DNA of 64,000 nucleotides. Origin: Candidatus Competibacter phosphatis. Lineage in GTDB: Bacteria > Pseudomonadota > Gammaproteobacteria > Competibacterales > Competibacteraceae. The DNA lies in assembly GCF_012939995.1 (NCBI RefSeq), contig NZ_SPMZ01000004.1, positions 1-64,000 of the forward strand, given 5' to 3'. Both the position numbers and the translations under genes were made by a program. Positions 1 through 64,000 of this stretch are shown in pieces (within the stretch, counting starts at the first letter, position 1; every line of letters begins with the position of its first letter). Below the pieces are notes generated by a model that saw only the letters and a program-made list of their open reading frames with translations, did not search any database and was not told the DNA's origin.

Positions 1-284
1 TCTGGGTGTTTCTCCTCCCACAGCTTGTCGCCGGAAAAGGCCGCGTGCGCACTCACACAGACGATGCCCGTGCGTGTCTCGTGCAACCCCAGTTCCACCG
101 CTGCGCGGCTCCAACCAAACACCGCCTCCGCCTGCCGAGGACTCCCTGCGCAATACTTCAACGCCATCGCCGCCTGAAATGCTCGCCGCTCCGCCCCCAG
201 CATCTTGGAAGATGCAAGTTTGATATCGTCCAGATGTCCGACATCCGCTACGGCTTGGTTCTCAGAAACACAGAGAGGAGACAT
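1..284 (-). mobile_element. ISAzo13-like transposase, N-terminal fragment cut by window edge
   Basis: An open frame runs from an ATG at 284 leftwards off the edge of the window, giving 94 codons without a stop. The segment MLGAERRAFQAAMALKYC followed by a FGWSR...ELGLHETRTGI stretch matches my memory of the N-terminal region of ISAzo13-type (DDE, IS630-like) transposases, which cut and paste their own element. No strong ribosome binding site precedes the ATG. The terminal inverted repeat is not identifiable, so whether the element is intact to the left is unknown. The neighbouring Uma2 gene is damaged on the side facing this fragment. Confidence 0.6.
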
Positions 285-301
285 CAGGTTCAGCTCATCA
301 A

Positions 302-773
302 AGTTACGAAAGAGCTGTAACTATCGCACACAATGGTATATTTATCTTCGGAAATCACCTTAAAAAAAAAGCGCCCCTGCAAAGTCTACGCAAACGACAT
401 GCGCGTCAAGGTCGATCCGACCGGGCTATATACCTACCCGGACGTAGTGGTGACTTGCGGCAAAGCCCAATTCGACGATACGCACCTCGACACTTTGCTG
501 AATCCCGTTTTGATCGTCGAGATCCCGTCCGACTCCACCGAGGCTTACGACCGTGGGCGTAAGTTCGAGCATTACCGCAAGCTGGGTTCGCTGGTCGAAT
601 ATGTACTGATCGCCCAAAACCGCCCACACATCGAATCCTATCGGCGGCAAGCCGACCAACAATGGCTGTTGCGGGAATGCAGCGAACTTGACGGCACGCT
701 TCGGCTACTGTCCATCGATTGTGATCTGGCGCTGGCGGAGGTCTACGATAAGGTGGAACTCCTGGAAGGTTGA
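302..773 (+). pseudogene. Uma2-family (DUF820) endonuclease-like gene, N-terminally broken
   Basis: The frame starting at 333 encodes 146 residues matching the C-terminal three quarters of Uma2/DUF820 proteins: the RPCKVY.NDMRV..D, YTYPDVVV and NPVLIVEIPSDSTEAYDRG..FEHYR motifs, all part of the PD-(D/E)XK-like fold. Family members are usually about 190 residues, so roughly 50 N-terminal residues are missing. Upstream similarity (AHNGIFIFGNHLKKK, like the usual HNLI..NL..LKK stretch) continues in another frame from about 302 and joins the main frame only by shifting at the nine-A run 362-370. The gene is therefore frameshifted and N-terminally eroded, next to a transposase fragment. Uma2 proteins are common in accessory DNA and their cellular role is unclear. 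Confidence 0.6.
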
Positions 774-949
774 CACCAGCCCCACATCGCCGATTGCAAC
801 CCTCGACTGCATCGATTTGCCCGTTCGACTAAATTCGCCGTGTTGTTCAAGCACGTTCTCCCACAAGATGTTGGCCGGGTTCTGTTATCATGGCCCGCCC
901 GCCGCCGAAGACTCCGGCCGCTTGTGCTCTCTAACCAATTCGATCCGCC

Positions 950-1737
950 ATGCATCCAGCTCTAACCATCGCCAAGCGCGCCGCCTTGAGCGCCAGCCGC
1001 ATCCTGCTCCGTCACTTCGATAACCTCGAACGGCTGAGCGTCACCGCCAAACAGCGCAACGACTTCGTCAGTGAAGCGGATGTGCAGGCCGAACAGGAAA
1101 TTATTCAGACCCTGCGCAAGACTATCCCAACCACGGCATTCTGGCCGAGGAAAGCGGCGAACAGCACGGCCACGACGATTATCAATGGGTGATCGATCCG
1201 CTGGACGGCACCACTAACTTTCTGCACGGCATTCCGCATTTCGCCATCTCCATCGGTTTTCGCCACAAGAACCGGTTGGAAGCGGGGCTGGTCTACGACC
1301 CAATCCGGCAGGAGATGTTCACCGCTTCGCGCGGCGCCGGCGCACAGATGAACGACCGGCGCATGCGAGTCAGCAACATCCCGCAAATGGAAAACGCCCT
1401 GCTCGGCACCGGTTTTCCGTTCCGTCACCCCCAGCACCAGCCCGCCTATCTCAATTTCTTTGGCAGCCTGTTCGGCAAGTGCGTGGAAGTGCGCCGGGCC
1501 GGCGCGGCCTCGCTGGATCTGGCCTACGTGGCCTCCGGCCGGCTGGATGGCTACTGGGAGTTCGGTCTGAAGGAATGGGATATCGCGGCCGGCGCGCTGC
1601 TGGTGCAGGAAGCCGGGGGGTTGGTCAGCGATTTCGTCGGCGGCAACGACTTCATGAAATCCGGCAACATCGTTGCCGGCAACCCCAAGGTGTTCAAGGC
1701 CCTGCTACAAGAAATGCGGCCGCATCTGAGCGGCTGA
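950..1737 (+). CDS. suhB: inositol-1-monophosphatase SuhB (frameshifted in this sequence)
   Basis: SuhB hydrolyses myo-inositol 1-phosphate with Mg2+ and in enterobacteria also joins rRNA antitermination complexes. The start MHPALTIAKRAAL matches the family start. The metal-binding IDPLDGTTNF motif lies at 1192-1221 and WDIAAGALLVQEAGG near the C-terminus is the second signature. The reading frame breaks between 1121 and 1128, where TL.K.YP.HGILAEESGE is expected; adding one T (ACTATCCC to ACTTATCCC) restores it. With that base the gene is 263 codons, the normal family length. A one-base sequencing loss is more likely than a true pseudogene. It is followed head-to-tail-opposed by nadE. Confidence 0.88.
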
Positions 1738-1756
1738 CAGTCAGCGGCTTACCGGG

Positions 1757-3390
1757 TCAGCGCCGGAATCCCGAGGTAATCGGATAGCGCCGGTCCCGTC
1801 CGAAAGCGCGCGGGGTGATCCGCACGCCCGGCGCGGCCTGGCGGCGCTTGTATTCGTTGACGATCACCAGCCGCGCCACCCGCTCCACCGTCGCTCGATC
1901 GTAACCCGCCGCGACCAACTCCTCCACCGAGTGGTCCTCCTCGACGTAAGCTTGCAGGATGGCATCCAGCAGGTCGTAGGGCGGCAGGCTGTCCTGATCG
2001 GTCTGATCCGGGCGCAGTTCGGCCGACGGCGGCCGGTCCAGCACCCGTTGCGGGATCACCGGCGATAGACTGTTGCGATAGACCACCAACCGGTACACCA
2101 TCATCTTCAGCACGTCCTTGATCGGAGCGAACCCGCCGGCCATGTCGCCGTACAAGGTGGAATAACCCACGGCAGTCTCGCTCTTGTTGCCGGTGGTCAA
2201 CACTAGCTTACCGGTCTTGTTGGAGATCGCCATCAGGATCACCCCTCGGCAACGGGCCTGGATGTTCTCTTCGGTGCTATCCGGTGGCAATCCCGCCAAT
2301 ACCGGTTGCAAGATGCCGAGAAAAGATTCGAACGCCGGCTCGATCGGCATCAGATGATACTTGACGCCCAAGGCCCGCGCTTCCTGCTCGGCGTCGGAAT
2401 TGCTCATTTCGGCGGTGTAGCGCGACGGCATCAGCACCGCTTCCACCCGTTCCGATCCCAGCGCGTCGACGGCGATGGCCAGGGTCAGCGCCGAATCGAT
2501 GCCGCCGGATAGCCCCAACACCGCGCCGGGGAACCCGTTCTTGTTCACATAATCGCGCACGCCCAGCACGATGGCCTGATAAATCGCGGCTTCCTCGGCC
2601 GGCTCCGAGATAATTTCGCTGGGACGGGGTTCCACCGTCGCGCCGACGCTGAAATCCACCGGATACAGACCCTCGACGCAAAGCGGAGCCCGTTGGGTCA
2701 GTTCCCCGCGTCCGTTGACCACTTGCGAATCGCCGTCGAACACCAGTTCGTCCTGCCCGCCAACCAAGTTGGTGTAAAGGATGGACAGGCCATTTTCGAC
2801 CGCCCGCTGTCGCAGGATCTCCAGCCGCAACCGGCTTTTGCCGGCGTGAAAGGGCGAGGCGTTCAGATTGAGCAGCAGTTGCGCGCCGGCCTTGGCGGCC
2901 TGGCGCGCTGGCCCGGCCTGCCACACGTCCTCGCAGATGGTGACGCCGACCCGCGCACCCTTGAGTTCGAACACCAACGGTTCCGTGCCCGCCACGAAAT
3001 AGCGTTTCTCGTCGAACACACTGTAATTGGGCAGACATTGCTTGTGATAGACCGCCCGAATCCCGCCGTCGGCGATGACGGCGGCCGAATTGCGCAGTCC
3101 CTCCGGCGTCGCGGCGGGATAGCCGACGATGGCGGTTATCCCTTGGATTTCGGCGCAAAGCCGCCGCATGGCCGGTTCCACCTGGCCCACGAAACCCGGG
3201 GCGAAGCAACAAATCTTCCGGGGGGATAGCCAGTGACGGTCAGCTCCGGGAACACGATCGCATCGGCCCGCCAGCGATCGCGGGCCTCTCGGGCGGCGAC
3301 GACGATCTTTTCGGTATTGCCGGGGATATCGCCGACCAGGAGATTAAGTTGGGCCATGACGACCCGGAGATTGGGAACAGGATCAATCAT
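1757..3390 (-). CDS. nadE: glutamine-dependent NAD+ synthetase (two homopolymer frameshifts)
   Basis: NadE converts deamido-NAD+ to NAD+ using ATP and ammonia released from glutamine. The N-terminal nitrilase-type glutaminase domain shows catalytic Glu49 (FPEL) and a VTICEDVW segment carrying the nucleophile Cys. The C-terminal synthetase domain shows the ATP-binding SGGIDSA P-loop and the TGNKSE motif. The first 84 residues are in one frame and the rest in another. An extra base in the six-G run 3220-3225 and another in the AAA at 3192-3194 (plus-strand letters) explain it, since YPPEDLLLRPGF reads through when both are removed. Corrected length is 543 residues, normal for the glutamine-dependent class. 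Likely sequencing errors in an essential gene. Confidence 0.88.
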
Positions 3391-3453
3391 CGCGTCTATC
3401 CATTCACTTGCCGCCCATGGCCGCCCTTTCAGTCGGACAGCGTAAAAACGAAC

Positions 3454-3478
3454 AGGGGCGCCGAAGCGCCCCTTTCAA
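3454..3478 (-). terminator. hairpin terminator after sucCD
   Basis: The 7-bp perfect stem GGGGCGC (3455-3461) / GCGCCCC (3466-3472) has a CGAA loop. Read on the minus strand it lies 32 bases past the sucD stop and is followed by TGTTCGTTTTT. The T-run is slightly offset, so efficiency is uncertain. Confidence 0.6.
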
Positions 3479-3503
3479 TTCCCGGACCGTAACTCTGATT
3501 GGA

Positions 3504-4382
3504 TCAGCCGGGGAAATACGCCTTCATCGCCGCGCCGATGTCGGCCGGCGAGCGGACGATCTTGGCGCCAGCAGCTTCCAGCGCCGCGAACTTGTCGGCC
3601 GCCGTACCCTTGCCGCCCATGATGATGGCGCCGGCGTGACCCATGCGCTTGCCGGGGGGCGCGGTAACACCGGCGATGTAGGCGACCACCGGCTTCTTGA
3701 TATTGGCCTTGATGTACTCGGCGCCTTCCTCCTCGGCGCTGCCGCCGATCTCGCCCACCATCACGATGCCTTCGGTCTGCGGATCATCCTTGAACAGCTT
3801 CAGCACGTCGACGAAGCTCATGCCGTGGATCGGGTCGCCGCCGATCCCGATGCAGGTGGACTGGCCAAGACCGGTCTGAGTGGTCTGCCAGACCGCTTCG
3901 TAGGTCAGGGTGCCGGAGCGGGAGACGATGCCGATCTTGCCGGGCAGGTGGATATGGCCGGGCATGATCCCCATCTTGCAACCGCCGGGAGTGATCACGC
4001 CCGGACAGTTGGGGCCGATCAGATAGACATCCGGATAGCTGGTCTGCAAGGTCGCCTTGACCTTCAACATGTCCGTCACCGGAATGCCTTCGGTGATGCA
4101 GGCGATCACCTTGATGCCGGCGTCGGCCGCTTCCAGGATGGCATCGCCGGCGAACGCGGCCGGCACGTAGATCATGCTCGCATCGGCGCCGGTGGCGGCG
4201 ACCGCTTCGTACACGGTGTTGAACACCGGCTTGCCCAGGTGGGTACTACCGCCCTTGCCGGGGCTGATGCCGCCGACCAGATTGGTGCCGTAAGCGATGG
4301 CCTGTTCAGCGTGGAAGGTGCCCTGCGAGCCGGTGAACCCCTGGCAGATAACCTTGGTGTTTTTGTCGATCAAAATACTCAT
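3504..4382 (-). CDS. sucD: succinyl-CoA synthetase alpha subunit
   Basis: SucD carries the phosphohistidine of ADP-forming succinate-CoA ligase (succinate + CoA + ATP to succinyl-CoA), a cytosolic TCA enzyme. At 292 residues it is the normal size. It starts [21 protein letters not shown] (CoA-binding Rossmann domain), has the GPNCPGVI...CKMGIMPG segment, and ends with the active-site region [10 protein letters not shown] that contains the phosphorylated His. It lies 49 bases behind sucC on the same strand and is presumably co-transcribed. In this window it would supply succinyl-CoA to the methylmalonyl-CoA mutase encoded further right, linking fumarate reductase to propionyl-CoA formation. 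Confidence 0.97.
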
Positions 4383-4431
4383 GGTGCGCTAATTCCCCTG
4401 ATGAGGTGAGAGGCCCAAGGTCGGCCAGTGG

Positions 4432-5595
<1,164 letters not shown>

Positions 5596-5766
5596 GCGGA
5601 TTACATCCCCCTTTTACAGTGAGGTTGCCATTGTATCCCGAAATACCCCAATCTTCACGTATTCGCCGTGAGATTGGCGATGGCCAGCCCATCGAGGCGC
5701 CGGTGTGATTAAATTATACGTGGAATCGCCCAGCCCCGAGGAATTGCTGCCCCGCGCCGCCCTGTC

Positions 5767-7464
5767 ATGACCGTTACCAAACCGATCGCCGCCCTGCTGC
5801 CCAACCGCTTCATGGACCGCCGCTACCTGTGGCGGGTGTTCCGCGCCTCCAGCTTCTTCCGGTTGATCCTGGCGGCGTTGCTGCTGGCGGCGACGACGCT
5901 GGACGAACAAAATCGGCTATTCGGCAAACAGAACCCGCAACTGTTTTCGTGGGTGGCGCTGGGCTACCTGGCGTTGGCGCTACTCGCCATTGCCGGTACC
6001 TACTGGCGGCGACCACGACTGACGGTGCAAGCGCACCTGCAAATGGTGGTCGATCTGGTGACGCTGACCGTGATGATCAGCGCCTCGGGCGGCATCACCA
6101 GCAGCCTGAACAGCCTGTTGATCACCGCCGTCGCCGCCAGCAGCATCCTGCTACCACTCAATTCGGCACTGCTGGCCGCCGCCCTGGGCTTCATACTGCT
6201 GACGGTATCCTGGTTGCTGGACCAATGGCACACTGTCCAGGTATTGGCGCGGGCGAATCGTGGCCCGGCGGGCTGGCCCGGCCTGTGGAGCCGTCTGGGC
6301 GACGCCAACGACGATCTGGTGCGACTGGGCGTGCTGGGCGCCGCGCTGTTCATCGCCGCCGGACTCACCTACGCACTGGCCGAACGCGCCCGGCGCGGCG
6401 AGGCGCTGGCCCGCCAGCGCACCCTGGAACTGTTCGAAGCGGCCGAACTGAGCCAAGGCATCATCCGCCACCTGCAAAACGGCGTGGTGGTGGTCGATCC
6501 GACCGGTCAGGTGCAACTCCTGAACGAAACCGCCCAGGAATGGCTGGACTGCCCGCAAACCACGCCCGGCCTGCCGCTGGAAACCCTGTCGCCACCGTTG
6601 GCGCGGCGACTGCGGGACTGGCTGGACGGCAGCCTGGAACATCCAGCCTTCCGACCGACCGAGCATCGCCCGGAATTGATTCCCCGCTTCACCCGACTCA
6701 GCGGCCGTCAAGCGGCGAGCGTGCTGATACTGCTGGAAGATTCCCAGCAAGCCACCGAGCGGCTGCAACAGCTCAAGCTGGCGGCGCTGGGACGGTTGAC
6801 CGCCGGCATCGCTCACGAGATCCGCAACCCGCTGGCGGCGATCGGCCACGCCGCCCAACTCTTGCAGGAATCGACTGGTCTCGGCCCCAGCGAGCGGCGG
6901 CTGGCGCAGATCGTTCACGACAACGTCAAGCGGGCCAACCGCATCATCGGCGACGTGCTCGATCTGGCCCGGCGCGACCAGCTCAAACCGGAGCGGCTGG
7001 TACTGGAACCGTGGCTGGAGAATTTCAGGCAGGAATTCCTGCGCGGGCGGGACTGGCCGACACCCGAGTGGCGCCAGAGCGTGGAGCCGGCCGAACTGGC
7101 CGTGATATTCGATCCGCATCAATTGTGGCAGGTGTTGTGGAACCTTTGCGCCAACGCCTGCCAACACGGGAGCCGGGTCGGCGAAACGCCGCAAATCGAG
7201 CTGCGGGCCGGCCTGGACGACGGTCGCACCCGACCATTTCTGGACGTGCGCGACACCGGAGCTGGCGTTGCGTCCGACAATGTCGCCAAACTGTTCGAAC
7301 CGTTCTTTACCACCCGGACCAAAGGTACCGGTCTGGGCCTGTATCTGGCTCGGGAGTTGTGCGAGGCTAACCGGGCCCAGTTGCAATACCGCCCCCCACC
7401 CGAAGGCGGCGGTTGTTTTCGCATCACCTTTACCGCCGCGAACCTCGTATCGGAGACGAATTGA
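5767..7464 (+). CDS. pilS: PilS-type sensor histidine kinase
   Basis: PilS is the membrane sensor that phosphorylates PilR to control type IV pilin transcription. The N-terminal 190 residues contain six hydrophobic segments, as in PilS. A PAS-like region follows (GIIRHLQNGVVVVDPTG). The HisKA box GRLTAGIAHEIRNPLAAIGH supplies the phospho-accepting His, and the ATPase domain shows LWNLCANACQHG (N box), DTGAGV (G1) and GTGLGLYLAREL (G2). The length of 565 residues is near that of family members. Its stop codon overlaps the pilR start by one base, indicating translational coupling. No pilin gene is in the window, so the target is inferred from family. Confidence 0.9.
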   Translation: MTVTKPIAALLPNRFMDRRYLWRVFRASSFFRLILAALLLAATTLDEQNRLFGKQNPQLFSWVALGYLALALLAIAGTYWRRPRLTVQAHLQMVVDLVTLTVMISASGGITSSLNSLLITAVAASSILLPLNSALLAAALGFILLTVSWLLDQWHTVQVLARANRGPAGWPGLWSRLGDANDDLVRLGVLGAALFIAAGLTYALAERARRGEALARQRTLELFEAAELSQGIIRHLQNGVVVVDPTGQVQLLNETAQEWLDCPQTTPGLPLETLSPPLARRLRDWLDGSLEHPAFRPTEHRPELIPRFTRLSGRQAASVLILLEDSQQATERLQQLKLAALGRLTAGIAHEIRNPLAAIGHAAQLLQESTGLGPSERRLAQIVHDNVKRANRIIGDVLDLARRDQLKPERLVLEPWLENFRQEFLRGRDWPTPEWRQSVEPAELAVIFDPHQLWQVLWNLCANACQHGSRVGETPQIELRAGLDDGRTRPFLDVRDTGAGVASDNVAKLFEPFFTTRTKGTGLGLYLARELCEANRAQLQYRPPPEGGGCFRITFTAANLVSETN

Positions 7465-8900
7465 TGGATGCCTGCAACGCCTTGATCGTGGATGACGAAG
7501 CCGATATCCGCGAACTGATCGAGATGACCCTGCTGCCGCTGGGCGTAACCTGTCATCCAGCGGCCGATCTCGGCGAGGCATACGCTTTGCTTAAAAATCA
7601 CGCGTTCGGCTTTTGTATCACTGACCTACGGCTACCGGACGGCAGTGGGCTGGAACTGGTGGCGCATATTCAGAGACATTACCCCAATCTGCCGGTGGCG
7701 GTGATCACCGCGCACGGCAACGTGGAAAGCGCGGTGGAAGCGCTCAAGCTGGGCGCGTTCGATTTTGTCTCCAAACCGTTCGAGCTGGCGGTACTGCGCA
7801 ACATGGTGGCGACCGCGCTGCGCTTGAGCCGCAGCGAGGATCACCTTGACGCCAACCGCCCTATCCTGCTCGGCCATGCGGCGGTGATGGAAAACGTGCG
7901 GCAGATGATCGCCAAACTGGCGCGCAGCCAGGCACCCATTTTGATCAGCGGCGAATCGGGCACCGGCAAGGAAATGGCGGCACGTCTGATCCACTGGTCC
8001 GGACCGCGGGCCGACAAACCGTTCGTGCCGGTCAACTGCGGAGCGATTCCCGAACACCTGATGGAGAGCGAGTTCTTCGGCTACAAGAAAGGCAGTTTCA
8101 CCGGCGCCACCCAGGACAAGGGCGGCCTGTTCCAGGCAGCGCAGGGCGGCACGCTGTTTCTGGACGAGGTGGCGGATCTACCGATCTCGATGCAAGTCAA
8201 GTTGCTGCGTGCAATTCAGGAGCGGGCGGTGCGGCCGGTGGGCGCCCAAACCGAAGTGGCCACCGACGTGCGCCTTCTCAGCGCCACCCACAAGAGCCTA
8301 GCGGAACTGGTCAAGCAAGGCGCCTTTCGCCAAGATCTGTTTTATCGGCTGAACGTGATCGACCTGCGAATGCCGAGCCTGCGCGAGCACCCGCAGGATA
8401 TTCCAGAGCTGGTCGAGGCAATCCTCGCGCGGTTGAGCCGGCAGTCCGGCCTGCAGGCACCGAAGCTGGCGCCGAAGCTGGCGCCGACCGCGCTAGCAGC
8501 GCTGGCCGCCTACGCATTTCCGGGCAACATCCGCGAATTGGAGAATATCCTTGAGCGGGCTTTCACCTTGTGTGAGGATGGTGTGATCCAAGCTGGGGAA
8601 CTACTGCTGCCGGGGGAACCGACTTCGATCCGGCCAAACCCGGAACCATCGCCACCGAGAACTCCGGCACCGGCGGCTCCCGAACGGCATGAACCCCCGC
8701 GCGGCGAATTCGAACCCAGAACCGTACCGATCCTACAGCCGCCATCGGGCAATCTGGAAGGCTATCTGGAGGAAATCGAGCGGACAGCGATTCTGCGGGC
8801 GCTGGAATCGACCCGTTACAACAAAACCGCCGCCGCCGAAAAGCTGGGCATCAGCTTCCGGGCGCTACGCTACCGGTTGAAGAAGCTGGGACTGGAATAG
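7464..8900 (+). CDS. pilR: PilR-type sigma-54-dependent response regulator
   Basis: This NtrC-family regulator pairs with PilS. The receiver domain (residues 1-120) contains the phosphoacceptor Asp in CITDLRLPDG. The AAA+ domain has Walker A GESGTGKE, the sigma-54 contact loop GSFTGA (a common PilR variant of GAFTGA) and Walker B TLFLDEVADLP. After a Pro-rich linker a Fis-type helix-turn-helix ends the protein (TRYNKTAAAEKLGISFRALR). The ATG at 7464 is chosen over the longer in-frame extension because it is preceded by CGGAGA at 7451-7456 and overlaps the pilS stop. The final protein is 478 residues. Confidence 0.9.
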   Translation: MDACNALIVDDEADIRELIEMTLLPLGVTCHPAADLGEAYALLKNHAFGFCITDLRLPDGSGLELVAHIQRHYPNLPVAVITAHGNVESAVEALKLGAFDFVSKPFELAVLRNMVATALRLSRSEDHLDANRPILLGHAAVMENVRQMIAKLARSQAPILISGESGTGKEMAARLIHWSGPRADKPFVPVNCGAIPEHLMESEFFGYKKGSFTGATQDKGGLFQAAQGGTLFLDEVADLPISMQVKLLRAIQERAVRPVGAQTEVATDVRLLSATHKSLAELVKQGAFRQDLFYRLNVIDLRMPSLREHPQDIPELVEAILARLSRQSGLQAPKLAPKLAPTALAALAAYAFPGNIRELENILERAFTLCEDGVIQAGELLLPGEPTSIRPNPEPSPPRTPAPAAPERHEPPRGEFEPRTVPILQPPSGNLEGYLEEIERTAILRALESTRYNKTAAAEKLGISFRALRYRLKKLGLE

Positions 8901-8944
8901 CTCTCGCTGGCGCCTGTTCGGATCGACCGTCCTACCCGTCGCCA

Positions 8945-8976
8945 CAAAAAAGCCCGGCTTTGCCGCCGGGCTTCGC
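8945..8976 (-). terminator. strong rho-independent terminator
   Basis: An 8-bp stem AGCCCGGC (8951-8958) / GCCGGGCT (8965-8972) is followed on the minus strand by TTTTTTGTGG. It lies just past the stop of the minus-strand VOC gene. It also sits 45 bases past pilR, so it may act in both directions. Confidence 0.8.
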
Positions 8977-8999
8977 CAGACCGACCGCTTGGGTCGTCG

Positions 9000-9476
9000 T
9001 CAAGCCTGAACTTTGGCGAACGCCTCGATCACCTCCGACGGTGCCTGAATCAGCTCGATCAGCACGCCCTCGCCACTCAGCGGCGTGGCATCGTTGCCCT
9101 TGGGGTGTAGGAAGCAAACATCGTAACCGGCCGCGCCCTTGCGGATACCACCAGGCGTGAAGCGCATCCCCTGAGCGGTCAGCCATTCCACCGCCGCAGC
9201 CAGATTATCGATCCACAACCCGATGTGATTGAGCTGTGGCTCATGCACCTTGGGCGCCTTGCCCGGGTCGATCGGCTGCATCAGGTCCACTTCCACCTTG
9301 AACGGACCGGAACCAATGGCGGCAATATCCTCGTCCACGTTCTCCCGCTCGCTGCGGAAGTTGCCGGTCAGGGTCAGGCCCAGGGTATCCACCCACAGCC
9401 GGCTCAACTTACTCTTATCCAGCCCGCCGATGGCGATTTGCTGGATGCCCAGAACTTTAAACGGTCTATCGGACAC
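9000..9476 (-). CDS. VOC-family protein, possible methylmalonyl-CoA epimerase
   Basis: This 158-residue vicinal-oxygen-chelate protein has two beta-alpha-beta modules. It starts with GTG at 9476, with GAGGAG about eight bases upstream. It sits back-to-back with mutA, which points to epimerisation of (S)- to (R)-methylmalonyl-CoA or ethylmalonyl-CoA. Candidate metal ligands are Gln13, Glu62, His84 and Glu141. Classical methylmalonyl-CoA epimerases use His at the first position and Gln at the second, so the Q-E-H-E set seen here is closer to glyoxalase I. The fold is clear and the substrate assignment rests on context only. Confidence 0.65.
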
Positions 9477-9676
9477 AAGGAGCTCCTCAGTGATTGGGGT
9501 TCGAATTGGGAAAGCATCAAGATAACAGACCTTTTCAGTATGTCATTCCGCCTTGCGATTGCAACCGTGGCCCATCGATTTCCCAACCGGCTCCACGCCG
9601 GGAATCGGCGGAATCTTCGGTTATACTTCTTCGGTATCGCCCACCCAACGTGTTCCAATCCCATTGGAGGATGTGC

Positions 9677-11822
9677 ATGTCAAACCCACAAACCGCGGAT
9701 CTGCCCGCTCCCACTTTCGACGAGTTCGCCCCCACGCCTTACGAGGAATGGCGGAAGGTCGTCGACAAATTCCTTAAGGGCGCGCCGTTCGAGAAACGAC
9801 TGGTCACCAAAACCTACGAAAACATCGACCTGCAACCCATGTACCGGCAGGAGGATATTGCCGGACTGCCGCAGATCGACGGCTTGCCCGGTTTTGCCCC
9901 CTACGTGCGCGGCGCGGCTCCGCTGGGCTATGTCGCCGCCAGTTGGGATGTCGCTCAGGAAATCGCCTGCGGAACGCCAGCCGCTTTCAACGCGGCCTTG
10001 CGCGCCGACTTGGCGCGTGGCCAAAACGCCATCAACCTGGTGCTCGACCGCCCGACGCTGGCCGGTATCGATGCCGATCAAGCCGAAGCCGATGATGTAG
10101 GAAAAGGCGGCCTGTCCATCTCCAGTGTCGACGATCTCGCTCAGGCCTTGGATGGGGTCGATCTCGAAAGCACGCCTCTTTTCATTCAGGCCAGCACCAG
10201 CGCGCTGACCTTCACCGCGCTGCTGGCGGCGCTGGTGAAAAAAACAGGGCAAATCGCTCGCCAAGATGCGCGGCGCCATCGGCATGGACCCCTTGGGCCA
10301 GTTGGCCCGCGATGGTCGGCTACCCCGCGATCTGGACGGCATCCACGACGTGATGGCGCAACTCACCGCCTGGGCCCAGGCCAATGCGCCCCAGTTGCAG
10401 ACGATCACCGTGCAGGGCAACCCCTATCATAACGGCGGCGCCAGCGCCACGCAGGAGCTGGCCTTCGCGCTGGCCACCGCCGTCGAATATCTGCGCGCCA
10501 TGCAGGCTCGCGGACTGAGCGTGGACGACGCCGCGCCGCGCTTCCGCTTCGCCTTGTCGATCGGCTCCAACTTCTTCATGGAAATCGCCCGACTGCGCGC
10601 CGCACGGCTGCTATGGGCCAAGATCGTCCAGGCGTTCGGTGGCAATGCCGAATCGCAGAAGATGCGCATTCATGCCCGCACCTCGGCCTGGAACCAGACC
10701 GTTTACGACCCGCACGTCAATCTGTTGCGCGGCACCACCGAAGCGTTCTCGGCGGTGGTCGGCGGCTGCGACAGCCTGCACATCTCGCCTTTCGACGAAT
10801 TGGTGCGTGTCCCGGACGACTTCTCCCGGCGCGTCGCCCGTAACACCCATACCGTGCTGAGCGAAGAAACCCATATCACTCACACCGTCGATCCGGCGGG
10901 CGGCTCCTGGTATGTGGAAACCCTGACCGATGCGGTGGCCCGCCAGACCTGGGCGATCTTCCAGGAGGTCGAGAAACAGGGTGGCATGACGAAAACACTG
11001 CTAGCCGGCTGGCCGCAATCCCAAATTGCCGACACCGCCGCCAAGCGCGCCGCCAACATCGCCAAGCGCAAGGACATTTTCGTCGGCACCAATATGTATC
11101 CGAACATGAAGGAAACTCGGATCGAGCCGGCGTCGGTGGATGCGTGGGCGGTTCAGACGGAACGAACCACGTCGATCAACCAGTTTCGGGCGACGGCTGA
11201 CGCGAATCAAAAGCAGGCGGCCCTGGACGCGCTCGCCAAAGCGGGAACGAACAGCGTCGATGCCGCGATTCAAGCCGCGTTGGCTGGCGCAAGCCTGGGT
11301 GAAATCGCTCAAGCCGCACGCACCGGCGCCAAAGCCGGCCCCACCACCAACCCCGTCCACGCCCATCGCGGCGCGCAAGCCTTCGAGGCACTGCGACAGG
11401 CGGCGGAAACCTATGTGGCCCGTATCGGCCAGCGACCGTTGGTCTTTCTCGCCACCATGGGGCCGCTGACCCAGCACAAGGGCCGCGCCGATTTCTCGAC
11501 CGCGTTCCTGGGTGTGGGCGGCTTCGAAACGATTTACCCATCCGGTTTCAGCACCCCCGAAGAAGCGGCGGACGCGGCACTGGCGTCGGGCGCCAAAGCC
11601 GTGGTGATCTGCTCCACCGACCCGACCTACCCCGACATCGTCCCGCCGCTGGCGCAGAAACTCAAGCAGGCCAGCCCGGATCTCACCGTATTGCTGGCCG
11701 GCTACCCAGCCGATCACGTCGAGGCCTTCAAGACCGCCGGCGTCGATGATTTCATTCACCTGAATGCCAATTGCCTGGCGCTGTTGACCATGCTGCAAAA
11801 GAAAATGGGGGTCGCCCAATGA
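9677..11822 (+). CDS. mutA: methylmalonyl-CoA mutase small (non-catalytic) subunit, one frameshift
   Basis: This is the partner subunit of heterodimeric B12-dependent methylmalonyl-CoA mutase, which interconverts succinyl-CoA and (R)-methylmalonyl-CoA. It starts [17 protein letters not shown], choosing the ATG at 9677 because GGAGG at 9666-9670 is six bases upstream; the in-frame ATG at 9671 touches it. The frame breaks at 10238-10253 (A7 and AAA runs). Dropping one A restores [18 protein letters not shown] and gives 714 residues. The C-terminal flavodoxin-like domain lacks the cobalt-ligating DxHxxG motif, as expected for the small subunit. The stop overlaps the mutB start as ATGA, indicating coupled translation. 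The frameshift is probably a sequencing error. Confidence 0.92.
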
Positions 11823-13999
11823 GCCAATCACCTGATTTCGCTTCCATGGCCTATGGCCTGGACTTCCCCAAGCCCAGTTTCGCCGAGTGGAAGGCGATGG
11901 TGGAAAAAACCACCGGTAAAACCCTGGAGCAGCTGGTCTGGGCGACCATGGAGCAGATCGACGTCAATCCGCTCTACACCCAGGACGATATCAAGGATCT
12001 CAAGCACCTGGGCTACGCCGCCGGGGTACCGCCCTTCCTGCGCGGCCCCTACCCGGCCATGTACGTCACTCAGCCGTGGACGGTGCGCCAGTACGCCGGT
12101 TTCTCCACGGCGGAAGAGTCCAACGCTTTCTATCGTCGCAATCTGGCGGCGGGGCAGAAAGGCTTGTCCATCGCCTTCGATCTAGCCACCCATCGCGGCT
12201 ACGACTCCGATCATCCGCGCGTGGTCGGCGACGTCGGCAAGGCTGGCGTGGCGATCGACTCGATTTTGGATATGGAAGTGCTGTTCGGCGGCATCCCTCT
12301 GGATCAGATGTCGGTGTCGATGACCATGAACGGCGCGGTCTTGCCGGTCTTGGCCTTCTACATCGTCTCCGCCGAGGAACAGGGCGTTCCCCACGACAAG
12401 CTCACCGGCACCATTCAGAACGACATTCTGAAAGAGTACATGGTGCGCAACACCTATATTTATCCGCCCGATCCGTCGATCCGCATCATCGGCGACATCT
12501 TCGCCTATACGTCCAAGGAGATGCCGAAGTTCAACAGCATCTCGATCTCCGGCTATCACATGCAGGAAGCGGGCGCGACGGCGGATCTGGAACTGGGCTA
12601 CACGCTGGCGGACGGTCTGGAGTACGTGCGCACCGGCGTCAAGGCCGGCATGGACATCGACACCTTCGCGCCTCGGCTGTCGTTCTTCTGGGCCATCGGC
12701 ATGAACTACTTCATGGAAGTAGCCAAGATGCGGGCCGGGCGGTTGCTGTGGGCCAAGATCATCAAGCAGTTCAATCCCAAGAACGACAAGTCGATGGCCT
12801 TGCGGACCCATAGCCAGACCTCGGGCTGGAGCTTGACCGAGCAAGACCCGTTCAACAATGTCGCCCGCACCTGCGTCGAGGCGCTGGCGGCGGCACTGGG
12901 CCACACCCAATCCCTGCACACCAACGCCCTGGATGAAGCCATCGCGCTGCCAACCGACTTCTCGGCGCGCATCGCCCGCAACACCCAGCTCTACCTCCAG
13001 GATGAAACAGCGATCTGCAAGGTGCTGGACCCGTGGGGCGGCTCCTACTACGTCGAGGCGTTGACCAACGAGTTGATCAAGCGGGCTTGGGGCCACATCC
13101 AGGAAGTAGAAAGTCTGGGCGGCATGACCAAGGCCATCGAGACCGGACTGCCCAAGATGCGTATCGAGGAAGCGGCGGCGCGGAAACAAGCGCATATCGA
13201 TTCCGGCAAGGAAACCATCGTCGGCGTCAACAAGTACCGGCTGTCCAAGGAAGACCCGCTGGAAATCCTCAGCATCGACAATACGGCGGTGCGCGAATCG
13301 CAGGTGCAGCGTCTGCAGAAACTGCGCGCCAACCGCGACGAGGCCAAGGTGAAAGCCTGCCTGAACGCGATTACCGAAGCCGCCAGCGCCGGTTCCGGCA
13401 ACTTGCTGGAGAAGGCGGTGGAAGCCGCTCGCGCCCGCGCCAGTCTGGGCGAAATCTCCGATGCCATGGAGAAGGTGTTCGGCCGGCATAAGGCGGTCAT
13501 CCGCGCCATTTCCGGCGTGTATAGCAGCGAGTTCGGCGAGGCTGAAGAGATCGCCAAGGTCCGCCAGATGGCCGATGAGTTCGAGCAGAACGAAGGTCGC
13601 CGTCCCCGTATCCTGGTAGCCAAGATTGGTCAGGATGGGCATGACCGGGGTGCCAAGGTCATTGCCACGGCCTTTGCCGACCTTGGCTTCGACGTGGATA
13701 TCGGCGCGCTGTTCCAAACCCCGGAGGAAGTCGCCCGACAGGCGGTGGAAAACGACGTGCATGTGGTCGGCATGAGTTCGCTGGCCGCCGGTCACAAGAC
13801 CCTGTTGCCGCAACTCATTGGGGAATTGAAGAAGCTGGGCCGCGAGGACATTATGGTCGTCATCGGCGGCGTCATTCCCGCGCAGGACTATGAGTACCTC
13901 AAGGCCAATGGCGCCGCCGCCATCTTTGGCCCCGGCACCGTCGTTCCAATCGCCGCGCAGAAGGTATTGGTGGAATTGAACGAGCGTCTGGCTGCGTGA
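11819..13999 (+). CDS. mutB: methylmalonyl-CoA mutase large (catalytic) subunit
   Basis: The catalytic chain has an N-terminal TIM barrel that binds the CoA ester ([21 protein letters not shown]) and a C-terminal cobalamin domain. [18 protein letters not shown] contains the DxHxxG motif with His608 as lower axial ligand to cobalt. The 726 residues from the ATG at 11819 match the family. That start is chosen because it overlaps the mutA stop; an upstream in-frame ATG would lie deep inside mutA. With sucCD, an epimerase and mmdADCB it completes succinate to propionyl-CoA. A hairpin terminator follows directly. Confidence 0.97.
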
Positions 14000-14012
14000 T
14001 GCTCTGAGGAAT

Positions 14013-14050
14013 AGCCCTCTCTGTGATTTGTAGAGAGGGCTTTATTAATT
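14013..14050 (+). terminator. rho-independent terminator after mutB
   Basis: A 10-bp stem AGCCCTCTCT (14013-14022) / AGAGAGGGCT (14032-14041) with a 9-base loop is followed by TTATTAATTT. It lies 13 bases after the mutB stop. Confidence 0.85.
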
Positions 14051-14072
14051 TGTTAGGATTTGTACACAAAAT

Positions 14073-14805
14073 ATGATTTACGATAATCCAGCCGCTCGTC
14101 TCAAGGCTATTCTTGATGCTGGACTCAAAGAAAACAAAGACCAAAGCTGCATTACAGTGTGGCGTAAATTACTTGAAGCTAACCCAAATGATGCAGGTGA
14201 TCTATTTCATCGTCTCGGAAAAACTATGGAGTTACCCCAAAAAAATTATAATTTTTGTTGCAAACACACTCTCCCCACCACATTGAGACATCCTCTCACT
14301 GGCGTAACCAGATCGATAGCGCCTTCATGAACCAACAACTGAGTGGAAAATGGGAATCTTTCATAAATCAGATTAACGTTCATTGCATAAACTACCTTAG
14401 TTTTATAGCCGATATTTTACACAATAAACTAAATGCAAAAACAGTTCAATTAGAGAAAATTAATGATTTAATTAGCAAAATAACAACTTTAATTGCTGAG
14501 ATTTGAAAATAGCGACCTCGAAAAGCGACTTAAAAACTATACTTGCTTCGAGATCTTTTCGATCTTACTCCAAACTCTTCGAGAGTATAAAATCACTGGC
14601 GGAGAGGCAATTCTAAAACAGGTTGAATCGATAGTCGGTCATTCGTGCAGAGACAAAAAAATTCCTTGATTTCCTGAAAGACCACAAACTTGGTCAGCGT
14701 GTTTTGGACGATCTCAATGCAGTTGCAGCAACCCTGACTATTTATTTAAGTATACCCCAACTTTCTCAAACCGTCCCCATGATATTGCCACTATTATCAA
14801 ACTGA
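14073..14805 (+). pseudogene. decayed AT-rich gene of unknown function
   Basis: A protein-like reading can be followed through several frames: MIYDNPAARLKAILDAGL (from 14073), HWRNQIDSAFMNQQLSGKWE (frame of 14255), then LEKRLKNYTCFEIFSILLQ (back in the first frame near 14520) and FLDFLKDHKLGQRVLDDLNA (from 14662) to a stop at 14803. Shifts fall near 14235-14290, 14490 and the seven-A run 14655-14661. Joined, it would be about 240 residues, largely helical. I do not recognise the family. Base composition is far more AT-rich than the neighbouring mutB or meaB, which suggests acquired DNA now degenerating. Sequencing error may account for some of the shifts. Confidence 0.45.
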
Positions 14806-15079
14806 GTTGAGCTGAGTTGAGAACACTACATACTGCGTACCCTAATTTGGAGGTAACCTCTATACCAAAAACACAGCTCCTGATTGAAAATATAACAAAA
14901 GCACTCAAATTTACCTACTAAAAGACAGCAAGTTCCTTATTAGGTTTCTTGAATGGCCACTCCGATTATCAGGCTCAGGCTCTATCAAAAAAAGAACTGA
15001 TTGAAAATTTAAAAAGCCTTTACACAGATATTGGTTCTAGTGAGATTCTATACACTAAGAAGAAACCAGTGAATCGATG
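14806..15079 (+). pseudogene. remnant of a second AT-rich coding sequence
   Basis: In-frame stretches such as VTSIPKTQLLIENITKALKF, a stop, then LLGFLNGHSDYQAQALSKKE continue to a TGA at 15077-15079. No start codon or intact frame is present. The composition matches the preceding remnant, so the two may be parts of one former gene or of adjacent genes. No family is recognised. Confidence 0.3.
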
Positions 15080-15098
15080 AAACAGTGCTACAGTTTCT

Positions 15099-15539
15099 AT
15101 GAAAAGCATCGCGACTGATTACGAAAAAGATTTCCATGCCTGGACGCTTGAGAACGCTGAATTATTGCGGCAACGGCGTTTTGCGGAGATTGACGTGGAT
15201 AATATCGCCGAGGAATTGGAAAACATGGGGCGTAGCGAACGGCATGAGTTAGCCAATCGTTTCGCCGTACTGCTTGCCCACTTGCTTAAATGGCGTTTCC
15301 AACCCGAGCGACGCGGCAACAGTTGGCGATACACGATCGAAGAACAACGGCGACGTATAGAACGTCTGCTAGATGAAAATCCCAGCTTAACCTCCAGACT
15401 AGAAACAGCTTTTGAAAATGCCTATGGCGACGCGATCCTGATCGCGGCGCGAGAAATGGACTGTGACAAGAATATCTTTCCAACTGCTTGCCCTTTCACA
15501 CAAAAACAGGCGCTAAACAGTGATTATTGGCCTGATTGA
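15099..15539 (+). CDS. DUF29 family protein
   Basis: This 146-residue protein matches the DUF29 pattern: YEKDFHAWTLENAELLRQ.RF at the N-terminus, ELENMGRSERHEL, HLLKWRFQPERRGNSW, and a C-terminal FPTACPFT segment. DUF29 proteins are small, helical and of unknown function, abundant in cyanobacteria and some proteobacteria, often in accessory DNA. It stands between the decayed AT-rich patch and meaB on the same strand. The ATG at 15099 gives the usual family start, without a strong ribosome binding site. Composition is intermediate between the AT-rich patch and the core genes. Confidence 0.8.
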   Translation: MKSIATDYEKDFHAWTLENAELLRQRRFAEIDVDNIAEELENMGRSERHELANRFAVLLAHLLKWRFQPERRGNSWRYTIEEQRRRIERLLDENPSLTSRLETAFENAYGDAILIAAREMDCDKNIFPTACPFTQKQALNSDYWPD

Positions 15540-15572
15540 TCGAATCACTTCCAGAGCGCAAAGACCATTCAT

Positions 15573-16703
15573 ATGACCAAAAAACATCAAAAACCCGACT
15601 GGGTTCCCGAAAATGCCGGTGCGGAGTTCACCACTTCGGTGATGTCCGGGGTCGATGGCGGCCACGACGGCATTCCGGGCCAAGCCAGCGTGGCGGTGCC
15701 GCGTAAGCACACCCCGCGCCGCCGCCGGCTGACGGTGGATGAATACGTGGCCGGTGTCTTGGCCGGCGACCGCAATGTGCTGGGACAAACCATCACCCTG
15801 GTGGAAAGCAATTCCCAAGCGCACTTCGACATGGGGCAGGAAGTACTGCGGCAACTCATTCCTCACACCGGTAACTCGATTCGGATCGGCATTACCGGCG
15901 TCCCTGGCGCCGGCAAGAGCACATTCATCGAAGCGCTCGGCCTGCACCTGTGCGAACAGGGTCACAAAGTCGCGGTGTTGGCGGTGGACCCCAGCAGTAC
16001 GGTGACGCGCGGCAGCATCCTCGGTGACAAAACGCGGATGGAGCTGCTCTCGCGCGACCTGCGCGCTTTCATCCGCCCTTCCCCATCCAGCGGCACGCTG
16101 GGCGGCGTGACCCGCAAGAGCCGCGAAACCATCCTGGTCTGCGAAGCCGCTGGTTTCGACGTGATCCTGGTGGAAACCGTCGGCGTCGGCCAGAGCGAAA
16201 CCACGGTGCGCTCGATGGTCGATTTCTTCTTGCTGCTGATGATCGCCGGAGCCGGCGACGAGTTGCAGGGCATCAAAAAAGGCATCATGGAGTTGGCCGA
16301 CGCTCTATTGGTCAACAAGGCCGACGGCGACAACAAGCTCCGCGCCAACGCCGCCCGCGCCGACTACAACCGAGCGTTGCACTATCTCGCCCCAGCCACC
16401 GAGGGCTGGTACACCAAGGCCTACACCTGTTCTTCCCTCAACGGCGAAGGTATCGACGCCATCTGGAAGGTGATCGGCGATTTCCGCCAACACGTCACCA
16501 AGAATGGCGCGTTCGAGAGACGCCGGCAACGACAAACCCTGGATTGGGTGTACTCAATGGTCGAGGAGCATTTGCGCGCCAGCTTTTTCAACCATGCTGG
16601 CGTGGGTGGCATTCGCAAGAAGATCGAGGAGGCCGTGCTCAACGGACATATACCGCCGACCGTGGCCGCCCAACAACTGATTCATAAATACGAAGGTCGT
16701 TAA
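15573..16703 (+). CDS. meaB: MeaB/ArgK-type GTPase, methylmalonyl-CoA mutase chaperone
   Basis: MeaB is a SIMIBI-class G protein that protects and reloads cobalamin in acyl-CoA mutases. Motifs are Walker [29 protein letters not shown] (switch region), ETVGVGQSE and the NKADGDN guanine-specificity motif. At 376 residues it has about 40 extra N-terminal residues compared with typical members. It lies 1.6 kb downstream of mutAB, which it probably serves, and 17 bases upstream of mcl1, likely in one operon. A second, shorter MeaB paralogue at 30706-31686 is paired with ethylmalonyl-CoA mutase. Confidence 0.93.
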
Positions 16704-16720
16704 ACCCGGGAGAAATAACC

Positions 16721-17773
16721 ATGTTACGAAGTCCCCGCGATTTCTTTAAACCCAAAGTCGTCGGTGCCCCCGAACCACTCCGCGAGATTCCGGTATTACC
16801 TTCGCGGATGATCCACTTCTTCGATCCCAGCAACCCCAAGATGGCGGTCAAGGTGCCAGACATCGCCAAGACTGTGGATATCATGCTCGGCAATCTGGAA
16901 GACGCCGTGCCGATCGACCGCAAGGAAGCCGCCCGCGAAGGGCTGGTGCAAATCGGCAAGAACGTGGATTTCGGCAACACCCAGTTCTGGACCCGCGTCA
17001 ACAGCCTGGACAGCCCCTGGTTCCTCGACGATCTGATCCGGTTGGTCGGCGAGATCGGCGACAAGCTGGACGTGATCATGCTGCCCAAGATTCAGGGCGC
17101 CTGGGACATCCATTTCGCCGATCAACTGCTGGCGCAACTGGAAGCCAAATACGGCGTCAAGAAGCCGCTGATGATTCACGCCATCCTGGAAACCGCGCTG
17201 GGCGTGGCGAATGTGGACGAAATCGCCAATGCCAGCCCGCGCATGCAGGGCATGAGCCTCGGGCCCGCCGACTTGGCGGCGTCGCGGCGGATGAAGACCA
17301 CCCGAGTCGGTGGCGGTCATCCCGATTATGTGGTGCGCACCGACCCCGATCCCGCCAATCCCGAAGCCCCACGCCCCACGGCGCAACAGGATTTGTGGCA
17401 TTACACCATGGCCAAGATGGTGGACGCTTGCGCGAGTGTCGGCGCATTGCCGTTCTACGGGCCGTTCGGCGACATCGCCGACTTGACCGCCTGCGAAGAC
17501 CAGTTCCGCAATGCCTATCTGATGGGTTGCGTCGGTGCCTGGAGCTTGCATCCCAACCAAATCGCCATCGCCAAGCGAGTATTCAGCCCGAAAGCGGACG
17601 AAGTCGCCTGGGCGAAGCGCGTGGTCGAAGCGATGCCCGACGGCAGCGGCGCGGTGATGATCGACGGCAAGATGCAGGACGACGCCACCTGGAAACAGTG
17701 CAAGGTCGTCCTTAACCTCGCCCAACTGATCGCCAGCCGCGATGCCGAGTACAAAGCCCTGTACGGATTCTAG
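16721..17773 (+). CDS. mcl1: L-malyl-CoA / beta-methylmalyl-CoA lyase
   Basis: This HpcH/HpaI (CitE-like) TIM-barrel lyase splits beta-methylmalyl-CoA into glyoxylate and propionyl-CoA and (S)-malyl-CoA into glyoxylate and acetyl-CoA, the last C-C cleavage of the ethylmalonyl-CoA pathway. The 350 residues show [11 protein letters not shown] (acidic metal-binding region), [27 protein letters not shown] and [16 protein letters not shown], all characteristic of Mcl1. GGGAGA at 16708-16713 precedes the ATG by seven bases. It directly follows meaB. The propionyl-CoA and glyoxylate it makes connect with mmd/mut and central metabolism. Confidence 0.92.
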
Positions 17774-17785
17774 TTCTTGCCAACC

Positions 17786-17810
17786 GTCCCGCTCCGCCAT
17801 GGAGCGGGAC
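17786..17810. other. perfect 10-bp hairpin between mcl1 and the alcohol dehydrogenase
   Basis: GTCCCGCTCC (17786-17795), loop GCCAT, GGAGCGGGAC (17801-17810) lies 13 bases past the mcl1 stop. There is no T-run after it, so it may act as a 3'-end stabiliser or rho-assisted stop rather than an intrinsic terminator. Confidence 0.5.
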
Positions 17811-17866
17811 AATCCCCCTTCTCGCCGCGACACTTCCCACCACGCCGCCTACTGGAGCAACCGCTC

Positions 17867-19058
17867 ATGATGATCCAGCCGTTCTCCATCGCCCGTCTGC
17901 CCCGCATCGAATTCGGCGCTGGCGGCATAAAAAAAACTCCCTGGTCTAATCGTCCAATATGGCAACCGGGTATTGCTGGTCACCGGCCAGCGTGCGTTCC
18001 TGGATTCATCACATTGGCCGACGCTGCGGATGGCGCTTGAGAAAGCCGGCATCGGCTGGGAACAGGCGCGGGTCGCTGACGAACCCTCGCCGCAACTCGT
18101 GGACGAAACGGTTCGGCAATTCCACGGCGCGGGCATCGTGGCGGTTGTCGGCATCGGCGGTGGCAGCGTGCTGGACGCCGCCAAGGCGATCGCCGGTCTG
18201 CTGCCGAGCGGCGATTCGGTCATAGATTATCTGGAAGGAGTCGGACCGGAAAAAACCTATCACGGTCCCGCCACGCCGTTCATCGCCGTACCCACCACCG
18301 CCGGCACCGGCAGCGAAGCCACCAAGAACGCCGTGCTGAGCGTGCGCGGCCCCAACGGATTCAAGAAATCCTTCCGCCACGAATTGCTGGTGCCGGAATA
18401 CGCCCTGCTCGACCCGGACCTGCTGGCCACCTGCCCCAAACCGCAGATTGCCGCCAATGCCATGGACGCCCTGACGCAACTCCTGGAATCCTATGTCTCG
18501 ATCAAGGCCAATCCCTTCACCGACGCACTGGCGGAAAGTGGCTTAAAAGCGGTGCGCGACGGCTTGTTCGCGTGGTACGAGGCTGGAGAACATGCCGCCA
18601 CCGGCCGCGCCCGCTTGGCGTATGCCGCTCTGCTATCGGGTGTTTGCCTGGCGCAGACCGGTCTAGGCTCGGTCCATGGCTTGGCCTCGCCACTGGGCGC
18701 ATTCTTCCCGATCCCGCACGGCGTGGTTTGCGGTACCTTGGTCGGCGCCGCTACCCGCGTCAATCTGGCCGCGCTGCGGGAACGCGATCCCGGCAACCCG
18801 GCTTGGCGCAAGTACGCCCGAGCCGGCGATCTTTTGCACGGACGGCATTTCCCCAGTCCCGAAGAAGGGCATGCCGCGCTGCTGGCGTTGTTGGATGAAT
18901 GGACCGAACGATTGACGCTATCCCGGTTAAATGCCTACGGGGTTCAGGAAAGCGATTTCGCGCATGTCGTCGCCCACTCGCGCGGCGGCAGCATGAAGAC
19001 CAATCCGCTGGTGCTGAACGACACCGAAATTACCGAAATACTCGCGCGAAGGCTGTAA
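17867..19058 (+). CDS. iron-containing alcohol dehydrogenase, one frameshift
   Basis: This group III (Fe2+-dependent) NAD(P)-linked alcohol dehydrogenase shows the nucleotide-binding segment GIGGGSVLDAAKAIAGL, VPTTAGTGSEATKNAV and the metal-binding GLGSVHGLASPLG..FPIPHGVVCG, which carries two His ligands. The N-terminal 21 residues (MIQPFSIARLPRIEFGAGGI) are in another frame. Removing one A from the eight-A run 17929-17936 joins them and gives 396 residues, the family norm. GGAG at 17854-17857 supports the ATG at 17867. The substrate cannot be told; adjacency to mcl1 suggests short-chain aldehyde or hydroxyacid chemistry. The frameshift is probably a sequencing error. Confidence 0.85.
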
Positions 19059-19176
19059 TCCAGTGTCGGAATCGCCGATTTCCCGTCCGCCGACTCTTTG
19101 GCATTGGGTCGACCTTCGCATGGTTGCTCAGCGGAATGCATAAGGTTTGGAACGTGACTGTCCAAGAGGGTCTACC

Positions 19177-20205
19177 ATGAAGAAACCTTCCGCCCACGAC
19201 GACTCTCCTCTCTCCAAACCACCTGGCGCGCGTCCCGCAAGCAGCGTGATCGTCGACCGGGAAACGGTCGAACTGAAGCGACTGGAAAAAAGGATCGGAA
19301 AGATTCACCTGCGACAACGCCTCGGCATTGAGGCCGATCACGCCACCCAAGTTTTCGGGCACGGCCGGACCTTTTTCCACATCGAGAATTGGTACTCGAT
19401 CCACAGCCTCATCCGTCTCGGCCTGCGCTGCCTGGGGCTGTACCGCCGAGGAATCCGCAACGCCACCGCCATCCAGATCCGCCACAACGAAGTCATCGTT
19501 CCCAACCTGCCGGACGCCCTGCACGATTTCACCCTGCTTCATCTCAGTGACCTGCACCTGGACATGGACAGTGGCTACCCCACCGCGCTGATCGAGCGCT
19601 TGCGGCAGGTGCGCTACGACGTCTGCGTCATGACCGGCGACTTCCGGGCCAAAACCCATGGTCCCCATGAGGCCGCCATCGAGGCACTGGCGCAGGTGCG
19701 GCCGCATCTGCGCGGCCCGATCTATGCCATTCTGGGCAACCACGATTCCATCCGCATGGTGCCTGGCATCGAGGCGCTGGGCATCGGCGTGCTGCTCAAC
19801 GAATCGGCGATTCTGGAGCGCGGTGGCGCCTTCATCCACTTGGCCGGCATCGACGATCCACACTTCTTTCAGGTGGACAATTTCGAGAAGGCCGCCCAAA
19901 ACATTCCCCCGGAGGCCATCGCCATTCTGTTGTCGCATTCGCCGGAACCCTACCGGCTGGCCGCCCACACCGGTTTCGATCTGATGCTGAGCGGACATAC
20001 TCACGGCGGTCAAATCTGCCTGCCGGGTGGTGTCGCGCTGATGACCAACGCCGATTGCCCACGCCGATTCTGTCGCGGTGCCTGGCGCTACCACCACATG
20101 CAGGGCTATACCTCCTTGGGATCGGGGTCATCGGTGGTTGGCGTGCGCTTCAACTGCCCGCCGGAAATCACCCTGCACCACCTGCGGGCGCGCCCGGCTC
20201 AGTAG
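19177..20205 (+). CDS. calcineurin-like metallophosphoesterase
   Basis: This 342-residue metallophosphoesterase has the dimetal motifs in order: LHLSDLHLD (D-x-H), MTGDFR (GD), ILGNHDS (GNHD), LLSHSPE and SGHTHGGQI (GHTH). The roughly 120 N-terminal residues before the first motif contain no clear signal peptide. The start at 19177 is preferred because AGAGGG at 19165-19170 lies six bases upstream. Relatives include YkoQ/LpxG-like phosphoesterases, but the substrate is unknown. Its 3' end overlaps the convergent CarS-like gene by seven bases. Confidence 0.8.
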   Translation: MKKPSAHDDSPLSKPPGARPASSVIVDRETVELKRLEKRIGKIHLRQRLGIEADHATQVFGHGRTFFHIENWYSIHSLIRLGLRCLGLYRRGIRNATAIQIRHNEVIVPNLPDALHDFTLLHLSDLHLDMDSGYPTALIERLRQVRYDVCVMTGDFRAKTHGPHEAAIEALAQVRPHLRGPIYAILGNHDSIRMVPGIEALGIGVLLNESAILERGGAFIHLAGIDDPHFFQVDNFEKAAQNIPPEAIAILLSHSPEPYRLAAHTGFDLMLSGHTHGGQICLPGGVALMTNADCPRRFCRGAWRYHHMQGYTSLGSGSSVVGVRFNCPPEITLHHLRARPAQ

Positions 20206-20684
20206 GGCCGCTTGCGGATGCCGAGCCAATACAGCAGCCGCGACAGCACCAGTTCCAGCACGATGAAACCGGCCACCATTCCGGCGATGACCGACCCGGT
20301 CAGCTCGAACAGACTGGACACCGCCAGTAATGGCAACCAGGCTTCCGGGATCTGATCCAAGCCGAAGGCCATGCTGCTGGAGGCCATGCCCAAGCGTCGC
20401 TTGACGAAGCTCGACAACAGATCGCCCAGCATCGCGGCCAGACCGATGACCACGCCAACCGCCGCTGGCAACTCGGACAACGCCGCCGCCAACCCAGTGA
20501 CCAGCGGTGCCAGCACCACCCCCCGCCAGGTCTTCGCATCACCCAGCAGACGATGGCCATCCGCCAGCACCCGTCCACCGTCCAAGGGCTGAGCGCCCCA
20601 GGCGCCACAAACCGCCGTGGCGATGATCGGCGTGCCGTTCGCAACCAAAATCAGCAACAGCAATTGCAACTCGATCGATAGCAT
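20199..20684 (-). CDS. CDP-archaeol synthase-like (CarS/DUF46) membrane protein
   Basis: About 161 residues from the ATG at 20684, with four to five hydrophobic segments. DGGRVLADGHRLLGDAKTWRG and the LGDLLSSFVKRRLG segment match the bacterial CarS/DUF46 family, related to CDP-diglyceride synthases. In archaea CarS activates archaetidic acid with CTP; the bacterial members have no settled role. It is convergent with the phosphoesterase gene and overlaps its last seven bases. The alternative upstream start adds 20 residues without a better ribosome binding site. Confidence 0.75.
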   Translation of the reverse strand: MLSIELQLLLLILVANGTPIIATAVCGAWGAQPLDGGRVLADGHRLLGDAKTWRGVVLAPLVTGLAAALSELPAAVGVVIGLAAMLGDLLSSFVKRRLGMASSSMAFGLDQIPEAWLPLLAVSSLFELTGSVIAGMVAGFIVLELVLSRLLYWLGIRKRPY

Positions 20685-20983
20685 CGCAACAGGATCGATT
20701 AAGGAAGACACCACTAAGCGAACCCGCGGCAAGCGCAAGGACAAACCGAAGGATAACCCACTGGCGGGGATACGTATTCCGTGGGGTTCAAAAAAAAGCG
20801 GGCGATGGGTAAACCAGCGGCAAGATTCTCAGCCCGGCCGACGGTGGCCCCTACACGAACGAGGCCAGACCGAATGATGGCGGCAGAATATCGAAAGTCA
20901 CCGGACGCCTTGCCTGAACCTTCCTCGCTCTCCACGTCTTGAAGAAGGCGCGGAGATACCGGAACCAAAAGCAAGAGCAGCAT

Positions 20984-21888
20984 CTACTCCGCCGCTGGGC
21001 CAACTTCGGGTACTGGCAAGCCATGTTGCCGACAAGTGGCGGTCAGGGTATTCAGCAGCAGACAAGCGATGGTCATCGGACCGACCCCGCCCGGCACCGG
21101 CGTGATGGCGCCGGCCACCGCAACCGCCGAATCGAAGTCCACATCACCCACCAGCCGCCCCTTGCCATCCGGCGTGGGGATGCGATTGATACCGACATCG
21201 ATCACGGTCGCGCCCGGCCTGATCCAGTCGCCCTTGACCATGTGCGCTCGGCCGGTCGCCGCGACCAGAACATCGGCTCGCCGGCACTCTTCGGCCAGAT
21301 CGCGAGTGCGGGAATGGGCGATGGTCACCGTGCAATGTTCCCGCAGCAGCAGCGCCGCCATGGGTTTGCCGACAATGTTGGATCGCCCCAGCACCAAGGC
21401 CCGTTGACCCGCCAGTTCACCGGCAAAATGCTTCAGCATCATCAAACACCCCAGCGGCGTACACCGGCACCATCCCCGGCTCCCCCCACCGCCAACAGCC
21501 CCGCATTGAACGGATGAAATCCGTCCACATCCTTTTCCACGGCGATCGTCTCGATCACCGCCTCCGGGTCGATCTGCCTCGGCAGCGGCAGTTGCACCAG
21601 AATGCCGTTGACCGTCGGATCCCGGTTCAATTCGACGATGCGCGCCAGCAGCTCGGTCTGACTCGTGTCGGCCGGCAAACGGTACTCGAAGGAATTCATG
21701 CCCGCGTCCCGTGCCTGCAAGCCCTTGTTGCGGACATAAATCTGACTGGCGGGGTCTTCGCCCACCAATACCACCGCCAAGCCTGGAGTCAGGTCGTGGT
21801 CTGCCTTGAGTCGGGCGACCTGGGCGGCAATGCCGACGCGTAAACGGGTGGCGAAATGCTTGCCGTCGATGATAGTGGCCTTGGCCAT
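20984..21888 (-). CDS. folD: methylenetetrahydrofolate dehydrogenase/cyclohydrolase, frameshifted
   Basis: FolD is bifunctional: NADP+-dependent oxidation of 5,10-methylene-THF, then hydrolysis to 10-formyl-THF. The N-terminal half has [20 protein letters not shown] (catalytic Lys) and ILVQLPLP; the C-terminal half has [13 protein letters not shown] and [11 protein letters not shown]. The halves are in different frames. The join lies in 21455-21480, where DGMVPCTPLGCL is expected; removing one base near 21464-21467 and one from CCCC 21474-21477 restores it and makes 300 residues. The ATG at 21888 is chosen for the CGAGGA five to ten bases upstream. Two homopolymer errors are more likely than a dead gene. 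Confidence 0.88.
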
Positions 21889-22123
21889 GAGTTCCTCGCG
21901 ATCCTCTGAATTTTTTGCCATGTTACTACAAACGCAACTGGCTCCGGCATGGCACGAAACGCGCGTCGAGGCTGGACCGGCGCCGTCCCCGGCAGTGAAT
22001 TTCGAACCGGTAATATCGCACTTTCCATGCGTCCATCCCGATTGAAAACACCTTGCCTTGTCCGGCGCTTCACCGTATCTTTGCCGGCTTGTTTCAACAC
22101 CTCCCCACAGGAGCGCAGCAGTC

Positions 22124-23107
22124 GTGTCGAGTCAGGACCAGCAAATCATGTTCGTGTTTCCGGGGCAAGGTTCCCAGTATGTCGGGATGGGCAGCGACCT
22201 GATCCGCGATTTTCCGGTGGCCCAACGGCTTTACCAGCAGGCCAACGATATCCTCGGTTACGACCTCCTCAAACTCTGCCTGGAGGGGCCAGAAGACGAT
22301 CTGCGGCTGACCCGCCATACCCAACCCGCCCTGCTGGTCCACTCGCTGGCTTGCCTGGAAATCTTCCGCGAACTGACCGACAACCAAGTACAACCGGTCC
22401 TGACCGCCGGCCATAGCCTCGGCGAATATTGCGCCCTGGTCGCCGCCGGCACCCTGAGCTTCGAAACCGCCCTGGAGTTGGTGCGGAAACGGGGAGAGTT
22501 CATGGGTACTTACGGTGCCGGGGAAATGTTGGCCTTCCCATTGCACCTCGACAATATCCACCCATTGGCGGAGAAGCATTACTGCGTCATTTCCGCCCGC
22601 AACCTGCTCGACCAGACCGTGGTCGGCGGTCTCACCGACGATCTGGACCGACTGACCACCGAGGCCCACGCCCAATTCCCGCGCAAGCGACCGACCCGGT
22701 TGAAGACCGAAGGCGCCTTCCACACCTTCCATATGATCACCGCCGCCCTGCACTTCCGCCCGGTCCTGGACGCCGCCGAAATGAGCGCGCCGACCGTCCG
22801 CGTGCTGTCCAACTATACCGGCACCTATCACGATCCCGACCCCGCCGCCATCAAGACCCGGCTGTTCTTCCAACTGTTCCATCCGGTCCACTGGATCGAC
22901 AACCTGGAAGCCGCCTTCCATGACGGTATCACCACGATCGTCGAATTCGGCGGTGGGCTGGGCACCGGCGCCGCGCCGGAGGACAAGCGCCCCAACCTGG
23001 AAAGCATGATCAAGAAAGCGCTGCGCGGCTCCGACTTCAGTGCCCACTACCACGCCGCCATCAACAGCCAGACCTTGCGGGAAACCGCAATGGCCCTGCA
23101 ATCATGA
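22124..23107 (+). CDS. fabD: malonyl-CoA:ACP transacylase-like protein
   Basis: This acyltransferase-fold protein is about 327 residues. [14 protein letters not shown] at the start, the nucleophile elbow [16 protein letters not shown] (Ser) and [10 protein letters not shown] (catalytic His region) identify the FabD/AT family, which loads malonyl groups onto acyl carrier protein. The start is taken as GTG at 22124 because ACAGGAG lies nine bases upstream. No fab genes or ACP are nearby; instead it precedes a small ORF and the methylmalonyl-CoA decarboxylase operon. It may be a stand-alone transacylase rather than the housekeeping FabD, possibly with altered acyl-CoA choice. Confidence 0.8.
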
Positions 23108-23292
23108 TGCACCGCGCCGCCGCCCACGCCCAACGTACCCGCCGCCTCCTCGGCCAGGAAGCGATGAAGCGCGTCCACCGCCGCAGCGAACTGATTCGGT
23201 ACATCGCGGAGGATACCGTGGCCTCCACCCAACCGACACCCGACTCCGAACCGCTGACCAAGGACCGCAAAACCACCGAACCTCTGGTCTAA
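23104..23292 (+). CDS. small hypothetical protein coupled to the fabD-like gene
   Basis: This 62-residue basic protein begins [17 protein letters not shown]. Its ATG overlaps the fabD-like stop (ATGA), and codon third positions are GC-rich like the neighbours, which favours real translation. The N-terminal half is Arg/His-rich and the C-terminal half acidic and Pro/Thr-rich. No family is recognised. It could be a chance frame extending from the end of the upstream gene. Confidence 0.45.
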   Translation: MMHRAAAHAQRTRRLLGQEAMKRVHRRSELIRYIAEDTVASTQPTPDSEPLTKDRKTTEPLV

Positions 23293-23610
23293 CTGTGCCC
23301 CAGCGTGCTCCGCCCGCATTTTCCGGGGACAAAAGGATCACGCCGATGTCCATGACCTTTCGCAAAAGCCCATGGACGGCTATCGCGTTTATTCGGATTT
23401 CGGCTACCCTTAGGCAGAAGTTGAGAATGGTGGTCTGGTATAGGTGGGCGTTACCCTTTCCGCCCATCGTTTACCGCTCCGCTGAAATCATTGTTCCCCC
23501 GCACCTATAAATCCATAAGTCAGCCTGCTTCCCCGTATGCGGGCCAGTGGGGGAAAGTTTGTTGCTTGTCCGTTTGCCGACCAACTCGAACACCATGTGA
23601 GGTGAGGATC
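23293..23610. other. intergenic region ahead of mmdADCB, no gene seen
   Basis: 318 bases without a convincing frame on either strand. It should hold the mmd promoter, but no clear -35/-10 pair, operator or riboswitch could be picked out. GAGGTGAGG at 23600-23608 is the mmdA ribosome binding site. Confidence 0.5.
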
Positions 23611-25161
23611 ATGCTCTCCGAGAAACAGCTCGATATTTTGCGGGAACGCCGCGCCAAGGTCCTAGCGGGCGGTGGCGAGGACAAACTCCAGGAACGGCAC
23701 GCCAAGGGATTGATGGGCGCCCGCGAGCGGCTGCTGGCCCTGTTCCAACCGGACACCTTCCAGGAAATCGCCACCCATGCCAAGCACGCCGCCAAGCACT
23801 TTGGCCTGGCCGACAAGGAACTCCCTTCCGACGGGGTGATCGTCGGTACCGGGTTCGTGGATGGCCGGCCGGTCGCGGCGTTCAGCCAGGACTTCACGGT
23901 GATGGGCGGCACGCTGGGGAAGATGCACGCCAAGAAGATCGTGCAATCCATGCAACTGGCCCTGAAAATCGGCGCTCCCGTGGTCGCCTTCAAGGATTCC
24001 GCCGGCGCCCGCATCCAGGAAGCGGTGGACGCACTGTCCGGTTACGGCGAGGTGTTCTACAACAACGTCCTGCTATCGGGCGTCGTGCCACAGATCGCCA
24101 TCATCGCCGGCCCTTGCGCCGGCGGCGCGTCGTATTCGCCGGCGCTGATGGATTTCATCATCATGACCAAGCAGAACGCCTACATGTTCATCACCGGCCC
24201 GGAGGTGATCAAGGCGGTCACCGGCCGCACCACCAGCCTGGACGAGGTCGGCAGCGCCCAGATGCACGCCACGGTCAGCGGCAACGTCCACTTCGTCGCC
24301 GATGATGATCGCCATGCCATCCAGATCGCCAAGGCGTTGTTGAGCTACATGCCGTCTAACAATACCGAGGATCCACCGCATCAACCCTACCCTGACCTCG
24401 ATCTGTCTTCGGACGAAGGCATCAACGACCTGATCCCCGATACGTCCTCGGAACCCATGGACGTGCAACCCATCATCAAGCGACTGGTCGATAACGGCCA
24501 ATTCCTGGAAGTCCATGCGGGCTGGGCCGGTAACATCGTGGTGGGCTTCGCCCGCATTCAGGGTACCGTGGTCGGCATCCTCGCCAATCAGTCGCTGGTC
24601 AGGGCCGGAGCGATGGACATCGACGCTTCCGACAAGGGCGCCCGATTCATCCGTTTCTGCAATGCCTTCAACATCCCGCTGGTGACGCTGGTGGATGTGC
24701 CCGGCTTCCTGCCCGGCATCGAACAGGAGCGCGGCGGCATCATTCGCCATGGCGCCAAGATGCTCTACACCTACGCATCGGCCACCGTGCCCAAGATCAC
24801 CATCATCCTGCGCAAGGCTTATGGCGGTTCCTACCTGGCCATGTGCGCCCAAGAGATGGGCGCCGATCTGGTATTTGCCTGGCCAACCGCCGAAATCGCG
24901 GTGATGGGCGCGGAAGGCGCGGTCAACATCCTCTACCGCGGCGAACTCAAGGCCGCCGAGGACCGCAAGGCCAAGGCAACCGAACTGGCGGCCGAATACC
25001 GGGCCAAGTTCGCCTCGCCCTATATGTCAGCCTCGCGCGGCTACATCACCGATGTGATCGAGCCCGCCGACACCCGGGCCACCATCGCCTTGTCGCTGCG
25101 CAAGTTGCTGAGCAAACGTGAATTGCGCCCGTCCAAGAAGCATGGTTGCATCCCGCTCTGA
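23611..25161 (+). CDS. mmdA: methylmalonyl-CoA decarboxylase alpha subunit (carboxyltransferase)
   Basis: MmdA is the cytosolic carboxyltransferase that moves CO2 from (S)-methylmalonyl-CoA to protein-bound biotin. It belongs to the acyl-CoA carboxylase beta family: DSAGARIQEAVDALSGYGEV (first oxyanion region), GPCAGGASYSPALMDF, LVDVPGFLPGIEQE and GGSYLAMCAQ. The 516 residues from the ATG at 23611 fit; GAGGTGAGG immediately upstream fixes the start. PccB of propionyl-CoA carboxylase is similar, but the genes that follow (OadG-like, biotin carrier, membrane beta subunit) mark this as the sodium-pumping decarboxylase. No biotin carboxylase gene is present in the window. Confidence 0.93.
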   Translation: MLSEKQLDILRERRAKVLAGGGEDKLQERHAKGLMGARERLLALFQPDTFQEIATHAKHAAKHFGLADKELPSDGVIVGTGFVDGRPVAAFSQDFTVMGGTLGKMHAKKIVQSMQLALKIGAPVVAFKDSAGARIQEAVDALSGYGEVFYNNVLLSGVVPQIAIIAGPCAGGASYSPALMDFIIMTKQNAYMFITGPEVIKAVTGRTTSLDEVGSAQMHATVSGNVHFVADDDRHAIQIAKALLSYMPSNNTEDPPHQPYPDLDLSSDEGINDLIPDTSSEPMDVQPIIKRLVDNGQFLEVHAGWAGNIVVGFARIQGTVVGILANQSLVRAGAMDIDASDKGARFIRFCNAFNIPLVTLVDVPGFLPGIEQERGGIIRHGAKMLYTYASATVPKITIILRKAYGGSYLAMCAQEMGADLVFAWPTAEIAVMGAEGAVNILYRGELKAAEDRKAKATELAAEYRAKFASPYMSASRGYITDVIEPADTRATIALSLRKLLSKRELRPSKKHGCIPL

Positions 25162-25227
25162 ACCCTGTCCGACAACCGGCTCGGGCCGGTTCGGACCGCC
25201 ACAACCCAACTTAACGGGAATCCACCG

Positions 25228-25575
25228 ATGAAGACCTACACCACGATGGACGCCATTGGCGACATCTTCGTGATCTACGGCATCGTGATCGTCGTCTCGA
25301 TGTTGGTCGCCGTGGTCATCCGCGGCATCGTCTGGGCACTGTCGCGCAGCCCGGCTCAGGAGGCACCCAAGGCGCCGGCCAAACCCGCGCCGGCCTTGCA
25401 ACCGGCGGTTGTTGAGGGCGTGCCACAGGAACACCTGGCCGTGATTACCGCGACGATAGCCGCCATGCTCGGTGCCCACCGTATCGTACACATCGAAACG
25501 CCGGGACGCGGCTACAGTTGGACCGCCGAGGCGCGCACGGTCCATCACACGTCCCACACCCCGCACAAGCCCTGA
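25228..25575 (+). CDS. mmdD: Na+-translocating decarboxylase delta/OadG-like subunit
   Basis: A 115-residue protein with one N-terminal membrane segment (VIYGIVIVVSMLVAVVIRGI), an Ala/Pro-rich linker (KAPAKPAPALQPA) and a short C-terminal domain (PQEHLAVITATIAAMLGAHR). This is the layout of OadG/MmdD, which assembles the carboxyltransferase on the membrane. It is the second gene of the operon, 66 bases after mmdA, with ACGGGAAT before the ATG. The C-terminal His residues (VHHTSHTPH) recall the metal-binding tail of OadG proteins. Confidence 0.85.
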   Translation: MKTYTTMDAIGDIFVIYGIVIVVSMLVAVVIRGIVWALSRSPAQEAPKAPAKPAPALQPAVVEGVPQEHLAVITATIAAMLGAHRIVHIETPGRGYSWTAEARTVHHTSHTPHKP

Positions 25576-25614
25576 ATTCATCGTTTTTTTTCTTCCCTTG
25601 CGAGCGTACCCAAA

Positions 25615-26019
25615 ATGGAAAAGAAATTTCGCATCACCGTCGAAGGCAAGCAGTACATCGTCGCGGTCGAGGACATCACCACCGGCGGCACTCAAGGTAT
25701 TTATCCGGAACCGGGCAGCATGAACATTGCCCCGCAACCGGCGGCGCCAGTCCCCACCGCCCCCGCACCGGCGGCATCCGCCTCCCCGGCAGCGGCGGCG
25801 GCAGGCCCGGGCGACGAAGTCGCGCCGCTGGGCGGCGTCGTGCAGACGGTGCACGTCAGCGTCGGGCAGGTGGTCAACGAGGGCGATAAACTGATCTCGC
25901 TGGAAGCCATGAAGATGGTTACCCATGTGGTCGCCCAACGCGGCGGTAAGGTGACCAGCATCGCGGTCAAGCCGGGAGATCCGGTGGATGCGGGGCAGGT
26001 ATTGCTGAGCATTGGCTAA
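25615..26019 (+). CDS. mmdC: biotin carboxyl carrier subunit of methylmalonyl-CoA decarboxylase
   Basis: MmdC carries biotin between the carboxyltransferase and the membrane decarboxylase. The 134 residues comprise a short N-terminal beta region (KKFRITVEGKQYIVAVED), an Ala/Pro-rich flexible linker (residues 38-65) and a biotinyl domain with the EAMKM motif; Lys100 is the expected biotinylation site. It lies 39 bases after mmdD and 18 before mmdB. Linker and domain sizes match gamma subunits of sodium-pump decarboxylases. Confidence 0.93.
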   Translation: MEKKFRITVEGKQYIVAVEDITTGGTQGIYPEPGSMNIAPQPAAPVPTAPAPAASASPAAAAAGPGDEVAPLGGVVQTVHVSVGQVVNEGDKLISLEAMKMVTHVVAQRGGKVTSIAVKPGDPVDAGQVLLSIG

Positions 26020-26037
26020 GGCCGGGAGTGTTCCGTT

Positions 26038-27300
26038 ATGGAATCCCTCAATGTACTTGATATCTTCCAGGGCATTAGCACCCTGGTTCAAGGCTTTTCC
26101 ACCGACCCCAAGATCGCCTTCGGCCGTATCTTTCTGATGGCGTTGGGGGTTGTGTTGCTCTATCTGGGCCGCAAAGGGGTACTGGAAGCCCTGCTGATGA
26201 TCCCGATGGGCTTGGGCATGGCCACCATTAATGCGGGGGTGATGTTCTTCTCCGCCTACGACCCGGCAACCGGCATGAACGTCGTCGCCGGCCAAGCGGC
26301 GCAGCAGATGCCCGGCACGCTGTTCGTCGCGCCGCTGGCCTCGGATACCACCGCGCTGGTGAACATCCTCCAGATCAACTGGCTGCAACCGATCTACACC
26401 TTCATGTTCAGCAACGGTCTGATCGCCTGCCTAGTGTTCATGGGCATCGGCTCCCTGCTGGACGTGGGCTTCGTGATGGCCCGTCCGTTCCAGAGCATGT
26501 TCGTCGCCCTGTTCGCGGAGCTGGGTACAGTCTTCGTGTTCCCGATCGCCGTGGCGCTGGGTCTGACGCCCGGTCAGGCGGCGGCAGTATCGACCATCGG
26601 CGGCGCCGACGGACCCATGGTGCTGTTTACTTCGCTGCAGTTGGCGCGGGATCTATTCGTGCCGATCACTGTGGTGGCCTATCTGTATCTGGGGCTGACC
26701 TACGGCGGGTATCCGTACCTGATCAAGCTGCTGATCCCCGAACGGCTACGTCGCCTGCCCATGCCGATGGAGAAGACCAAGCCGATCACGTCCAACCAAA
26801 AGCTGGTGTTCGCCGTGATCGCCTGCGTACTGCTCAGCCTGTTGTTTCCGGTCGCCTCGCCGCTGTTCCTGTCGCTGTTTATCGGCGTGGTGGTTCGTGA
26901 AAGCGAACTCACCTACTTCTTTGAACTGTTCTCGAACACGGTGTTGTACAGCGCGACATTCTTTCTGGGGCTGCTGCTGGGAGTTCTGTGCGAAGCCGGC
27001 ACCATCCTGAATCCGGTGGTATTGAAACTGCTGGTGCTGGGCATTCTGGCACTGCTGATTTCCGGCATTGGCGGTATTCTGGGCGGTTATGCGATGTACT
27101 ATCTGTCCGGTAAGAAGTACAACCCGGTGACCGGCATCGCCGGGGTGAGCTGCGTGCCCACCTGCGCCAAGGTAGCGCAGAAATCGGTCGGACCCGGTGT
27201 TGTCGTCCTGCCGCACGCGCTTGGCGCAAGCATCAGTGGCGTCATCACCAGCGCCATCTTCGCGGCGACCTTCATCGCCCTGCTGTTGCCGAAAGGTTGA
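26038..27300 (+). CDS. mmdB: methylmalonyl-CoA decarboxylase beta subunit (Na+ pump)
   Basis: This is the integral membrane subunit that decarboxylates carboxybiotin and exports Na+. It has 420 residues with about ten hydrophobic segments. Conserved features include the GADGPMVLFTS segment in the middle (the Asp region implicated in Na+ binding in OadB), NPLILLG-like GIGSLLDVGFVMARP, and the C-terminal GVSCVPTCAKVAQK. It closes the mmdADCB operon and is followed by a hairpin. Running forward, the complex would convert the free energy of methylmalonyl-CoA decarboxylation into a sodium gradient while giving propionyl-CoA. Confidence 0.93.
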   Translation: MESLNVLDIFQGISTLVQGFSTDPKIAFGRIFLMALGVVLLYLGRKGVLEALLMIPMGLGMATINAGVMFFSAYDPATGMNVVAGQAAQQMPGTLFVAPLASDTTALVNILQINWLQPIYTFMFSNGLIACLVFMGIGSLLDVGFVMARPFQSMFVALFAELGTVFVFPIAVALGLTPGQAAAVSTIGGADGPMVLFTSLQLARDLFVPITVVAYLYLGLTYGGYPYLIKLLIPERLRRLPMPMEKTKPITSNQKLVFAVIACVLLSLLFPVASPLFLSLFIGVVVRESELTYFFELFSNTVLYSATFFLGLLLGVLCEAGTILNPVVLKLLVLGILALLISGIGGILGGYAMYYLSGKKYNPVTGIAGVSCVPTCAKVAQKSVGPGVVVLPHALGASISGVITSAIFAATFIALLLPKG

Positions 27301-27309
27301 TTCCCAACC

Positions 27310-27345
27310 CGGCGGGCAGCCTGGATGCAGCCCGCCGCTTTCCAT
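27310..27345 (+). terminator. hairpin after mmdB
   Basis: CGGCGGGC (27310-27317) / GCCCGCCG (27330-27337) is an 8-bp perfect stem with a 12-base loop, starting nine bases after the mmdB stop and followed by CTTTCC. The T-run is short, so termination may be partial. Confidence 0.5.
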
Positions 27346-27378
27346 TTCCGGCTTCCCTCCGTCGCTCGATCATAGTGG

Positions 27379-27855
27379 CTACTCGAACGCTTCCTGCAGT
27401 AGCCGTTCCATGATTTCGCCCCAACGCTGCCTGGAACGCTGCTGCCAGAACCGGGCATCGGATCGGCAATCGAATTTCTGCTTGTAGATGGCCAGTGCCG
27501 TAACCAGCAACGCCAACACGAACGCCAAACCCGCATTCTGGAACCCGGCGAAAGGCAAGGCCAACCAAGTGAACACACTCAGTCCCGCAATCCATCCCCA
27601 GGGAATGAACAAGCAGTAATCGACCTCGAAGCGGTTTCCGTCACGGCGAACGGATACTTTCATCGGCCAATCGTCTTGTAGCAGATAAGCCCGTCGCCGC
27701 AAATCCAGCCGATCATCCCGTTCACTGGTAACCGTAAACCCCTTCAGCAGCAAGGCCGCGCGGAATTTTTTGAATCGCACGTCATCACCCCGCCCCGTCG
27801 CTCGGGTCACCCGACCTAAATGCCGAATGGTCAGTTCAATTGATTCCGCCTTCAC
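27379..27855 (-). CDS. hypothetical membrane protein
   Basis: A 158-residue protein I do not recognise. Residues 1-80 are basic and polar. Two hydrophobic stretches follow (IPWGWIAGLSVFTWLALPF and AGLAFVLALLVTALAIY), separated by a short turn, and then a charged C-terminal tail (RSDARFWQQRSRQRW). It looks like a two-pass membrane protein with both long ends on the same side. It lies seven bases after the stop of the quinone-oxidoreductase-like gene on the same strand, so the two may be co-transcribed. Confidence 0.6.
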   Translation of the reverse strand: MKAESIELTIRHLGRVTRATGRGDDVRFKKFRAALLLKGFTVTSERDDRLDLRRRAYLLQDDWPMKVSVRRDGNRFEVDYCLFIPWGWIAGLSVFTWLALPFAGFQNAGLAFVLALLVTALAIYKQKFDCRSDARFWQQRSRQRWGEIMERLLQEAFE

Positions 27856-27861
27856 GCGCGT

Positions 27862-28839
27862 TCAATCCACACTGATGACCACCTTGCCGGTGGACTTGCG
27901 CGCGACCACCCGATCCAGGGCGTCGGTCGCCCGATCCAGGGCATAGATCGCCGACACGTAAGGCTGGAGCGCTCCCTCCAGATACCACTGCAGAAGAATC
28001 TGGAAGCTTTCCGTCATCACTCGTGGGTTGAGCTCGGCGTAGGCCGGCCAATTGAGACCGATGACATCGACGTTCTTGACCAGCAAATGATTGGCGGGGA
28101 TCTGCGGCACGGTGCCGCCGGCAAAACCAATGACCAGAATCCGTCCCTCGAAAGCAATGCTGCGCAGCGAGGCGGTGAACAACTCGCCGCCGACCGGATC
28201 GTACACCACATCCGCGCCACGGCCATCGGTCAGCTCCTTGATCCGCGCTCGTACGTCCTCGCGGCCGACATCGATCAAATGGTCCGCCCCGTGTTCGGCC
28301 GCCACCGCCAGTTTTTCAGTACCGCTGGCGGTGGCGATGACCGTCGCGCCCAGCCGCTTGCCGATGGCCACCGCTGTCAATCCCACCCCACCACCGGCAC
28401 CATGCACCACCAGCGTCTCGCCGGCTTGCAAGCGCGCCCGATGCCACAACGCCATATGCGAGGTGCCGAACACCACTGGAAATGCCGCGCCATGCGCATC
28501 CGGCATCGCCGCCGGCATGGCCACGCAGCGGCTGGCGCTCGCCACCACCTGCTCGGCATAACCCCCATGAGGCGTCATGGCGATGACCCGGTCGCCGACC
28601 GCCAACCCTTCGACTCCGGCGCCCAACTCCAGCACCTCGCCCGCCACCTCGAAACCGGGGCTGAACGGCGGCTTTGGCTGCGCTTGATATTGGCCGCGGG
28701 TGATCAGACTATCGGCGAAATTGACCCCACAGGCCCGCACTCGTATCCGTACCTGACCGGAACCGGGACGCGGCTCCGGCACGTCCTCCAACCGCAGCGC
28801 GGCGGGTCCAGTCAATTCATGGCAAACAATGGCTTTCAT
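27862..28839 (-). CDS. zinc-free MDR oxidoreductase (quinone reductase-like)
   Basis: A 325-residue medium-chain dehydrogenase/reductase of the NADPH:quinone oxidoreductase branch. The GroES-like domain (residues 1-120) ends in GYAEQVVASASRC. The Rossmann domain has HGAGGGVGLTAVAIGKRLGA for NADPH binding, and the C-terminus has GKVVISVD. No catalytic-zinc Cys/His set is seen. It lies just downstream of the ccr terminator on the same strand. Proximity to the ethylmalonyl-CoA genes suggests an enoyl-CoA or related substrate, but annotations in this family are unreliable. Confidence 0.8.
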   Translation of the reverse strand: MKAIVCHELTGPAALRLEDVPEPRPGSGQVRIRVRACGVNFADSLITRGQYQAQPKPPFSPGFEVAGEVLELGAGVEGLAVGDRVIAMTPHGGYAEQVVASASRCVAMPAAMPDAHGAAFPVVFGTSHMALWHRARLQAGETLVVHGAGGGVGLTAVAIGKRLGATVIATASGTEKLAVAAEHGADHLIDVGREDVRARIKELTDGRGADVVYDPVGGELFTASLRSIAFEGRILVIGFAGGTVPQIPANHLLVKNVDVIGLNWPAYAELNPRVMTESFQILLQWYLEGALQPYVSAIYALDRATDALDRVVARKSTGKVVISVD

Positions 28840-28862
28840 GGTCGGCTCCCAAACCGTTCCAG

Positions 28863-28897
28863 AAAAAAAACGGGGGCGCCGACGCGCCCCCGTTTTT
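28863..28897 (-). terminator. strong rho-independent terminator after ccr
   Basis: CGGGGGCGC (28871-28879) / GCGCCCCCG (28884-28892) with a CGAC loop is followed on the minus strand by TTTTTTTT. It lies 12 bases after the ccr stop and ends the ecm-meaB-ccr unit. Confidence 0.9.
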
Positions 28898-28904
28898 CGT
28901 CGGT

Positions 28905-30656
28905 TTACGCCCCGATGAGTTTACGGACCACGTCGGTCATGGAGATCACGCCGGTGGGCTGATCGTTTTCGGTGACCACCAAGCGATGCATGCGCCGACT
29001 GGTCATCAGGCTGACCGCCTCGCTCAAGAGCATTTCCGCATCGCAAGTGGCGCAACCGGGCGTCATGATGGCGCCGGCCAACAAGGCCCGCGCTTCCTCG
29101 GGACTGCGGCCCTGGCGGGCCAGCACCAGATCGGTTTGCGACACCACGCCGGTCGCCTTACCTCCATCCATGACCACCACGGCGTGGATCTCCTTGTCGA
29201 TCATCAGCTTCGCCACCTGGGCGATGGTGTCGTCGGGCGCGCAGGCGATGATGCCGCGATGCATCAAGTCTTTCACTCTCGTGCCGTCGTCGGCGATGGT
29301 GATGGCTTCGGCCTCGGCGATGCTGGGCAGGGGTTCGGACATCGGGTAAGGATGCGGCGTGGTATGCACATCGCCCTTGGGCAGAGTGGGATGCACAATG
29401 GCGACCGGCGGTTGGCCGCTGGCGCCCTGGCCAAATTCAGTCGCGCCGACCAGCACCGCCATGTTGCCGTGAGGATGCTTGTTTTCGTACATCAGTTGAT
29501 GAGCGACCGGGATTTCCTCGTAAGTGAAGGCCCGCGATAGGCAGGGATCGAGCAGGCCGCGCAGCGCCAGTTCGTTCATCTGATTGGATTGCTCGGTGTT
29601 GGCGAAGTGCGAGCCTTGCAACCGTTTTTGCCGCATCCACAGGTAGCGCAGATCGACCGTGGCGTTGTAACCGGTGGTGCCGGCGCAGACCACGACCATG
29701 CCGCCAGTTTCGCAGACGAAGATCGAGGTGGGAATGGTGGTTTCGCCCGGATGCTCGAACACCAGGTTGGGCGCCCGCTTTTCGCCCAGCACTTCCCAGA
29801 TCTTGGCGCCGAAGGCTCGCACGCCTTTCATCCATTTGGCGTAACCGGCATTGTCCTTCCAGTGCGGCAACATGCCCCAGTGGTCGAATTCGTTGCGGTT
29901 GATGCAGCCTTTGGCGCCGAGCTTCATGCAGTAGTCGAATTTGTCTTCGCCGGAGACCATGGCCACCGAGGTCGCTCCAGCGGCTTTGACGATTTGAATG
30001 GCCATGGATCCCAGGCCACCGGCGCCGCCCCAGATCAAGGCGACATCCCCTTTCTTGATGGCGTTGGCGCCCCAGCCGTGCAGCATGCGCCAGGCGGTGG
30101 CCGCAACCAGGGTGTAGGATGCGGCTTCTTCCCAGTTCATGTGCTTGGGCTTGGGCATGCATTGCTGGGCCTGGACCTTGGTGAATTGGGCGAAGCTGCC
30201 CCAGTTGGTTTCGTAACCCCAGATGCGGAAGGTCGGCGAGTACATGGGATCACCGCCGCTCTTGACCCAAGCACAGTCGCGGCTGTATTGGCCGCAGTGC
30301 ATCACGACTTCGTCGCCCACCTGGACGTTGGTCACGTCCTTACCGACTTTGTAGACGATGCCGGAGGCGTCGCTGCCGCCGATGTGGAAGTCTTCGGGTT
30401 CGCCGGCTTTGTTGCGGGCGCCGATGACGTTGACTGGAATACCGAGTCCGGCCCAGACGTTGTTGTAGTTGATGCCGGCCGCCATGACGTAGACCAGTAC
30501 TTCGTCGTCGGCGATCGGCGGGACATTCACCACTTCCTGCTGGAACGCTTCGGTCGGCTTGCCAAACCGTTCCGCCCGGATCAGCCAGGCGTGCATCTTT
30601 TCGGGAATTTCACCCAAGGGAGGCATTTCACCTAAGTCGTATAGTTCTTTGGCCAT
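28905..30656 (-). CDS. ccr: crotonyl-CoA carboxylase/reductase fused to a C-terminal CBS-domain pair
   Basis: Ccr reductively carboxylates crotonyl-CoA with NADPH and CO2 to (2S)-ethylmalonyl-CoA, the key step of the ethylmalonyl-CoA pathway. The core (about residues 1-405) closely follows alphaproteobacterial Ccr: [37 protein letters not shown] (NADPH), FEHPGE and QGSHFAN, where the CO2-pocket Asn, Glu and His lie. Known Ccr proteins end near 430-450 residues. Here a Pro-rich linker (406-460) leads to two CBS motifs, VKDLMHRG...GVVSQTDLV (about 461-513) and AGAIMTPG...GVISMTDVV (about 527-581). CBS pairs usually sense adenylates, which suggests allosteric control. The ATG at 30656 is chosen because GAGAGGAA lies about ten bases upstream; a longer in-frame start has no such site. 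Confidence 0.93.
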
Positions 30657-30705
30657 GTTTGCTGTATTCCTCTCTGTTGGGGTTGTTTGTTCGAAGATCG
30701 AATCA

Positions 30706-31686
30706 TCAGAAACCAGAAACCACTCGAACGCGCAAATCTTCATAAGCGGCGATCGGCGAGCGACGCGGCGAGTGGGTCAATTCCGTGAACAGGGCGCTTT
30801 CGCCACCCAGCAGACCGATGCCATGGCGGCCGAATTCTTCGCGCAAGTGCTTGACCAGCCATTCCGCCTGACAGCGCTGGCGGCGAGCGGTGAATTGTCC
30901 TCGCTCCAGTAGCCAGCGCCGGTGCCCGTCCAGGGCGTCGGCCAGTGATTCGATGCCACTGCCCAATGCGGCGCTGGCCGATAAAGCCGGCGCCTGCCAG
31001 CCTTCGGCATCGGTTCGTCGTCCCAGCGTGGTTTTCAATTCGGATAAGGTTTTGCGCGCGGCCATGCCGATGTCTTCCTTGTTGACCACGATCACATGCG
31101 GCACTTCCATGATGCCGGCCTTGAGAAACTGAATGCTGTCGCCGGAAGCCGGCTGGGCGACGAAGCAGGTGGTGTCGGTCATCTTGGACACGTCGATCTC
31201 TTTCTGCCCGACCCCCACCGTCTCCACCAGCACGATATCGAACGCCGCCAGCATCGCCAGACTCATCGGCCAAACCTCGGCGCTGAGGCCACCAAACTCG
31301 CCGCGACAGGCCAGCGAACGGATGAACACCTCGCGGTCGGCGCCGCTGGCGTGCATCCGCAGCCGATCGCCCAACAGCGCGCCGCCGCTGATCGGGCTGG
31401 ATGGGTCCACCGCCAGGATGGCGACCTTCAAGCCGCGTCGCCGCCAGACCTGGATCAGGGCGGCGGTCAGCGAGGATTTACCTGCGCCCGGCGGACCGGT
31501 GATACCGATCAGATGGCCACCGGTATCCAGCTTCTCCGCAGGCAGTGCGTCCAGAAAAGCCGCCGCGCACTGGCGAGCCGCCGGCCGCCGGTCGTCCAGT
31601 AGATTCAATGCCTGGGCCAACGCCAACCGGTCTCGGGCGCTGACCGCAGATGCCAACGCCGTTGGGTCGGGAAGCGCCGGGATCAT
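30706..31686 (-). CDS. meaB: MeaB-type GTPase paired with ethylmalonyl-CoA mutase
   Basis: A second MeaB/ArgK GTPase of 326 residues. It has Walker [41 protein letters not shown] and VNKEDIG (guanine specificity). Its ATG overlaps the ecm stop codon (ATGA), so the two proteins are translationally coupled and probably act together: the G protein guards cobalamin loading of Ecm. It precedes ccr by 49 bases in the same operon. It is shorter than the meaB at 15573, lacking that protein's roughly 40-residue N-terminal extension, and differs in the Walker A and switch sequences, so the two paralogues are likely specialised. Confidence 0.9.
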
Positions 31687-33686
31687 GCCACCGTGACCGG
31701 TCGCAGGTCGTGGTTTTTACGGATCAGGTTGAGAATATCCACCATGATGCCATTCATATCGATATCCTTGGGCGTGTAGACCGCCGAGATACCGCGCTCT
31801 TTCAGCAGCTTAGCATCGCTCTCGGGAATAATGCCGCCGATCACCACCGGCAGATTCTTCAACCCGACCTCGCTCAACCGGTTGAAGACGTCCTCCACCA
31901 TCTCCACATGGCTGCCGGACAGTACCGACAGGCCGATCAGATGCACGCCCTCTTCCAGCGCTGCCTTGGCGATTTGTTCGGGAGTCAGGCGGATGCCTTC
32001 GTAGACGATCTCGAAGCCAACATCGCGGCCCTTGACGGCAATCTGTTCCGCCCCATTGCTGTGACCGTCCAGACCCGGCTTGCCGATCAGCAGACGTAGC
32101 GGCCGGCCCAGTTCATTGCCGGTTTTTGTGACCTCGGTGCGAATCGCCACCGCTTTCGCCCCTCGGCTGTCGTCGTTGGCCGGAATGTCGATGCCGGTGG
32201 GGGCGCGATATTCGCCGAAGATGTCGCGCAGAGTCTGCGACCATTCGCCGGTGGTGACACCGGCATGAGCGCATAGAATGGATGCCGGCATGATATTGGA
32301 ACCGCCGCGCGCGGTCTCGGCCAGATTGGCCAGCGCCGCCTTGACATCGGTATCGTTGCGCTGGGCACGGAAGGCATTGAGCCGTTCGATCTGTTCGCGC
32401 TCGGCGCGCGGATCGACTTTCATGATGCCGCTGTCAACACCGCCGGTCAGCGGCGACACCTCGGTTTCCTGGTAGCAATTCAGACCGATGATCTTCAGAT
32501 CCCCACGCTCGATGGCGCGCATCCGCTCGGTGTGACTGGTGACCAATTGCCGCTTGACGTAGCCGGATTCGATCGCTTGCACCATCCCGCCCTGCTCTTG
32601 AACCCGAGCCATTTCCGCTGTCGCGCCATCGACCAGCGCCTTGACCTTGGCGGCGATGACGGGCGAGCCGTCGAAAATGTCGCCGTATTCCAGCAAGTCG
32701 GTTTCGAAAGCCAAGACCTGCTGCATCCGCAACGCCCATTGTTGATCCCACGGACGCGGCAGACCCAACGCCTCGTTCCAGGCCGGGAGTTGGATGGCAC
32801 GAGCGCGGGCTTTCTTGGACAGGCTGACGCCGAGCATTTCCAGCACGATGCGCTGGACGTTATTTTCCGGCTGCGCTTCGGTCAGGCCCAGCGAATTGAC
32901 CTGCACGCCATAACGGAAGCGGCGCATGTCCTCGCTCTGTACGCCATAGCGTTCCTGGGTCAGTTGGTCCCACATCTCGCCGAACGCCCGCATTTTGCAG
33001 GTTTCCTCAATAAAGCGGATGCCGGCATTGACGAAGAAGGAAATACGCCCGACCACCTGCTCAAAGCCTTCCGCGCCGATCTGGCCGGAATCGCGAACCG
33101 CGTCGAGGATGGCAATGGACGTGGACAGGGCGTAGGCCAGTTCCTGGGTCGGGGTCGCGCCGGCTTCCTGCAAGTGGTAGCTACAGATGTTAGTCGGATT
33201 CCATTTGGGGATGTTCTTGACCGTGTAGGCGATGATGTCGGTGATCAATCGCACCGAAGGTTGCGGCGGGAAGATGTAGGTACCGCGCGATAGGTATTCC
33301 TTGAGGATGTCGTTTTGAGTGGTGCCCTGCAATTGCGCCGGCGTTGCGCCCTGCCGCTCGGCTACCGCGACGTACAACGACAGCAGCCAAGCGGCGGTGG
33401 CGTTGATGGTCATGGAGGTGTTCATCTGACCGAGCGGGATCTGGTCGAACAACGCTTCCATGTCGCCGATATTGCAGATCGGTACGCCGACCTTGCCGAC
33501 TTCGCCGCGCGCCAGCGGATGATCGGCGTCGTAGCCGGTTTGGGTCGGCAGGTCGAAAGCGACCGACAGGCCGGTTTGGCCCTTGCTGAGGTTGGTGCGG
33601 TACAACTCGTTGGATGCCTTGGCGGAAGAATGGCCGGAGTAGGTCCGCATCAGCCAGGGTTTGTCGCGTTTGATTGGGGTGGACAT
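31683..33686 (-). CDS. ecm: (2R)-ethylmalonyl-CoA mutase
   Basis: Ecm (MeaA-like) is a B12-dependent mutase that turns ethylmalonyl-CoA into methylsuccinyl-CoA. The 667 residues form one homodimer-type chain, in contrast to the two-gene mutAB enzyme here. It starts with the substrate barrel (MSTPIKRDKPWLMRTYSGHS), includes SVAFDLPTQTGYD, and ends in a cobalamin domain with KPGLDGHSNGAEQIA; His542 of this DxHxxG is the cobalt ligand. It is the first gene of ecm-meaB-ccr, with CACGAGGTG just upstream of the ATG. The AT-rich insertion that starts behind its 5' end separates it from mch and mcd. Confidence 0.93.
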   Translation of the reverse strand: MSTPIKRDKPWLMRTYSGHSSAKASNELYRTNLSKGQTGLSVAFDLPTQTGYDADHPLARGEVGKVGVPICNIGDMEALFDQIPLGQMNTSMTINATAAWLLSLYVAVAERQGATPAQLQGTTQNDILKEYLSRGTYIFPPQPSVRLITDIIAYTVKNIPKWNPTNICSYHLQEAGATPTQELAYALSTSIAILDAVRDSGQIGAEGFEQVVGRISFFVNAGIRFIEETCKMRAFGEMWDQLTQERYGVQSEDMRRFRYGVQVNSLGLTEAQPENNVQRIVLEMLGVSLSKKARARAIQLPAWNEALGLPRPWDQQWALRMQQVLAFETDLLEYGDIFDGSPVIAAKVKALVDGATAEMARVQEQGGMVQAIESGYVKRQLVTSHTERMRAIERGDLKIIGLNCYQETEVSPLTGGVDSGIMKVDPRAEREQIERLNAFRAQRNDTDVKAALANLAETARGGSNIMPASILCAHAGVTTGEWSQTLRDIFGEYRAPTGIDIPANDDSRGAKAVAIRTEVTKTGNELGRPLRLLIGKPGLDGHSNGAEQIAVKGRDVGFEIVYEGIRLTPEQIAKAALEEGVHLIGLSVLSGSHVEMVEDVFNRLSEVGLKNLPVVIGGIIPESDAKLLKERGISAVYTPKDIDMNGIMVDILNLIRKNHDLRPVTVA

Positions 33687-33770
33687 CGGGCACCTCGTGG
33701 GAGTTGTTGTAGGGGCAAACGTTCTTGACTTCCCTGTTATTCTTTGAGAGCAAATTTTATTACTGGTCTA

Positions 33771-34219
33771 TTAATCTGAATCTTTTAAATTTTCCAAATC
33801 ATCGATATCCTTCAATCTTCCACTCACCTTTTTATTCCTTCTCAAATCCTCAATGCCTATCACATCTAAAGTTATCTCGTCGTGTAAAAACCACCATTTT
33901 ATTTTTTGTAACAATCTTTGAACCTAACTCCATCAATTGTTGTGAGGATATCTATACGAAATGGTGGATAGCCCATTTGTATGACATTACCTGATTTAGT
34001 GAAATCCTCTTCTGTTAAGCCGAAGGAATCAAAACCAAATTCAGTCAGCACAGCGACCATTTTGCGGGCATTTTGTCGAGTTGCATTGATCCATATATCC
34101 AAATCACCGGTATACCGAGGATAACCATGAATTCCCACCGCATAACCACCGACAATAAGATACTCAACCTCTTTTTTGTTTAATAACTCGACAAACTCTT
34201 TGAAGTCTTGGCTCAACAT
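33771..34219 (-). CDS. MNT-like nucleotidyltransferase, one frameshift
   Basis: An AT-rich gene whose first 106 residues contain the nucleotidyltransferase signature EYLIVGGYAVGIHGYPRYTGDLDIWI (GG...DxD) and FGLTEEDF...QMGYPP.RIDILT, matching a widespread family of small stand-alone nucleotidyltransferases. The frame stops at 33899. Adding one base to the six-T run 33902-33907 (A on the coding strand) continues it as WWFLHDEITLDVIGIEDLRR to a stop at 33771, giving 149 residues, the usual length. Its ATG overlaps the stop of a 49-codon ORF upstream. Such pairs are common in accessory DNA; a toxin-antitoxin role is possible but unproven. Confidence 0.7.
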
Positions 34220-34362
34220 CTTTTTCTAAATTCGATATATTGATTACGAAGGATTTCTATAGCATCTATACGTTCATTTACCGGCCTTGAAATCCAATAC
34301 TCGTAATCATTAGGCTGTTCATGCAATGATACAATTTTTGAGCATCTTTTTCCATGATCCAA
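34213..34362 (-). CDS. small ORF paired with the nucleotidyltransferase
   Basis: A 49-residue frame from a TTG at 34362 to a TGA at 34213: SKIVSLHEQPNDYEYWISRP, then VNERIDAIEILRNQYIEF. This resembles the short proteins (IVSLH...DYEYW.SRP..ERI.A.E.LR.Q) that usually precede this kind of nucleotidyltransferase. The stop overlaps the next start (ATGTTGA), so translation is probably coupled. The exact start is uncertain: the TTG lacks a good ribosome binding site, and an ATG at 34354 is out of frame. It is too short for most gene finders. Confidence 0.5.
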   Translation of the reverse strand: MDHGKRCSKIVSLHEQPNDYEYWISRPVNERIDAIEILRNQYIEFRKRC

Positions 34363-34378
34363 ATCACCTACCAATCAA

Positions 34379-34515
34379 CTAAGAATGGCGTTGTTGCATA
34401 ATTCGATAAGATATTGATTATAAAGCAATATATAAAAAGATCAAAAAAAATAATCATATTCATTTCATATAAATCAATATGTTATAGTTGAATTATGCAA
34501 CAACGCCACTAAGAA
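34379..34515. mobile_element. 123-bp MITE with 19-bp perfect terminal inverted repeats and 7-bp target duplication
   Basis: The element spans 34386-34508. Its ends, TGGCGTTGTTGCATAATTC (34386-34404) and the exact reverse complement (34490-34508), are flanked by direct repeats CTAAGAA at 34379-34385 and 34509-34515. The interior is very AT-rich, has no coding capacity and is itself partly self-complementary around ATATTGATT/AATCAATAT. This is the structure of a miniature inverted-repeat transposable element mobilised by a transposase elsewhere. The right-hand target duplication overlaps the stem of the mch/mcd terminator. I cannot assign the parent IS family with confidence. Confidence 0.85.
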
Positions 34516-34546
34516 CCCCTCGCCACAATTCAGGAGAGGGGTTCTT
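34511..34546 (-). terminator. terminator of the mcd-mch operon, touched by MITE insertion
   Basis: AAGAACCCCTC (34511-34521) / GAGGGGTTCTT (34536-34546) is an 11-bp perfect stem located 48 bases after the mch stop. The MITE target duplication begins within the distal arm, so what follows the stem on the minus strand is now AG and then the element rather than a T-run. Confidence 0.65.
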
Positions 34547-34593
34547 CCTCACCTCACACCGGCCGTCGCTTAATCAGCAACCGCCGTTCGATC

Positions 34594-35727
34594 TCAAAAA
34601 ATCTTGCTGCTGATCTTCTCCTTGCTCAGCTTCTGCTTATCGTTCTCCTTGATGAACAGATCCGCGCCATGGGTTTCCAACGCGGCAGCGGCGCTGATGT
34701 TCTTCACGCCAATGAACTGGAAGGTGACGATGCCGGCGGCATCGTTATTGGCTAAGGTCTCGGTCGCCACCACCCGCGACAGCGCCGCCACCGTGTCGCC
34801 GGACACCGCCGGTTGGGTGTGATAGCCCTCGGTGAAGCCCAGCTCCCACAGCGCGTTTTCGCTGACATCTCGACTGGCCAAACCTTCCAGCCAAGCGAAC
34901 ACCAAGCCGCCGTACACAATCGGCTCGCCACTCATCTTGCCCGACAAGCCGGTGCTGTACACCCGATCGAAATGCAACGGATGGGTGTTACCGACCAGAT
35001 AGGTCCAGGCCATGTGCTCGTCGGTGATGGTGCGGCCGTTGGCATGGATGATCAGATCGCCGAGGGAGAAGTCCTCGAAATAAGTATTAGGGCCAGTCAA
35101 CTGACTGGGATAGCCGCCCGCGTTGATCGGCAGATCCACCACCGGATGCTCCACCCACGGGAATTCGACCGGCGTGGTCGGCGCCGGCGTGGTCGGCAGG
35201 CGGTCGCCGCGATAACCAACCATGATCTTGCGCTCGTATTGCAACACCACCTGATTGTGCTGATTCACGCCCAAGGTGCGAATCAACACGATACCCGGCT
35301 TGTCTTCGCCGCGCGCCTTGCGGTCCATGACCTTGGTATAACCGCGCAGGGTGTCGCCCGGATAGACCGGCCGCAGGAATTGCACGTTGTAATAACCGAG
35401 ATTGGCGATGGCTTTCTCGGAGTCGTTATGCACACCCAGCGACAACACCACGTTGAATACCATCTGCGGACTGGCCGGCAGATCCTGGAAACCGTGTGCC
35501 CTGGCGTATTCCAGGTTCAGATACAGTGGATTGCACTGCATGAACACTCGGGCGAAATCCAACATCGGCCCACGTTCGAAGGTATAGCCGCGCGGATGGA
35601 CGAACACCTGCCCCGGCACGAATTCATCCAGATAACGCCCGTATTGCGGCCGGCGCACCCATTCCAGGTTGACCGCCACCGACCCCGCCACTTCCGCCTG
35701 TTCGCTCAGTCGCATCGAGAAACTCAT
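34594..35727 (-). CDS. mch: mesaconyl-C1-CoA hydratase
   Basis: Mch hydrates mesaconyl-C1-CoA to beta-methylmalyl-CoA in the ethylmalonyl-CoA pathway. The protein has 377 residues made of two MaoC/hot-dog halves. The first contains FERGPMLDFARVFMQCNPLYLN and NLGYYNVQFLRPVYPGDTL; the second contains DEHMAWTYLVGNTHPLHFD, the hydratase motif region, and GEPIVYGGLVFAWLEGLASRD. Family members are about 340 residues; the extra length is a charged C-terminal tail (DKQKLSKEKISSKIF). It is three bases from mcd and read in the same direction, forming the mcd-mch operon. Confidence 0.9.
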   Translation of the reverse strand: MSFSMRLSEQAEVAGSVAVNLEWVRRPQYGRYLDEFVPGQVFVHPRGYTFERGPMLDFARVFMQCNPLYLNLEYARAHGFQDLPASPQMVFNVVLSLGVHNDSEKAIANLGYYNVQFLRPVYPGDTLRGYTKVMDRKARGEDKPGIVLIRTLGVNQHNQVVLQYERKIMVGYRGDRLPTTPAPTTPVEFPWVEHPVVDLPINAGGYPSQLTGPNTYFEDFSLGDLIIHANGRTITDEHMAWTYLVGNTHPLHFDRVYSTGLSGKMSGEPIVYGGLVFAWLEGLASRDVSENALWELGFTEGYHTQPAVSGDTVAALSRVVATETLANNDAAGIVTFQFIGVKNISAAAALETHGADLFIKENDKQKLSKEKISSKIF

Positions 35728-35730
35728 GGC

Positions 35731-37452
35731 TCAAACCTCCACTTCCGCCTTGGCCTTGGCATTGTCCACCAGCGAACGGGCAATGACCTTCAAGGCCAGG
35801 GTTTCTTCGGCACCTTCGAAGATCGACAGCACCCGCGCATCGATGAAATAGCGACTGACCGGCATTTCCTCGGCGTAACCCATGCCACCGTGAATCTGCA
35901 AGGCCTCGCGGGTTACCCATTCGGCGGTCTTGCAGGTGAAGAACTTGACCATGCTGGCTTCCATGTCACCCTTGCCTTGATCCATCAACCGGCCCACCGA
36001 ATAGGTGAATTGACGGCTCACGGCCAGATAAGTCGCCATCCGCGCCAGTTTGACCTGCGTCAATTGGTAGTCACCGATGGGATAACCGAAGACCACCCGT
36101 TCCTGGGCGTAACTCAGCGCCCGTTCGTAGGCCGCCTGCATGACGCCTATCGCCCGAGCGGCGGTTTGAATGCGGCCGCCGGAAAAACCGGCCATGGTGA
36201 AATAGAAGCCCTTGCCTTCGCCTTTCGGCCCACCCAGCATGTTTTCGTCCGGGACGAAGACATTGTCGAAGAACAGGTCGAAGGAGTGCATCCCGCGATA
36301 GCCGATGGTGGAAATCGCCTTGCCGCCCAACTTGCCGCCGCCTTCCTGCGTGAACTCGAAGGCGTGACCGGAATAGCTCGGCTTCTCCAGCAGGAACATC
36401 GACAGGCCGCGATGGCCAACGGAAATATCGGGGTTGGTGCGGGCCAGAATCAGCAGCACCCCCGCCTTACCGCCGAAGGTGCACCACGTCTTGGCGCCAT
36501 TCAGCAGCCAGCCGCCCTCGGTCTTGGTGGCCTTCAGCCGCATGTTGGCCACGTCGGAACCGTAGTTGGGTTCGGTCACCGCCACCGCGCACAGCAGATC
36601 GCCGGATGCCAGTTGCGGCAGCCATTTCTCTTTCTGCTCCTCGGTGCCACCCTTGAGCAACGCCTTGGACAGGATCTCGGGCCGGGTAATCAGGCTACCG
36701 GCGGCGCCCAGCGAACCGCGAGTCAGCTCCTCGGTCACCACGATCATGCCCAGATTGTCTTCGTGCTCGTCGCTCTGAATGCCGCCGAAGCGCTCTGGAA
36801 TGGAAATGCCAAAGCAACCCATTTCCCGGACCTGATCGAGAATGGTGTCGGGAATGTCGAGATCGTGGCGGTGGATCTCCTCCGCCAGCGGCATCACCAC
36901 TTCCTCGGCCACCCGGCGGAAGGTGTCGCGCATCATCTCGTGATGATCGTCCAACAGATAGGCGCCGGTCACGCCATCCTGGCTGCGTACCCGCTGCCCC
37001 AGGTCGGCGAGCGTGGCCGCCGGCAGTTGCGCCACACAGAACCCCCGCACCGCCGGATGATCCACGGTGGCGCTCAGCCAGTTGTCGTTCAGGCCGAAAT
37101 CGGCCGGGCGAGCGCTCAAACGGTTGCGGACCCCCTGTAAAGCCTCGGCGGTGAACAGCAACGCGAACCGCTCTTCCAGGATCGCCTCGCTAGTCGAACC
37201 GCCACCGGCCGCGCGCGCGCGCGCGGCGTAATCGAGCATGAAGCGGGCACCGGTCACTTCCGCGCAGGACAACGCCAAGTCGTAGCTCGCCAATTGGTGT
37301 TGGTCGAGCAGCGCGGCGGATACCTTGCCATCGGCTTTCTGGGTCCGTTCCTTGAGATCCGCCAACGCGAAGTCGAGCGCTTTCTGGACGGCGTTCAGCG
37401 CCAGGACGGCCTGCTGCAACTGCTCTGCCGGATTCTGGATCGGTGCGGACAT
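35731..37452 (-). CDS. mcd: (2S)-methylsuccinyl-CoA dehydrogenase
   Basis: Mcd is the flavin-dependent acyl-CoA dehydrogenase that oxidises (2S)-methylsuccinyl-CoA to mesaconyl-C1-CoA. The 573 residues include an N-terminal extension of about 160 helical residues typical of Mcd, followed by an acyl-CoA dehydrogenase core: FGISIPERFGGIQSDEH, AVTEPNYGSDVANMRL (FAD/substrate), LNGAKTWCTFGGKAGVLLIL, and the C-terminal domain with QIHGGMGYAEEMPVSRYF. The length sets it apart from ordinary short-chain acyl-CoA dehydrogenases (about 380). It is the first gene of mcd-mch. The electron acceptor, presumably ETF, is not encoded in the window. Confidence 0.92.
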   Translation of the reverse strand: MSAPIQNPAEQLQQAVLALNAVQKALDFALADLKERTQKADGKVSAALLDQHQLASYDLALSCAEVTGARFMLDYAARARAAGGGSTSEAILEERFALLFTAEALQGVRNRLSARPADFGLNDNWLSATVDHPAVRGFCVAQLPAATLADLGQRVRSQDGVTGAYLLDDHHEMMRDTFRRVAEEVVMPLAEEIHRHDLDIPDTILDQVREMGCFGISIPERFGGIQSDEHEDNLGMIVVTEELTRGSLGAAGSLITRPEILSKALLKGGTEEQKEKWLPQLASGDLLCAVAVTEPNYGSDVANMRLKATKTEGGWLLNGAKTWCTFGGKAGVLLILARTNPDISVGHRGLSMFLLEKPSYSGHAFEFTQEGGGKLGGKAISTIGYRGMHSFDLFFDNVFVPDENMLGGPKGEGKGFYFTMAGFSGGRIQTAARAIGVMQAAYERALSYAQERVVFGYPIGDYQLTQVKLARMATYLAVSRQFTYSVGRLMDQGKGDMEASMVKFFTCKTAEWVTREALQIHGGMGYAEEMPVSRYFIDARVLSIFEGAEETLALKVIARSLVDNAKAKAEVEV

Positions 37453-37787
37453 GGGTTTACCTCATCTGGTGACGGTTATTCGCGAAAACCATAAATTTAG
37501 TAAGTTCTAACCGCGAAGTGTAAGGGAAAATCGCTTGGAGCACACGACCTGAACCGGCACAGCGGCAAAAAATCCCGGCGGAAATCGGCCGCTTGCATTC
37601 CGAAAACGACCGTCGTGAACCGTCTTGCCGGTTCTGGCGAGAGTGGATCGGCTCACTGGCGATTATCCCTTATAATCCGAAATTCTCGGGGCAGGGGCGT
37701 GATCCTGACTCCCCCCGATCCCCCCTCCCATCGTCATGCCGGCGCTTCCGAAATTCCGGCGCGGCGCCGCACCGCAAGAGACTTATC
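37453..37787. other. divergent intergenic region between mcd and an unknown gene
   Basis: 335 bases without a supported gene. It must hold the mcd promoter (minus) and that of the gene starting at 37788 (plus). A TATAAT hexamer occurs at 37671-37676 on the plus strand (CCCTTATAATCC) but lacks a recognisable -35. No operator-like palindrome was picked out. Confidence 0.4.
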
Positions 37788-39081
37788 GTGGCCACAACCT
37801 CTTCTACCGCATCGAACAAAATCAGCCACTACGCCGGCTTGCTGGCGCTCGAACTGGACCCGCAACGGGCCGATTTCAGCGACGTGCCACCCCGAGCCCT
37901 TGAGCGTGGCGGCCGCCACCGCCCTGGCCGGCCATCTCGCCAAGGATCTGGACCGCATTCTCGACGGCATTCACCATCTGGGACTGATCCTGCCGGGGGC
38001 GCTGTACGATCAGACCGAGATTCTTCGCCCCGGCTTCCCCTTGATCGACGCCTTGACCGAATTATACAGCGGCAGCGACCGTGACCGGATTTTCAAACCC
38101 CGCTTGATCGCCTTGGGCAGCGACCGCGGCTATTTCCCGGTGGCCGGCATCGATCCACGGCGCCGGCCCGGTTCCGGGCCCCTGCTACTGCTGCCGTTCT
38201 GTTTCGTCGGCCCGCGCGACGACATCGCCCGATTGGCGCGTGTCATGGAAGATACCCTGCTGCAAAATGGCGAAACCTCGCAAGCCACGCGCGAGGCGGT
38301 CCAGGAAGCGTTCGGATTGACCGCGATGAATCTGTCCTACGCCACCATCGGTGACCTGTGCGCGCTGCTGCGGGTACAACTGGATGGCAACGGGTTGCTG
38401 CCACTCTGGGAATTGCTGGAGCAGTCCTGGTTCGAGCGGCCCGGCGTGCGTTCCGCGACCCTGGACGGCGGCAACCGCTTTCTGGTGGCCGGCGATCACG
38501 CCCATACCCCGTTTTACACCTTCGATGACTGGGCGCAGTTTGGGCCAGGTCGTGCCCTGCCGGCGATGGAACTGGGAGAGGGCTACCGGCGTTGGGCGCG
38601 CTTGCAGCGACAATATGCATTGGCGCTGGAAGCCTACGGACTGCATGTGCGCTGGGTGCTGGCCAACCCGCAACTGGAGACAACGCTGGCCACTGCGGAC
38701 GACGAGGCGGCGCTGGCGGCGTTCCGGGAAATTCCCTGCCTGTCGGGGGATTATCTGGTCGAGGCGATTTTCCAGAACGACAACGAGCATCCGGAACGGC
38801 GGATGTCGATCACCAATCAGGCCGACCCGGAGCTAGGCACGCTGGCCTATACGGTCACCACCCTGGACGACAATGGGCAATTGTTGCGGCTGGAGCATCA
38901 CTACCCGCTGCGACCGCAGGGCTTGAATACGATCATCGACCGCTTGATCCAACGCTGCGACGAACAAGCCGTCGAGCGACAGGTCCTGCATCCGGGACGG
39001 CTACTGTACTCGGAACGCGGGCGAAACTTGCGGGCCGCGACCGTCGCCGACCTGCCGGCATCGACGGAGCGGCTGCATTAG
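37788..39081 (+). CDS. hypothetical protein, one frameshift
   Basis: I do not recognise this protein. Residues 1-33 (VATTSSTASNKISHYAGLLA onward) lie in one frame and the rest in another; removing one C from CCCC 37890-37893 joins them and yields 430 residues. The GTG at 37788 has AAGAGA about eight bases upstream. The protein appears soluble and mixed alpha/beta, with no signal peptide and only one hydrophobic stretch (PLLLLPFCFVGP). Landmarks are DRILDGIHHLGLILPGALYD, a Trp/Phe-rich middle (TFDDWAQFGPG) and ERRMSITNQADPELGTLAY. It is divergent from mcd. Confidence 0.65.
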
Positions 39082-39162
39082 CAGGGTGGGAACAACCGAT
39101 AAGCCACCGCGTCATCGGCCCTGTCCCGTAACGGGAAAGGGTCCGAGCGCGGGAAAAGCATT

Positions 39163-39633
39163 TCAATAATGCGCAACCCGGGTCGTGCCGTCGTTACCGA
39201 TCAACACCCGTACCCGATCGCCGGGATAAAACGGCTCATCGGCCGCCTGGGTGACGGCCACCATCCGACCGTTATCCAATTGGACGGTGATTTCCAGACC
39301 CGGCTGCCGGGTCGCGTTCTCCTCGATCGCCGAACCGGCCAACCCGCCCAGCACCGCTCCGCCGATGGCGCCGGCCACCTGGCCCCGACCCCTGCCGATG
39401 GTGCTACCGGCCACACCACCCAAGGCCGCGCCGCTCACCGCGCCCACGCCACTCTTGGTCCCCTCGATCAAAACCTGGCGGACGCTCTCCACATAGCCCA
39501 AACGCACCTCCTGGGCCTCGCGGGCCTGATCACGGCTATAGGCACCGCCGGACATACTGGCCGGACAACCGCTCAACACCAGGCCCGCCGCCAATACCAC
39601 CGCCACAGTCGCTGTCGTCTTCATCAATCGCAT
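39163..39633 (-). CDS. glycine-zipper outer-membrane lipoprotein (SlyB-like)
   Basis: A 156-residue lipoprotein precursor. The signal peptide KTTATVAVVLAAGLVLSGC ends in an LSGC lipobox, with Cys as lipidation site. A glycine-zipper segment follows: GAVSGAALGGVAGSTIGRGRG and AGAIGGAVLGGLAGSAI, as in SlyB/Pcp and the 17-kDa antigen family. The C-terminal part (EITVQLDNGRMVAVTQ...GDRVRVLIG) is a small beta domain common to these proteins. It is likely anchored to the outer membrane on the periplasmic side. The start at 39633 gives the correct signal peptide; the longer frame would bury it. Confidence 0.82.
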   Translation of the reverse strand: MRLMKTTATVAVVLAAGLVLSGCPASMSGGAYSRDQAREAQEVRLGYVESVRQVLIEGTKSGVGAVSGAALGGVAGSTIGRGRGQVAGAIGGAVLGGLAGSAIEENATRQPGLEITVQLDNGRMVAVTQAADEPFYPGDRVRVLIGNDGTTRVAHY

Positions 39634-39767
39634 CGTCCACCTCGTCGCACATCGGCATTGTTCGAATTGAAATTGGTCGGGCATTATAGCTAAACCCATC
39701 GCTCAACATAATCAGCGACATTAGAATCGCGACTGAACCGCTCGCCGCCACCCTATCCCACATCGCC

Positions 39768-41090
39768 GTGCAAAGCCGCTTCTTTCCAGCCATTCCGCCG
39801 CCAGCTCGGCGTGACGCCTTGGCCGGCATCCTGCTGACGCTGATGATCGCCGCCTCGGTCGCCCCGGGCGTGTCGCTGCTCCCCGCCGGGCTACTGGGTT
39901 GGGCCGCCGCCCTGCTGCTGAGTTACCGGCTGGGCCGACGGCAGCGCATTCAAAGCGCCTGGTTGATCGGGCTCGGCGGCGCCGGCATCGCCTGGGGCAC
40001 GCTGCACGGAACGCCATTCAAGGCGAGCCCGATATTCGCCAGCAATCAGGGACTGGTCAGCCTGCTGGCAGCGGTGTCGTTCCTGCGCTTGGTGGCCCGA
40101 CCAGGAGGAATGGATCTCGATCTACCCGCGCCGCGCGGTCGAAAAGCCTTATGGCGAACCCTGCTCGGCGTACATCTGTTCGGCGCGGTGATCAATTTAT
40201 CCACCGTGGTCATTCTGGGCGACCGGATGGCCACTCGCGGGCGCTTGGGCAAGCGCCGGGCGCTGGCGCTGACCCGGGGCTTCGCGGCGGCGGCGTTCTG
40301 GTCGCCGTTCTTTTCGGCCATGGCCGCCGCGCTGACCTACGCACCGGGCGCGCGGCTGAGCGTGGTCGTGCTGGCGGGCCTGCCGATGGCCGCGCTCGCG
40401 CTCTGGCTGACCACCCGCGACATCGATCCCGAGGACCCCAAGCTGGGTGCGCCGTTCATCGGTTACCCGATGCGTTTCAGCGCTCTGTGGATTCCCGGCC
40501 TATTAGTGCTCATCGTGCTGACCGTCCACGCCTTGGTGCCGGACTGGTCGATCCTGGCCATCATCGCCTTCAGCGCACCGCTGTTGACGATTCTGATTCT
40601 GATCGCGCAACGGGGATTCGAGGCCTGGCCTCCGCTCAGGGAGCACATCGCGCGAGGGTTGGCCAGCACGGTCAACGAACTGGCACTGTTCCTGGCGGCG
40701 GGCGTGCTGGCGGCGGGGCTGATCAGCGTGACCGGATCGCTGGGCGATTGGCTGCCGTTCGAGCGCTTCGGGGCGCCGCAGGCCAGCCTGCTGCTCATCG
40801 TCATGGTTGGCGCCGCCGCGCTGGGCGTACACCCGGTCATCGCCATCGCCAGCTTCGGCGTCTGGTTGGCGCCGCTGCATCCCGAGCCCAACCTGCTGGC
40901 GATCACCCTGTTGATGAGTTGGGCCATCGGCGTGCCGGCCAATCCGCTGTCCGGTCTGCATTTGATGATGCAAGGCCGCTATGGGATCGACGGCTACGCC
41001 TTTCTACGCTGGAACGCCGGCTACGTCCTGAAATGTCTGGGGGTGGCCATCGCGTTGCTGCACGTTTATGCGGCGCTGCTGGGAGCCTGA
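39768..41090 (+). CDS. polytopic inner-membrane protein of unknown function
   Basis: 440 residues with roughly eleven hydrophobic segments separated by short Arg-rich loops. The start is a GTG at 39768. Notable segments are RGFAAAAFWSPFFSAMAAAL, GVHPVIAIASFGVWLAPLHP and NPLSGLHLMMQGRYGIDGYA. The repeated arrangement of helices and the Asn/Pro/Gly-containing break near the C-terminus recall ion-transporter-superfamily permeases, but I cannot assign a family or substrate. It is a single gene between a lipoprotein gene (divergent) and a convergent DUF3301 gene. Confidence 0.7.
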   Translation: MQSRFFPAIPPPARRDALAGILLTLMIAASVAPGVSLLPAGLLGWAAALLLSYRLGRRQRIQSAWLIGLGGAGIAWGTLHGTPFKASPIFASNQGLVSLLAAVSFLRLVARPGGMDLDLPAPRGRKALWRTLLGVHLFGAVINLSTVVILGDRMATRGRLGKRRALALTRGFAAAAFWSPFFSAMAAALTYAPGARLSVVVLAGLPMAALALWLTTRDIDPEDPKLGAPFIGYPMRFSALWIPGLLVLIVLTVHALVPDWSILAIIAFSAPLLTILILIAQRGFEAWPPLREHIARGLASTVNELALFLAAGVLAAGLISVTGSLGDWLPFERFGAPQASLLLIVMVGAAALGVHPVIAIASFGVWLAPLHPEPNLLAITLLMSWAIGVPANPLSGLHLMMQGRYGIDGYAFLRWNAGYVLKCLGVAIALLHVYAALLGA

Positions 41091-41140
41091 GGCGACAGCA
41101 GCGGGTTCTCGAAACGATCGCCCGCGTTCAAATGGATATC

Positions 41141-41464
41141 TCAAGGCAGCAACAGGTCGCCACCTTCCATATGCAGGACTTCCACCCGCCAGCCGACCAG
41201 CAACACACTCCCGACCTGACGGTGCTGGCCGGTGTCGGTGAACTCGAACACGTACAGCCGCTCCAGCTTGAGCCGCCCATCGCGGTCGCGCCGCAGCCAC
41301 AGCCGCTCCAACGCCACGGTATCGTCCAATAATTGCACGTTACTCTGCCGGCAAGCACGGGAACTGGCGGTGCGGGCCTGCTCGCGGGCACCGAGGCTAT
41401 CGCGCCAGAACCACAGGCCAACCCCCATCACCGCGAGTATGCCGATCAGTGTCGTAAAGCTCAT
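41141..41464 (-). CDS. DUF3301 family protein
   Basis: A 107-residue protein with one N-terminal transmembrane helix (FTTLIGILAVMGVGLWFWR) and a cytoplasmic or periplasmic domain containing ACRQSNVQLLDDTVALERLW, RLYVFEFTDTG and GWRVEVLHMEG. This is the DUF3301 pattern of gammaproteobacteria. Its function is unknown. It is convergent with the membrane protein gene on its left. Confidence 0.8.
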   Translation of the reverse strand: MSFTTLIGILAVMGVGLWFWRDSLGAREQARTASSRACRQSNVQLLDDTVALERLWLRRDRDGRLKLERLYVFEFTDTGQHRQVGSVLLVGWRVEVLHMEGGDLLLP

Positions 41465-41797
41465 ATCAGTGGGTCATCCCGCAAAAGAAAATGCGCTAGG
41501 TGAAATGAGGCCACCCCGCAAACGGCCGGAGGATCGATTCATCACACCCAGCTCAATGGTATTCGCTCCCATCTTTGCACGGGTCGGGGCGGAGCGCATC
41601 TGCTCGACCAGCACGCGCCGTGGGTCACGAACCCTGACAATACCGACCAGCGAGGCCCACCCCATCGGCACCTTGGGTGATGGAGGGGTGCTATACTGGC
41701 TTTCCTGTCTCCTGGCGATATCGCCGCTGTGATGGCCATGATATAAAACAACTAACTCATTATATATATTAAAAATACTTGAATCATTTATTCATTC
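41465..41797. other. intergenic region ahead of xthA
   Basis: 333 bases without a supported gene. A 65-codon minus-strand frame (41671-41474) has no recognisable start signal or family. The last 60 bases are AT-rich (TTATATATATTAAAAAT) and probably contain the xthA promoter, though no clear hexamer pair stands out. Confidence 0.4.
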
Positions 41798-42574
41798 ATG
41801 AAAATCGCAAGCTGGAACGTCAACTCCCTGAAGGTGCGCCTGCCGCAGGTATTGGACTGGCTGGGCGAGCGGCAACCCGACATCCTGGCCTTGCAGGAAA
41901 CCAAGTTGACCGATCCCGATTTTCCGACGCTCGACATCGCCAGCGCCGGCTATCAAGCCGCTTTCGTCGGTCAGAAAACCTACAACGGCGTGGCGGTGCT
42001 CAGCCGTTTGCCTCTTGGCGAAACCGTCGCCGACTTGCCGGGACTGGACGATCCGCAACGGCGGGTATTGGGCGTAACCGTCGGCGGGGTACGTGTCATC
42101 AATCTCTACGTTCCAAACGGTCAATCCGTCGGTTCCGACAAATACACCTACAAGCTGAACTGGCTGGACAAACTGGCGCAATGGCTGGAAACCGAACTGA
42201 CCCGCCATCCCCGCTTGATCGCGCTGGGCGATTTCAACATCGCGCCGGAAGACCGCGACGTGCACGATCCCGCCGCCTGGGCCGGGCAAATATTGTGCAG
42301 CGACGCCGAGCGCGCCGCGTTCCGGCGGCTGCTGGATCTGGGCCTTCAGGACGCGTTTCGACGATTTCCACAGGAAGAAAATACCTTTAGCTGGTGGGAT
42401 TACCGCGCCGCCGGCTTCCGCCGCAATCTGGGACTGCGCATCGACCATCTCCTGCTCAGCCCGGCGCTGGCCGCGACCTGCACCGCCTGTTGGGTGGACA
42501 AAGCCCCGCGCCGGCTGGAGCGCCCGTCCGATCACGCCCCGGTGATCGCCGAATTCGACCTTGAACTCCACTGA
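41798..42574 (+). CDS. xthA: exodeoxyribonuclease III
   Basis: XthA is the AP endonuclease / 3'-5' exonuclease of base-excision repair. The 258 residues start [22 protein letters not shown], include LQETKLTD (catalytic Glu), [25 protein letters not shown] (catalytic Asp/Asn), [10 protein letters not shown] and end with [12 protein letters not shown] (catalytic Asp-His). All motifs of the ExoIII/APE1 family are intact. It stands 11 bases before rfbB on the same strand, a probably fortuitous pairing. Confidence 0.95.
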
Positions 42575-42585
42575 ACCGAGTCCTC

Positions 42586-43629
42586 ATGGAACATCATCCC
42601 CGTAACGTACTGGTGACCGGCGGCGCCGGTTTCATCGGCTGCAATTTCGTCCGCCACCTGCTGGCGACCGAGCCGGATGCCCGCATCGTCACCCTTGACC
42701 TGTTGACCTACGCCGGTTCGCTGGACAACTTGCGCGAGCTGCCCGATCCCGCCCGGCATACCTTCGTTCAAGGCGACATCTGCGACCGGCCGCTGGTGGA
42801 CCGGCTGTTGCGCGAGCACGCCATCGACACCATCGCCCACTTCGCCGCCGAAAGCCATGTGGACCGATCCATCACCGGCCCGGCGGCCTTCGTCCAAACC
42901 AATCTGGTCGGCACCTTCACACTGCTGGAAGCCGCTCGCGGGGCTTGGCTGGAAGGGGGCAAAACCGCCGAACATTGCCGCTTCCACCACATTTCCACCG
43001 ACGAAGTCTACGGCACCCTCAAGCACGGCGATCCACCGTTCAGCGAAACCACGCCCTACGCGCCCAACTCGCCCTATTCCGCCTCCAAGGCCGGTTCCGA
43101 CCATCTGGTGCGAGCCTATTTCCACACCTACGGCCTGCCGGTGGTCACCACCAACTGCTCCAACAATTACGGCCCCTACCAGCATGGCGAGAAATTCATT
43201 CCCACCGTAATTCGCTCCTGCCTGCTGCAACGGCCGATTCCGGTGTACGGCGATGGCAGCAATATCCGCGACTGGCTGTACGTCGAAGACCATTGCCGAG
43301 GCATCGACGCGGCGATCCGGCGCGGCAAGCTGGGCGAAACCTACAACATCGGCGGCGACAACGAATGGGCGAACATCAACATCGCCAAGCTGATCTGCGC
43401 GCTGCTGGATCAACGCCGACCGGCACACGCTCCGCACGAGCGGCTGATCACCTTCGTCGCCGACCGGCCCGGTCACGACTGGCGCTATGCCATCGACCCC
43501 CGCAAGATGAGCGAGGAACTGAGCTGGCGGCCGGAAGAAACCTTCAATACCGGCATCGCCAAGACCGTGGACTGGTACCTGGAACGGCACGCCACCGACC
43601 CCGCCTGGGGCGGCATGACCGGAGAATAG
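42586..43629 (+). CDS. rfbB: dTDP-glucose 4,6-dehydratase
   Basis: RfbB converts dTDP-glucose to dTDP-4-keto-6-deoxyglucose for rhamnose-type sugars of cell-surface glycans. The 347-residue extended SDR has TGGAGFIGCNFVRHLL (NAD+ Rossmann motif), STDEVYGTL (catalytic Thr-Asp-Glu), YSASKAGSDHL (YxxxK) and NCSNNYGPYQ. The other dTDP-rhamnose genes (rfbA, C, D) are not nearby. It is followed nine bases later by the M16C peptidase gene, possibly co-transcribed. Confidence 0.95.
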   Translation: MEHHPRNVLVTGGAGFIGCNFVRHLLATEPDARIVTLDLLTYAGSLDNLRELPDPARHTFVQGDICDRPLVDRLLREHAIDTIAHFAAESHVDRSITGPAAFVQTNLVGTFTLLEAARGAWLEGGKTAEHCRFHHISTDEVYGTLKHGDPPFSETTPYAPNSPYSASKAGSDHLVRAYFHTYGLPVVTTNCSNNYGPYQHGEKFIPTVIRSCLLQRPIPVYGDGSNIRDWLYVEDHCRGIDAAIRRGKLGETYNIGGDNEWANINIAKLICALLDQRRPAHAPHERLITFVADRPGHDWRYAIDPRKMSEELSWRPEETFNTGIAKTVDWYLERHATDPAWGGMTGE

Positions 43630-43638
43630 AGAGAAATC

Positions 43639-46545
43639 ATGCCTCATTCCGCCTTCGAACACCTGCGTAGCCATCCCGTTCCCGCCCTGCGGCTGGAGTT
43701 TCAGGAATATCGCCACCGTGCCACCGGCGCCCGGCATCTGCATCTGGCCGCCGACGACCCGCACAACGCCTTCATGGTCGCCTTCCTTACCGTGCCCCAG
43801 GATTCGAGCGGCGTGGCGCACATTCTCGAACACACCGCCCTGTGCGGCAGCCGGCGCTATCCGGTGCGCGATCCGTTCTTCATGATGATCCGCCGGTCGC
43901 TCAACACCTTCATGAATGCCTTCACCAGCAGCGACTGGACCGCCTACCCCTTCGCCAGCCAGAACAAAAAGGACTTCAACAATCTGCTGGATGTCTACTT
44001 GGATGCCGCGTTCTTCCCACTGCTCGACGAGCGCGACTTCGCCCAGGAAGGCCACCGGCTGGAATTCGCCCAAGCCAACGACCCCCACTCGGAACTGCTG
44101 TTCAAGGGTGTGGTGTTCAACGAAATGAAGGGCGCGATGAGTTCGCCAGTGCAGCGGCTCGGCCAAGAACTGCAACACCGGCTGTTCCCGACCATCACCT
44201 ATCACTACAACAGCGGCGGCGACCCCGAGGCGATTCCTTACCTGACCCACGAACAACTCAAAGCCTTCCACGCCCGCCACTATCATCCCTCGAACGCGAT
44301 CTTCCTGACCTACGGTGACATTCCCGCCGCCGAGCATCAGCAACGTTTCGAGGCGCAAGCACTCAATCGTTTCCAGGCGCTGTCCCTGGACTTGGCCATT
44401 CCCGACGAACGCCGCCATTCCGCGCCGCTCGCCGACCTCACCCACTATCCCCTGGACGACGCCGAAGACCTGAGCGACCAGACTCACGTCGTGCTGGGCT
44501 GGCTGCTGGGACCGATCACCGACCCACTGGCGACGTTGCGCGCGCACTTGTTGAGCGATGTGCTGCTGGACAACAGCAGCTCGCCGCTGCGCAATGCCCT
44601 GGAAACCTCGGAACTGGGCGCCGCGCCCTCGCCGCTGTGCGGCTTCGACACCGCCACCCGCGAAGCCACCTTCGTTTGCGGGCTGGAGGGTTCCAACCCC
44701 GAACATGCCGAAGCCGTCGAGGCCTTGGTGCTCCAGGTACTGCAACAGGTCGCGGCCGATGGCGTACCGCAAGAGGCAGTGGACGCCGCCCTGCATCAAC
44801 TGGAATTGAGCGAACGGGAAATCACCGGCGACGGCTTTCCTTATGGCCTGCACTTGCTGATGGAAGCGTTGACGCCAGCCATTCACGGCGCGGACCCACT
44901 GCCGGCGCTGGACAGCAATCCGCTGCTGGAACAGTTGCGGGTGGAAAGCCGCGATCCGGCATTCATCCCGCGTCTGGTCCGGCAACTGCTGTTGGATAAT
45001 CCGCACCGGGTACGGCTGACCATGGCCCCGGATGCGGAGATGAGCGTGAAACAGGCGGCCACGGAGCGGGAACGGCTAGCCGCGATCCGCGCGGCGTTGA
45101 CCGAGACCGACCAGGTCCGTCTGGTCAAACAGGCACACATCCTGGCCGAACGCCAACAACGTCAGGACGATCCCGAACTGTTGCCCAAGGTGGGACTGGA
45201 AGACGTACCACCGGATCTGAAAATCGCCGAAGGCGTCGCCCGGCCGGTCGGCGCACTGCCCGCCACCTGGTACGCGCAGGGCACCAACGGCATGGTGTAT
45301 CTGCAAGCCGTGCTCGATCTGCCGGCGCTGGAGCCCGAGGAACTGGACCTGCTGCCGCTGTTGTGCGCTTGCCTGCCCGAGGTCGGCAGCGCCGGACGCG
45401 ATTACCGCGCCACCCAGGCCCGACAGGCGGCGGTCACCGGTGGCATCAGCGCCCGCGCCAACGTACGTGGTGGGGTGGACAACGTACACCGAGTCAAGGG
45501 CGTCCTGGTCCTGGCCGGCAAGGCGTTGGCCCGCAATCAGGCCGCGCTGTCCGAGTTATTGTGGGAAACGCTGACCCGTTCCCGCTTCGACGAACTGCCC
45601 CGACTGCGGGAACTGGTCGCCCAGATGCGCGCCCAGCGCGAGGAAGCGGTCACCGACCACGGGCACATGCTGGCACTGGCCGCCGCCAGCGCCGGCTTGA
45701 GTCCGACAGCGGCGCTCAACCATCGCTGGGATGGCTTACAGGGTTTGCGGGACCTCAAGGCGCTGGACGATACGTTGGACGATCCCACCGCGCTGGCCGC
45801 CTTCGCCGCGCGGCTGGAGCGACTGCGCGACCGTTTGCAACATGCGCCCCGGCAACTGCTGGCCGTCAGCGAAGCCGAACGACAGGACGACATCGCGGCG
45901 GCGCTGGCGACTCACTGGCGCGAAGGCGCGACCGGCGCGATCGAACCGTTCGTGCTGGCCATGCCGGAAGCATCGCCGGCCCGGCAGGGGTTCAGCGTCA
46001 ACACCCAAGTCAACTTCTGCGCCAAGGCCTACCCCACCGTCGCGCCCAACCACCCCGACGCTCCGACGCTGCATGTGCTGGGCGATTTCCTGCGCAACGG
46101 CTACCTGCATCGGGCCATCCGCGAACAGGGCGGCGCTTACGGCGGCGGCGCCGGCTACCATCCCGACAGCGGCGCATTCCGCTTCTACTCCTACCGTGAT
46201 CCCCGACTGGCGGACACACTGGCCGATTTCGACCGGGCATTGGACTGGCTGCGTACCCACGATCATCCCGCCCGAACGCTGGAGGAAGCGATTCTCGGCG
46301 TCGTCGCCGCCATCGACAAACCCGGTTCCCCAGCCGGCGAGGCCATCAGCGCCTTCTTCGGCATCCTGTTCGACCGTACCCCGGAACAGCGCCGCGCCTA
46401 TCGGCAACGGGTGCCGGCGGTTACGCTGGACGACCTCAAGAGAGTGGCGACAAGCTACCTGCAACCGGAACAGGCCCGCTGCGCGGTGTTAAGCAACGCG
46501 CGGACGCTGGCGGAACAGCGAGATTTCACTATCGTCGCGGTTTGA
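43639..46545 (+). CDS. M16C (presequence-protease-like) zinc metallopeptidase
   Basis: A 968-residue insulinase-family peptidase of the PreP/M16C type, which degrades peptides inside a closed two-lobed chamber. The inverted zinc motif HILEH is near residue 57, followed by TALCGSRRYPVRDPFF and a downstream Glu-containing segment. The second lobe carries GGISARANVRGG and the C-terminal RxxxGGAYGGGAGYHPDSG, the Arg/Tyr substrate-binding region. There is no signal peptide, so it is probably cytosolic. AGAGAAATC precedes the ATG. The length and the four-domain single-chain form fit M16C, not the shorter M16B. Confidence 0.92.
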   Translation: MPHSAFEHLRSHPVPALRLEFQEYRHRATGARHLHLAADDPHNAFMVAFLTVPQDSSGVAHILEHTALCGSRRYPVRDPFFMMIRRSLNTFMNAFTSSDWTAYPFASQNKKDFNNLLDVYLDAAFFPLLDERDFAQEGHRLEFAQANDPHSELLFKGVVFNEMKGAMSSPVQRLGQELQHRLFPTITYHYNSGGDPEAIPYLTHEQLKAFHARHYHPSNAIFLTYGDIPAAEHQQRFEAQALNRFQALSLDLAIPDERRHSAPLADLTHYPLDDAEDLSDQTHVVLGWLLGPITDPLATLRAHLLSDVLLDNSSSPLRNALETSELGAAPSPLCGFDTATREATFVCGLEGSNPEHAEAVEALVLQVLQQVAADGVPQEAVDAALHQLELSEREITGDGFPYGLHLLMEALTPAIHGADPLPALDSNPLLEQLRVESRDPAFIPRLVRQLLLDNPHRVRLTMAPDAEMSVKQAATERERLAAIRAALTETDQVRLVKQAHILAERQQRQDDPELLPKVGLEDVPPDLKIAEGVARPVGALPATWYAQGTNGMVYLQAVLDLPALEPEELDLLPLLCACLPEVGSAGRDYRATQARQAAVTGGISARANVRGGVDNVHRVKGVLVLAGKALARNQAALSELLWETLTRSRFDELPRLRELVAQMRAQREEAVTDHGHMLALAAASAGLSPTAALNHRWDGLQGLRDLKALDDTLDDPTALAAFAARLERLRDRLQHAPRQLLAVSEAERQDDIAAALATHWREGATGAIEPFVLAMPEASPARQGFSVNTQVNFCAKAYPTVAPNHPDAPTLHVLGDFLRNGYLHRAIREQGGAYGGGAGYHPDSGAFRFYSYRDPRLADTLADFDRALDWLRTHDHPARTLEEAILGVVAAIDKPGSPAGEAISAFFGILFDRTPEQRRAYRQRVPAVTLDDLKRVATSYLQPEQARCAVLSNARTLAEQRDFTIVAV

Positions 46546-46698
46546 TGCTAACCGGTTTGGTGCTGTTCGAGTTCGGAATGCAAGCACTCTCCGCACCCAA
46601 TGTTCGTGTTGTAGGACATCGGGAAGCGATCATCAGCGAACCGTTCCGGTCCGGACATCCACCACTTCACGGACCCGCCATGCCCGAGCTATGGCGCT

Positions 46699-46726
46699 TT
46701 GTGCCGTGTTGGATTAACCTTATAAA
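46699..46726 (+). promoter_or_regulatory. possible comB promoter
   Basis: TTGTGC (46699-46704), 16 bases, TATAAA (46721-46726). The -10 is good, the -35 is weak. It would place the tandem repeat at 46765 inside the 5' leader of comB. Confidence 0.35.
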
Positions 46727-46764
46727 AAACAGGCCGATAATCCCCGGCCAATCCTCCCCGAACC

Positions 46765-46809
46765 AAGCCAAGCCAAGCCAAGCCAAGCCAAGCCAAGCCA
46801 AGCCAAGCC
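46765..46809 (+). repeat. pentanucleotide tandem repeat (AAGCC)9
   Basis: Nine perfect copies of AAGCC occupy 46765-46809, ending 27 bases before the comB start codon. Perfect short tandem repeats of this length are prone to slipped-strand copy-number change. The position between a possible promoter and the start codon would affect leader length rather than the comB reading frame. Confidence 0.95.
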
Positions 46810-46836
46810 ACATCGTTACCCACTAGAACAGCCACC

Positions 46837-47604
46837 ATGGAAATCTTCGTTTACCACACCCCCGATCAAGTCCCCGACATAAATAAAGAGGCTCGCAAGG
46901 GTGGCCTCACGCTCGATCTGCCGGCCTGCGCCATCGTCATCGACGTGCTGCGCGCCACCACCACCATGGCGACCGCACTGGAATCGGGGGCGGAAGCCAT
47001 CCAGGTCTTCGACGATCTCGACGTCCTGTTCCGGACCAGCGAACGCTGGCCAGCCGAACGGCGGTTGTTGGCCGGCGAGCGCGGCGGCGAAAAACTGGAA
47101 GACTTCGACCTCGGCAATTCGCCGTCGGAATGCACCCCCGCGCGGGTCGGCGGCAAGCGGCTGTTCATGAGCACCACCAACGGCACTCGTGCCCTGGAAC
47201 GGGTGCGGCAAGTACCGATCCTGCTGACGGCCTCGCTGACCAACCGGGCGGCGGTGGTGCGTTATCTACTGTGGGAACAGCCGCACACGGTATGGATCGT
47301 GGCCGCCGGCTGGCGTGGTGGGTTTTCGCTGGAGGACACCATCTGTGCCGGGGCCATCGCCTGCGCCCTCAGCGTCGAACGGGACAGCGACTGCGCCGGC
47401 GACGACGAGTCGATCGCCGCCATGGCGTTGTTCGAACGCTGGCAGACCCGCTTACCGCAATTACTGCGCTACGCTCATCACGGTCGCGGCCTGGCGGCGC
47501 TGGGCTGCGAGCAGGATCTGGACTACTGTGCCCGCCTCGACAGCGTCGATGTGGTACCGCTGCAAGTCGAACCGGGGGTCCTGAAAGCAGCAGCCCTGGG
47601 CTGA
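46837..47604 (+). CDS. comB: ComB-like 2-phosphosulfolactate phosphatase family protein
   Basis: A 255-residue member of the ComB family (Mg2+-dependent 2-phosphosulfolactate phosphatase of coenzyme M synthesis in archaea; role in most bacteria unclear). Typical motifs are CAIVIDVLRATTTMATALESGA at the N-terminus, LAGERGGEK, FDLGNSPSE, MSTTNGTRAL and GFSLEDTICAGAIAC. GGAAATC lies inside the start; AGAACAGCCACC precedes the ATG without a strong ribosome binding site. A nine-copy AAGCC repeat stands just upstream. Confidence 0.85.
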   Translation: MEIFVYHTPDQVPDINKEARKGGLTLDLPACAIVIDVLRATTTMATALESGAEAIQVFDDLDVLFRTSERWPAERRLLAGERGGEKLEDFDLGNSPSECTPARVGGKRLFMSTTNGTRALERVRQVPILLTASLTNRAAVVRYLLWEQPHTVWIVAAGWRGGFSLEDTICAGAIACALSVERDSDCAGDDESIAAMALFERWQTRLPQLLRYAHHGRGLAALGCEQDLDYCARLDSVDVVPLQVEPGVLKAAALG

Positions 47605-47689
47605 GATCGGCTCCCCACCCTACTCGGTCGAAACCGCGGCGCCGTGAGCGGATGCCCAGCGGTCATGGCTTGCGCGCGCATCCCAGGAC

Positions 47690-47716
47690 TTGACCTGGCC
47701 GAACATATCCTATAAT
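47690..47716 (+). promoter_or_regulatory. sigma-70-like promoter ahead of frdABCD
   Basis: TTGACC (47690-47695), 15 bases, TATAAT (47711-47716). Both hexamers are near consensus although the spacing is two bases short. Transcription from here would give a leader of about 225 bases before frdA. Confidence 0.5.
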
Positions 47717-47729
47717 TCCGGGGTTCGAC

Positions 47730-47801
47730 GGGATGGCAACCATTCCAGGCCATCATCCCCAGAGTGGACACCACCGCCCCGGTGTCCGTGCTTTCGTCCA
47801 C
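47730..47801 (+). promoter_or_regulatory. structured 5' leader of the frd operon
   Basis: Two stem-loops follow the promoter: GGGATGG (47730-47736) with CCATC...CCC (47750-47759), and a perfect GGACACC (47766-47772) / GGTGTCC (47781-47787) hairpin with an 8-base loop, itself enclosed by GTGGAC/GTCCAC. No known riboswitch class is recognised. Confidence 0.35.
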
Positions 47802-47948
47802 AAAATGCCCCGACCCCAACGGCAAACCGCGACGTGGATTGTGCTTGATCGCCACCTTACGGAAACAAGCTAAACTGTCGGATCGACATCATGTACTCTC
47901 TCGTCAATTCACCCACTCTGCCTGGCATCACGCCGAGGAGCCGAAGTA

Positions 47949-49709
47949 ATGGAGATCATCAAAACCGACGTTGCCATCGTCGGAGCGGGAGGCGCGGGGC
48001 TGCGAGCCGCCATCGCCCTCGCTGAAGCCGACCCGAAATTACGCATCGCCTTAATTTCGAAAGTCTATCCCATGCGCAGTCACACCTGTGCCGCCGAGGG
48101 CGGAGCCGCGGGTGTCGTCAAGTCCGATGATAGCCTCGACCTGCACTTCAACGACACGGTGGGCGGCGGCGACTGGCTGAGCGATCAGGACGCCGTCGAG
48201 TATTTCATCAACGAGGCACCCAAGGAACTGACCCAACTGGAACATTGGGGCTGTCCGTGGAGCCGTGAGCCGGATGGTTCCGTCGCCGTACGCCCGTTCG
48301 GCGGCATGAAGATCAAGCGCACCTGGTTCGCCGCCGACAAGTCGGGGTTCCATATCCTCCACACCTTGTTTCAGACTTCGCTGAAGTATCCCAGCATCCA
48401 GCGCTTCGACGAGTACTACGCCACCGACCTGCTGGTCGAGGACGGGCGCTGTCAAGGACTCACCGCCCTGGAAATTCGCAATGGGGAAATGAAGCAGTTT
48501 CAGGCGGGCGCGGTCATCATCGCGGCGGGCGGCGGCGGGAAGATGTTCCCGTTCACCACCAACGGCAACATCAAGACCGGCGATGGCATGGCCCTCGCTT
48601 ATCGCGCCGGAACGCCGCTCAAGGACATGGAATTCGTCCAGTACCATCCCACCGGCCTGCCGAACAACGGCATCCTGCTCACCGAAGGTTGCCGCGGCGA
48701 AGGCGGCATTCTGTTGAACAAGGACGGCCGGCGCTATTTGCAGGACTACGGCATGGGACCGGAAACGCCGGTCGGTCAGCCGGTGCTCAAGACCATGGAA
48801 CTGGGTCCACGCGACCGACTCAGCCAGGCATTCTGGGGCGAGCAGCAGAAGGGCAACACGGTCAAAACCCCATGGGGCGACTGCGTGTTGCTGGACATGC
48901 GCCATCTGGGCGAAAAGAAAATCGACGAGCGGCTGCCGCTGGTGCGCGATCTGTGCATCAGCTACCTGGGCAAGGACCCGGTCAAGGAGCCGATTCCGAT
49001 TCGCCCGGTCGTCCATTACATGATGGGCGGCATCCATACCGATGTGCAGGCCGCGACTCGGCTGCCGGGACTGTTCGCCGCCGGCGAATGCGCCTGCGTC
49101 AGCATCAACGGCGCCAACCGACTCGGCTCCAACTCGCTGACCGAACTGCTGGTCTTCGGGCGGCGGGCGGCGCTCAGCGCCATGGCCCATCTGCAATCCA
49201 ATCCGACCCCCAGCAGCGACGCGGCGCTCGCGGCGAAGGCGAAAGAGTCGCAAAACCGCATCCAAGCCTTGTTCGACAAGAGCGACGGCACGGAGACCAT
49301 CGCGGGATTGCGTCAGGAAATGATGGACACCATGGAAGCGAACGTCGGCATCTATCGCACCGGCGAAGGTCTGGCGGCGGCGTGCGAAAAGATTGCCGAG
49401 CTGCGTCGGCGCTACGCCAACATCGCGCTGACCGACAAGAGCCACGTCTACAACACCGATCTGATGCAGGCGCTGGAACTGGGATCGATGCTCGACTGTG
49501 CCGAAGCAGTCACGGTGGGTGCACGGGATCGCAAGGAATCGCGGGGCGCGCATCAGCGACTGGATTTCACCGCCCGTGACGATGAGAACCTGCTCAAACA
49601 TTCGCTGGCCCATTACCATCCCACGGAGCCACCGCGCATCGAGTATCTCGATGTCGTCATCACCAAGTCGCAGCCCGGTGTCCGGGACTACTCAGGAGCC
49701 AAGAAATGA
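47949..49709 (+). CDS. frdA: fumarate reductase flavoprotein subunit
   Basis: FrdA carries covalent FAD and the fumarate/succinate site. The 586 residues follow E. coli FrdA rather than SdhA: AAEGGAAG...[12 protein letters not shown] (FAD-linking His in MRSHTC), [46 protein letters not shown] and [23 protein letters not shown] at 47936-47941 supports the ATG at 47949. Its stop overlaps frdB (ATGA). The four-gene order frdABCD with two separate membrane anchors identifies quinol:fumarate reductase. The downstream rquA suggests rhodoquinol as electron donor. Confidence 0.95.
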
Positions 49710-50458
49710 GCGAACTCCAGAAACGCCAGATCCAACTGGAGGTGCTCCGCTACAACCCGGAGACCGATACCGCGCCCCGGTATCAGACCTATTCCGTGCC
49801 CTGCCTCAACGAATGGGTGGTGTTGGATGCGCTGAACTACGTCAAGGATCACCTCGATCCGACGCTGAGCTATCGCTGGTCCTGCCACATGGCGGTCTGC
49901 GGCAGTTGCGGCATGATGGTCAATGGCGAGCCGAAACTGGCTTGCAAGGCCTTCATCCACGAGTATGGCGATCAGATCAAGGTCGAACCGATGGCGAATT
50001 TCCCCATCGAGCGCGATCTGGTCACGACGGTCGAGGACTTCATCACCAAGCTGGCCAGCGTCAAGCCCTACCTGATTCCCAAGTCGGATCAGCCCGTCAG
50101 CGCTGGCGAATTCAAGCAGACGCCGGCGGAATTGAAGAAGTTCAAGCAGTACACGCTGTGCATCAACTGCATGTTGTGCTACGCCGCGTGTCCGCAATAC
50201 GGCCTGGTGCCGGAATTCCTCGGCCCGGCGGCGATCTCCATGGCGCACCGCTACAACCAGGATTCCCGCGATGGTGGCCGGGACCAGCGTCAGGAGGTAA
50301 TCGCCACCGACGAAGGCGTGTGGGAATGCTCGTTCGTCGGTGCCTGCTCCGAAGTCTGCCCCAAGCATGTCGACCCCGCCGGCGCCCTGCAGCAGGTCAA
50401 GGTGGCCAGCACCATCGACTGGTACAAAGAACACTTGATGCCCTGGGTGAAAAAATGA
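49706..50458 (+). CDS. frdB: fumarate reductase iron-sulfur subunit
   Basis: FrdB wires electrons from quinol to the flavin through three Fe-S clusters. The 250 residues contain [15 protein letters not shown]...KLAC for the [2Fe-2S] centre, then [12 protein letters not shown] and [13 protein letters not shown] for the [4Fe-4S] and [3Fe-4S] centres. Its start overlaps the frdA stop and its stop overlaps the frdC start (both ATGA), so all subunits are translationally coupled. Length and Cys spacing are normal for FrdB/SdhB. Confidence 0.95.
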
Positions 50459-50841
50459 GCAGCAAACCTTATGTCCGAGAGATGTCCAAAACGACCTGGT
50501 TTCTGAGCCAGCCACGCTACAAGCGCTACATGGCCCGCGAAGTCACCTGCATTTTCATCTTTGCCTACACGTTCCTACTGATCGTGGCGTTGGCACGGCT
50601 GGCGCAAGGGCCGGATGCTTTTCAGGAATTCCTGGACGCGCTGCGCAGTCCACTGGGCGTGTTGTTCAACGTGGCGGTCCTGATCGCGACGGTGTATCAC
50701 AGCATGTCGTGGTTCAACGTCACGCCTCAGGCCATGCCCATTCAGATGGGTGAAGAGTTCGTACCGGGCAAGATCATCGTCAGCGCCCATTACGGTGCCT
50801 GGGCGGTGGTCTCGCTGATCGTCCTGTTCCTGGGAGTGTAA
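50455..50841 (+). CDS. frdC: fumarate reductase membrane anchor FrdC
   Basis: A 128-residue protein with three transmembrane helices, closely following E. coli FrdC: KPYVREMSKTTWFL at the start, RYKRYMAREVTCIFIFAYTF, ALARLAQGPDAFQEFLDALR and the HSMSWFNVTPQAMPI loop near the quinone site. It is the smaller, haem-free anchor type. The start is fixed by the ATGA overlap with frdB. FrdD follows after two bases. Confidence 0.92.
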   Translation: MSSKPYVREMSKTTWFLSQPRYKRYMAREVTCIFIFAYTFLLIVALARLAQGPDAFQEFLDALRSPLGVLFNVAVLIATVYHSMSWFNVTPQAMPIQMGEEFVPGKIIVSAHYGAWAVVSLIVLFLGV

Positions 50842-50843
50842 TC

Positions 50844-51185
50844 ATGGCCAAATCCAACAAACCGATCTTCTGGGGACTGTTCGCCGCGGGCGGCACGGTC
50901 ACGGCGTTCGTGACCCCGGTGCTGGTGCTGATCACACTGTTCGCCGCCATGCGTTTCTCGCCGGCGCTGTTCACCTATGAGTACCTGCATGCCTTTGCGG
51001 CGAATTGGCTGGGCAAGCTGGTCATCTTCGGCATCATCCTGCTGTCGTTGTGGCACGCCGCCCACCGGTTACGGGTCACCGTTCACGACTTCGGCGTCCG
51101 CGCCGACACGCTGGTCGCCTATGTCGTCTATGGGCTGGCGGGTCTGGGCACGCTGCTGACGATCATTTATCTGCTGCGCATCTGA
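50844..51185 (+). CDS. frdD: fumarate reductase membrane anchor FrdD
   Basis: A 113-residue, three-helix protein starting MAKSNKPIFWGLFAAGGTVT, as FrdD does (KRSDEPVFWGLFGAGGM in E. coli). The WHAAHRLRVTVHDFGV segment corresponds to the conserved HxxHR region of FrdD. With FrdC it forms the diheme-free quinone-binding anchor. It completes the frdABCD operon. Confidence 0.92.
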   Translation: MAKSNKPIFWGLFAAGGTVTAFVTPVLVLITLFAAMRFSPALFTYEYLHAFAANWLGKLVIFGIILLSLWHAAHRLRVTVHDFGVRADTLVAYVVYGLAGLGTLLTIIYLLRI

Positions 51186-51490
51186 CGGGCCAAGGAATCC
51201 CGCCAGCCCCGATTTCGCGAGCCCGCCCAGGTTCGCGGAAGCGGGGCGCGAATATAGCCGCTTCGCCATCACTGTGGCGCCGCTTCCCGCTATCGCGGAA
51301 AGCGGCGTCTTGTCTGTTGGGGCGGACGGAATCTGGCTAAAGCGACCACAATCCCCGTAAACTCTTGCCCTTTTAATCGAGGCGTACCGTGCGAAACTGT
51401 TCCGGGATAACCACCGTCGACGTGGTGTCCACGCTGGCCAAACCCGGCGCGGGCGCGCGTGCACCCCACAATCATTGAGGAAAACTCCCC
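51186..51490. other. intergenic region between frdD and rquA
   Basis: 305 bases without a gene. GC-rich repeats of the type GCGGAAGCGG / CCGCTT could fold, but no clear terminator, promoter pair or operator is visible. GAGGAAAA at 51477-51484 is the rquA ribosome binding site. Whether rquA is co-transcribed with frd cannot be told. Confidence 0.4.
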
Positions 51491-52306
51491 ATGAGTTCCC
51501 AACCTGCCACGGCCGCGCTGGTTCGGCTGCGATCATCGGATAAAGACATGGTCTTGGAGCCAGTAAGCACCGATGTCGAAAACGCGGCCCATCGCCAGGA
51601 GCCCGATCAGGAGATTTCCGCCCCGGCGCAGGTTCCGTTGCCGGCTTATCTGCAACAGGTCTACTGGTGGGCGTACCTTCACCCCGCCGCGGTACGGGTA
51701 TTCGAACGGCAGTGGCTGGTCAATTTGATCCTGTGGGGTAACTTCGCCCAACTGCGCGACGTCGCCCTGGACGAAATGGGCGCCACCATCGACGGCAACA
51801 TCCTGCAGGTCGCCTGCGTTTACGGCGATTTCACCGAACGGCTGGCCCAACGGCTGAAGCCGACCGCGCGGCTGGATGTAGTGGACGTGGCGCCCGTCCA
51901 GTTGGAAAATCTAAAGGCCAAGCTGGACGGCGGCGCTTCACGTATCGCCCTACACCACCAGGACTCTAGCAACCTGCATTTCGCCGATGCCAGCTACGAT
52001 TGCGTGGTGCTGTTCTTCCTGCTGCACGAACAACCGGAAGAGGTCCGCGCGCAAACCGTCGCGCAAGCCTTGCGCGTGGTCAAACCAGGCGGCAAGGTAA
52101 TCTTCGTCGACTACCATCGCCCGCAGCTGAGCAACCCGTTCCGCTACGTCATGGTGCCTATTCTCACCACGCTGGAACCTTTCGCCATGGACCTGTGGCG
52201 TAAGGAAATCGCCGAATGGATACCGGAAGAACGGGCGCGGACCGCAACCGTCAAGAAGGAGACTTTTTTCGGCGGCTTGTATCAGAAGGTGGTCGTCACG
52301 CTCTAG
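51491..52306 (+). CDS. rquA: rhodoquinone biosynthesis methyltransferase-like protein RquA
   Basis: RquA replaces a methoxy group of ubiquinone by an amino group, giving rhodoquinone, the low-potential quinone needed for fumarate reduction. The 271 residues form a class I methyltransferase-like fold with RquA hallmarks: PLPAYLQQVYWWAYLHPAAV near residue 50, VFERQWLVNLILWGNF, the atypical motif I LQVACVYGDFTERL (no GxGxG), VVLFFLLHEQPEEVR, LRVVKPGGKVIFVDYHRP and the C-terminal FGGLYQK. The first 45 residues are low-complexity and variable. Placement directly after frdABCD strongly supports the assignment. It overlaps the convergent COQ10-like gene by 11 bases. Confidence 0.9.
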   Translation: MSSQPATAALVRLRSSDKDMVLEPVSTDVENAAHRQEPDQEISAPAQVPLPAYLQQVYWWAYLHPAAVRVFERQWLVNLILWGNFAQLRDVALDEMGATIDGNILQVACVYGDFTERLAQRLKPTARLDVVDVAPVQLENLKAKLDGGASRIALHHQDSSNLHFADASYDCVVLFFLLHEQPEEVRAQTVAQALRVVKPGGKVIFVDYHRPQLSNPFRYVMVPILTTLEPFAMDLWRKEIAEWIPEERARTATVKKETFFGGLYQKVVVTL

Positions 52307-52766
52307 GGCGCTGGACCGACAGGGCTTGTCCGGCCTCCAGCCGGCGTGCCCGCGCCGCGAAGGCGTTGACGGTGGTCAACGCCATCTGCGTCACCAATAC
52401 ATCGCCCAGGGGTTTGAACCAGAGCGAGCGGACCTCGCAGTCAAGCGAAAAATCGATGCGGCACCCCCCCTCGGTCGCGGGCGCCAACGACCAGCGGATC
52501 TCGAAACGACGGAAGTTGCGGTCGGCCGAAGTGACGGCGATGGCATGAGGGGGTTCCAGTTCGGTGCGGGTACGAAAACGATACGCCAGCAAACCCAGCA
52601 TCAACACCTGTTCCGTCTCATAGCCGCTAGCGTGGCGGCTGACGATCCTCGCCTCCCGCATCAACGGCAGAAATTCCGGATAGCGCTCCACATCGGCGAC
52701 GAGGTCGAACATCCGCTCGGTGGAAACGGCAACCACCCGACTTTCGCGATGCGCTGTCTTGAACAT
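52296..52766 (-). CDS. COQ10/START-domain (RatA-like) protein
   Basis: A 156-residue SRPBCC/START protein: VVAVSTERMFDLVADVERYPEFLPLMREARIVSR is the N-terminal signature (quoted in part), followed by LMLGLLAYRFRTRTELEPP and a C-terminal helix (LTTVNAFAARARRLE). In eukaryotes COQ10 binds ubiquinone; in E. coli the homologue RatA was reported to affect ribosomes. Its tail-to-tail overlap with rquA suggests, but does not prove, a link with quinone handling. The ATG at 52766 gives the canonical start; the longer frame adds 16 unlikely residues. Confidence 0.85.
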   Translation of the reverse strand: MFKTAHRESRVVAVSTERMFDLVADVERYPEFLPLMREARIVSRHASGYETEQVLMLGLLAYRFRTRTELEPPHAIAVTSADRNFRRFEIRWSLAPATEGGCRIDFSLDCEVRSLWFKPLGDVLVTQMALTTVNAFAARARRLEAGQALSVQRPRA

Positions 52767-52913
52767 GTCGCCTCTCTCCTCACGTTCCGTCGCCGTTATT
52801 TGCCCAAGGATCACCAGCGGCGCACGTCATGGAAATAGTAGTCGATTCCACCGCTTCGCATGTGGGATTCGCGATGATCCGCGACTCGATCGCGAAATCC
52901 CGGCAAAGGGCGC

Positions 52914-52942
52914 AAAAAAACCCGGTTTACCCGGGTTTTTTT
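52914..52942. terminator. bidirectional rho-independent terminator
   Basis: AAACCCGG (52918-52925) / CCGGGTTT (52931-52938) is flanked by an A-run on the left and a T-run on the right, so it can terminate in both directions. It lies between the COQ10-like gene and the small membrane ORF. Confidence 0.75.
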
Positions 52943-52959
52943 GGCGAAATCGCCTTGGA

Positions 52960-53163
52960 TCAAATACTTGTCAATAGATGTGTTCTGGAAAACAAGCTGT
53001 CTTCAATATGCCGCCACGCTTTCGGAAAGAGCACCGAAACCGCCGCGCCGGCGGGGAGCAGGAATAGCGCCGCGCCAACCAGTGCGACGATCCAGAAACC
53101 CAGCGCGGGAGACAAGGCCAAAACCACGATTGCTAGAACTGCTATTTTGATGATGTTTCTCAT
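52960..53163 (-). CDS. small hypothetical membrane protein
   Basis: A 67-residue frame, MRNIIKIAVLAIVVLALSPA onward, with two hydrophobic helices (residues 5-22 and 24-45) and a short polar tail (PKAWRHIEDSLFSRTHLL). It ends just before a good minus-strand terminator at 52914-52942, which supports a real transcript. No ribosome binding site is evident and no family is recognised. Confidence 0.45.
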   Translation of the reverse strand: MRNIIKIAVLAIVVLALSPALGFWIVALVGAALFLLPAGAAVSVLFPKAWRHIEDSLFSRTHLLTSI

Positions 53164-53518
53164 GATATTACGCAGTGGAAACCCAATCTCTCAGGACAGA
53201 GACCACCGGCGTCCTCCATCTGTTTAGATGTCAGAAGCTCAGTTGCGGGCGGCTTCGTATTCTGACAGTGCGCTTGCCGTCCGGGATCAAAATGATCGAG
53301 CAAAGGCTGACCCAACCTTCCGGCGCGCCGCCCAGCGTGTGGAGACTCGTGCTTCGGTATCCTGTAAACGAGTCATGATAGAAACTGCCTGTGGCGGAAC
53401 ACCTCTCTTTCCTGCTGACAAGAGGCCCAGCTTTCCTTCTAAGTGCATCCGAATTGCAGATATCCTAACAAATCGAATGTTGCACTGCAATAAATTTTGC
53501 GTTTTATCACATGGCCGT
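53164..53518. other. intergenic region, no gene seen
   Basis: 355 bases of lower GC content between the small membrane ORF and the end of the hydrogenase operon. Frames on both strands lack start signals and family features. No terminator for the hydrogenase operon is obvious. Confidence 0.4.
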
Positions 53519-54724
53519 TCAGGATTCATCGACGACCAACTCGAAACCAACGCAAGGGTCGAGTGCCGTCGCCAACAGAGCAACGGCGCGGCGGATCGGC
53601 GGATCGGCGGCTTCAGCGACCCGCGCGCCCAATAGACCGCGGGTCAACGGTCCTTCCGGGTGAAAATTCCATTCGGTCGGCGCGAGAATCTTGTAATCGC
53701 TCACCCGTCCCGCCACCACCGCCACCCGATGGCACAAACAACCACGCGCGCTTTCCACCAAATCTAGGCCGGTACCGGTGCCGTTCTGCTCCATCGATGC
53801 TCCAGGATGCGCCTCCAGCAGCGCAAACTGTGCGTGGAGTTCGGCCAGCAGCCCATCCATCTCCACCCATCGCGCTGCCCAACGAGTGAGTAGACCATTG
53901 CCATGGTCGGCGCGCAGATCGGCAATCAGTGGATGCCGCCACCACCGGGCCAAGGCGCCGGTTTCATGGACCGCGCCATCCAGATCGGGGCGGGCGCAAA
54001 ACGCATAACCGTCGGCTGCCGCCATCCGCCGCTCCAGCACGGCGAGATTGAACGCCGGCAGTGGCTCCACCGATCCGCCTCCGAAATCCGCCAAGCCTTG
54101 CTCGCACAGACAACGCAGCGTCAATGCCGCCGGTGTGGAGGCGTGGCGCAACCAGCACTCGAAATTTCGACGATCGGTCAATGGCCAGTCATTGCGGGTC
54201 GCGTCGCCGCAAACCACTTGGTGGATTTCATGCTGGAGTTGATCGAGCATCGCGGCAAGATCCGCCCGAGCCGGTGCCAGCCGCGCGCCACCGATGTGAT
54301 TCCAGACCAAGTCGGGGAATAGCTTGCGCGGCAGGACAGACAAGAGTTGCCGCAATCGTTTCAGGGTGTCGAGCGCGGGACTCACGCCGACGCAACGCGG
54401 CCAATCCAGCAACAGACGCCAAGCGGTTTGTTCGAGGGATTCGGCGGCCACCAGAAAACGGCGGGCGGCCAGTTGCGGAGATGCGGGGACAACACCGAGA
54501 GCAGCTTCGACGGCGGCAAGACCAGCAATGGTCTGCGCGATGCGGCACACCCCGAACAATCGCGGCAGCAACGCCATGGCGGCGCCGACATCGCGTCCCA
54601 CCAGCGCGGCGCACAGCTTCACCGGCCGGCTCGAATACACATCGACCGCCGTGATTACACCACCTTGCACCACGACCTGGATGTTCAGGCCACCTTCGAC
54701 TCCGCTAGCCACGCCGTCCGTCAT
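53519..54724 (-). CDS. hupK: HupK-like hydrogenase assembly protein (degenerate large-subunit homologue)
   Basis: HupK/HoxV proteins resemble the [NiFe]-hydrogenase large subunit but lack its full metal-binding set and are thought to act as scaffolds for Fe(CN)2CO assembly. The 401 residues keep only traces of the two Cys motifs: LFGVCRIAQTIAG (one Cys where the catalytic subunit has CxxC) and ALDPCVGFELVV at the C-terminus (one Cys of DPCxxC, no cleavable tail). It is the last gene of the hyb operon, 66 bases after hypC. Standard E. coli hyb operons do not contain it. Confidence 0.8.
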   Translation of the reverse strand: MTDGVASGVEGGLNIQVVVQGGVITAVDVYSSRPVKLCAALVGRDVGAAMALLPRLFGVCRIAQTIAGLAAVEAALGVVPASPQLAARRFLVAAESLEQTAWRLLLDWPRCVGVSPALDTLKRLRQLLSVLPRKLFPDLVWNHIGGARLAPARADLAAMLDQLQHEIHQVVCGDATRNDWPLTDRRNFECWLRHASTPAALTLRCLCEQGLADFGGGSVEPLPAFNLAVLERRMAAADGYAFCARPDLDGAVHETGALARWWRHPLIADLRADHGNGLLTRWAARWVEMDGLLAELHAQFALLEAHPGASMEQNGTGTGLDLVESARGCLCHRVAVVAGRVSDYKILAPTEWNFHPEGPLTRGLLGARVAEAADPPIRRAVALLATALDPCVGFELVVDES

Positions 54725-54790
54725 GTCAGGACTGACAATTTCGTCGCGGAACGATGAGAAGATCGGGCAACATGCCGGCCGACTTCGCCG

Positions 54791-55030
54791 TCATGCCGCC
54801 TTGTCGCTGGTCGCGCCGACGAACTCGTCGAACAAGCGGTAAATCTCGGCCGCCTGTTCGGGCTCGATCTTTTCCACGGCGAAAGCGCGCGCTTGCAGGA
54901 TCAGAAAATCGCCAACCGCGACCTCGTCCTGAAGTAGCAGCAGGTTCACTTCCAGCCGCTCACCGTAACGCTCCACCACCGCGCTGGCGTCGCGGACTTC
55001 GATCACTTGGGCGGGAATAGCGATGCACAT
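54791..55030 (-). CDS. hypC: hydrogenase chaperone HypC/HybG
   Basis: HypC-family chaperones bring the Fe(CN)2CO group from HypD to the large-subunit precursor. The 79 residues begin MCIAIPAQVIEV, with the essential Cys2, and continue with a small OB-fold (VNLLLLQDEVAVGDFLILQA) and a helical tail (EIYRLFDEFVGAT). The ATG at 55030 is chosen over a longer in-frame start because Cys2 must follow the initiator Met. It lies four bases after hybD. HybG, the Hyd-2-specific form, is an equally good name. Confidence 0.92.
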   Translation of the reverse strand: MCIAIPAQVIEVRDASAVVERYGERLEVNLLLLQDEVAVGDFLILQARAFAVEKIEPEQAAEIYRLFDEFVGATSDKAA

Positions 55031-55034
55031 GAAG

Positions 55035-55535
55035 CTAGATCGCCGCAACCGGCGCGGCACGACGCGGCGTCAGGGGAAAACCAAGCCTATGCAGCGTGTC
55101 CACCAGACACGCCACCGCGTGTTCCACCACGGCCGCCACTTCGGGCGACAGCTCGATTCCCAATTCCAGATCGACCGGCACCACCCCGACCAGAGTGAAT
55201 GTGGTCGGCGCTTCTTCCATCAGGATCAAGGTCGCTAGCACCTCCGCTAAACCCAACTGATGCGGAGAGAAGCGCGCTTGAAACAAAGCCGGCACTTCAG
55301 CATCGGCCAATTTTACCACCGACCCGGGCGGCGCACCGGTTTGCACCGCATCGCACACCAGCAGATGATCGCAACCGGCCAGGGTGTCCAGTAGTTCCAT
55401 GCCAGTGGTGCCGCCGTCGACCACCTCGACCACCGCCGGTAGGACGTAGCGCGCAGCCAGCGCCTCGACCACCCGGACGCCGACCCCCTCGTCGCGCAGC
55501 AGGATGTTGCCGAGACCCAAGACCACGATTCTCAT
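55035..55535 (-). CDS. hybD: hydrogenase maturation endopeptidase
   Basis: HybD-type proteases cut the C-terminal tail from the large subunit after nickel insertion. The 166 residues show MRIVVLGLGNILLRDEGVG (first metal-binding Glu), VEVVDGGTTGMELLDTLAG (Asp) and the later FSPHQLGLAEVL segment with the His ligand. The ATG at 55535 overlaps the hybC stop by one base (TGATG), so it is coupled to its substrate. Its target is predicted to be the tail after His553 of HybC. Confidence 0.93.
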   Translation of the reverse strand: MRIVVLGLGNILLRDEGVGVRVVEALAARYVLPAVVEVVDGGTTGMELLDTLAGCDHLLVCDAVQTGAPPGSVVKLADAEVPALFQARFSPHQLGLAEVLATLILMEEAPTTFTLVGVVPVDLELGIELSPEVAAVVEHAVACLVDTLHRLGFPLTPRRAAPVAAI

Positions 55536-57241
55536 CAGAACGCTTTCACCTGGACGGTGGAACGCCGACGAGTGTCGGTCAGGTGGATCGCGCAAGCCAA
55601 GCAGGGATCGAAGGAATGCACCGTGCGCAACACTTCCAAAGGCAGTTCGGGATCGGCGACCGGATTATCGACCAGCGATGCCTCATACGGCCCCAGCGCA
55701 TCGGCGTCGTCGCGTGGGCCGGCGTTCCAGGTGCTGGGCACCACTGCCTGATAGTTCTTGATCTTGCCGTTCTCGATCACCGTCCAGTGCGACAAGACCC
55801 CGCGCGGCGCTTCGTGATAACCGAAACCGCGAATCTCGCCCTTGGGAAACACCGGCCGGTTGAAGGTGGTGAAATCCCCCTTGGCGATGTTGTTGATCAA
55901 CAGTTGCCACTGATTTTGTAGCGATTCCAGCAACACCGCGCAACGTACCGCTCGGGCGGCGATCCGGCCGATGGTCGAGTGCAGCGCCTCGACCGGGATC
56001 GGCGAGCCGGCCACCGCGCCGGCAATGTCGAGCAAGCGTTTGAGATGGCGTTGGGTCGGCTCATGGCCGGCGGCAACCATGGCCAACACGTTCGCCAGCG
56101 GCCCCACCTGGACTCGCTGGTCGTAAAAAGTGGGCGCCTTGACCCAGGAATACTTGCCATCGTCCTGGAAGGCGGTGTGATGCGGGTGGGTCTGACCCTC
56201 GTAGGGATGGCGTGCCGCGTCGTTGCCTTTGTACTGATACCAAGCGTGCTTGACGCTCTCCTTGACCCCGTCACGAAAGTAGGCGTCCCGATAGCTGGCG
56301 ATCGGCTTGAATTGGGATAGATCGCCCTTGGGTACATAACCGCCGGGTAGTTCGAACTGCGTGCCCTTGGTATCCAGCGGCAGGTCGGGTACCGACAGAT
56401 AGTCGGTAACACCGGCGCCGTGGCGGGTCCAGTCGGCGTACAGCGCGCCCACCGCCGCTACATCGGGAATCATCGCTTGATTGACGAATTCGCCGAGCTT
56501 GTCGATCTCCGCCTTGATGGCGAACAGCCGTTCCAGAGTCAGCGTGGATTGGCTGTCCGGGTTGATCGGGTTGGCCACTCCACCAACGGCCAGGTTCTGG
56601 ATGTGAGGGGTCTTCGAACCCAAAATGGCGACAATGCGGTTGGCGATACGCTGATACTCCAGCGCCTGCAAATAATGGGTCGCCGCCAACAGGTTCACCT
56701 CTGGCGGCAGCTTCATCGCCGGATGACCCCAATAACCGCTAGCGAACACTCCCAACTGGCCGCTACCGACGAAGGCCTTGAGCTTCTCCTGGATCTGGCG
56801 AATCTCCGGCAAGCCGTTGCGGCGGTAGTCGGACAAACTGGCCCCCAGCTTGGCCGCGCCCTCGGGGCTGGCCGACAAGGCCGAGACGATATCGACCCAG
56901 TCGAGCGCCGCCAATTGATAAAAATGCACGATGTGATCGTGAATGCCATGCGCGGCGACGATCATGTTGCGGATGTACTGAGCGTTGAGCGGCACCTCCA
57001 GATCCAGGGCATTCTCGACCGCGCGCACCGACACGATGGCGTGAACCGTGGTACAAACGCCGCAGATGCGCTGAGTAAACAGCCAGGCGTCGCGCGGGTC
57101 GCGGCCCTGCAAGATGATCTCGATGCCACGCCACATCTGCCCAGACGACCAAGCGTTACTCACCTTGCCGTTGTTAACCTCGCAGTCGATCCGCAGATGA
57201 CCCTCGATGCGGGTGATGGGATCAATGGTTATTCTGGCCAC
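55535..57241 (-). CDS. hybC: [NiFe]-hydrogenase large subunit
   Basis: The catalytic subunit of a membrane-bound uptake hydrogenase. The 568 residues contain RICGVCTTVH (Cys60, Cys63, His67) and DPCLACAIH (Cys547, Cys550, His553), which bind the Ni-Fe site. A 15-residue C-terminal tail after His553 (LTDTRRRSTVQVKAF) is the expected HybD-cleaved peptide. The N-terminus ITIDPITRIEGHLRIDCEV is typical of group 1 enzymes. The gene order hybOABCD matches E. coli hydrogenase-2 (group 1c), which couples H2 oxidation to quinone reduction. Export occurs as a partner of the Tat-targeted small subunit. Confidence 0.95.
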   Translation of the reverse strand: MARITIDPITRIEGHLRIDCEVNNGKVSNAWSSGQMWRGIEIILQGRDPRDAWLFTQRICGVCTTVHAIVSVRAVENALDLEVPLNAQYIRNMIVAAHGIHDHIVHFYQLAALDWVDIVSALSASPEGAAKLGASLSDYRRNGLPEIRQIQEKLKAFVGSGQLGVFASGYWGHPAMKLPPEVNLLAATHYLQALEYQRIANRIVAILGSKTPHIQNLAVGGVANPINPDSQSTLTLERLFAIKAEIDKLGEFVNQAMIPDVAAVGALYADWTRHGAGVTDYLSVPDLPLDTKGTQFELPGGYVPKGDLSQFKPIASYRDAYFRDGVKESVKHAWYQYKGNDAARHPYEGQTHPHHTAFQDDGKYSWVKAPTFYDQRVQVGPLANVLAMVAAGHEPTQRHLKRLLDIAGAVAGSPIPVEALHSTIGRIAARAVRCAVLLESLQNQWQLLINNIAKGDFTTFNRPVFPKGEIRGFGYHEAPRGVLSHWTVIENGKIKNYQAVVPSTWNAGPRDDADALGPYEASLVDNPVADPELPLEVLRTVHSFDPCLACAIHLTDTRRRSTVQVKAF

Positions 57242-57257
57242 GGACAGTCTCCGATCG

Positions 57258-58428
57258 TCATGGTTGGGCCTGATGGGCGCCGTGCAGCACCGGCAGGGTC
57301 TTGATGAACAGCAAATAGAGCATGATTTCCAGACAGATGACGCCGATGGTGATCATCAGCTCCGGCGCCGAGGGGAAATAGGTCCAGCCATTGCCAGGCC
57401 GCACGGCCATCAGGTAGGCGTTAAGCCGATACAACGAACCGCCGGCGAGCAGGGAGACCGCTGCCAGAAACTGCCAGCGCTGGCGGGTCCGGCGATGCGA
57501 AACCAGTACGAAGAGAGGCACCAGGAACAGCGCGGTCTCGATCAGGAATAGATTGCCGTCCCAATCGCCGGCGAAGGCCAAACCCAGATAACCGCGATAG
57601 GCCAGATCGCCCCAGCGCAGCAGCAAGTAGCCCGCCAACAGGCCGGCGACGACCCGCGCCAGCCGCGCGAACAACCTCGCCTCGGACGGTGTCTTGAAGG
57701 CCCGATTGACCAGGGTGGCTTCCAGCATCACCACGCCGTAGCCCATGGCCAGTGCTGAAATCAAAAACAACAGCGGCAGCCAGATTGTGTACCACAGAGG
57801 AGAGAGCTTGGAGCCCATGATCAGCAATACCGAGCCCAGCGAGGACTGGTGCATGGTCGGCAGCAGCACCCCGATCGCAATCAGCACGTACATATACTTC
57901 TTCAGGAAAGCCTGGAGCTTGTCCAGGCCATACCGTTGCTTGAAGCTTCCCGGCATCCGCTCCAGAAACGCCGGCCAGAACTCCAGCCACAGCACCGTGA
58001 TGTAGGCCATGACGCACAGCCCCACTTCCAGAATCACCGAATTCGGCTGAGCGTACCAGGGCAGCAACAGATTGAAGGCGTTCCAGTAGCGGCCGAGGTC
58101 GATCATCACCGCCAGACCCGCCAACGTGTAGCCGAACACCCCACCGAGCAAGGCCGGCCGCATCAGCGGGTGATAAACGTTGCGGTTGAAGATGTAGACC
58201 AGCAGCGCCATGGCGAAGCCACCGCAGCCGAAAGCCGTGCCGATCACCACATCCAGCACCACCCAGGTCCCGATGGGATAACCGTTGCTCATATGCGAAA
58301 CATCGCCCATCCCGAACAAAAAAGCGCCGCAAAATGAAATACGCCGCGATCAGCAGGAAGAGACCGAGGATCAGAAACGGTTTGGTGACCACCTTGCCGC
58401 CAAGCGGCCGATGAACGACTGCCGTCAT
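57258..58428 (-). CDS. hybB: HybB-type (NrfD family) quinone-reactive membrane subunit, one frameshift
   Basis: HybB is the polytopic integral membrane subunit that passes electrons from HybA to the quinone pool. The N-terminal part, MTAVVHRPLGGKVVTKPFLI, is in one frame; the rest, FGMGDVSHMSNGYPIGTWVV onward, in another. Removing one A from the six-A run 58318-58323 joins them and gives 389 residues, almost the E. coli length. Nine to ten hydrophobic segments are present, with GRYWNAFNLLLPWYAQPNSV and LPTMHQSSLGSVLL as family signatures. The start overlaps the hybA stop (ATGA). The shift is most likely a sequencing error. Confidence 0.9.
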
Positions 58429-59441
58429 GATGGCCGCTCCTCATCGTCTTTGTGCCGTTCTTCGTCACTCTTGACATTGCGCCGGGCCAAGACCACTAGA
58501 CCGCCGAGCAAGGCCAGCGGCGCGATCATGCCCTTGTAGAGCGTATGCTGCATTCCTTCGGAAACGGCGGCGAAGGAGTGATCGGGTAGCTTGGGCAGAC
58601 CCAGCTTTTCATGGGGCACACCGGTCAGATAGCGCACCTGGGTACCGCCGGATTCGGTCTCGCCGTAGATGTGCGGCTGATACTCGCCGACCGGCGCTAC
58701 CTGGCCGGACCGATCGCCGCTCAGCTTGCCGCGCGGGAACTCGTACAGTTCGCCGGGCTTGAGGGCCATGCGCCGCTCCGCCTCTTTCTGCAAGTCCTCG
58801 ACCAACCCGAACAGCGAGGCGCCGGTCGGGCATACGTCGCAGCAGGCCGGGAGCTTGCCCTGTTTCTGCAAGTGGTTGCAGAACTGGCACTTGGCGATCC
58901 GACCGAACGGCTGATCGAACTGATACTGCGGCACGTTGAACGGACAACCGTAGACGCAATAGCGGCAACCGATGCAGGCATCCGGGTTGTGAGTAACGAT
59001 GCCGGTGATTGGGTCCTTGCGCATGGCGCTGACCGGGCACACCGAAATACAGGACGGATCGACGCAATGCAGGCAGTGGCGCTTGACGAAGGCGTAGCCA
59101 TCGACCTCACGGTCCTTCTGAGTCATGGCGCCGTTCTGGTAAACCCGGATCACGTTCAGCGTCTTGCCGGAAATGTCTTCCGCAGTATCCCAGGTTCCTT
59201 CGTTCCAATCGGCCAGGCGTTGCGGTTGTTCGACCGGCATGCCATTGGCTTCCTTGCAAGCGGCGACGCAGGCTTTGCAACCGATGCACTGAGTCGAGTC
59301 GTACAGCATCCCCACCGCCTTGGGCGGCAAGGTCTTTGGCTCACGCCGATCGAATGGCGCGGCATCGGCGATTGGCGCGGCGGCGGCGGTGGCGGCGGCA
59401 CCGACGGCGCCCCGCAGGAACTGGCGACGATTGATCCCCAT
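58425..59441 (-). CDS. hybA: HybA-type ferredoxin subunit with Tat signal
   Basis: A periplasmic electron-transfer protein with four [4Fe-4S]-type Cys clusters. The 338 residues start MGINRRQFLRGAVGAAATAA, a Tat signal (RRQFL). The Cys groups are CIGCKACVAACKEAN, CLHCVDPSCISVCPVSA, CIGCRYCVYGCPFNVPQ and CQFCN...ACCDVCPTGA. A C-terminal hydrophobic helix (APLALLGGLVVLA) anchors it to the membrane. AGGAGGG six bases before the ATG at 59441 fixes the start. It connects the HybO/HybC core to HybB. Confidence 0.94.
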   Translation of the reverse strand: MGINRRQFLRGAVGAAATAAAAPIADAAPFDRREPKTLPPKAVGMLYDSTQCIGCKACVAACKEANGMPVEQPQRLADWNEGTWDTAEDISGKTLNVIRVYQNGAMTQKDREVDGYAFVKRHCLHCVDPSCISVCPVSAMRKDPITGIVTHNPDACIGCRYCVYGCPFNVPQYQFDQPFGRIAKCQFCNHLQKQGKLPACCDVCPTGASLFGLVEDLQKEAERRMALKPGELYEFPRGKLSGDRSGQVAPVGEYQPHIYGETESGGTQVRYLTGVPHEKLGLPKLPDHSFAAVSEGMQHTLYKGMIAPLALLGGLVVLARRNVKSDEERHKDDEERPS

Positions 59442-59452
59442 GACGCACCCTC

Positions 59453-60619
59453 CTATCGTTGCGAGGTATCGTGCTCGGAGGCGGCGGATTCGTCCTTCTG
59501 GTCCATGCCGCGCAGGGCCATCGCGCCCGCGCCCACCGCTAGCCCAGCGACGCCGGCCACGACCGCCGCTGCTGCTGGCGTGACACCCTGGCCCTTGGGC
59601 GCGTTCACCACCGGAAAGGCGGTCGGCGGCGTGAAGGTCTTGACCTTCGCCAGGGCATGGAGCGGCTTGGTGAACCCCACGCCTTCCTCGGTGCAGCCGA
59701 AGCAGGGATGGCCGATACCCACCGGCCAGTTGCCTTCGCCGACATCGCCGAAGCCGATGGCCGGACAATTGGCATGGGTCTCCGGCCCCTTGCAGCCCAG
59801 CTTATACAGGCACCAACCTTGGCGATGACCGAAATCGCCGTATTCCAGGGCAAAGCGGCCAGCGTCGAAATGCGGGCGCCGCTCGCAGTTTTCGTGGATC
59901 AGCCGCCCGTAGGCGAATTTCGGCCGGTTCTTGACATCCAGTCCCGGTGGCTTGCCGAAGGTCAGCAGATAGAGGACGGTGGACAAAAAGTTGTAGGGAT
60001 TGGGTGGGCAGCCAGGAATGTTGATCACGGTTTTTCCGGGCAGCACTTCATGCACCGGCTTGGCCTGGGTCGGGTTGGGGTCGCTGGAGGGCACACCGCC
60101 CCAGGAGGCGCAGGAACCGATGGCGATAATCGCCGCCGCACCTTCGGCCGTTTCTCGGACTGTCTCCAGGATCGGCTTGCCGGCGACCATGCAGTAGACG
60201 CCGCCATCCTTGGTCGGAATCGACCCGTCCACCACCAACACGAACTTGCCCCAGTTCTCCTTCATCGACTTGGCCCGGTACGCCTCGGCCTGATGGCCGG
60301 CGCCCGCGCACAGGGCCTCGTGATAATCCAGCGAGATCATGTCGAGGATCAGGGTTTCGACGGTCGGATGGTAGGCGCGCAACAGTGACTCGGTGCAGCC
60401 GGTGCACTCCTGCGCCGACAGCCAGATGACCGGCGGCCGGGCTGCGGCGGTGACGGCGGCGGCGATGCGCGGCCCCATCAGCGACGATAGCCCCAAGGTC
60501 GCGGCGACACCGGTGCAATAGGTCAGGAACTGACGACGGGTCAGCCCGCCGAGCGTGCCCTCGTAACCGTCTGGATCGTGGACGGCATGGTCAAGATCGG
60601 TCTCGCTGACGACATTCAT
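59453..60619 (-). CDS. hybO: [NiFe]-hydrogenase small subunit
   Basis: The small subunit holds three Fe-S clusters and carries the Tat signal for the heterodimer. The 388 residues begin MNVVSETDLDHAVHD, with TRRQFLTYCTGVAA as Tat motif near residue 27. AQECTGCTESLLR binds the proximal cluster; GSCASWGG, GCPPNP, HENCERR, CLYKLGCKGP, CPAI and GHPCFGCTE supply the other ligands. A C-terminal hydrophobic helix (AAAVVAGVAGLAVGAGA) serves as membrane anchor, as in HybO. The ATG at 60619 is chosen; the upstream in-frame alternatives lie within the promoter. It is the first gene of the hyb operon. Confidence 0.94.
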   Translation of the reverse strand: MNVVSETDLDHAVHDPDGYEGTLGGLTRRQFLTYCTGVAATLGLSSLMGPRIAAAVTAAARPPVIWLSAQECTGCTESLLRAYHPTVETLILDMISLDYHEALCAGAGHQAEAYRAKSMKENWGKFVLVVDGSIPTKDGGVYCMVAGKPILETVRETAEGAAAIIAIGSCASWGGVPSSDPNPTQAKPVHEVLPGKTVINIPGCPPNPYNFLSTVLYLLTFGKPPGLDVKNRPKFAYGRLIHENCERRPHFDAGRFALEYGDFGHRQGWCLYKLGCKGPETHANCPAIGFGDVGEGNWPVGIGHPCFGCTEEGVGFTKPLHALAKVKTFTPPTAFPVVNAPKGQGVTPAAAAVVAGVAGLAVGAGAMALRGMDQKDESAASEHDTSQR

Positions 60620-60634
60620 CACCCGTTTTCCCCC

Positions 60635-60694
60635 ACAAATTTGGCCATTTGTAAAGTTAGCGGGGAGCCAATACGACGGGTTGACGATCATCAA
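60635..60694 (-). promoter_or_regulatory. FNR-type box and promoter ahead of hybO
   Basis: TTGACGATCATCAA at 60681-60694 (TTGATGATCGTCAA on the coding strand) fits the FNR/DNR consensus TTGAY-N4-RTCAA. Its centre is about 31 bases upstream of the TAACTT -10-like hexamer (60659-60654), the spacing of a class II activator site near -41.5. A second inverted repeat, ACAAAT-N6-ATTTGT (60635-60652), lies just downstream, close to the expected start site. Confidence 0.65.
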
Positions 60695-60729
60695 TTTTTA
60701 TGGATTTTTTTTGGCCGTCCCCGGCAGTC

Positions 60730-61458
60730 CTAATCCAGTAAGGAAGGCCTGATTTCATGCAGGAGCGAGGTGGGATGGCTCACGCAAACGGTGCGTCCCG
60801 AAAAGCGGGCTACGCCGTCCTCCTCCAGCCGGCCGATGATTCGAGACAAGGTTTCATGCCGTGCGCCGATCATGGAGGCGAGGTCGCGCCGCGACAACGG
60901 TAACTCCATCACCCGGCTGCCGTCGGTGGCGGTCCGGCCGTGGCGGTTCATCAACGCCAGCAGCAGGTGGACAAACTTGGTGCGGTTGGAAAGCGTCGCG
61001 TTCCGTACCAGCTTGTCGTGCGCGTCGTCCACATCGGTCACCACCCGGCGGAGGAACTGCTGGCCCAAGGTCGGGTTTCTTTCCAACAAAGTCTGGACGG
61101 TGTGCCTGTCGATGAAACAAATTTTGCTCGGTCCCAGCGCTTCGGCGCTGGAACGACGTTCCTCGTCGAGCAACACGCCGCGATAGCCCAGGGTACCGCC
61201 AGGGTAAACAAGGTGGAGCAGAATCGAGTTGCCCGCCGCGTCGATCTTGCGAACGGCGGCCCCACCCGAGACGATGCAATAAACACCATGGCTAGGCTCA
61301 CCGATCGCAAAGATCGACTCGCCGGCATGATATTTTCGGCACTTCTTTGCTTGTGTCAGCAGATTGAGCTCTTCATCGCTCAAAACGCTCCACTCGTTGT
61401 GCTCGCGTGGCAGGCACTCAAAACAATTGACGCCAGGCATGATCTTGCGTCGTTCCAC
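60730..61458 (-). CDS. Crp/Fnr-family transcriptional regulator
   Basis: A 242-residue regulator with an N-terminal cyclic-nucleotide-binding-like beta barrel (YHAGESIFAIGEPSHGVYCI), a dimerisation helix, and a C-terminal winged helix. The recognition helix RHETLSRIIGRLEEDG has the E-x-x-S-R pattern used by FNR and CRP to read TTGA/TGTGA half-sites. Cys12 and Cys15 (NCFEC) and Cys114 recall FNR cluster ligands, but the third N-terminal Cys of FNR is missing, so an oxygen-labile [4Fe-4S] cluster is uncertain. The start is GTG at 61458, after GGAGGGTGAGG. It sits directly upstream of hybO on the same strand and is divergent from the cytochrome gene. Confidence 0.88.
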   Translation of the reverse strand: MERRKIMPGVNCFECLPREHNEWSVLSDEELNLLTQAKKCRKYHAGESIFAIGEPSHGVYCIVSGGAAVRKIDAAGNSILLHLVYPGGTLGYRGVLLDEERRSSAEALGPSKICFIDRHTVQTLLERNPTLGQQFLRRVVTDVDDAHDKLVRNATLSNRTKFVHLLLALMNRHGRTATDGSRVMELPLSRRDLASMIGARHETLSRIIGRLEEDGVARFSGRTVCVSHPTSLLHEIRPSLLD

Positions 61459-61556
61459 ATCCTCACCCTCCTTCCACTATATTTGTAATGACGCGCCACG
61501 GCTTCATTCAGCCCAGCATTCAGGGATGTCGCTGAAACTCATGACTATAATCAGCT

Positions 61557-61570
61557 TGAACTATAGTTCA
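61557..61570. promoter_or_regulatory. 14-bp perfect palindrome between regulator and cytochrome genes
   Basis: TGAACTATAGTTCA is a perfect palindrome 24 bases upstream of the cytochrome start codon and 99 bases from the regulator start. The TGA half-sites and two-fold symmetry suit a Crp/Fnr-type or other dimeric regulator. It may be an operator for the divergent pair. Confidence 0.4.
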
Positions 61571-61594
61571 GGAATGGCCAGAAGGAGAGCAGAG

Positions 61595-62044
61595 ATGTCA
61601 AGACTCCCGAAACAACCCCTGTTGGCGATTACCTTCGCCCTCCTGGTTCTAGGCGGATCGCTATGGGTGATCGACCCCAGCGACGGCCTCTTCTCCTTGT
61701 TTCCGGGGGCATCGGCCAAAGAAAGCTACCAGTACGCCAACAAGCCGATGGGTTGGAACGGACCCGCCGGGCAATGCGTGGTCTGTCACAACCTGGAAAA
61801 AGGTGACTCCTATCGGATCGGCCCCAACCTCTGGGGCATCGTCGACGCGCCGAAAGGGGGCTCCAAGGGTTTTGGCTATTCCCACGCACTGGCGACGGCG
61901 GGTGGGACATGGACCAAGCAGGATCTAGATCGATATCTCGCCAACCCCAATCAATTTCTGCCCGGCACCAACAAAACGATCGCCGGTCTGGAGCCCCAGG
62001 AGCGCGCCAAAATCATCGCTTTTCTGGTAACGCTGAAGGACTGA
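61595..62044 (+). CDS. membrane-anchored class I-like cytochrome c
   Basis: A 149-residue monohaem cytochrome. The N-terminal helix PLLAITFALLVLGGSLWVI (about residues 8-26) acts as uncleaved anchor or signal, placing the haem domain in the periplasm. The haem site is CVVCH (Cys61, Cys64, His65). The usual C-terminal axial-Met loop (PGTKMxFxG) reads PGTNKTIAG here: there is no Met after residue 52, so the sixth ligand must differ; His in GYSHAL is a candidate. AAGGAGAG six bases upstream fixes the ATG at 61595. It is divergent from the Crp/Fnr gene and adjacent to hupE. Confidence 0.85.
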   Translation: MSRLPKQPLLAITFALLVLGGSLWVIDPSDGLFSLFPGASAKESYQYANKPMGWNGPAGQCVVCHNLEKGDSYRIGPNLWGIVDAPKGGSKGFGYSHALATAGGTWTKQDLDRYLANPNQFLPGTNKTIAGLEPQERAKIIAFLVTLKD

Positions 62045-62197
62045 GCCATCCGAATCGCCCGACCCGCTATCGTGTCGGCGGGCTGTCCCGCATCAACCAC
62101 CGGACCGATAGCCTCGTAAATCTTTGCCTCAGGGAGGCTTGTTACACTTAAACGGTTATTGGCTATTTCACGATTCATCATCGTTAGGGGAGCGCGC

Positions 62198-62785
62198 ATG
62201 CAAATACTGTCGAATAAACGTGGATGGGTGGCGTTGTCGTTGCTAGTGGCGAGCGGCGCCGTCCATGCCCATACAACGGGATTGCCGCACATGGATCTCT
62301 TCACCGGGGTGGAACACCCGTTCAGCGGGCTGGATCACATTCTAGCGATGGTGGCGGTCGGATTGTGGGCGGCGCAATTGGGCGGTCGCGCCCTGTGGCT
62401 GGTCCCACTGACCTTCGTGCTGACCATGGCGGTGGGCGGAGCGCTCGGTTTGCTGGGCGTACCGCTACCCATGGTGGAACTGGGGATCGCCGGCTCCGTG
62501 GTGGTGCTCGGCGTACTAGTGGCGCTGGCCTCGCGACTACCTCTCGCGGTCAGCATGGCGCTGGTCGGGTTGTTCGCCCTGTTCCACGGCTACGCCCACG
62601 GCGCGGAAATGGCGGCGGAATCCAGCGCATTGTGGTATGGCTTGGGCTTCATGCTCGCCACCGCGACGCTGCATGCCCTCGGTATCGGCATGGCGTTGGC
62701 GGCGGGTCGAGGCGTTCCGGCGCGCTTGGTGCGGGTCGGCGGCGCGGCGATCGCGGCCAGCGGCATGCTGTTGTTGGCGGCTTAA
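62198..62785 (+). CDS. hupE: HupE/UreJ family protein
   Basis: HupE/UreJ proteins are small integral membrane proteins tied to nickel uptake for hydrogenase or urease. The 195 residues include a signal-like N-terminus ending in AVHAHTTG, then EHPFSGLDHILAMVAVGLWA, the hallmark His/Asp segment, and ALFHGYAHGAEMA with further His residues in a later helix. About six hydrophobic segments are present. The ATG at 62198 with AGGGGAG upstream is chosen over the longer frame at 62159. It precedes hypA and hypB on the same strand, in line with nickel supply to the Hyb enzyme. Confidence 0.88.
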   Translation: MQILSNKRGWVALSLLVASGAVHAHTTGLPHMDLFTGVEHPFSGLDHILAMVAVGLWAAQLGGRALWLVPLTFVLTMAVGGALGLLGVPLPMVELGIAGSVVVLGVLVALASRLPLAVSMALVGLFALFHGYAHGAEMAAESSALWYGLGFMLATATLHALGIGMALAAGRGVPARLVRVGGAAIAASGMLLLAA

Positions 62786-62852
62786 GCCGCTTTCTCCCCC
62801 GGTCTATCCCGCGCCGCGCGGAGGTGGACCGGGATAACCCGGTACGTCGGCC

Positions 62853-63194
62853 ATGCATGAACTTTCGCTGTGCGAAAGCATCATCGAAACCCTCACCACC
62901 CAAACGCACCGGCAGGGGTATAGCCGGGTGCGGCGGGTGTGGCTGGAAATCGGCGCGCTGGCCAATGTCGAACAGGATGCCTTGCGCTTCGCCTTCGAAA
63001 TCGCCCGCCGGGATACGGTAGCGGACACGGCGGAGTTGGACATCGTCACCCTACCGGGTCAAGCCTATTGCCTGGACTGCGCGCAAGTGATCGCGGTCCA
63101 TCAGTATTACGATCCATGCCCATGCTGCGGCGGCTTTCAGTGGCGGCTGACGGGCGGCAACGAAATGCGGATCAAGGAATTGGAGGTCGAGTAA
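62853..63194 (+). CDS. hypA: hydrogenase nickel-insertion protein HypA
   Basis: HypA passes nickel, with HypB, to the hydrogenase large subunit. The 113 residues begin MHELSLCESIIETL; the N-terminal Met-His-Glu binds Ni. The zinc site is CLDC...CPCC. All conserved positions are present. It lies 67 bases after hupE, and its stop directly abuts the hypB start (TAA ATG). Confidence 0.95.
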   Translation: MHELSLCESIIETLTTQTHRQGYSRVRRVWLEIGALANVEQDALRFAFEIARRDTVADTAELDIVTLPGQAYCLDCAQVIAVHQYYDPCPCCGGFQWRLTGGNEMRIKELEVE

Positions 63195-64000
63195 ATGTGC
63201 AGCACCTGTGGTTGCGGCGAAAACGAATTGACCATCCACGCGCATGACCACGCGCACGACCACGCGCACGAGCATCCCCACGTTCACGATCATGCGCCCG
63301 AAGCCCGGCGGCTTACCCTGGAACAGGACATTCTGGCGAAGAACGCCGAATTCGCCGCTGGTAACCGGCGGCTGTTCACGGAACGGGGCATCTTGGTCTT
63401 GAACCTGGTCTCCAGCCCTGGTTCCGGCAAGACCACGCTGCTGGCTCGAACGGTTCAGACCCTGCGCGCCGAATTTCCGGTCGCGGTGATCGGCGGCGAC
63501 CAACAGACCGCCAACGATGCCGAGCGCATCCGCGCCGCTGGCGTGCCGGCGGTGCAGATCAACACTGGCAAGGGTTGCCACCTGGACGCGCACGGTATCG
63601 GTCACGCCCTGGAACGGCTGCCGCTGCCAGAACAGGGCCTGTTGTTCATCGAAAACGTCGGCAACCTGGTCTGCCCGGCGGATTTCGATCTGGGCGAAGC
63701 CTGCAAGGTTGTGGTGCTATCGGTGACCGAGGGCGAGGACAAGCCGTTGAAATACCCGAACATGTTCGCCGCCTCCGGCTTGATGCTGCTCAACAAGACC
63801 GACCTGCTACCCCATCTGGATTTCGACGTGGCCCGCTGCCTGGACCATGCACGGCGGGTCAACCCCGACATTCGAATTCTGCAACTGTCCGCCCGCACCG
63901 GCGAAGGCATGGAGGCTTGGCTGGACTGGCTGCGACAAGGCCAACAGGCGGCGCTGGCGCGGCAAATCAGCCGCTTGGAAGTGGATCTTGCCGCGGCACG
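63195..64000 (+). CDS. hypB: hydrogenase nickel-incorporation GTPase HypB (cut by window edge)
   Basis: HypB is the SIMIBI GTPase that drives nickel transfer. The visible 268 residues start [12 protein letters not shown] with the high-affinity N-terminal CxxCGC nickel motif, then a His-rich stretch ([19 protein letters not shown], residues 16-34) able to store nickel. The G domain has [14 protein letters not shown] (Walker A), [24 protein letters not shown] and [10 protein letters not shown] (guanine specificity). The frame is open to the right edge, a few residues short of the usual end. hypD, hypE and hypF are not in the window and may follow. Confidence 0.95.

Follow-up and report, generated by a model that had tools for sequence, protein, structure and literature searches.

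A conserved FNR-type box upstream of hybO in Candidatus Competibacteraceae and its probable reading by a linked Crp/Fnr-family regulator

The window analysed here, a stretch of 64,000 nucleotides, comes from contig 40 of a Candidatus Competibacteraceae draft genome (4.39 Mb, 121 contigs). Members of this family are glycogen-accumulating bacteria of wastewater plants, whose life consists of cycling between anoxic and aerated phases. The window carries on its minus strand a hyb operon with the gene order hybO, hybA, hybB, hybC. The first gene, hybO (59453-60619), encodes the [NiFe] hydrogenase small subunit (TIGR00391, E 7.6e-143; PRK10468, E 6.9e-166) and is followed by hybA (58425-59441) for the hydrogenase 2 iron-sulfur protein (PRK10882, above cut-off), hybB (57258-58319) for an NrfD-type membrane subunit (PF03916; PRK10881, E 2.8e-128) and hybC (55535-57241) for the [NiFe] hydrogenase large subunit (PF00374; PRK10467, E 1.6e-263). 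Upstream of hybO and in the same direction lies a gene for a Crp/Fnr-family regulator of 242 residues (60730-61458, minus strand), our candidate reader of the promoter described below; the 110-base gap between its stop codon and hybO contains both an FNR-type box and a -10 element.

The box, an exact match to TTGAY-N4-RTCAA, occupies 60681-60694 on the minus strand, where it reads TTGATGATCGTCAA toward hybO and TTGACGATCATCAA on the plus strand. It is followed by the -10 element TAACTT, the reverse complement of 60654-60659, at a distance of 21 bases edge to edge and 31 bases centre to centre. Two A-tracts lie on the other side of the box on the same strand, a proximal one immediately upstream (60695-60699) and a distal one (60705-60712) that may serve as an UP-like element contacted by the alpha subunit of RNA polymerase. 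From the position of the -10 element and a box centre near -41.5, transcription is predicted to start at 60646-60648. A promoter scan of the hybO upstream site returned no sigma-70 promoter with a -35 element at 16-18 bases. Sigma-54 control of hybO was considered by eye only, and no GG-N10-GC was seen between the box and hybO. The start of hybO is assigned to the ATG at 60619; a longer frame opening with a TTG at 60694 was dropped, given that relatives do not keep that frame because the distance from box to ATG differs between them.

The spacing was compared with that of FNR-dependent promoters of E. coli MG1655, in which an exact box is followed by TANNNT at 21 bases in nirB and narK and at 22 bases in narG; in dmsA and nrfA the box carries one mismatch and TANNNT is absent at 18-25 bases, so that three of the five promoters examined provide the yardstick. 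A published genome-scale study lists the FNR sites of nirB, narK and narG at -41.5; of 23 FNR-activated promoters whose start is known, 19 have their site centred at -41.5 +/-4 (PMC3688515). The initial annotation had proposed a consensus match upstream of hybO, a distance of about 31 bases between box centre and TAACTT centre, and a class II geometry, and each of these held up, the last through the combination of box, -10 element and 21-base spacer found in all family promoters compared (below) and through the identical spacer of nirB and narK. While sharing the exact TTGAT-N4-ATCAA-type box and the TANNNT at 21 or 22 bases, the promoter described here differs from nirB, narK and narG in its target operon and in that their reader is canonical FNR, which was not found in 17 of the 18 family genomes that carry the box. 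Moreover, no such box occurs within 330 bases of hybO in E. coli, even with up to 2 mismatches allowed, and control of hybO in Competibacteraceae therefore does not simply follow the E. coli pattern.

We searched for hybO in 59 genomes, and 21 genomes of the family, including that of the window, contained it at 82% identity or higher. Three of these had too little upstream DNA and were left out of the box count, namely G005 (53 bases), G033 (5 bases) and G027 (hybO truncated); in G005, the box adjoins the regulator at a contig end. All 18 remaining genomes have the exact box, followed by TANNNT at a spacer of exactly 21 bases, any other spacer being found in at most two of them. The eight bases of the outer arms of the box are invariant (mean information 2.0 bits), as are an AAA at offsets -4 to -2 in the proximal A-tract and an AAAA at offsets -16 to -13 in the distal one, both counted from the start of the box, whereas the spacer between box and -10 averages 0.57 bits per base; these promoters have thus diverged outside the kept elements. 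No conserved -35 element was present at the expected place in the alignment of the 18 promoters. The regulator gene lies within the 1.5 kb flank of hybO in 12 of the 18 genomes and on a separate contig in the other six (G001, G003, G015, G020, G023 and G030), in which other genes flank hybO or the regulator. The box remains with hybO in these six, and it is therefore a promoter element. Conservation across all 18 orthologous promoters constitutes strong sequence evidence for the box.

The regulator carries the Pfam domains cNMP_binding and HTH_Crp_2 and the recognition helix E202-T-L-S205-R206, confirming the initial suggestion that the gene behind the box encodes a Crp/Fnr protein with an E-x-x-S-R helix. 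FNR-type regulators are its best matches among solved structures (8qto, E 2.9e-13). Nevertheless, it scores 61 bits against the canonical FNR model NF008365, for which the cut-off is 228, and is thus not canonical FNR; other NCBIfam matches are also far below cut-off. Four cysteines (C12, C15, C61 and C114) are invariant across 19 orthologs, and the helix motif HETLSR is kept in all 18 intact ones, the nineteenth (L039) being broken in that region. The [4Fe-4S] cluster of FNR is ligated by C20, C23, C29 and C122, of which C20, C23 and C122 align with C12, C15 and C114; the alignment places N21, not a cysteine, at the position of FNR C29. The protein thus resembles canonical FNR/ANR (NF008365) in its Crp/Fnr fold, its E-x-x-S-R helix and cysteines at three of the four ligand positions, and differs in lacking a cysteine at the C29 position and in possessing the extra invariant C61. 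Judged from these residues, an iron-sulfur cluster with a different fourth ligand is possible. The sensor domain is of poor quality in two AlphaFold models, too poor for placing the cysteines. Close matches to the regulator come from metagenome-assembled genomes of Candidatus Competibacteraceae, Competibacter and Contendobacter; outside the family, among 369 genomes drawn from the class, matches reach 43% (G246) and 34% (G129) identity. Separately, a perfect palindrome, TGAACTATAGTTCA, lies at 61557-61570 of the window between the regulator gene and a divergent cytochrome c gene, and is exact in 5 of 18 regulator upstream regions (L016, L022, L023, L024 and L032) and partly kept in others.

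We then considered which protein reads the box. Besides the linked regulator, the genome of the window (G000) encodes two further Crp/Fnr proteins with E-x-x-S-R helices, C47 (TETVSR, with a CxxC) and C74 (PETLSR), and judging from these helices either could also read it. Across the 37 family genomes (G000-G036), close orthologs of the linked regulator occur in 20, that of the window included, canonical FNR in 7 (NF008365, E up to 1e-40), C47-type proteins in 20 and C74-type proteins in 23, the copy in G022 being a fragment. The linked-type regulator was found in all 18 box genomes, canonical FNR in 1, C47-type proteins in 11 and C74-type proteins in 15, counts from draft genomes that can miss genes and that, like the accompanying Fisher test, which is descriptive only, ignore relatedness. 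The linked-type regulator is accordingly the only one of the four FNR-type candidates found in every box genome, and G023 is the single genome with both it and canonical FNR. In G001, which is 99% complete, the FNR model retrieves the linked-type regulator and, besides it, a single protein, whose helix, RESVNK, is not of the E-x-x-S-R type. Since all 18 box genomes have the linked regulator and only one of them has canonical FNR, we infer that the linked regulator is the reader, an assignment that the co-distribution supports indirectly. Box, hybO and regulator may have been inherited together as one unit, and the co-distribution is therefore not independent evidence.

Collectively, the layout of the promoter, the degree to which it is conserved and the shared occurrence of box and regulator make it probable that the hybO box is a class II activator site, bound most likely by the linked regulator in place of the missing canonical FNR. 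The hyb operon would accordingly be driven by an activator-dependent sigma-70 promoter of class II, with the box as the activator site. An FNR-type dimer would bind TTGAY-N4-RTCAA about 41.5 bases upstream of the start, where it would substitute for the -35 element and contact RNA polymerase directly, probably assisted by contacts of the alpha subunit with both A-tracts. The dimer would in this lineage most likely consist of the linked-gene Crp/Fnr protein, standing in for the absent canonical FNR, and the regulator would raise hydrogenase expression under anoxic or reducing conditions.

The strongest competing explanation, which we regard as unlikely, accepts a real class II site and assigns it to another FNR-type protein (C47-type, C74-type or, where present, canonical FNR), with the linked regulator controlling something else. 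The FNR-type helices of C47 and C74 speak for it, as does a distant hybO locus. We inspected nine hybO loci below 70% identity, leaving out a second hybO-like copy in G012, and found an exact box within 400 bases in one of them, that of G010: TTGATTCAGATCAA is followed, after 21 bases, by TATTAT, about 350 bases before the hybO start. This genome has canonical FNR and no linked regulator; thus, the promoter design also occurs alongside canonical FNR and the linked regulator is not a prerequisite for the site, which weakens any claim that the two always go together. Against this explanation, canonical FNR is missing from 17 of the 18 box genomes, C47-type proteins from 7 and C74-type proteins from 3, and all three are missing from G001. 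Far less probable is that the bound regulator represses hybO, for instance by blocking polymerase at the -35 region. The box does overlap the -35 position, and sequence analysis does not separate activation from repression; however, neither the promoter scan nor the alignment of the 18 promoters yielded a -35 element, and the fixed 21-base spacing agrees with that of activated E. coli promoters.

The genome scan for the same box, advised in the initial annotation, identified 33 exact boxes, of which 25 lie inside open reading frames, 7 lie between them and one is the hybO box. These placements come from a simple caller biased toward GC-rich third positions, which may overlook AT-rich genes, and some of the 7 between-frame boxes may be coding. 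Within the window, three exact boxes compare with 0.18 expected in shuffles, the two others being inside open reading frames. A motif match alone was rejected as proof of function, being too weak because most of the 33 matches fall inside open reading frames. For the hybO box, it is hardly credible, despite this abundance, that the palindrome arose by chance or is simply a -35-like TTGAC, as it is kept in 18 of 18 promoters at fixed spacing, a divergence too recent to be informative is contradicted by the diverged spacer, and the TTGACN hexamer at the box start lies 29 bases from the -10 element, too far for a -35.

We also looked for a wider regulon. None of the 7 intergenic exact boxes in the genome of the window has TANNNT at 19-24 bases in either direction. 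The extended box TTGAYSATYRTCAA was also searched in 36 genomes; among the part of the listed sites that was examined, those outside hyb fell mostly in open reading frames and included no second conserved target. On this incomplete sequence evidence, the linked regulator looks dedicated to the hydrogenase.

An evolutionary scenario, which we offer tentatively as possible rather than favoured, is that one regulator replaced another at a DNA site that stayed the same. Most Competibacteraceae with the hydrogenase would have lost canonical FNR, and their unchanged hybO promoter would have passed to a lineage-specific FNR-like protein that is dedicated to the hydrogenase and has an altered set of cysteines (C12, C15, C61 and C114). 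A modified iron-sulfur cluster or some other redox cue could be the signal of this protein. G010, where canonical FNR accompanies the same promoter geometry, would represent the older state. This suggests a route by which a lineage can lose canonical FNR while keeping an FNR-type promoter. Class II FNR-type promoters are already known; what is new is the lineage-specific regulator. A [NiFe] hydrogenase structural operon under FNR-type control reportedly exists in Thiocapsa roseopersicina, where hyn depends on FnrT, a system that we liken by description only. Likewise compared by description, the FnrN-dependent hypBFCDEX genes of Rhizobium leguminosarum share an Fnr-type promoter, hydrogenase genes and low oxygen; there, in contrast, the available text reports that the Fnr-type promoter drives the maturation operon and that hupSL uses NifA (PMC3534401). 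Titles and abstract beginnings of the literature on Competibacter with hydrogenase or Fnr yielded nothing on how members of the family switch on hydrogenase. Neither this literature nor the available portions of that on FNR-type hydrogenase control, which included PMC4930944, PMC2621215, PMC3534401 and PMC9603854 and few subscription papers, described this promoter or regulator. The result is a precise model of the promoter that names a candidate regulator and is open to testing in a reporter strain; the lineage-specific regulator, and the fact that canonical FNR is nearly absent beside it, deserve an experiment.

In G246 (L157), the 43% relative of the regulator is encoded upstream of, and in the same direction as, an iron-sulfur/NrfD gene pair named by eye. 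The gap before this pair contains GTGATCTAAATCAC and GTGATCAGGGTCAC (read on either strand), which resemble GTGAT-N4-ATCAC, and another site of this kind precedes the gene for this relative; the sites are at 1365-1397 and 2282-2295. The helix of this relative is RESISR in place of HETLSR. In E. coli CRP, an arginine at the corresponding place of the helix reads the first G of GTGA. The joint change of helix and site would fit such proteins reading neighbouring sequences, in one case; no match to this ortholog was obtained in the sole other genome of the family to which G246 belongs.

Three further sites were noted in the genome of the window. On contig 29 (L138 1501-1514), an exact box, TTGACCACTGTCAA, with no TANNNT at 19-24 bases, lies 90 bases ahead of a gene with several haem-type CxxCH motifs. 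On contig 82 (L149 2258-2271), TTGATATTAATCAA lies just past genes that resemble cas4, cas1 and cas2 by eye, at a possible CRISPR leader location. Finally, contig 74 carries an exact TTGACCGGGATCAA (L148 1508-1521) between genes named by eye as norC-like and hemerythrin-like, and the same contig encodes the C74-type Crp/Fnr protein.
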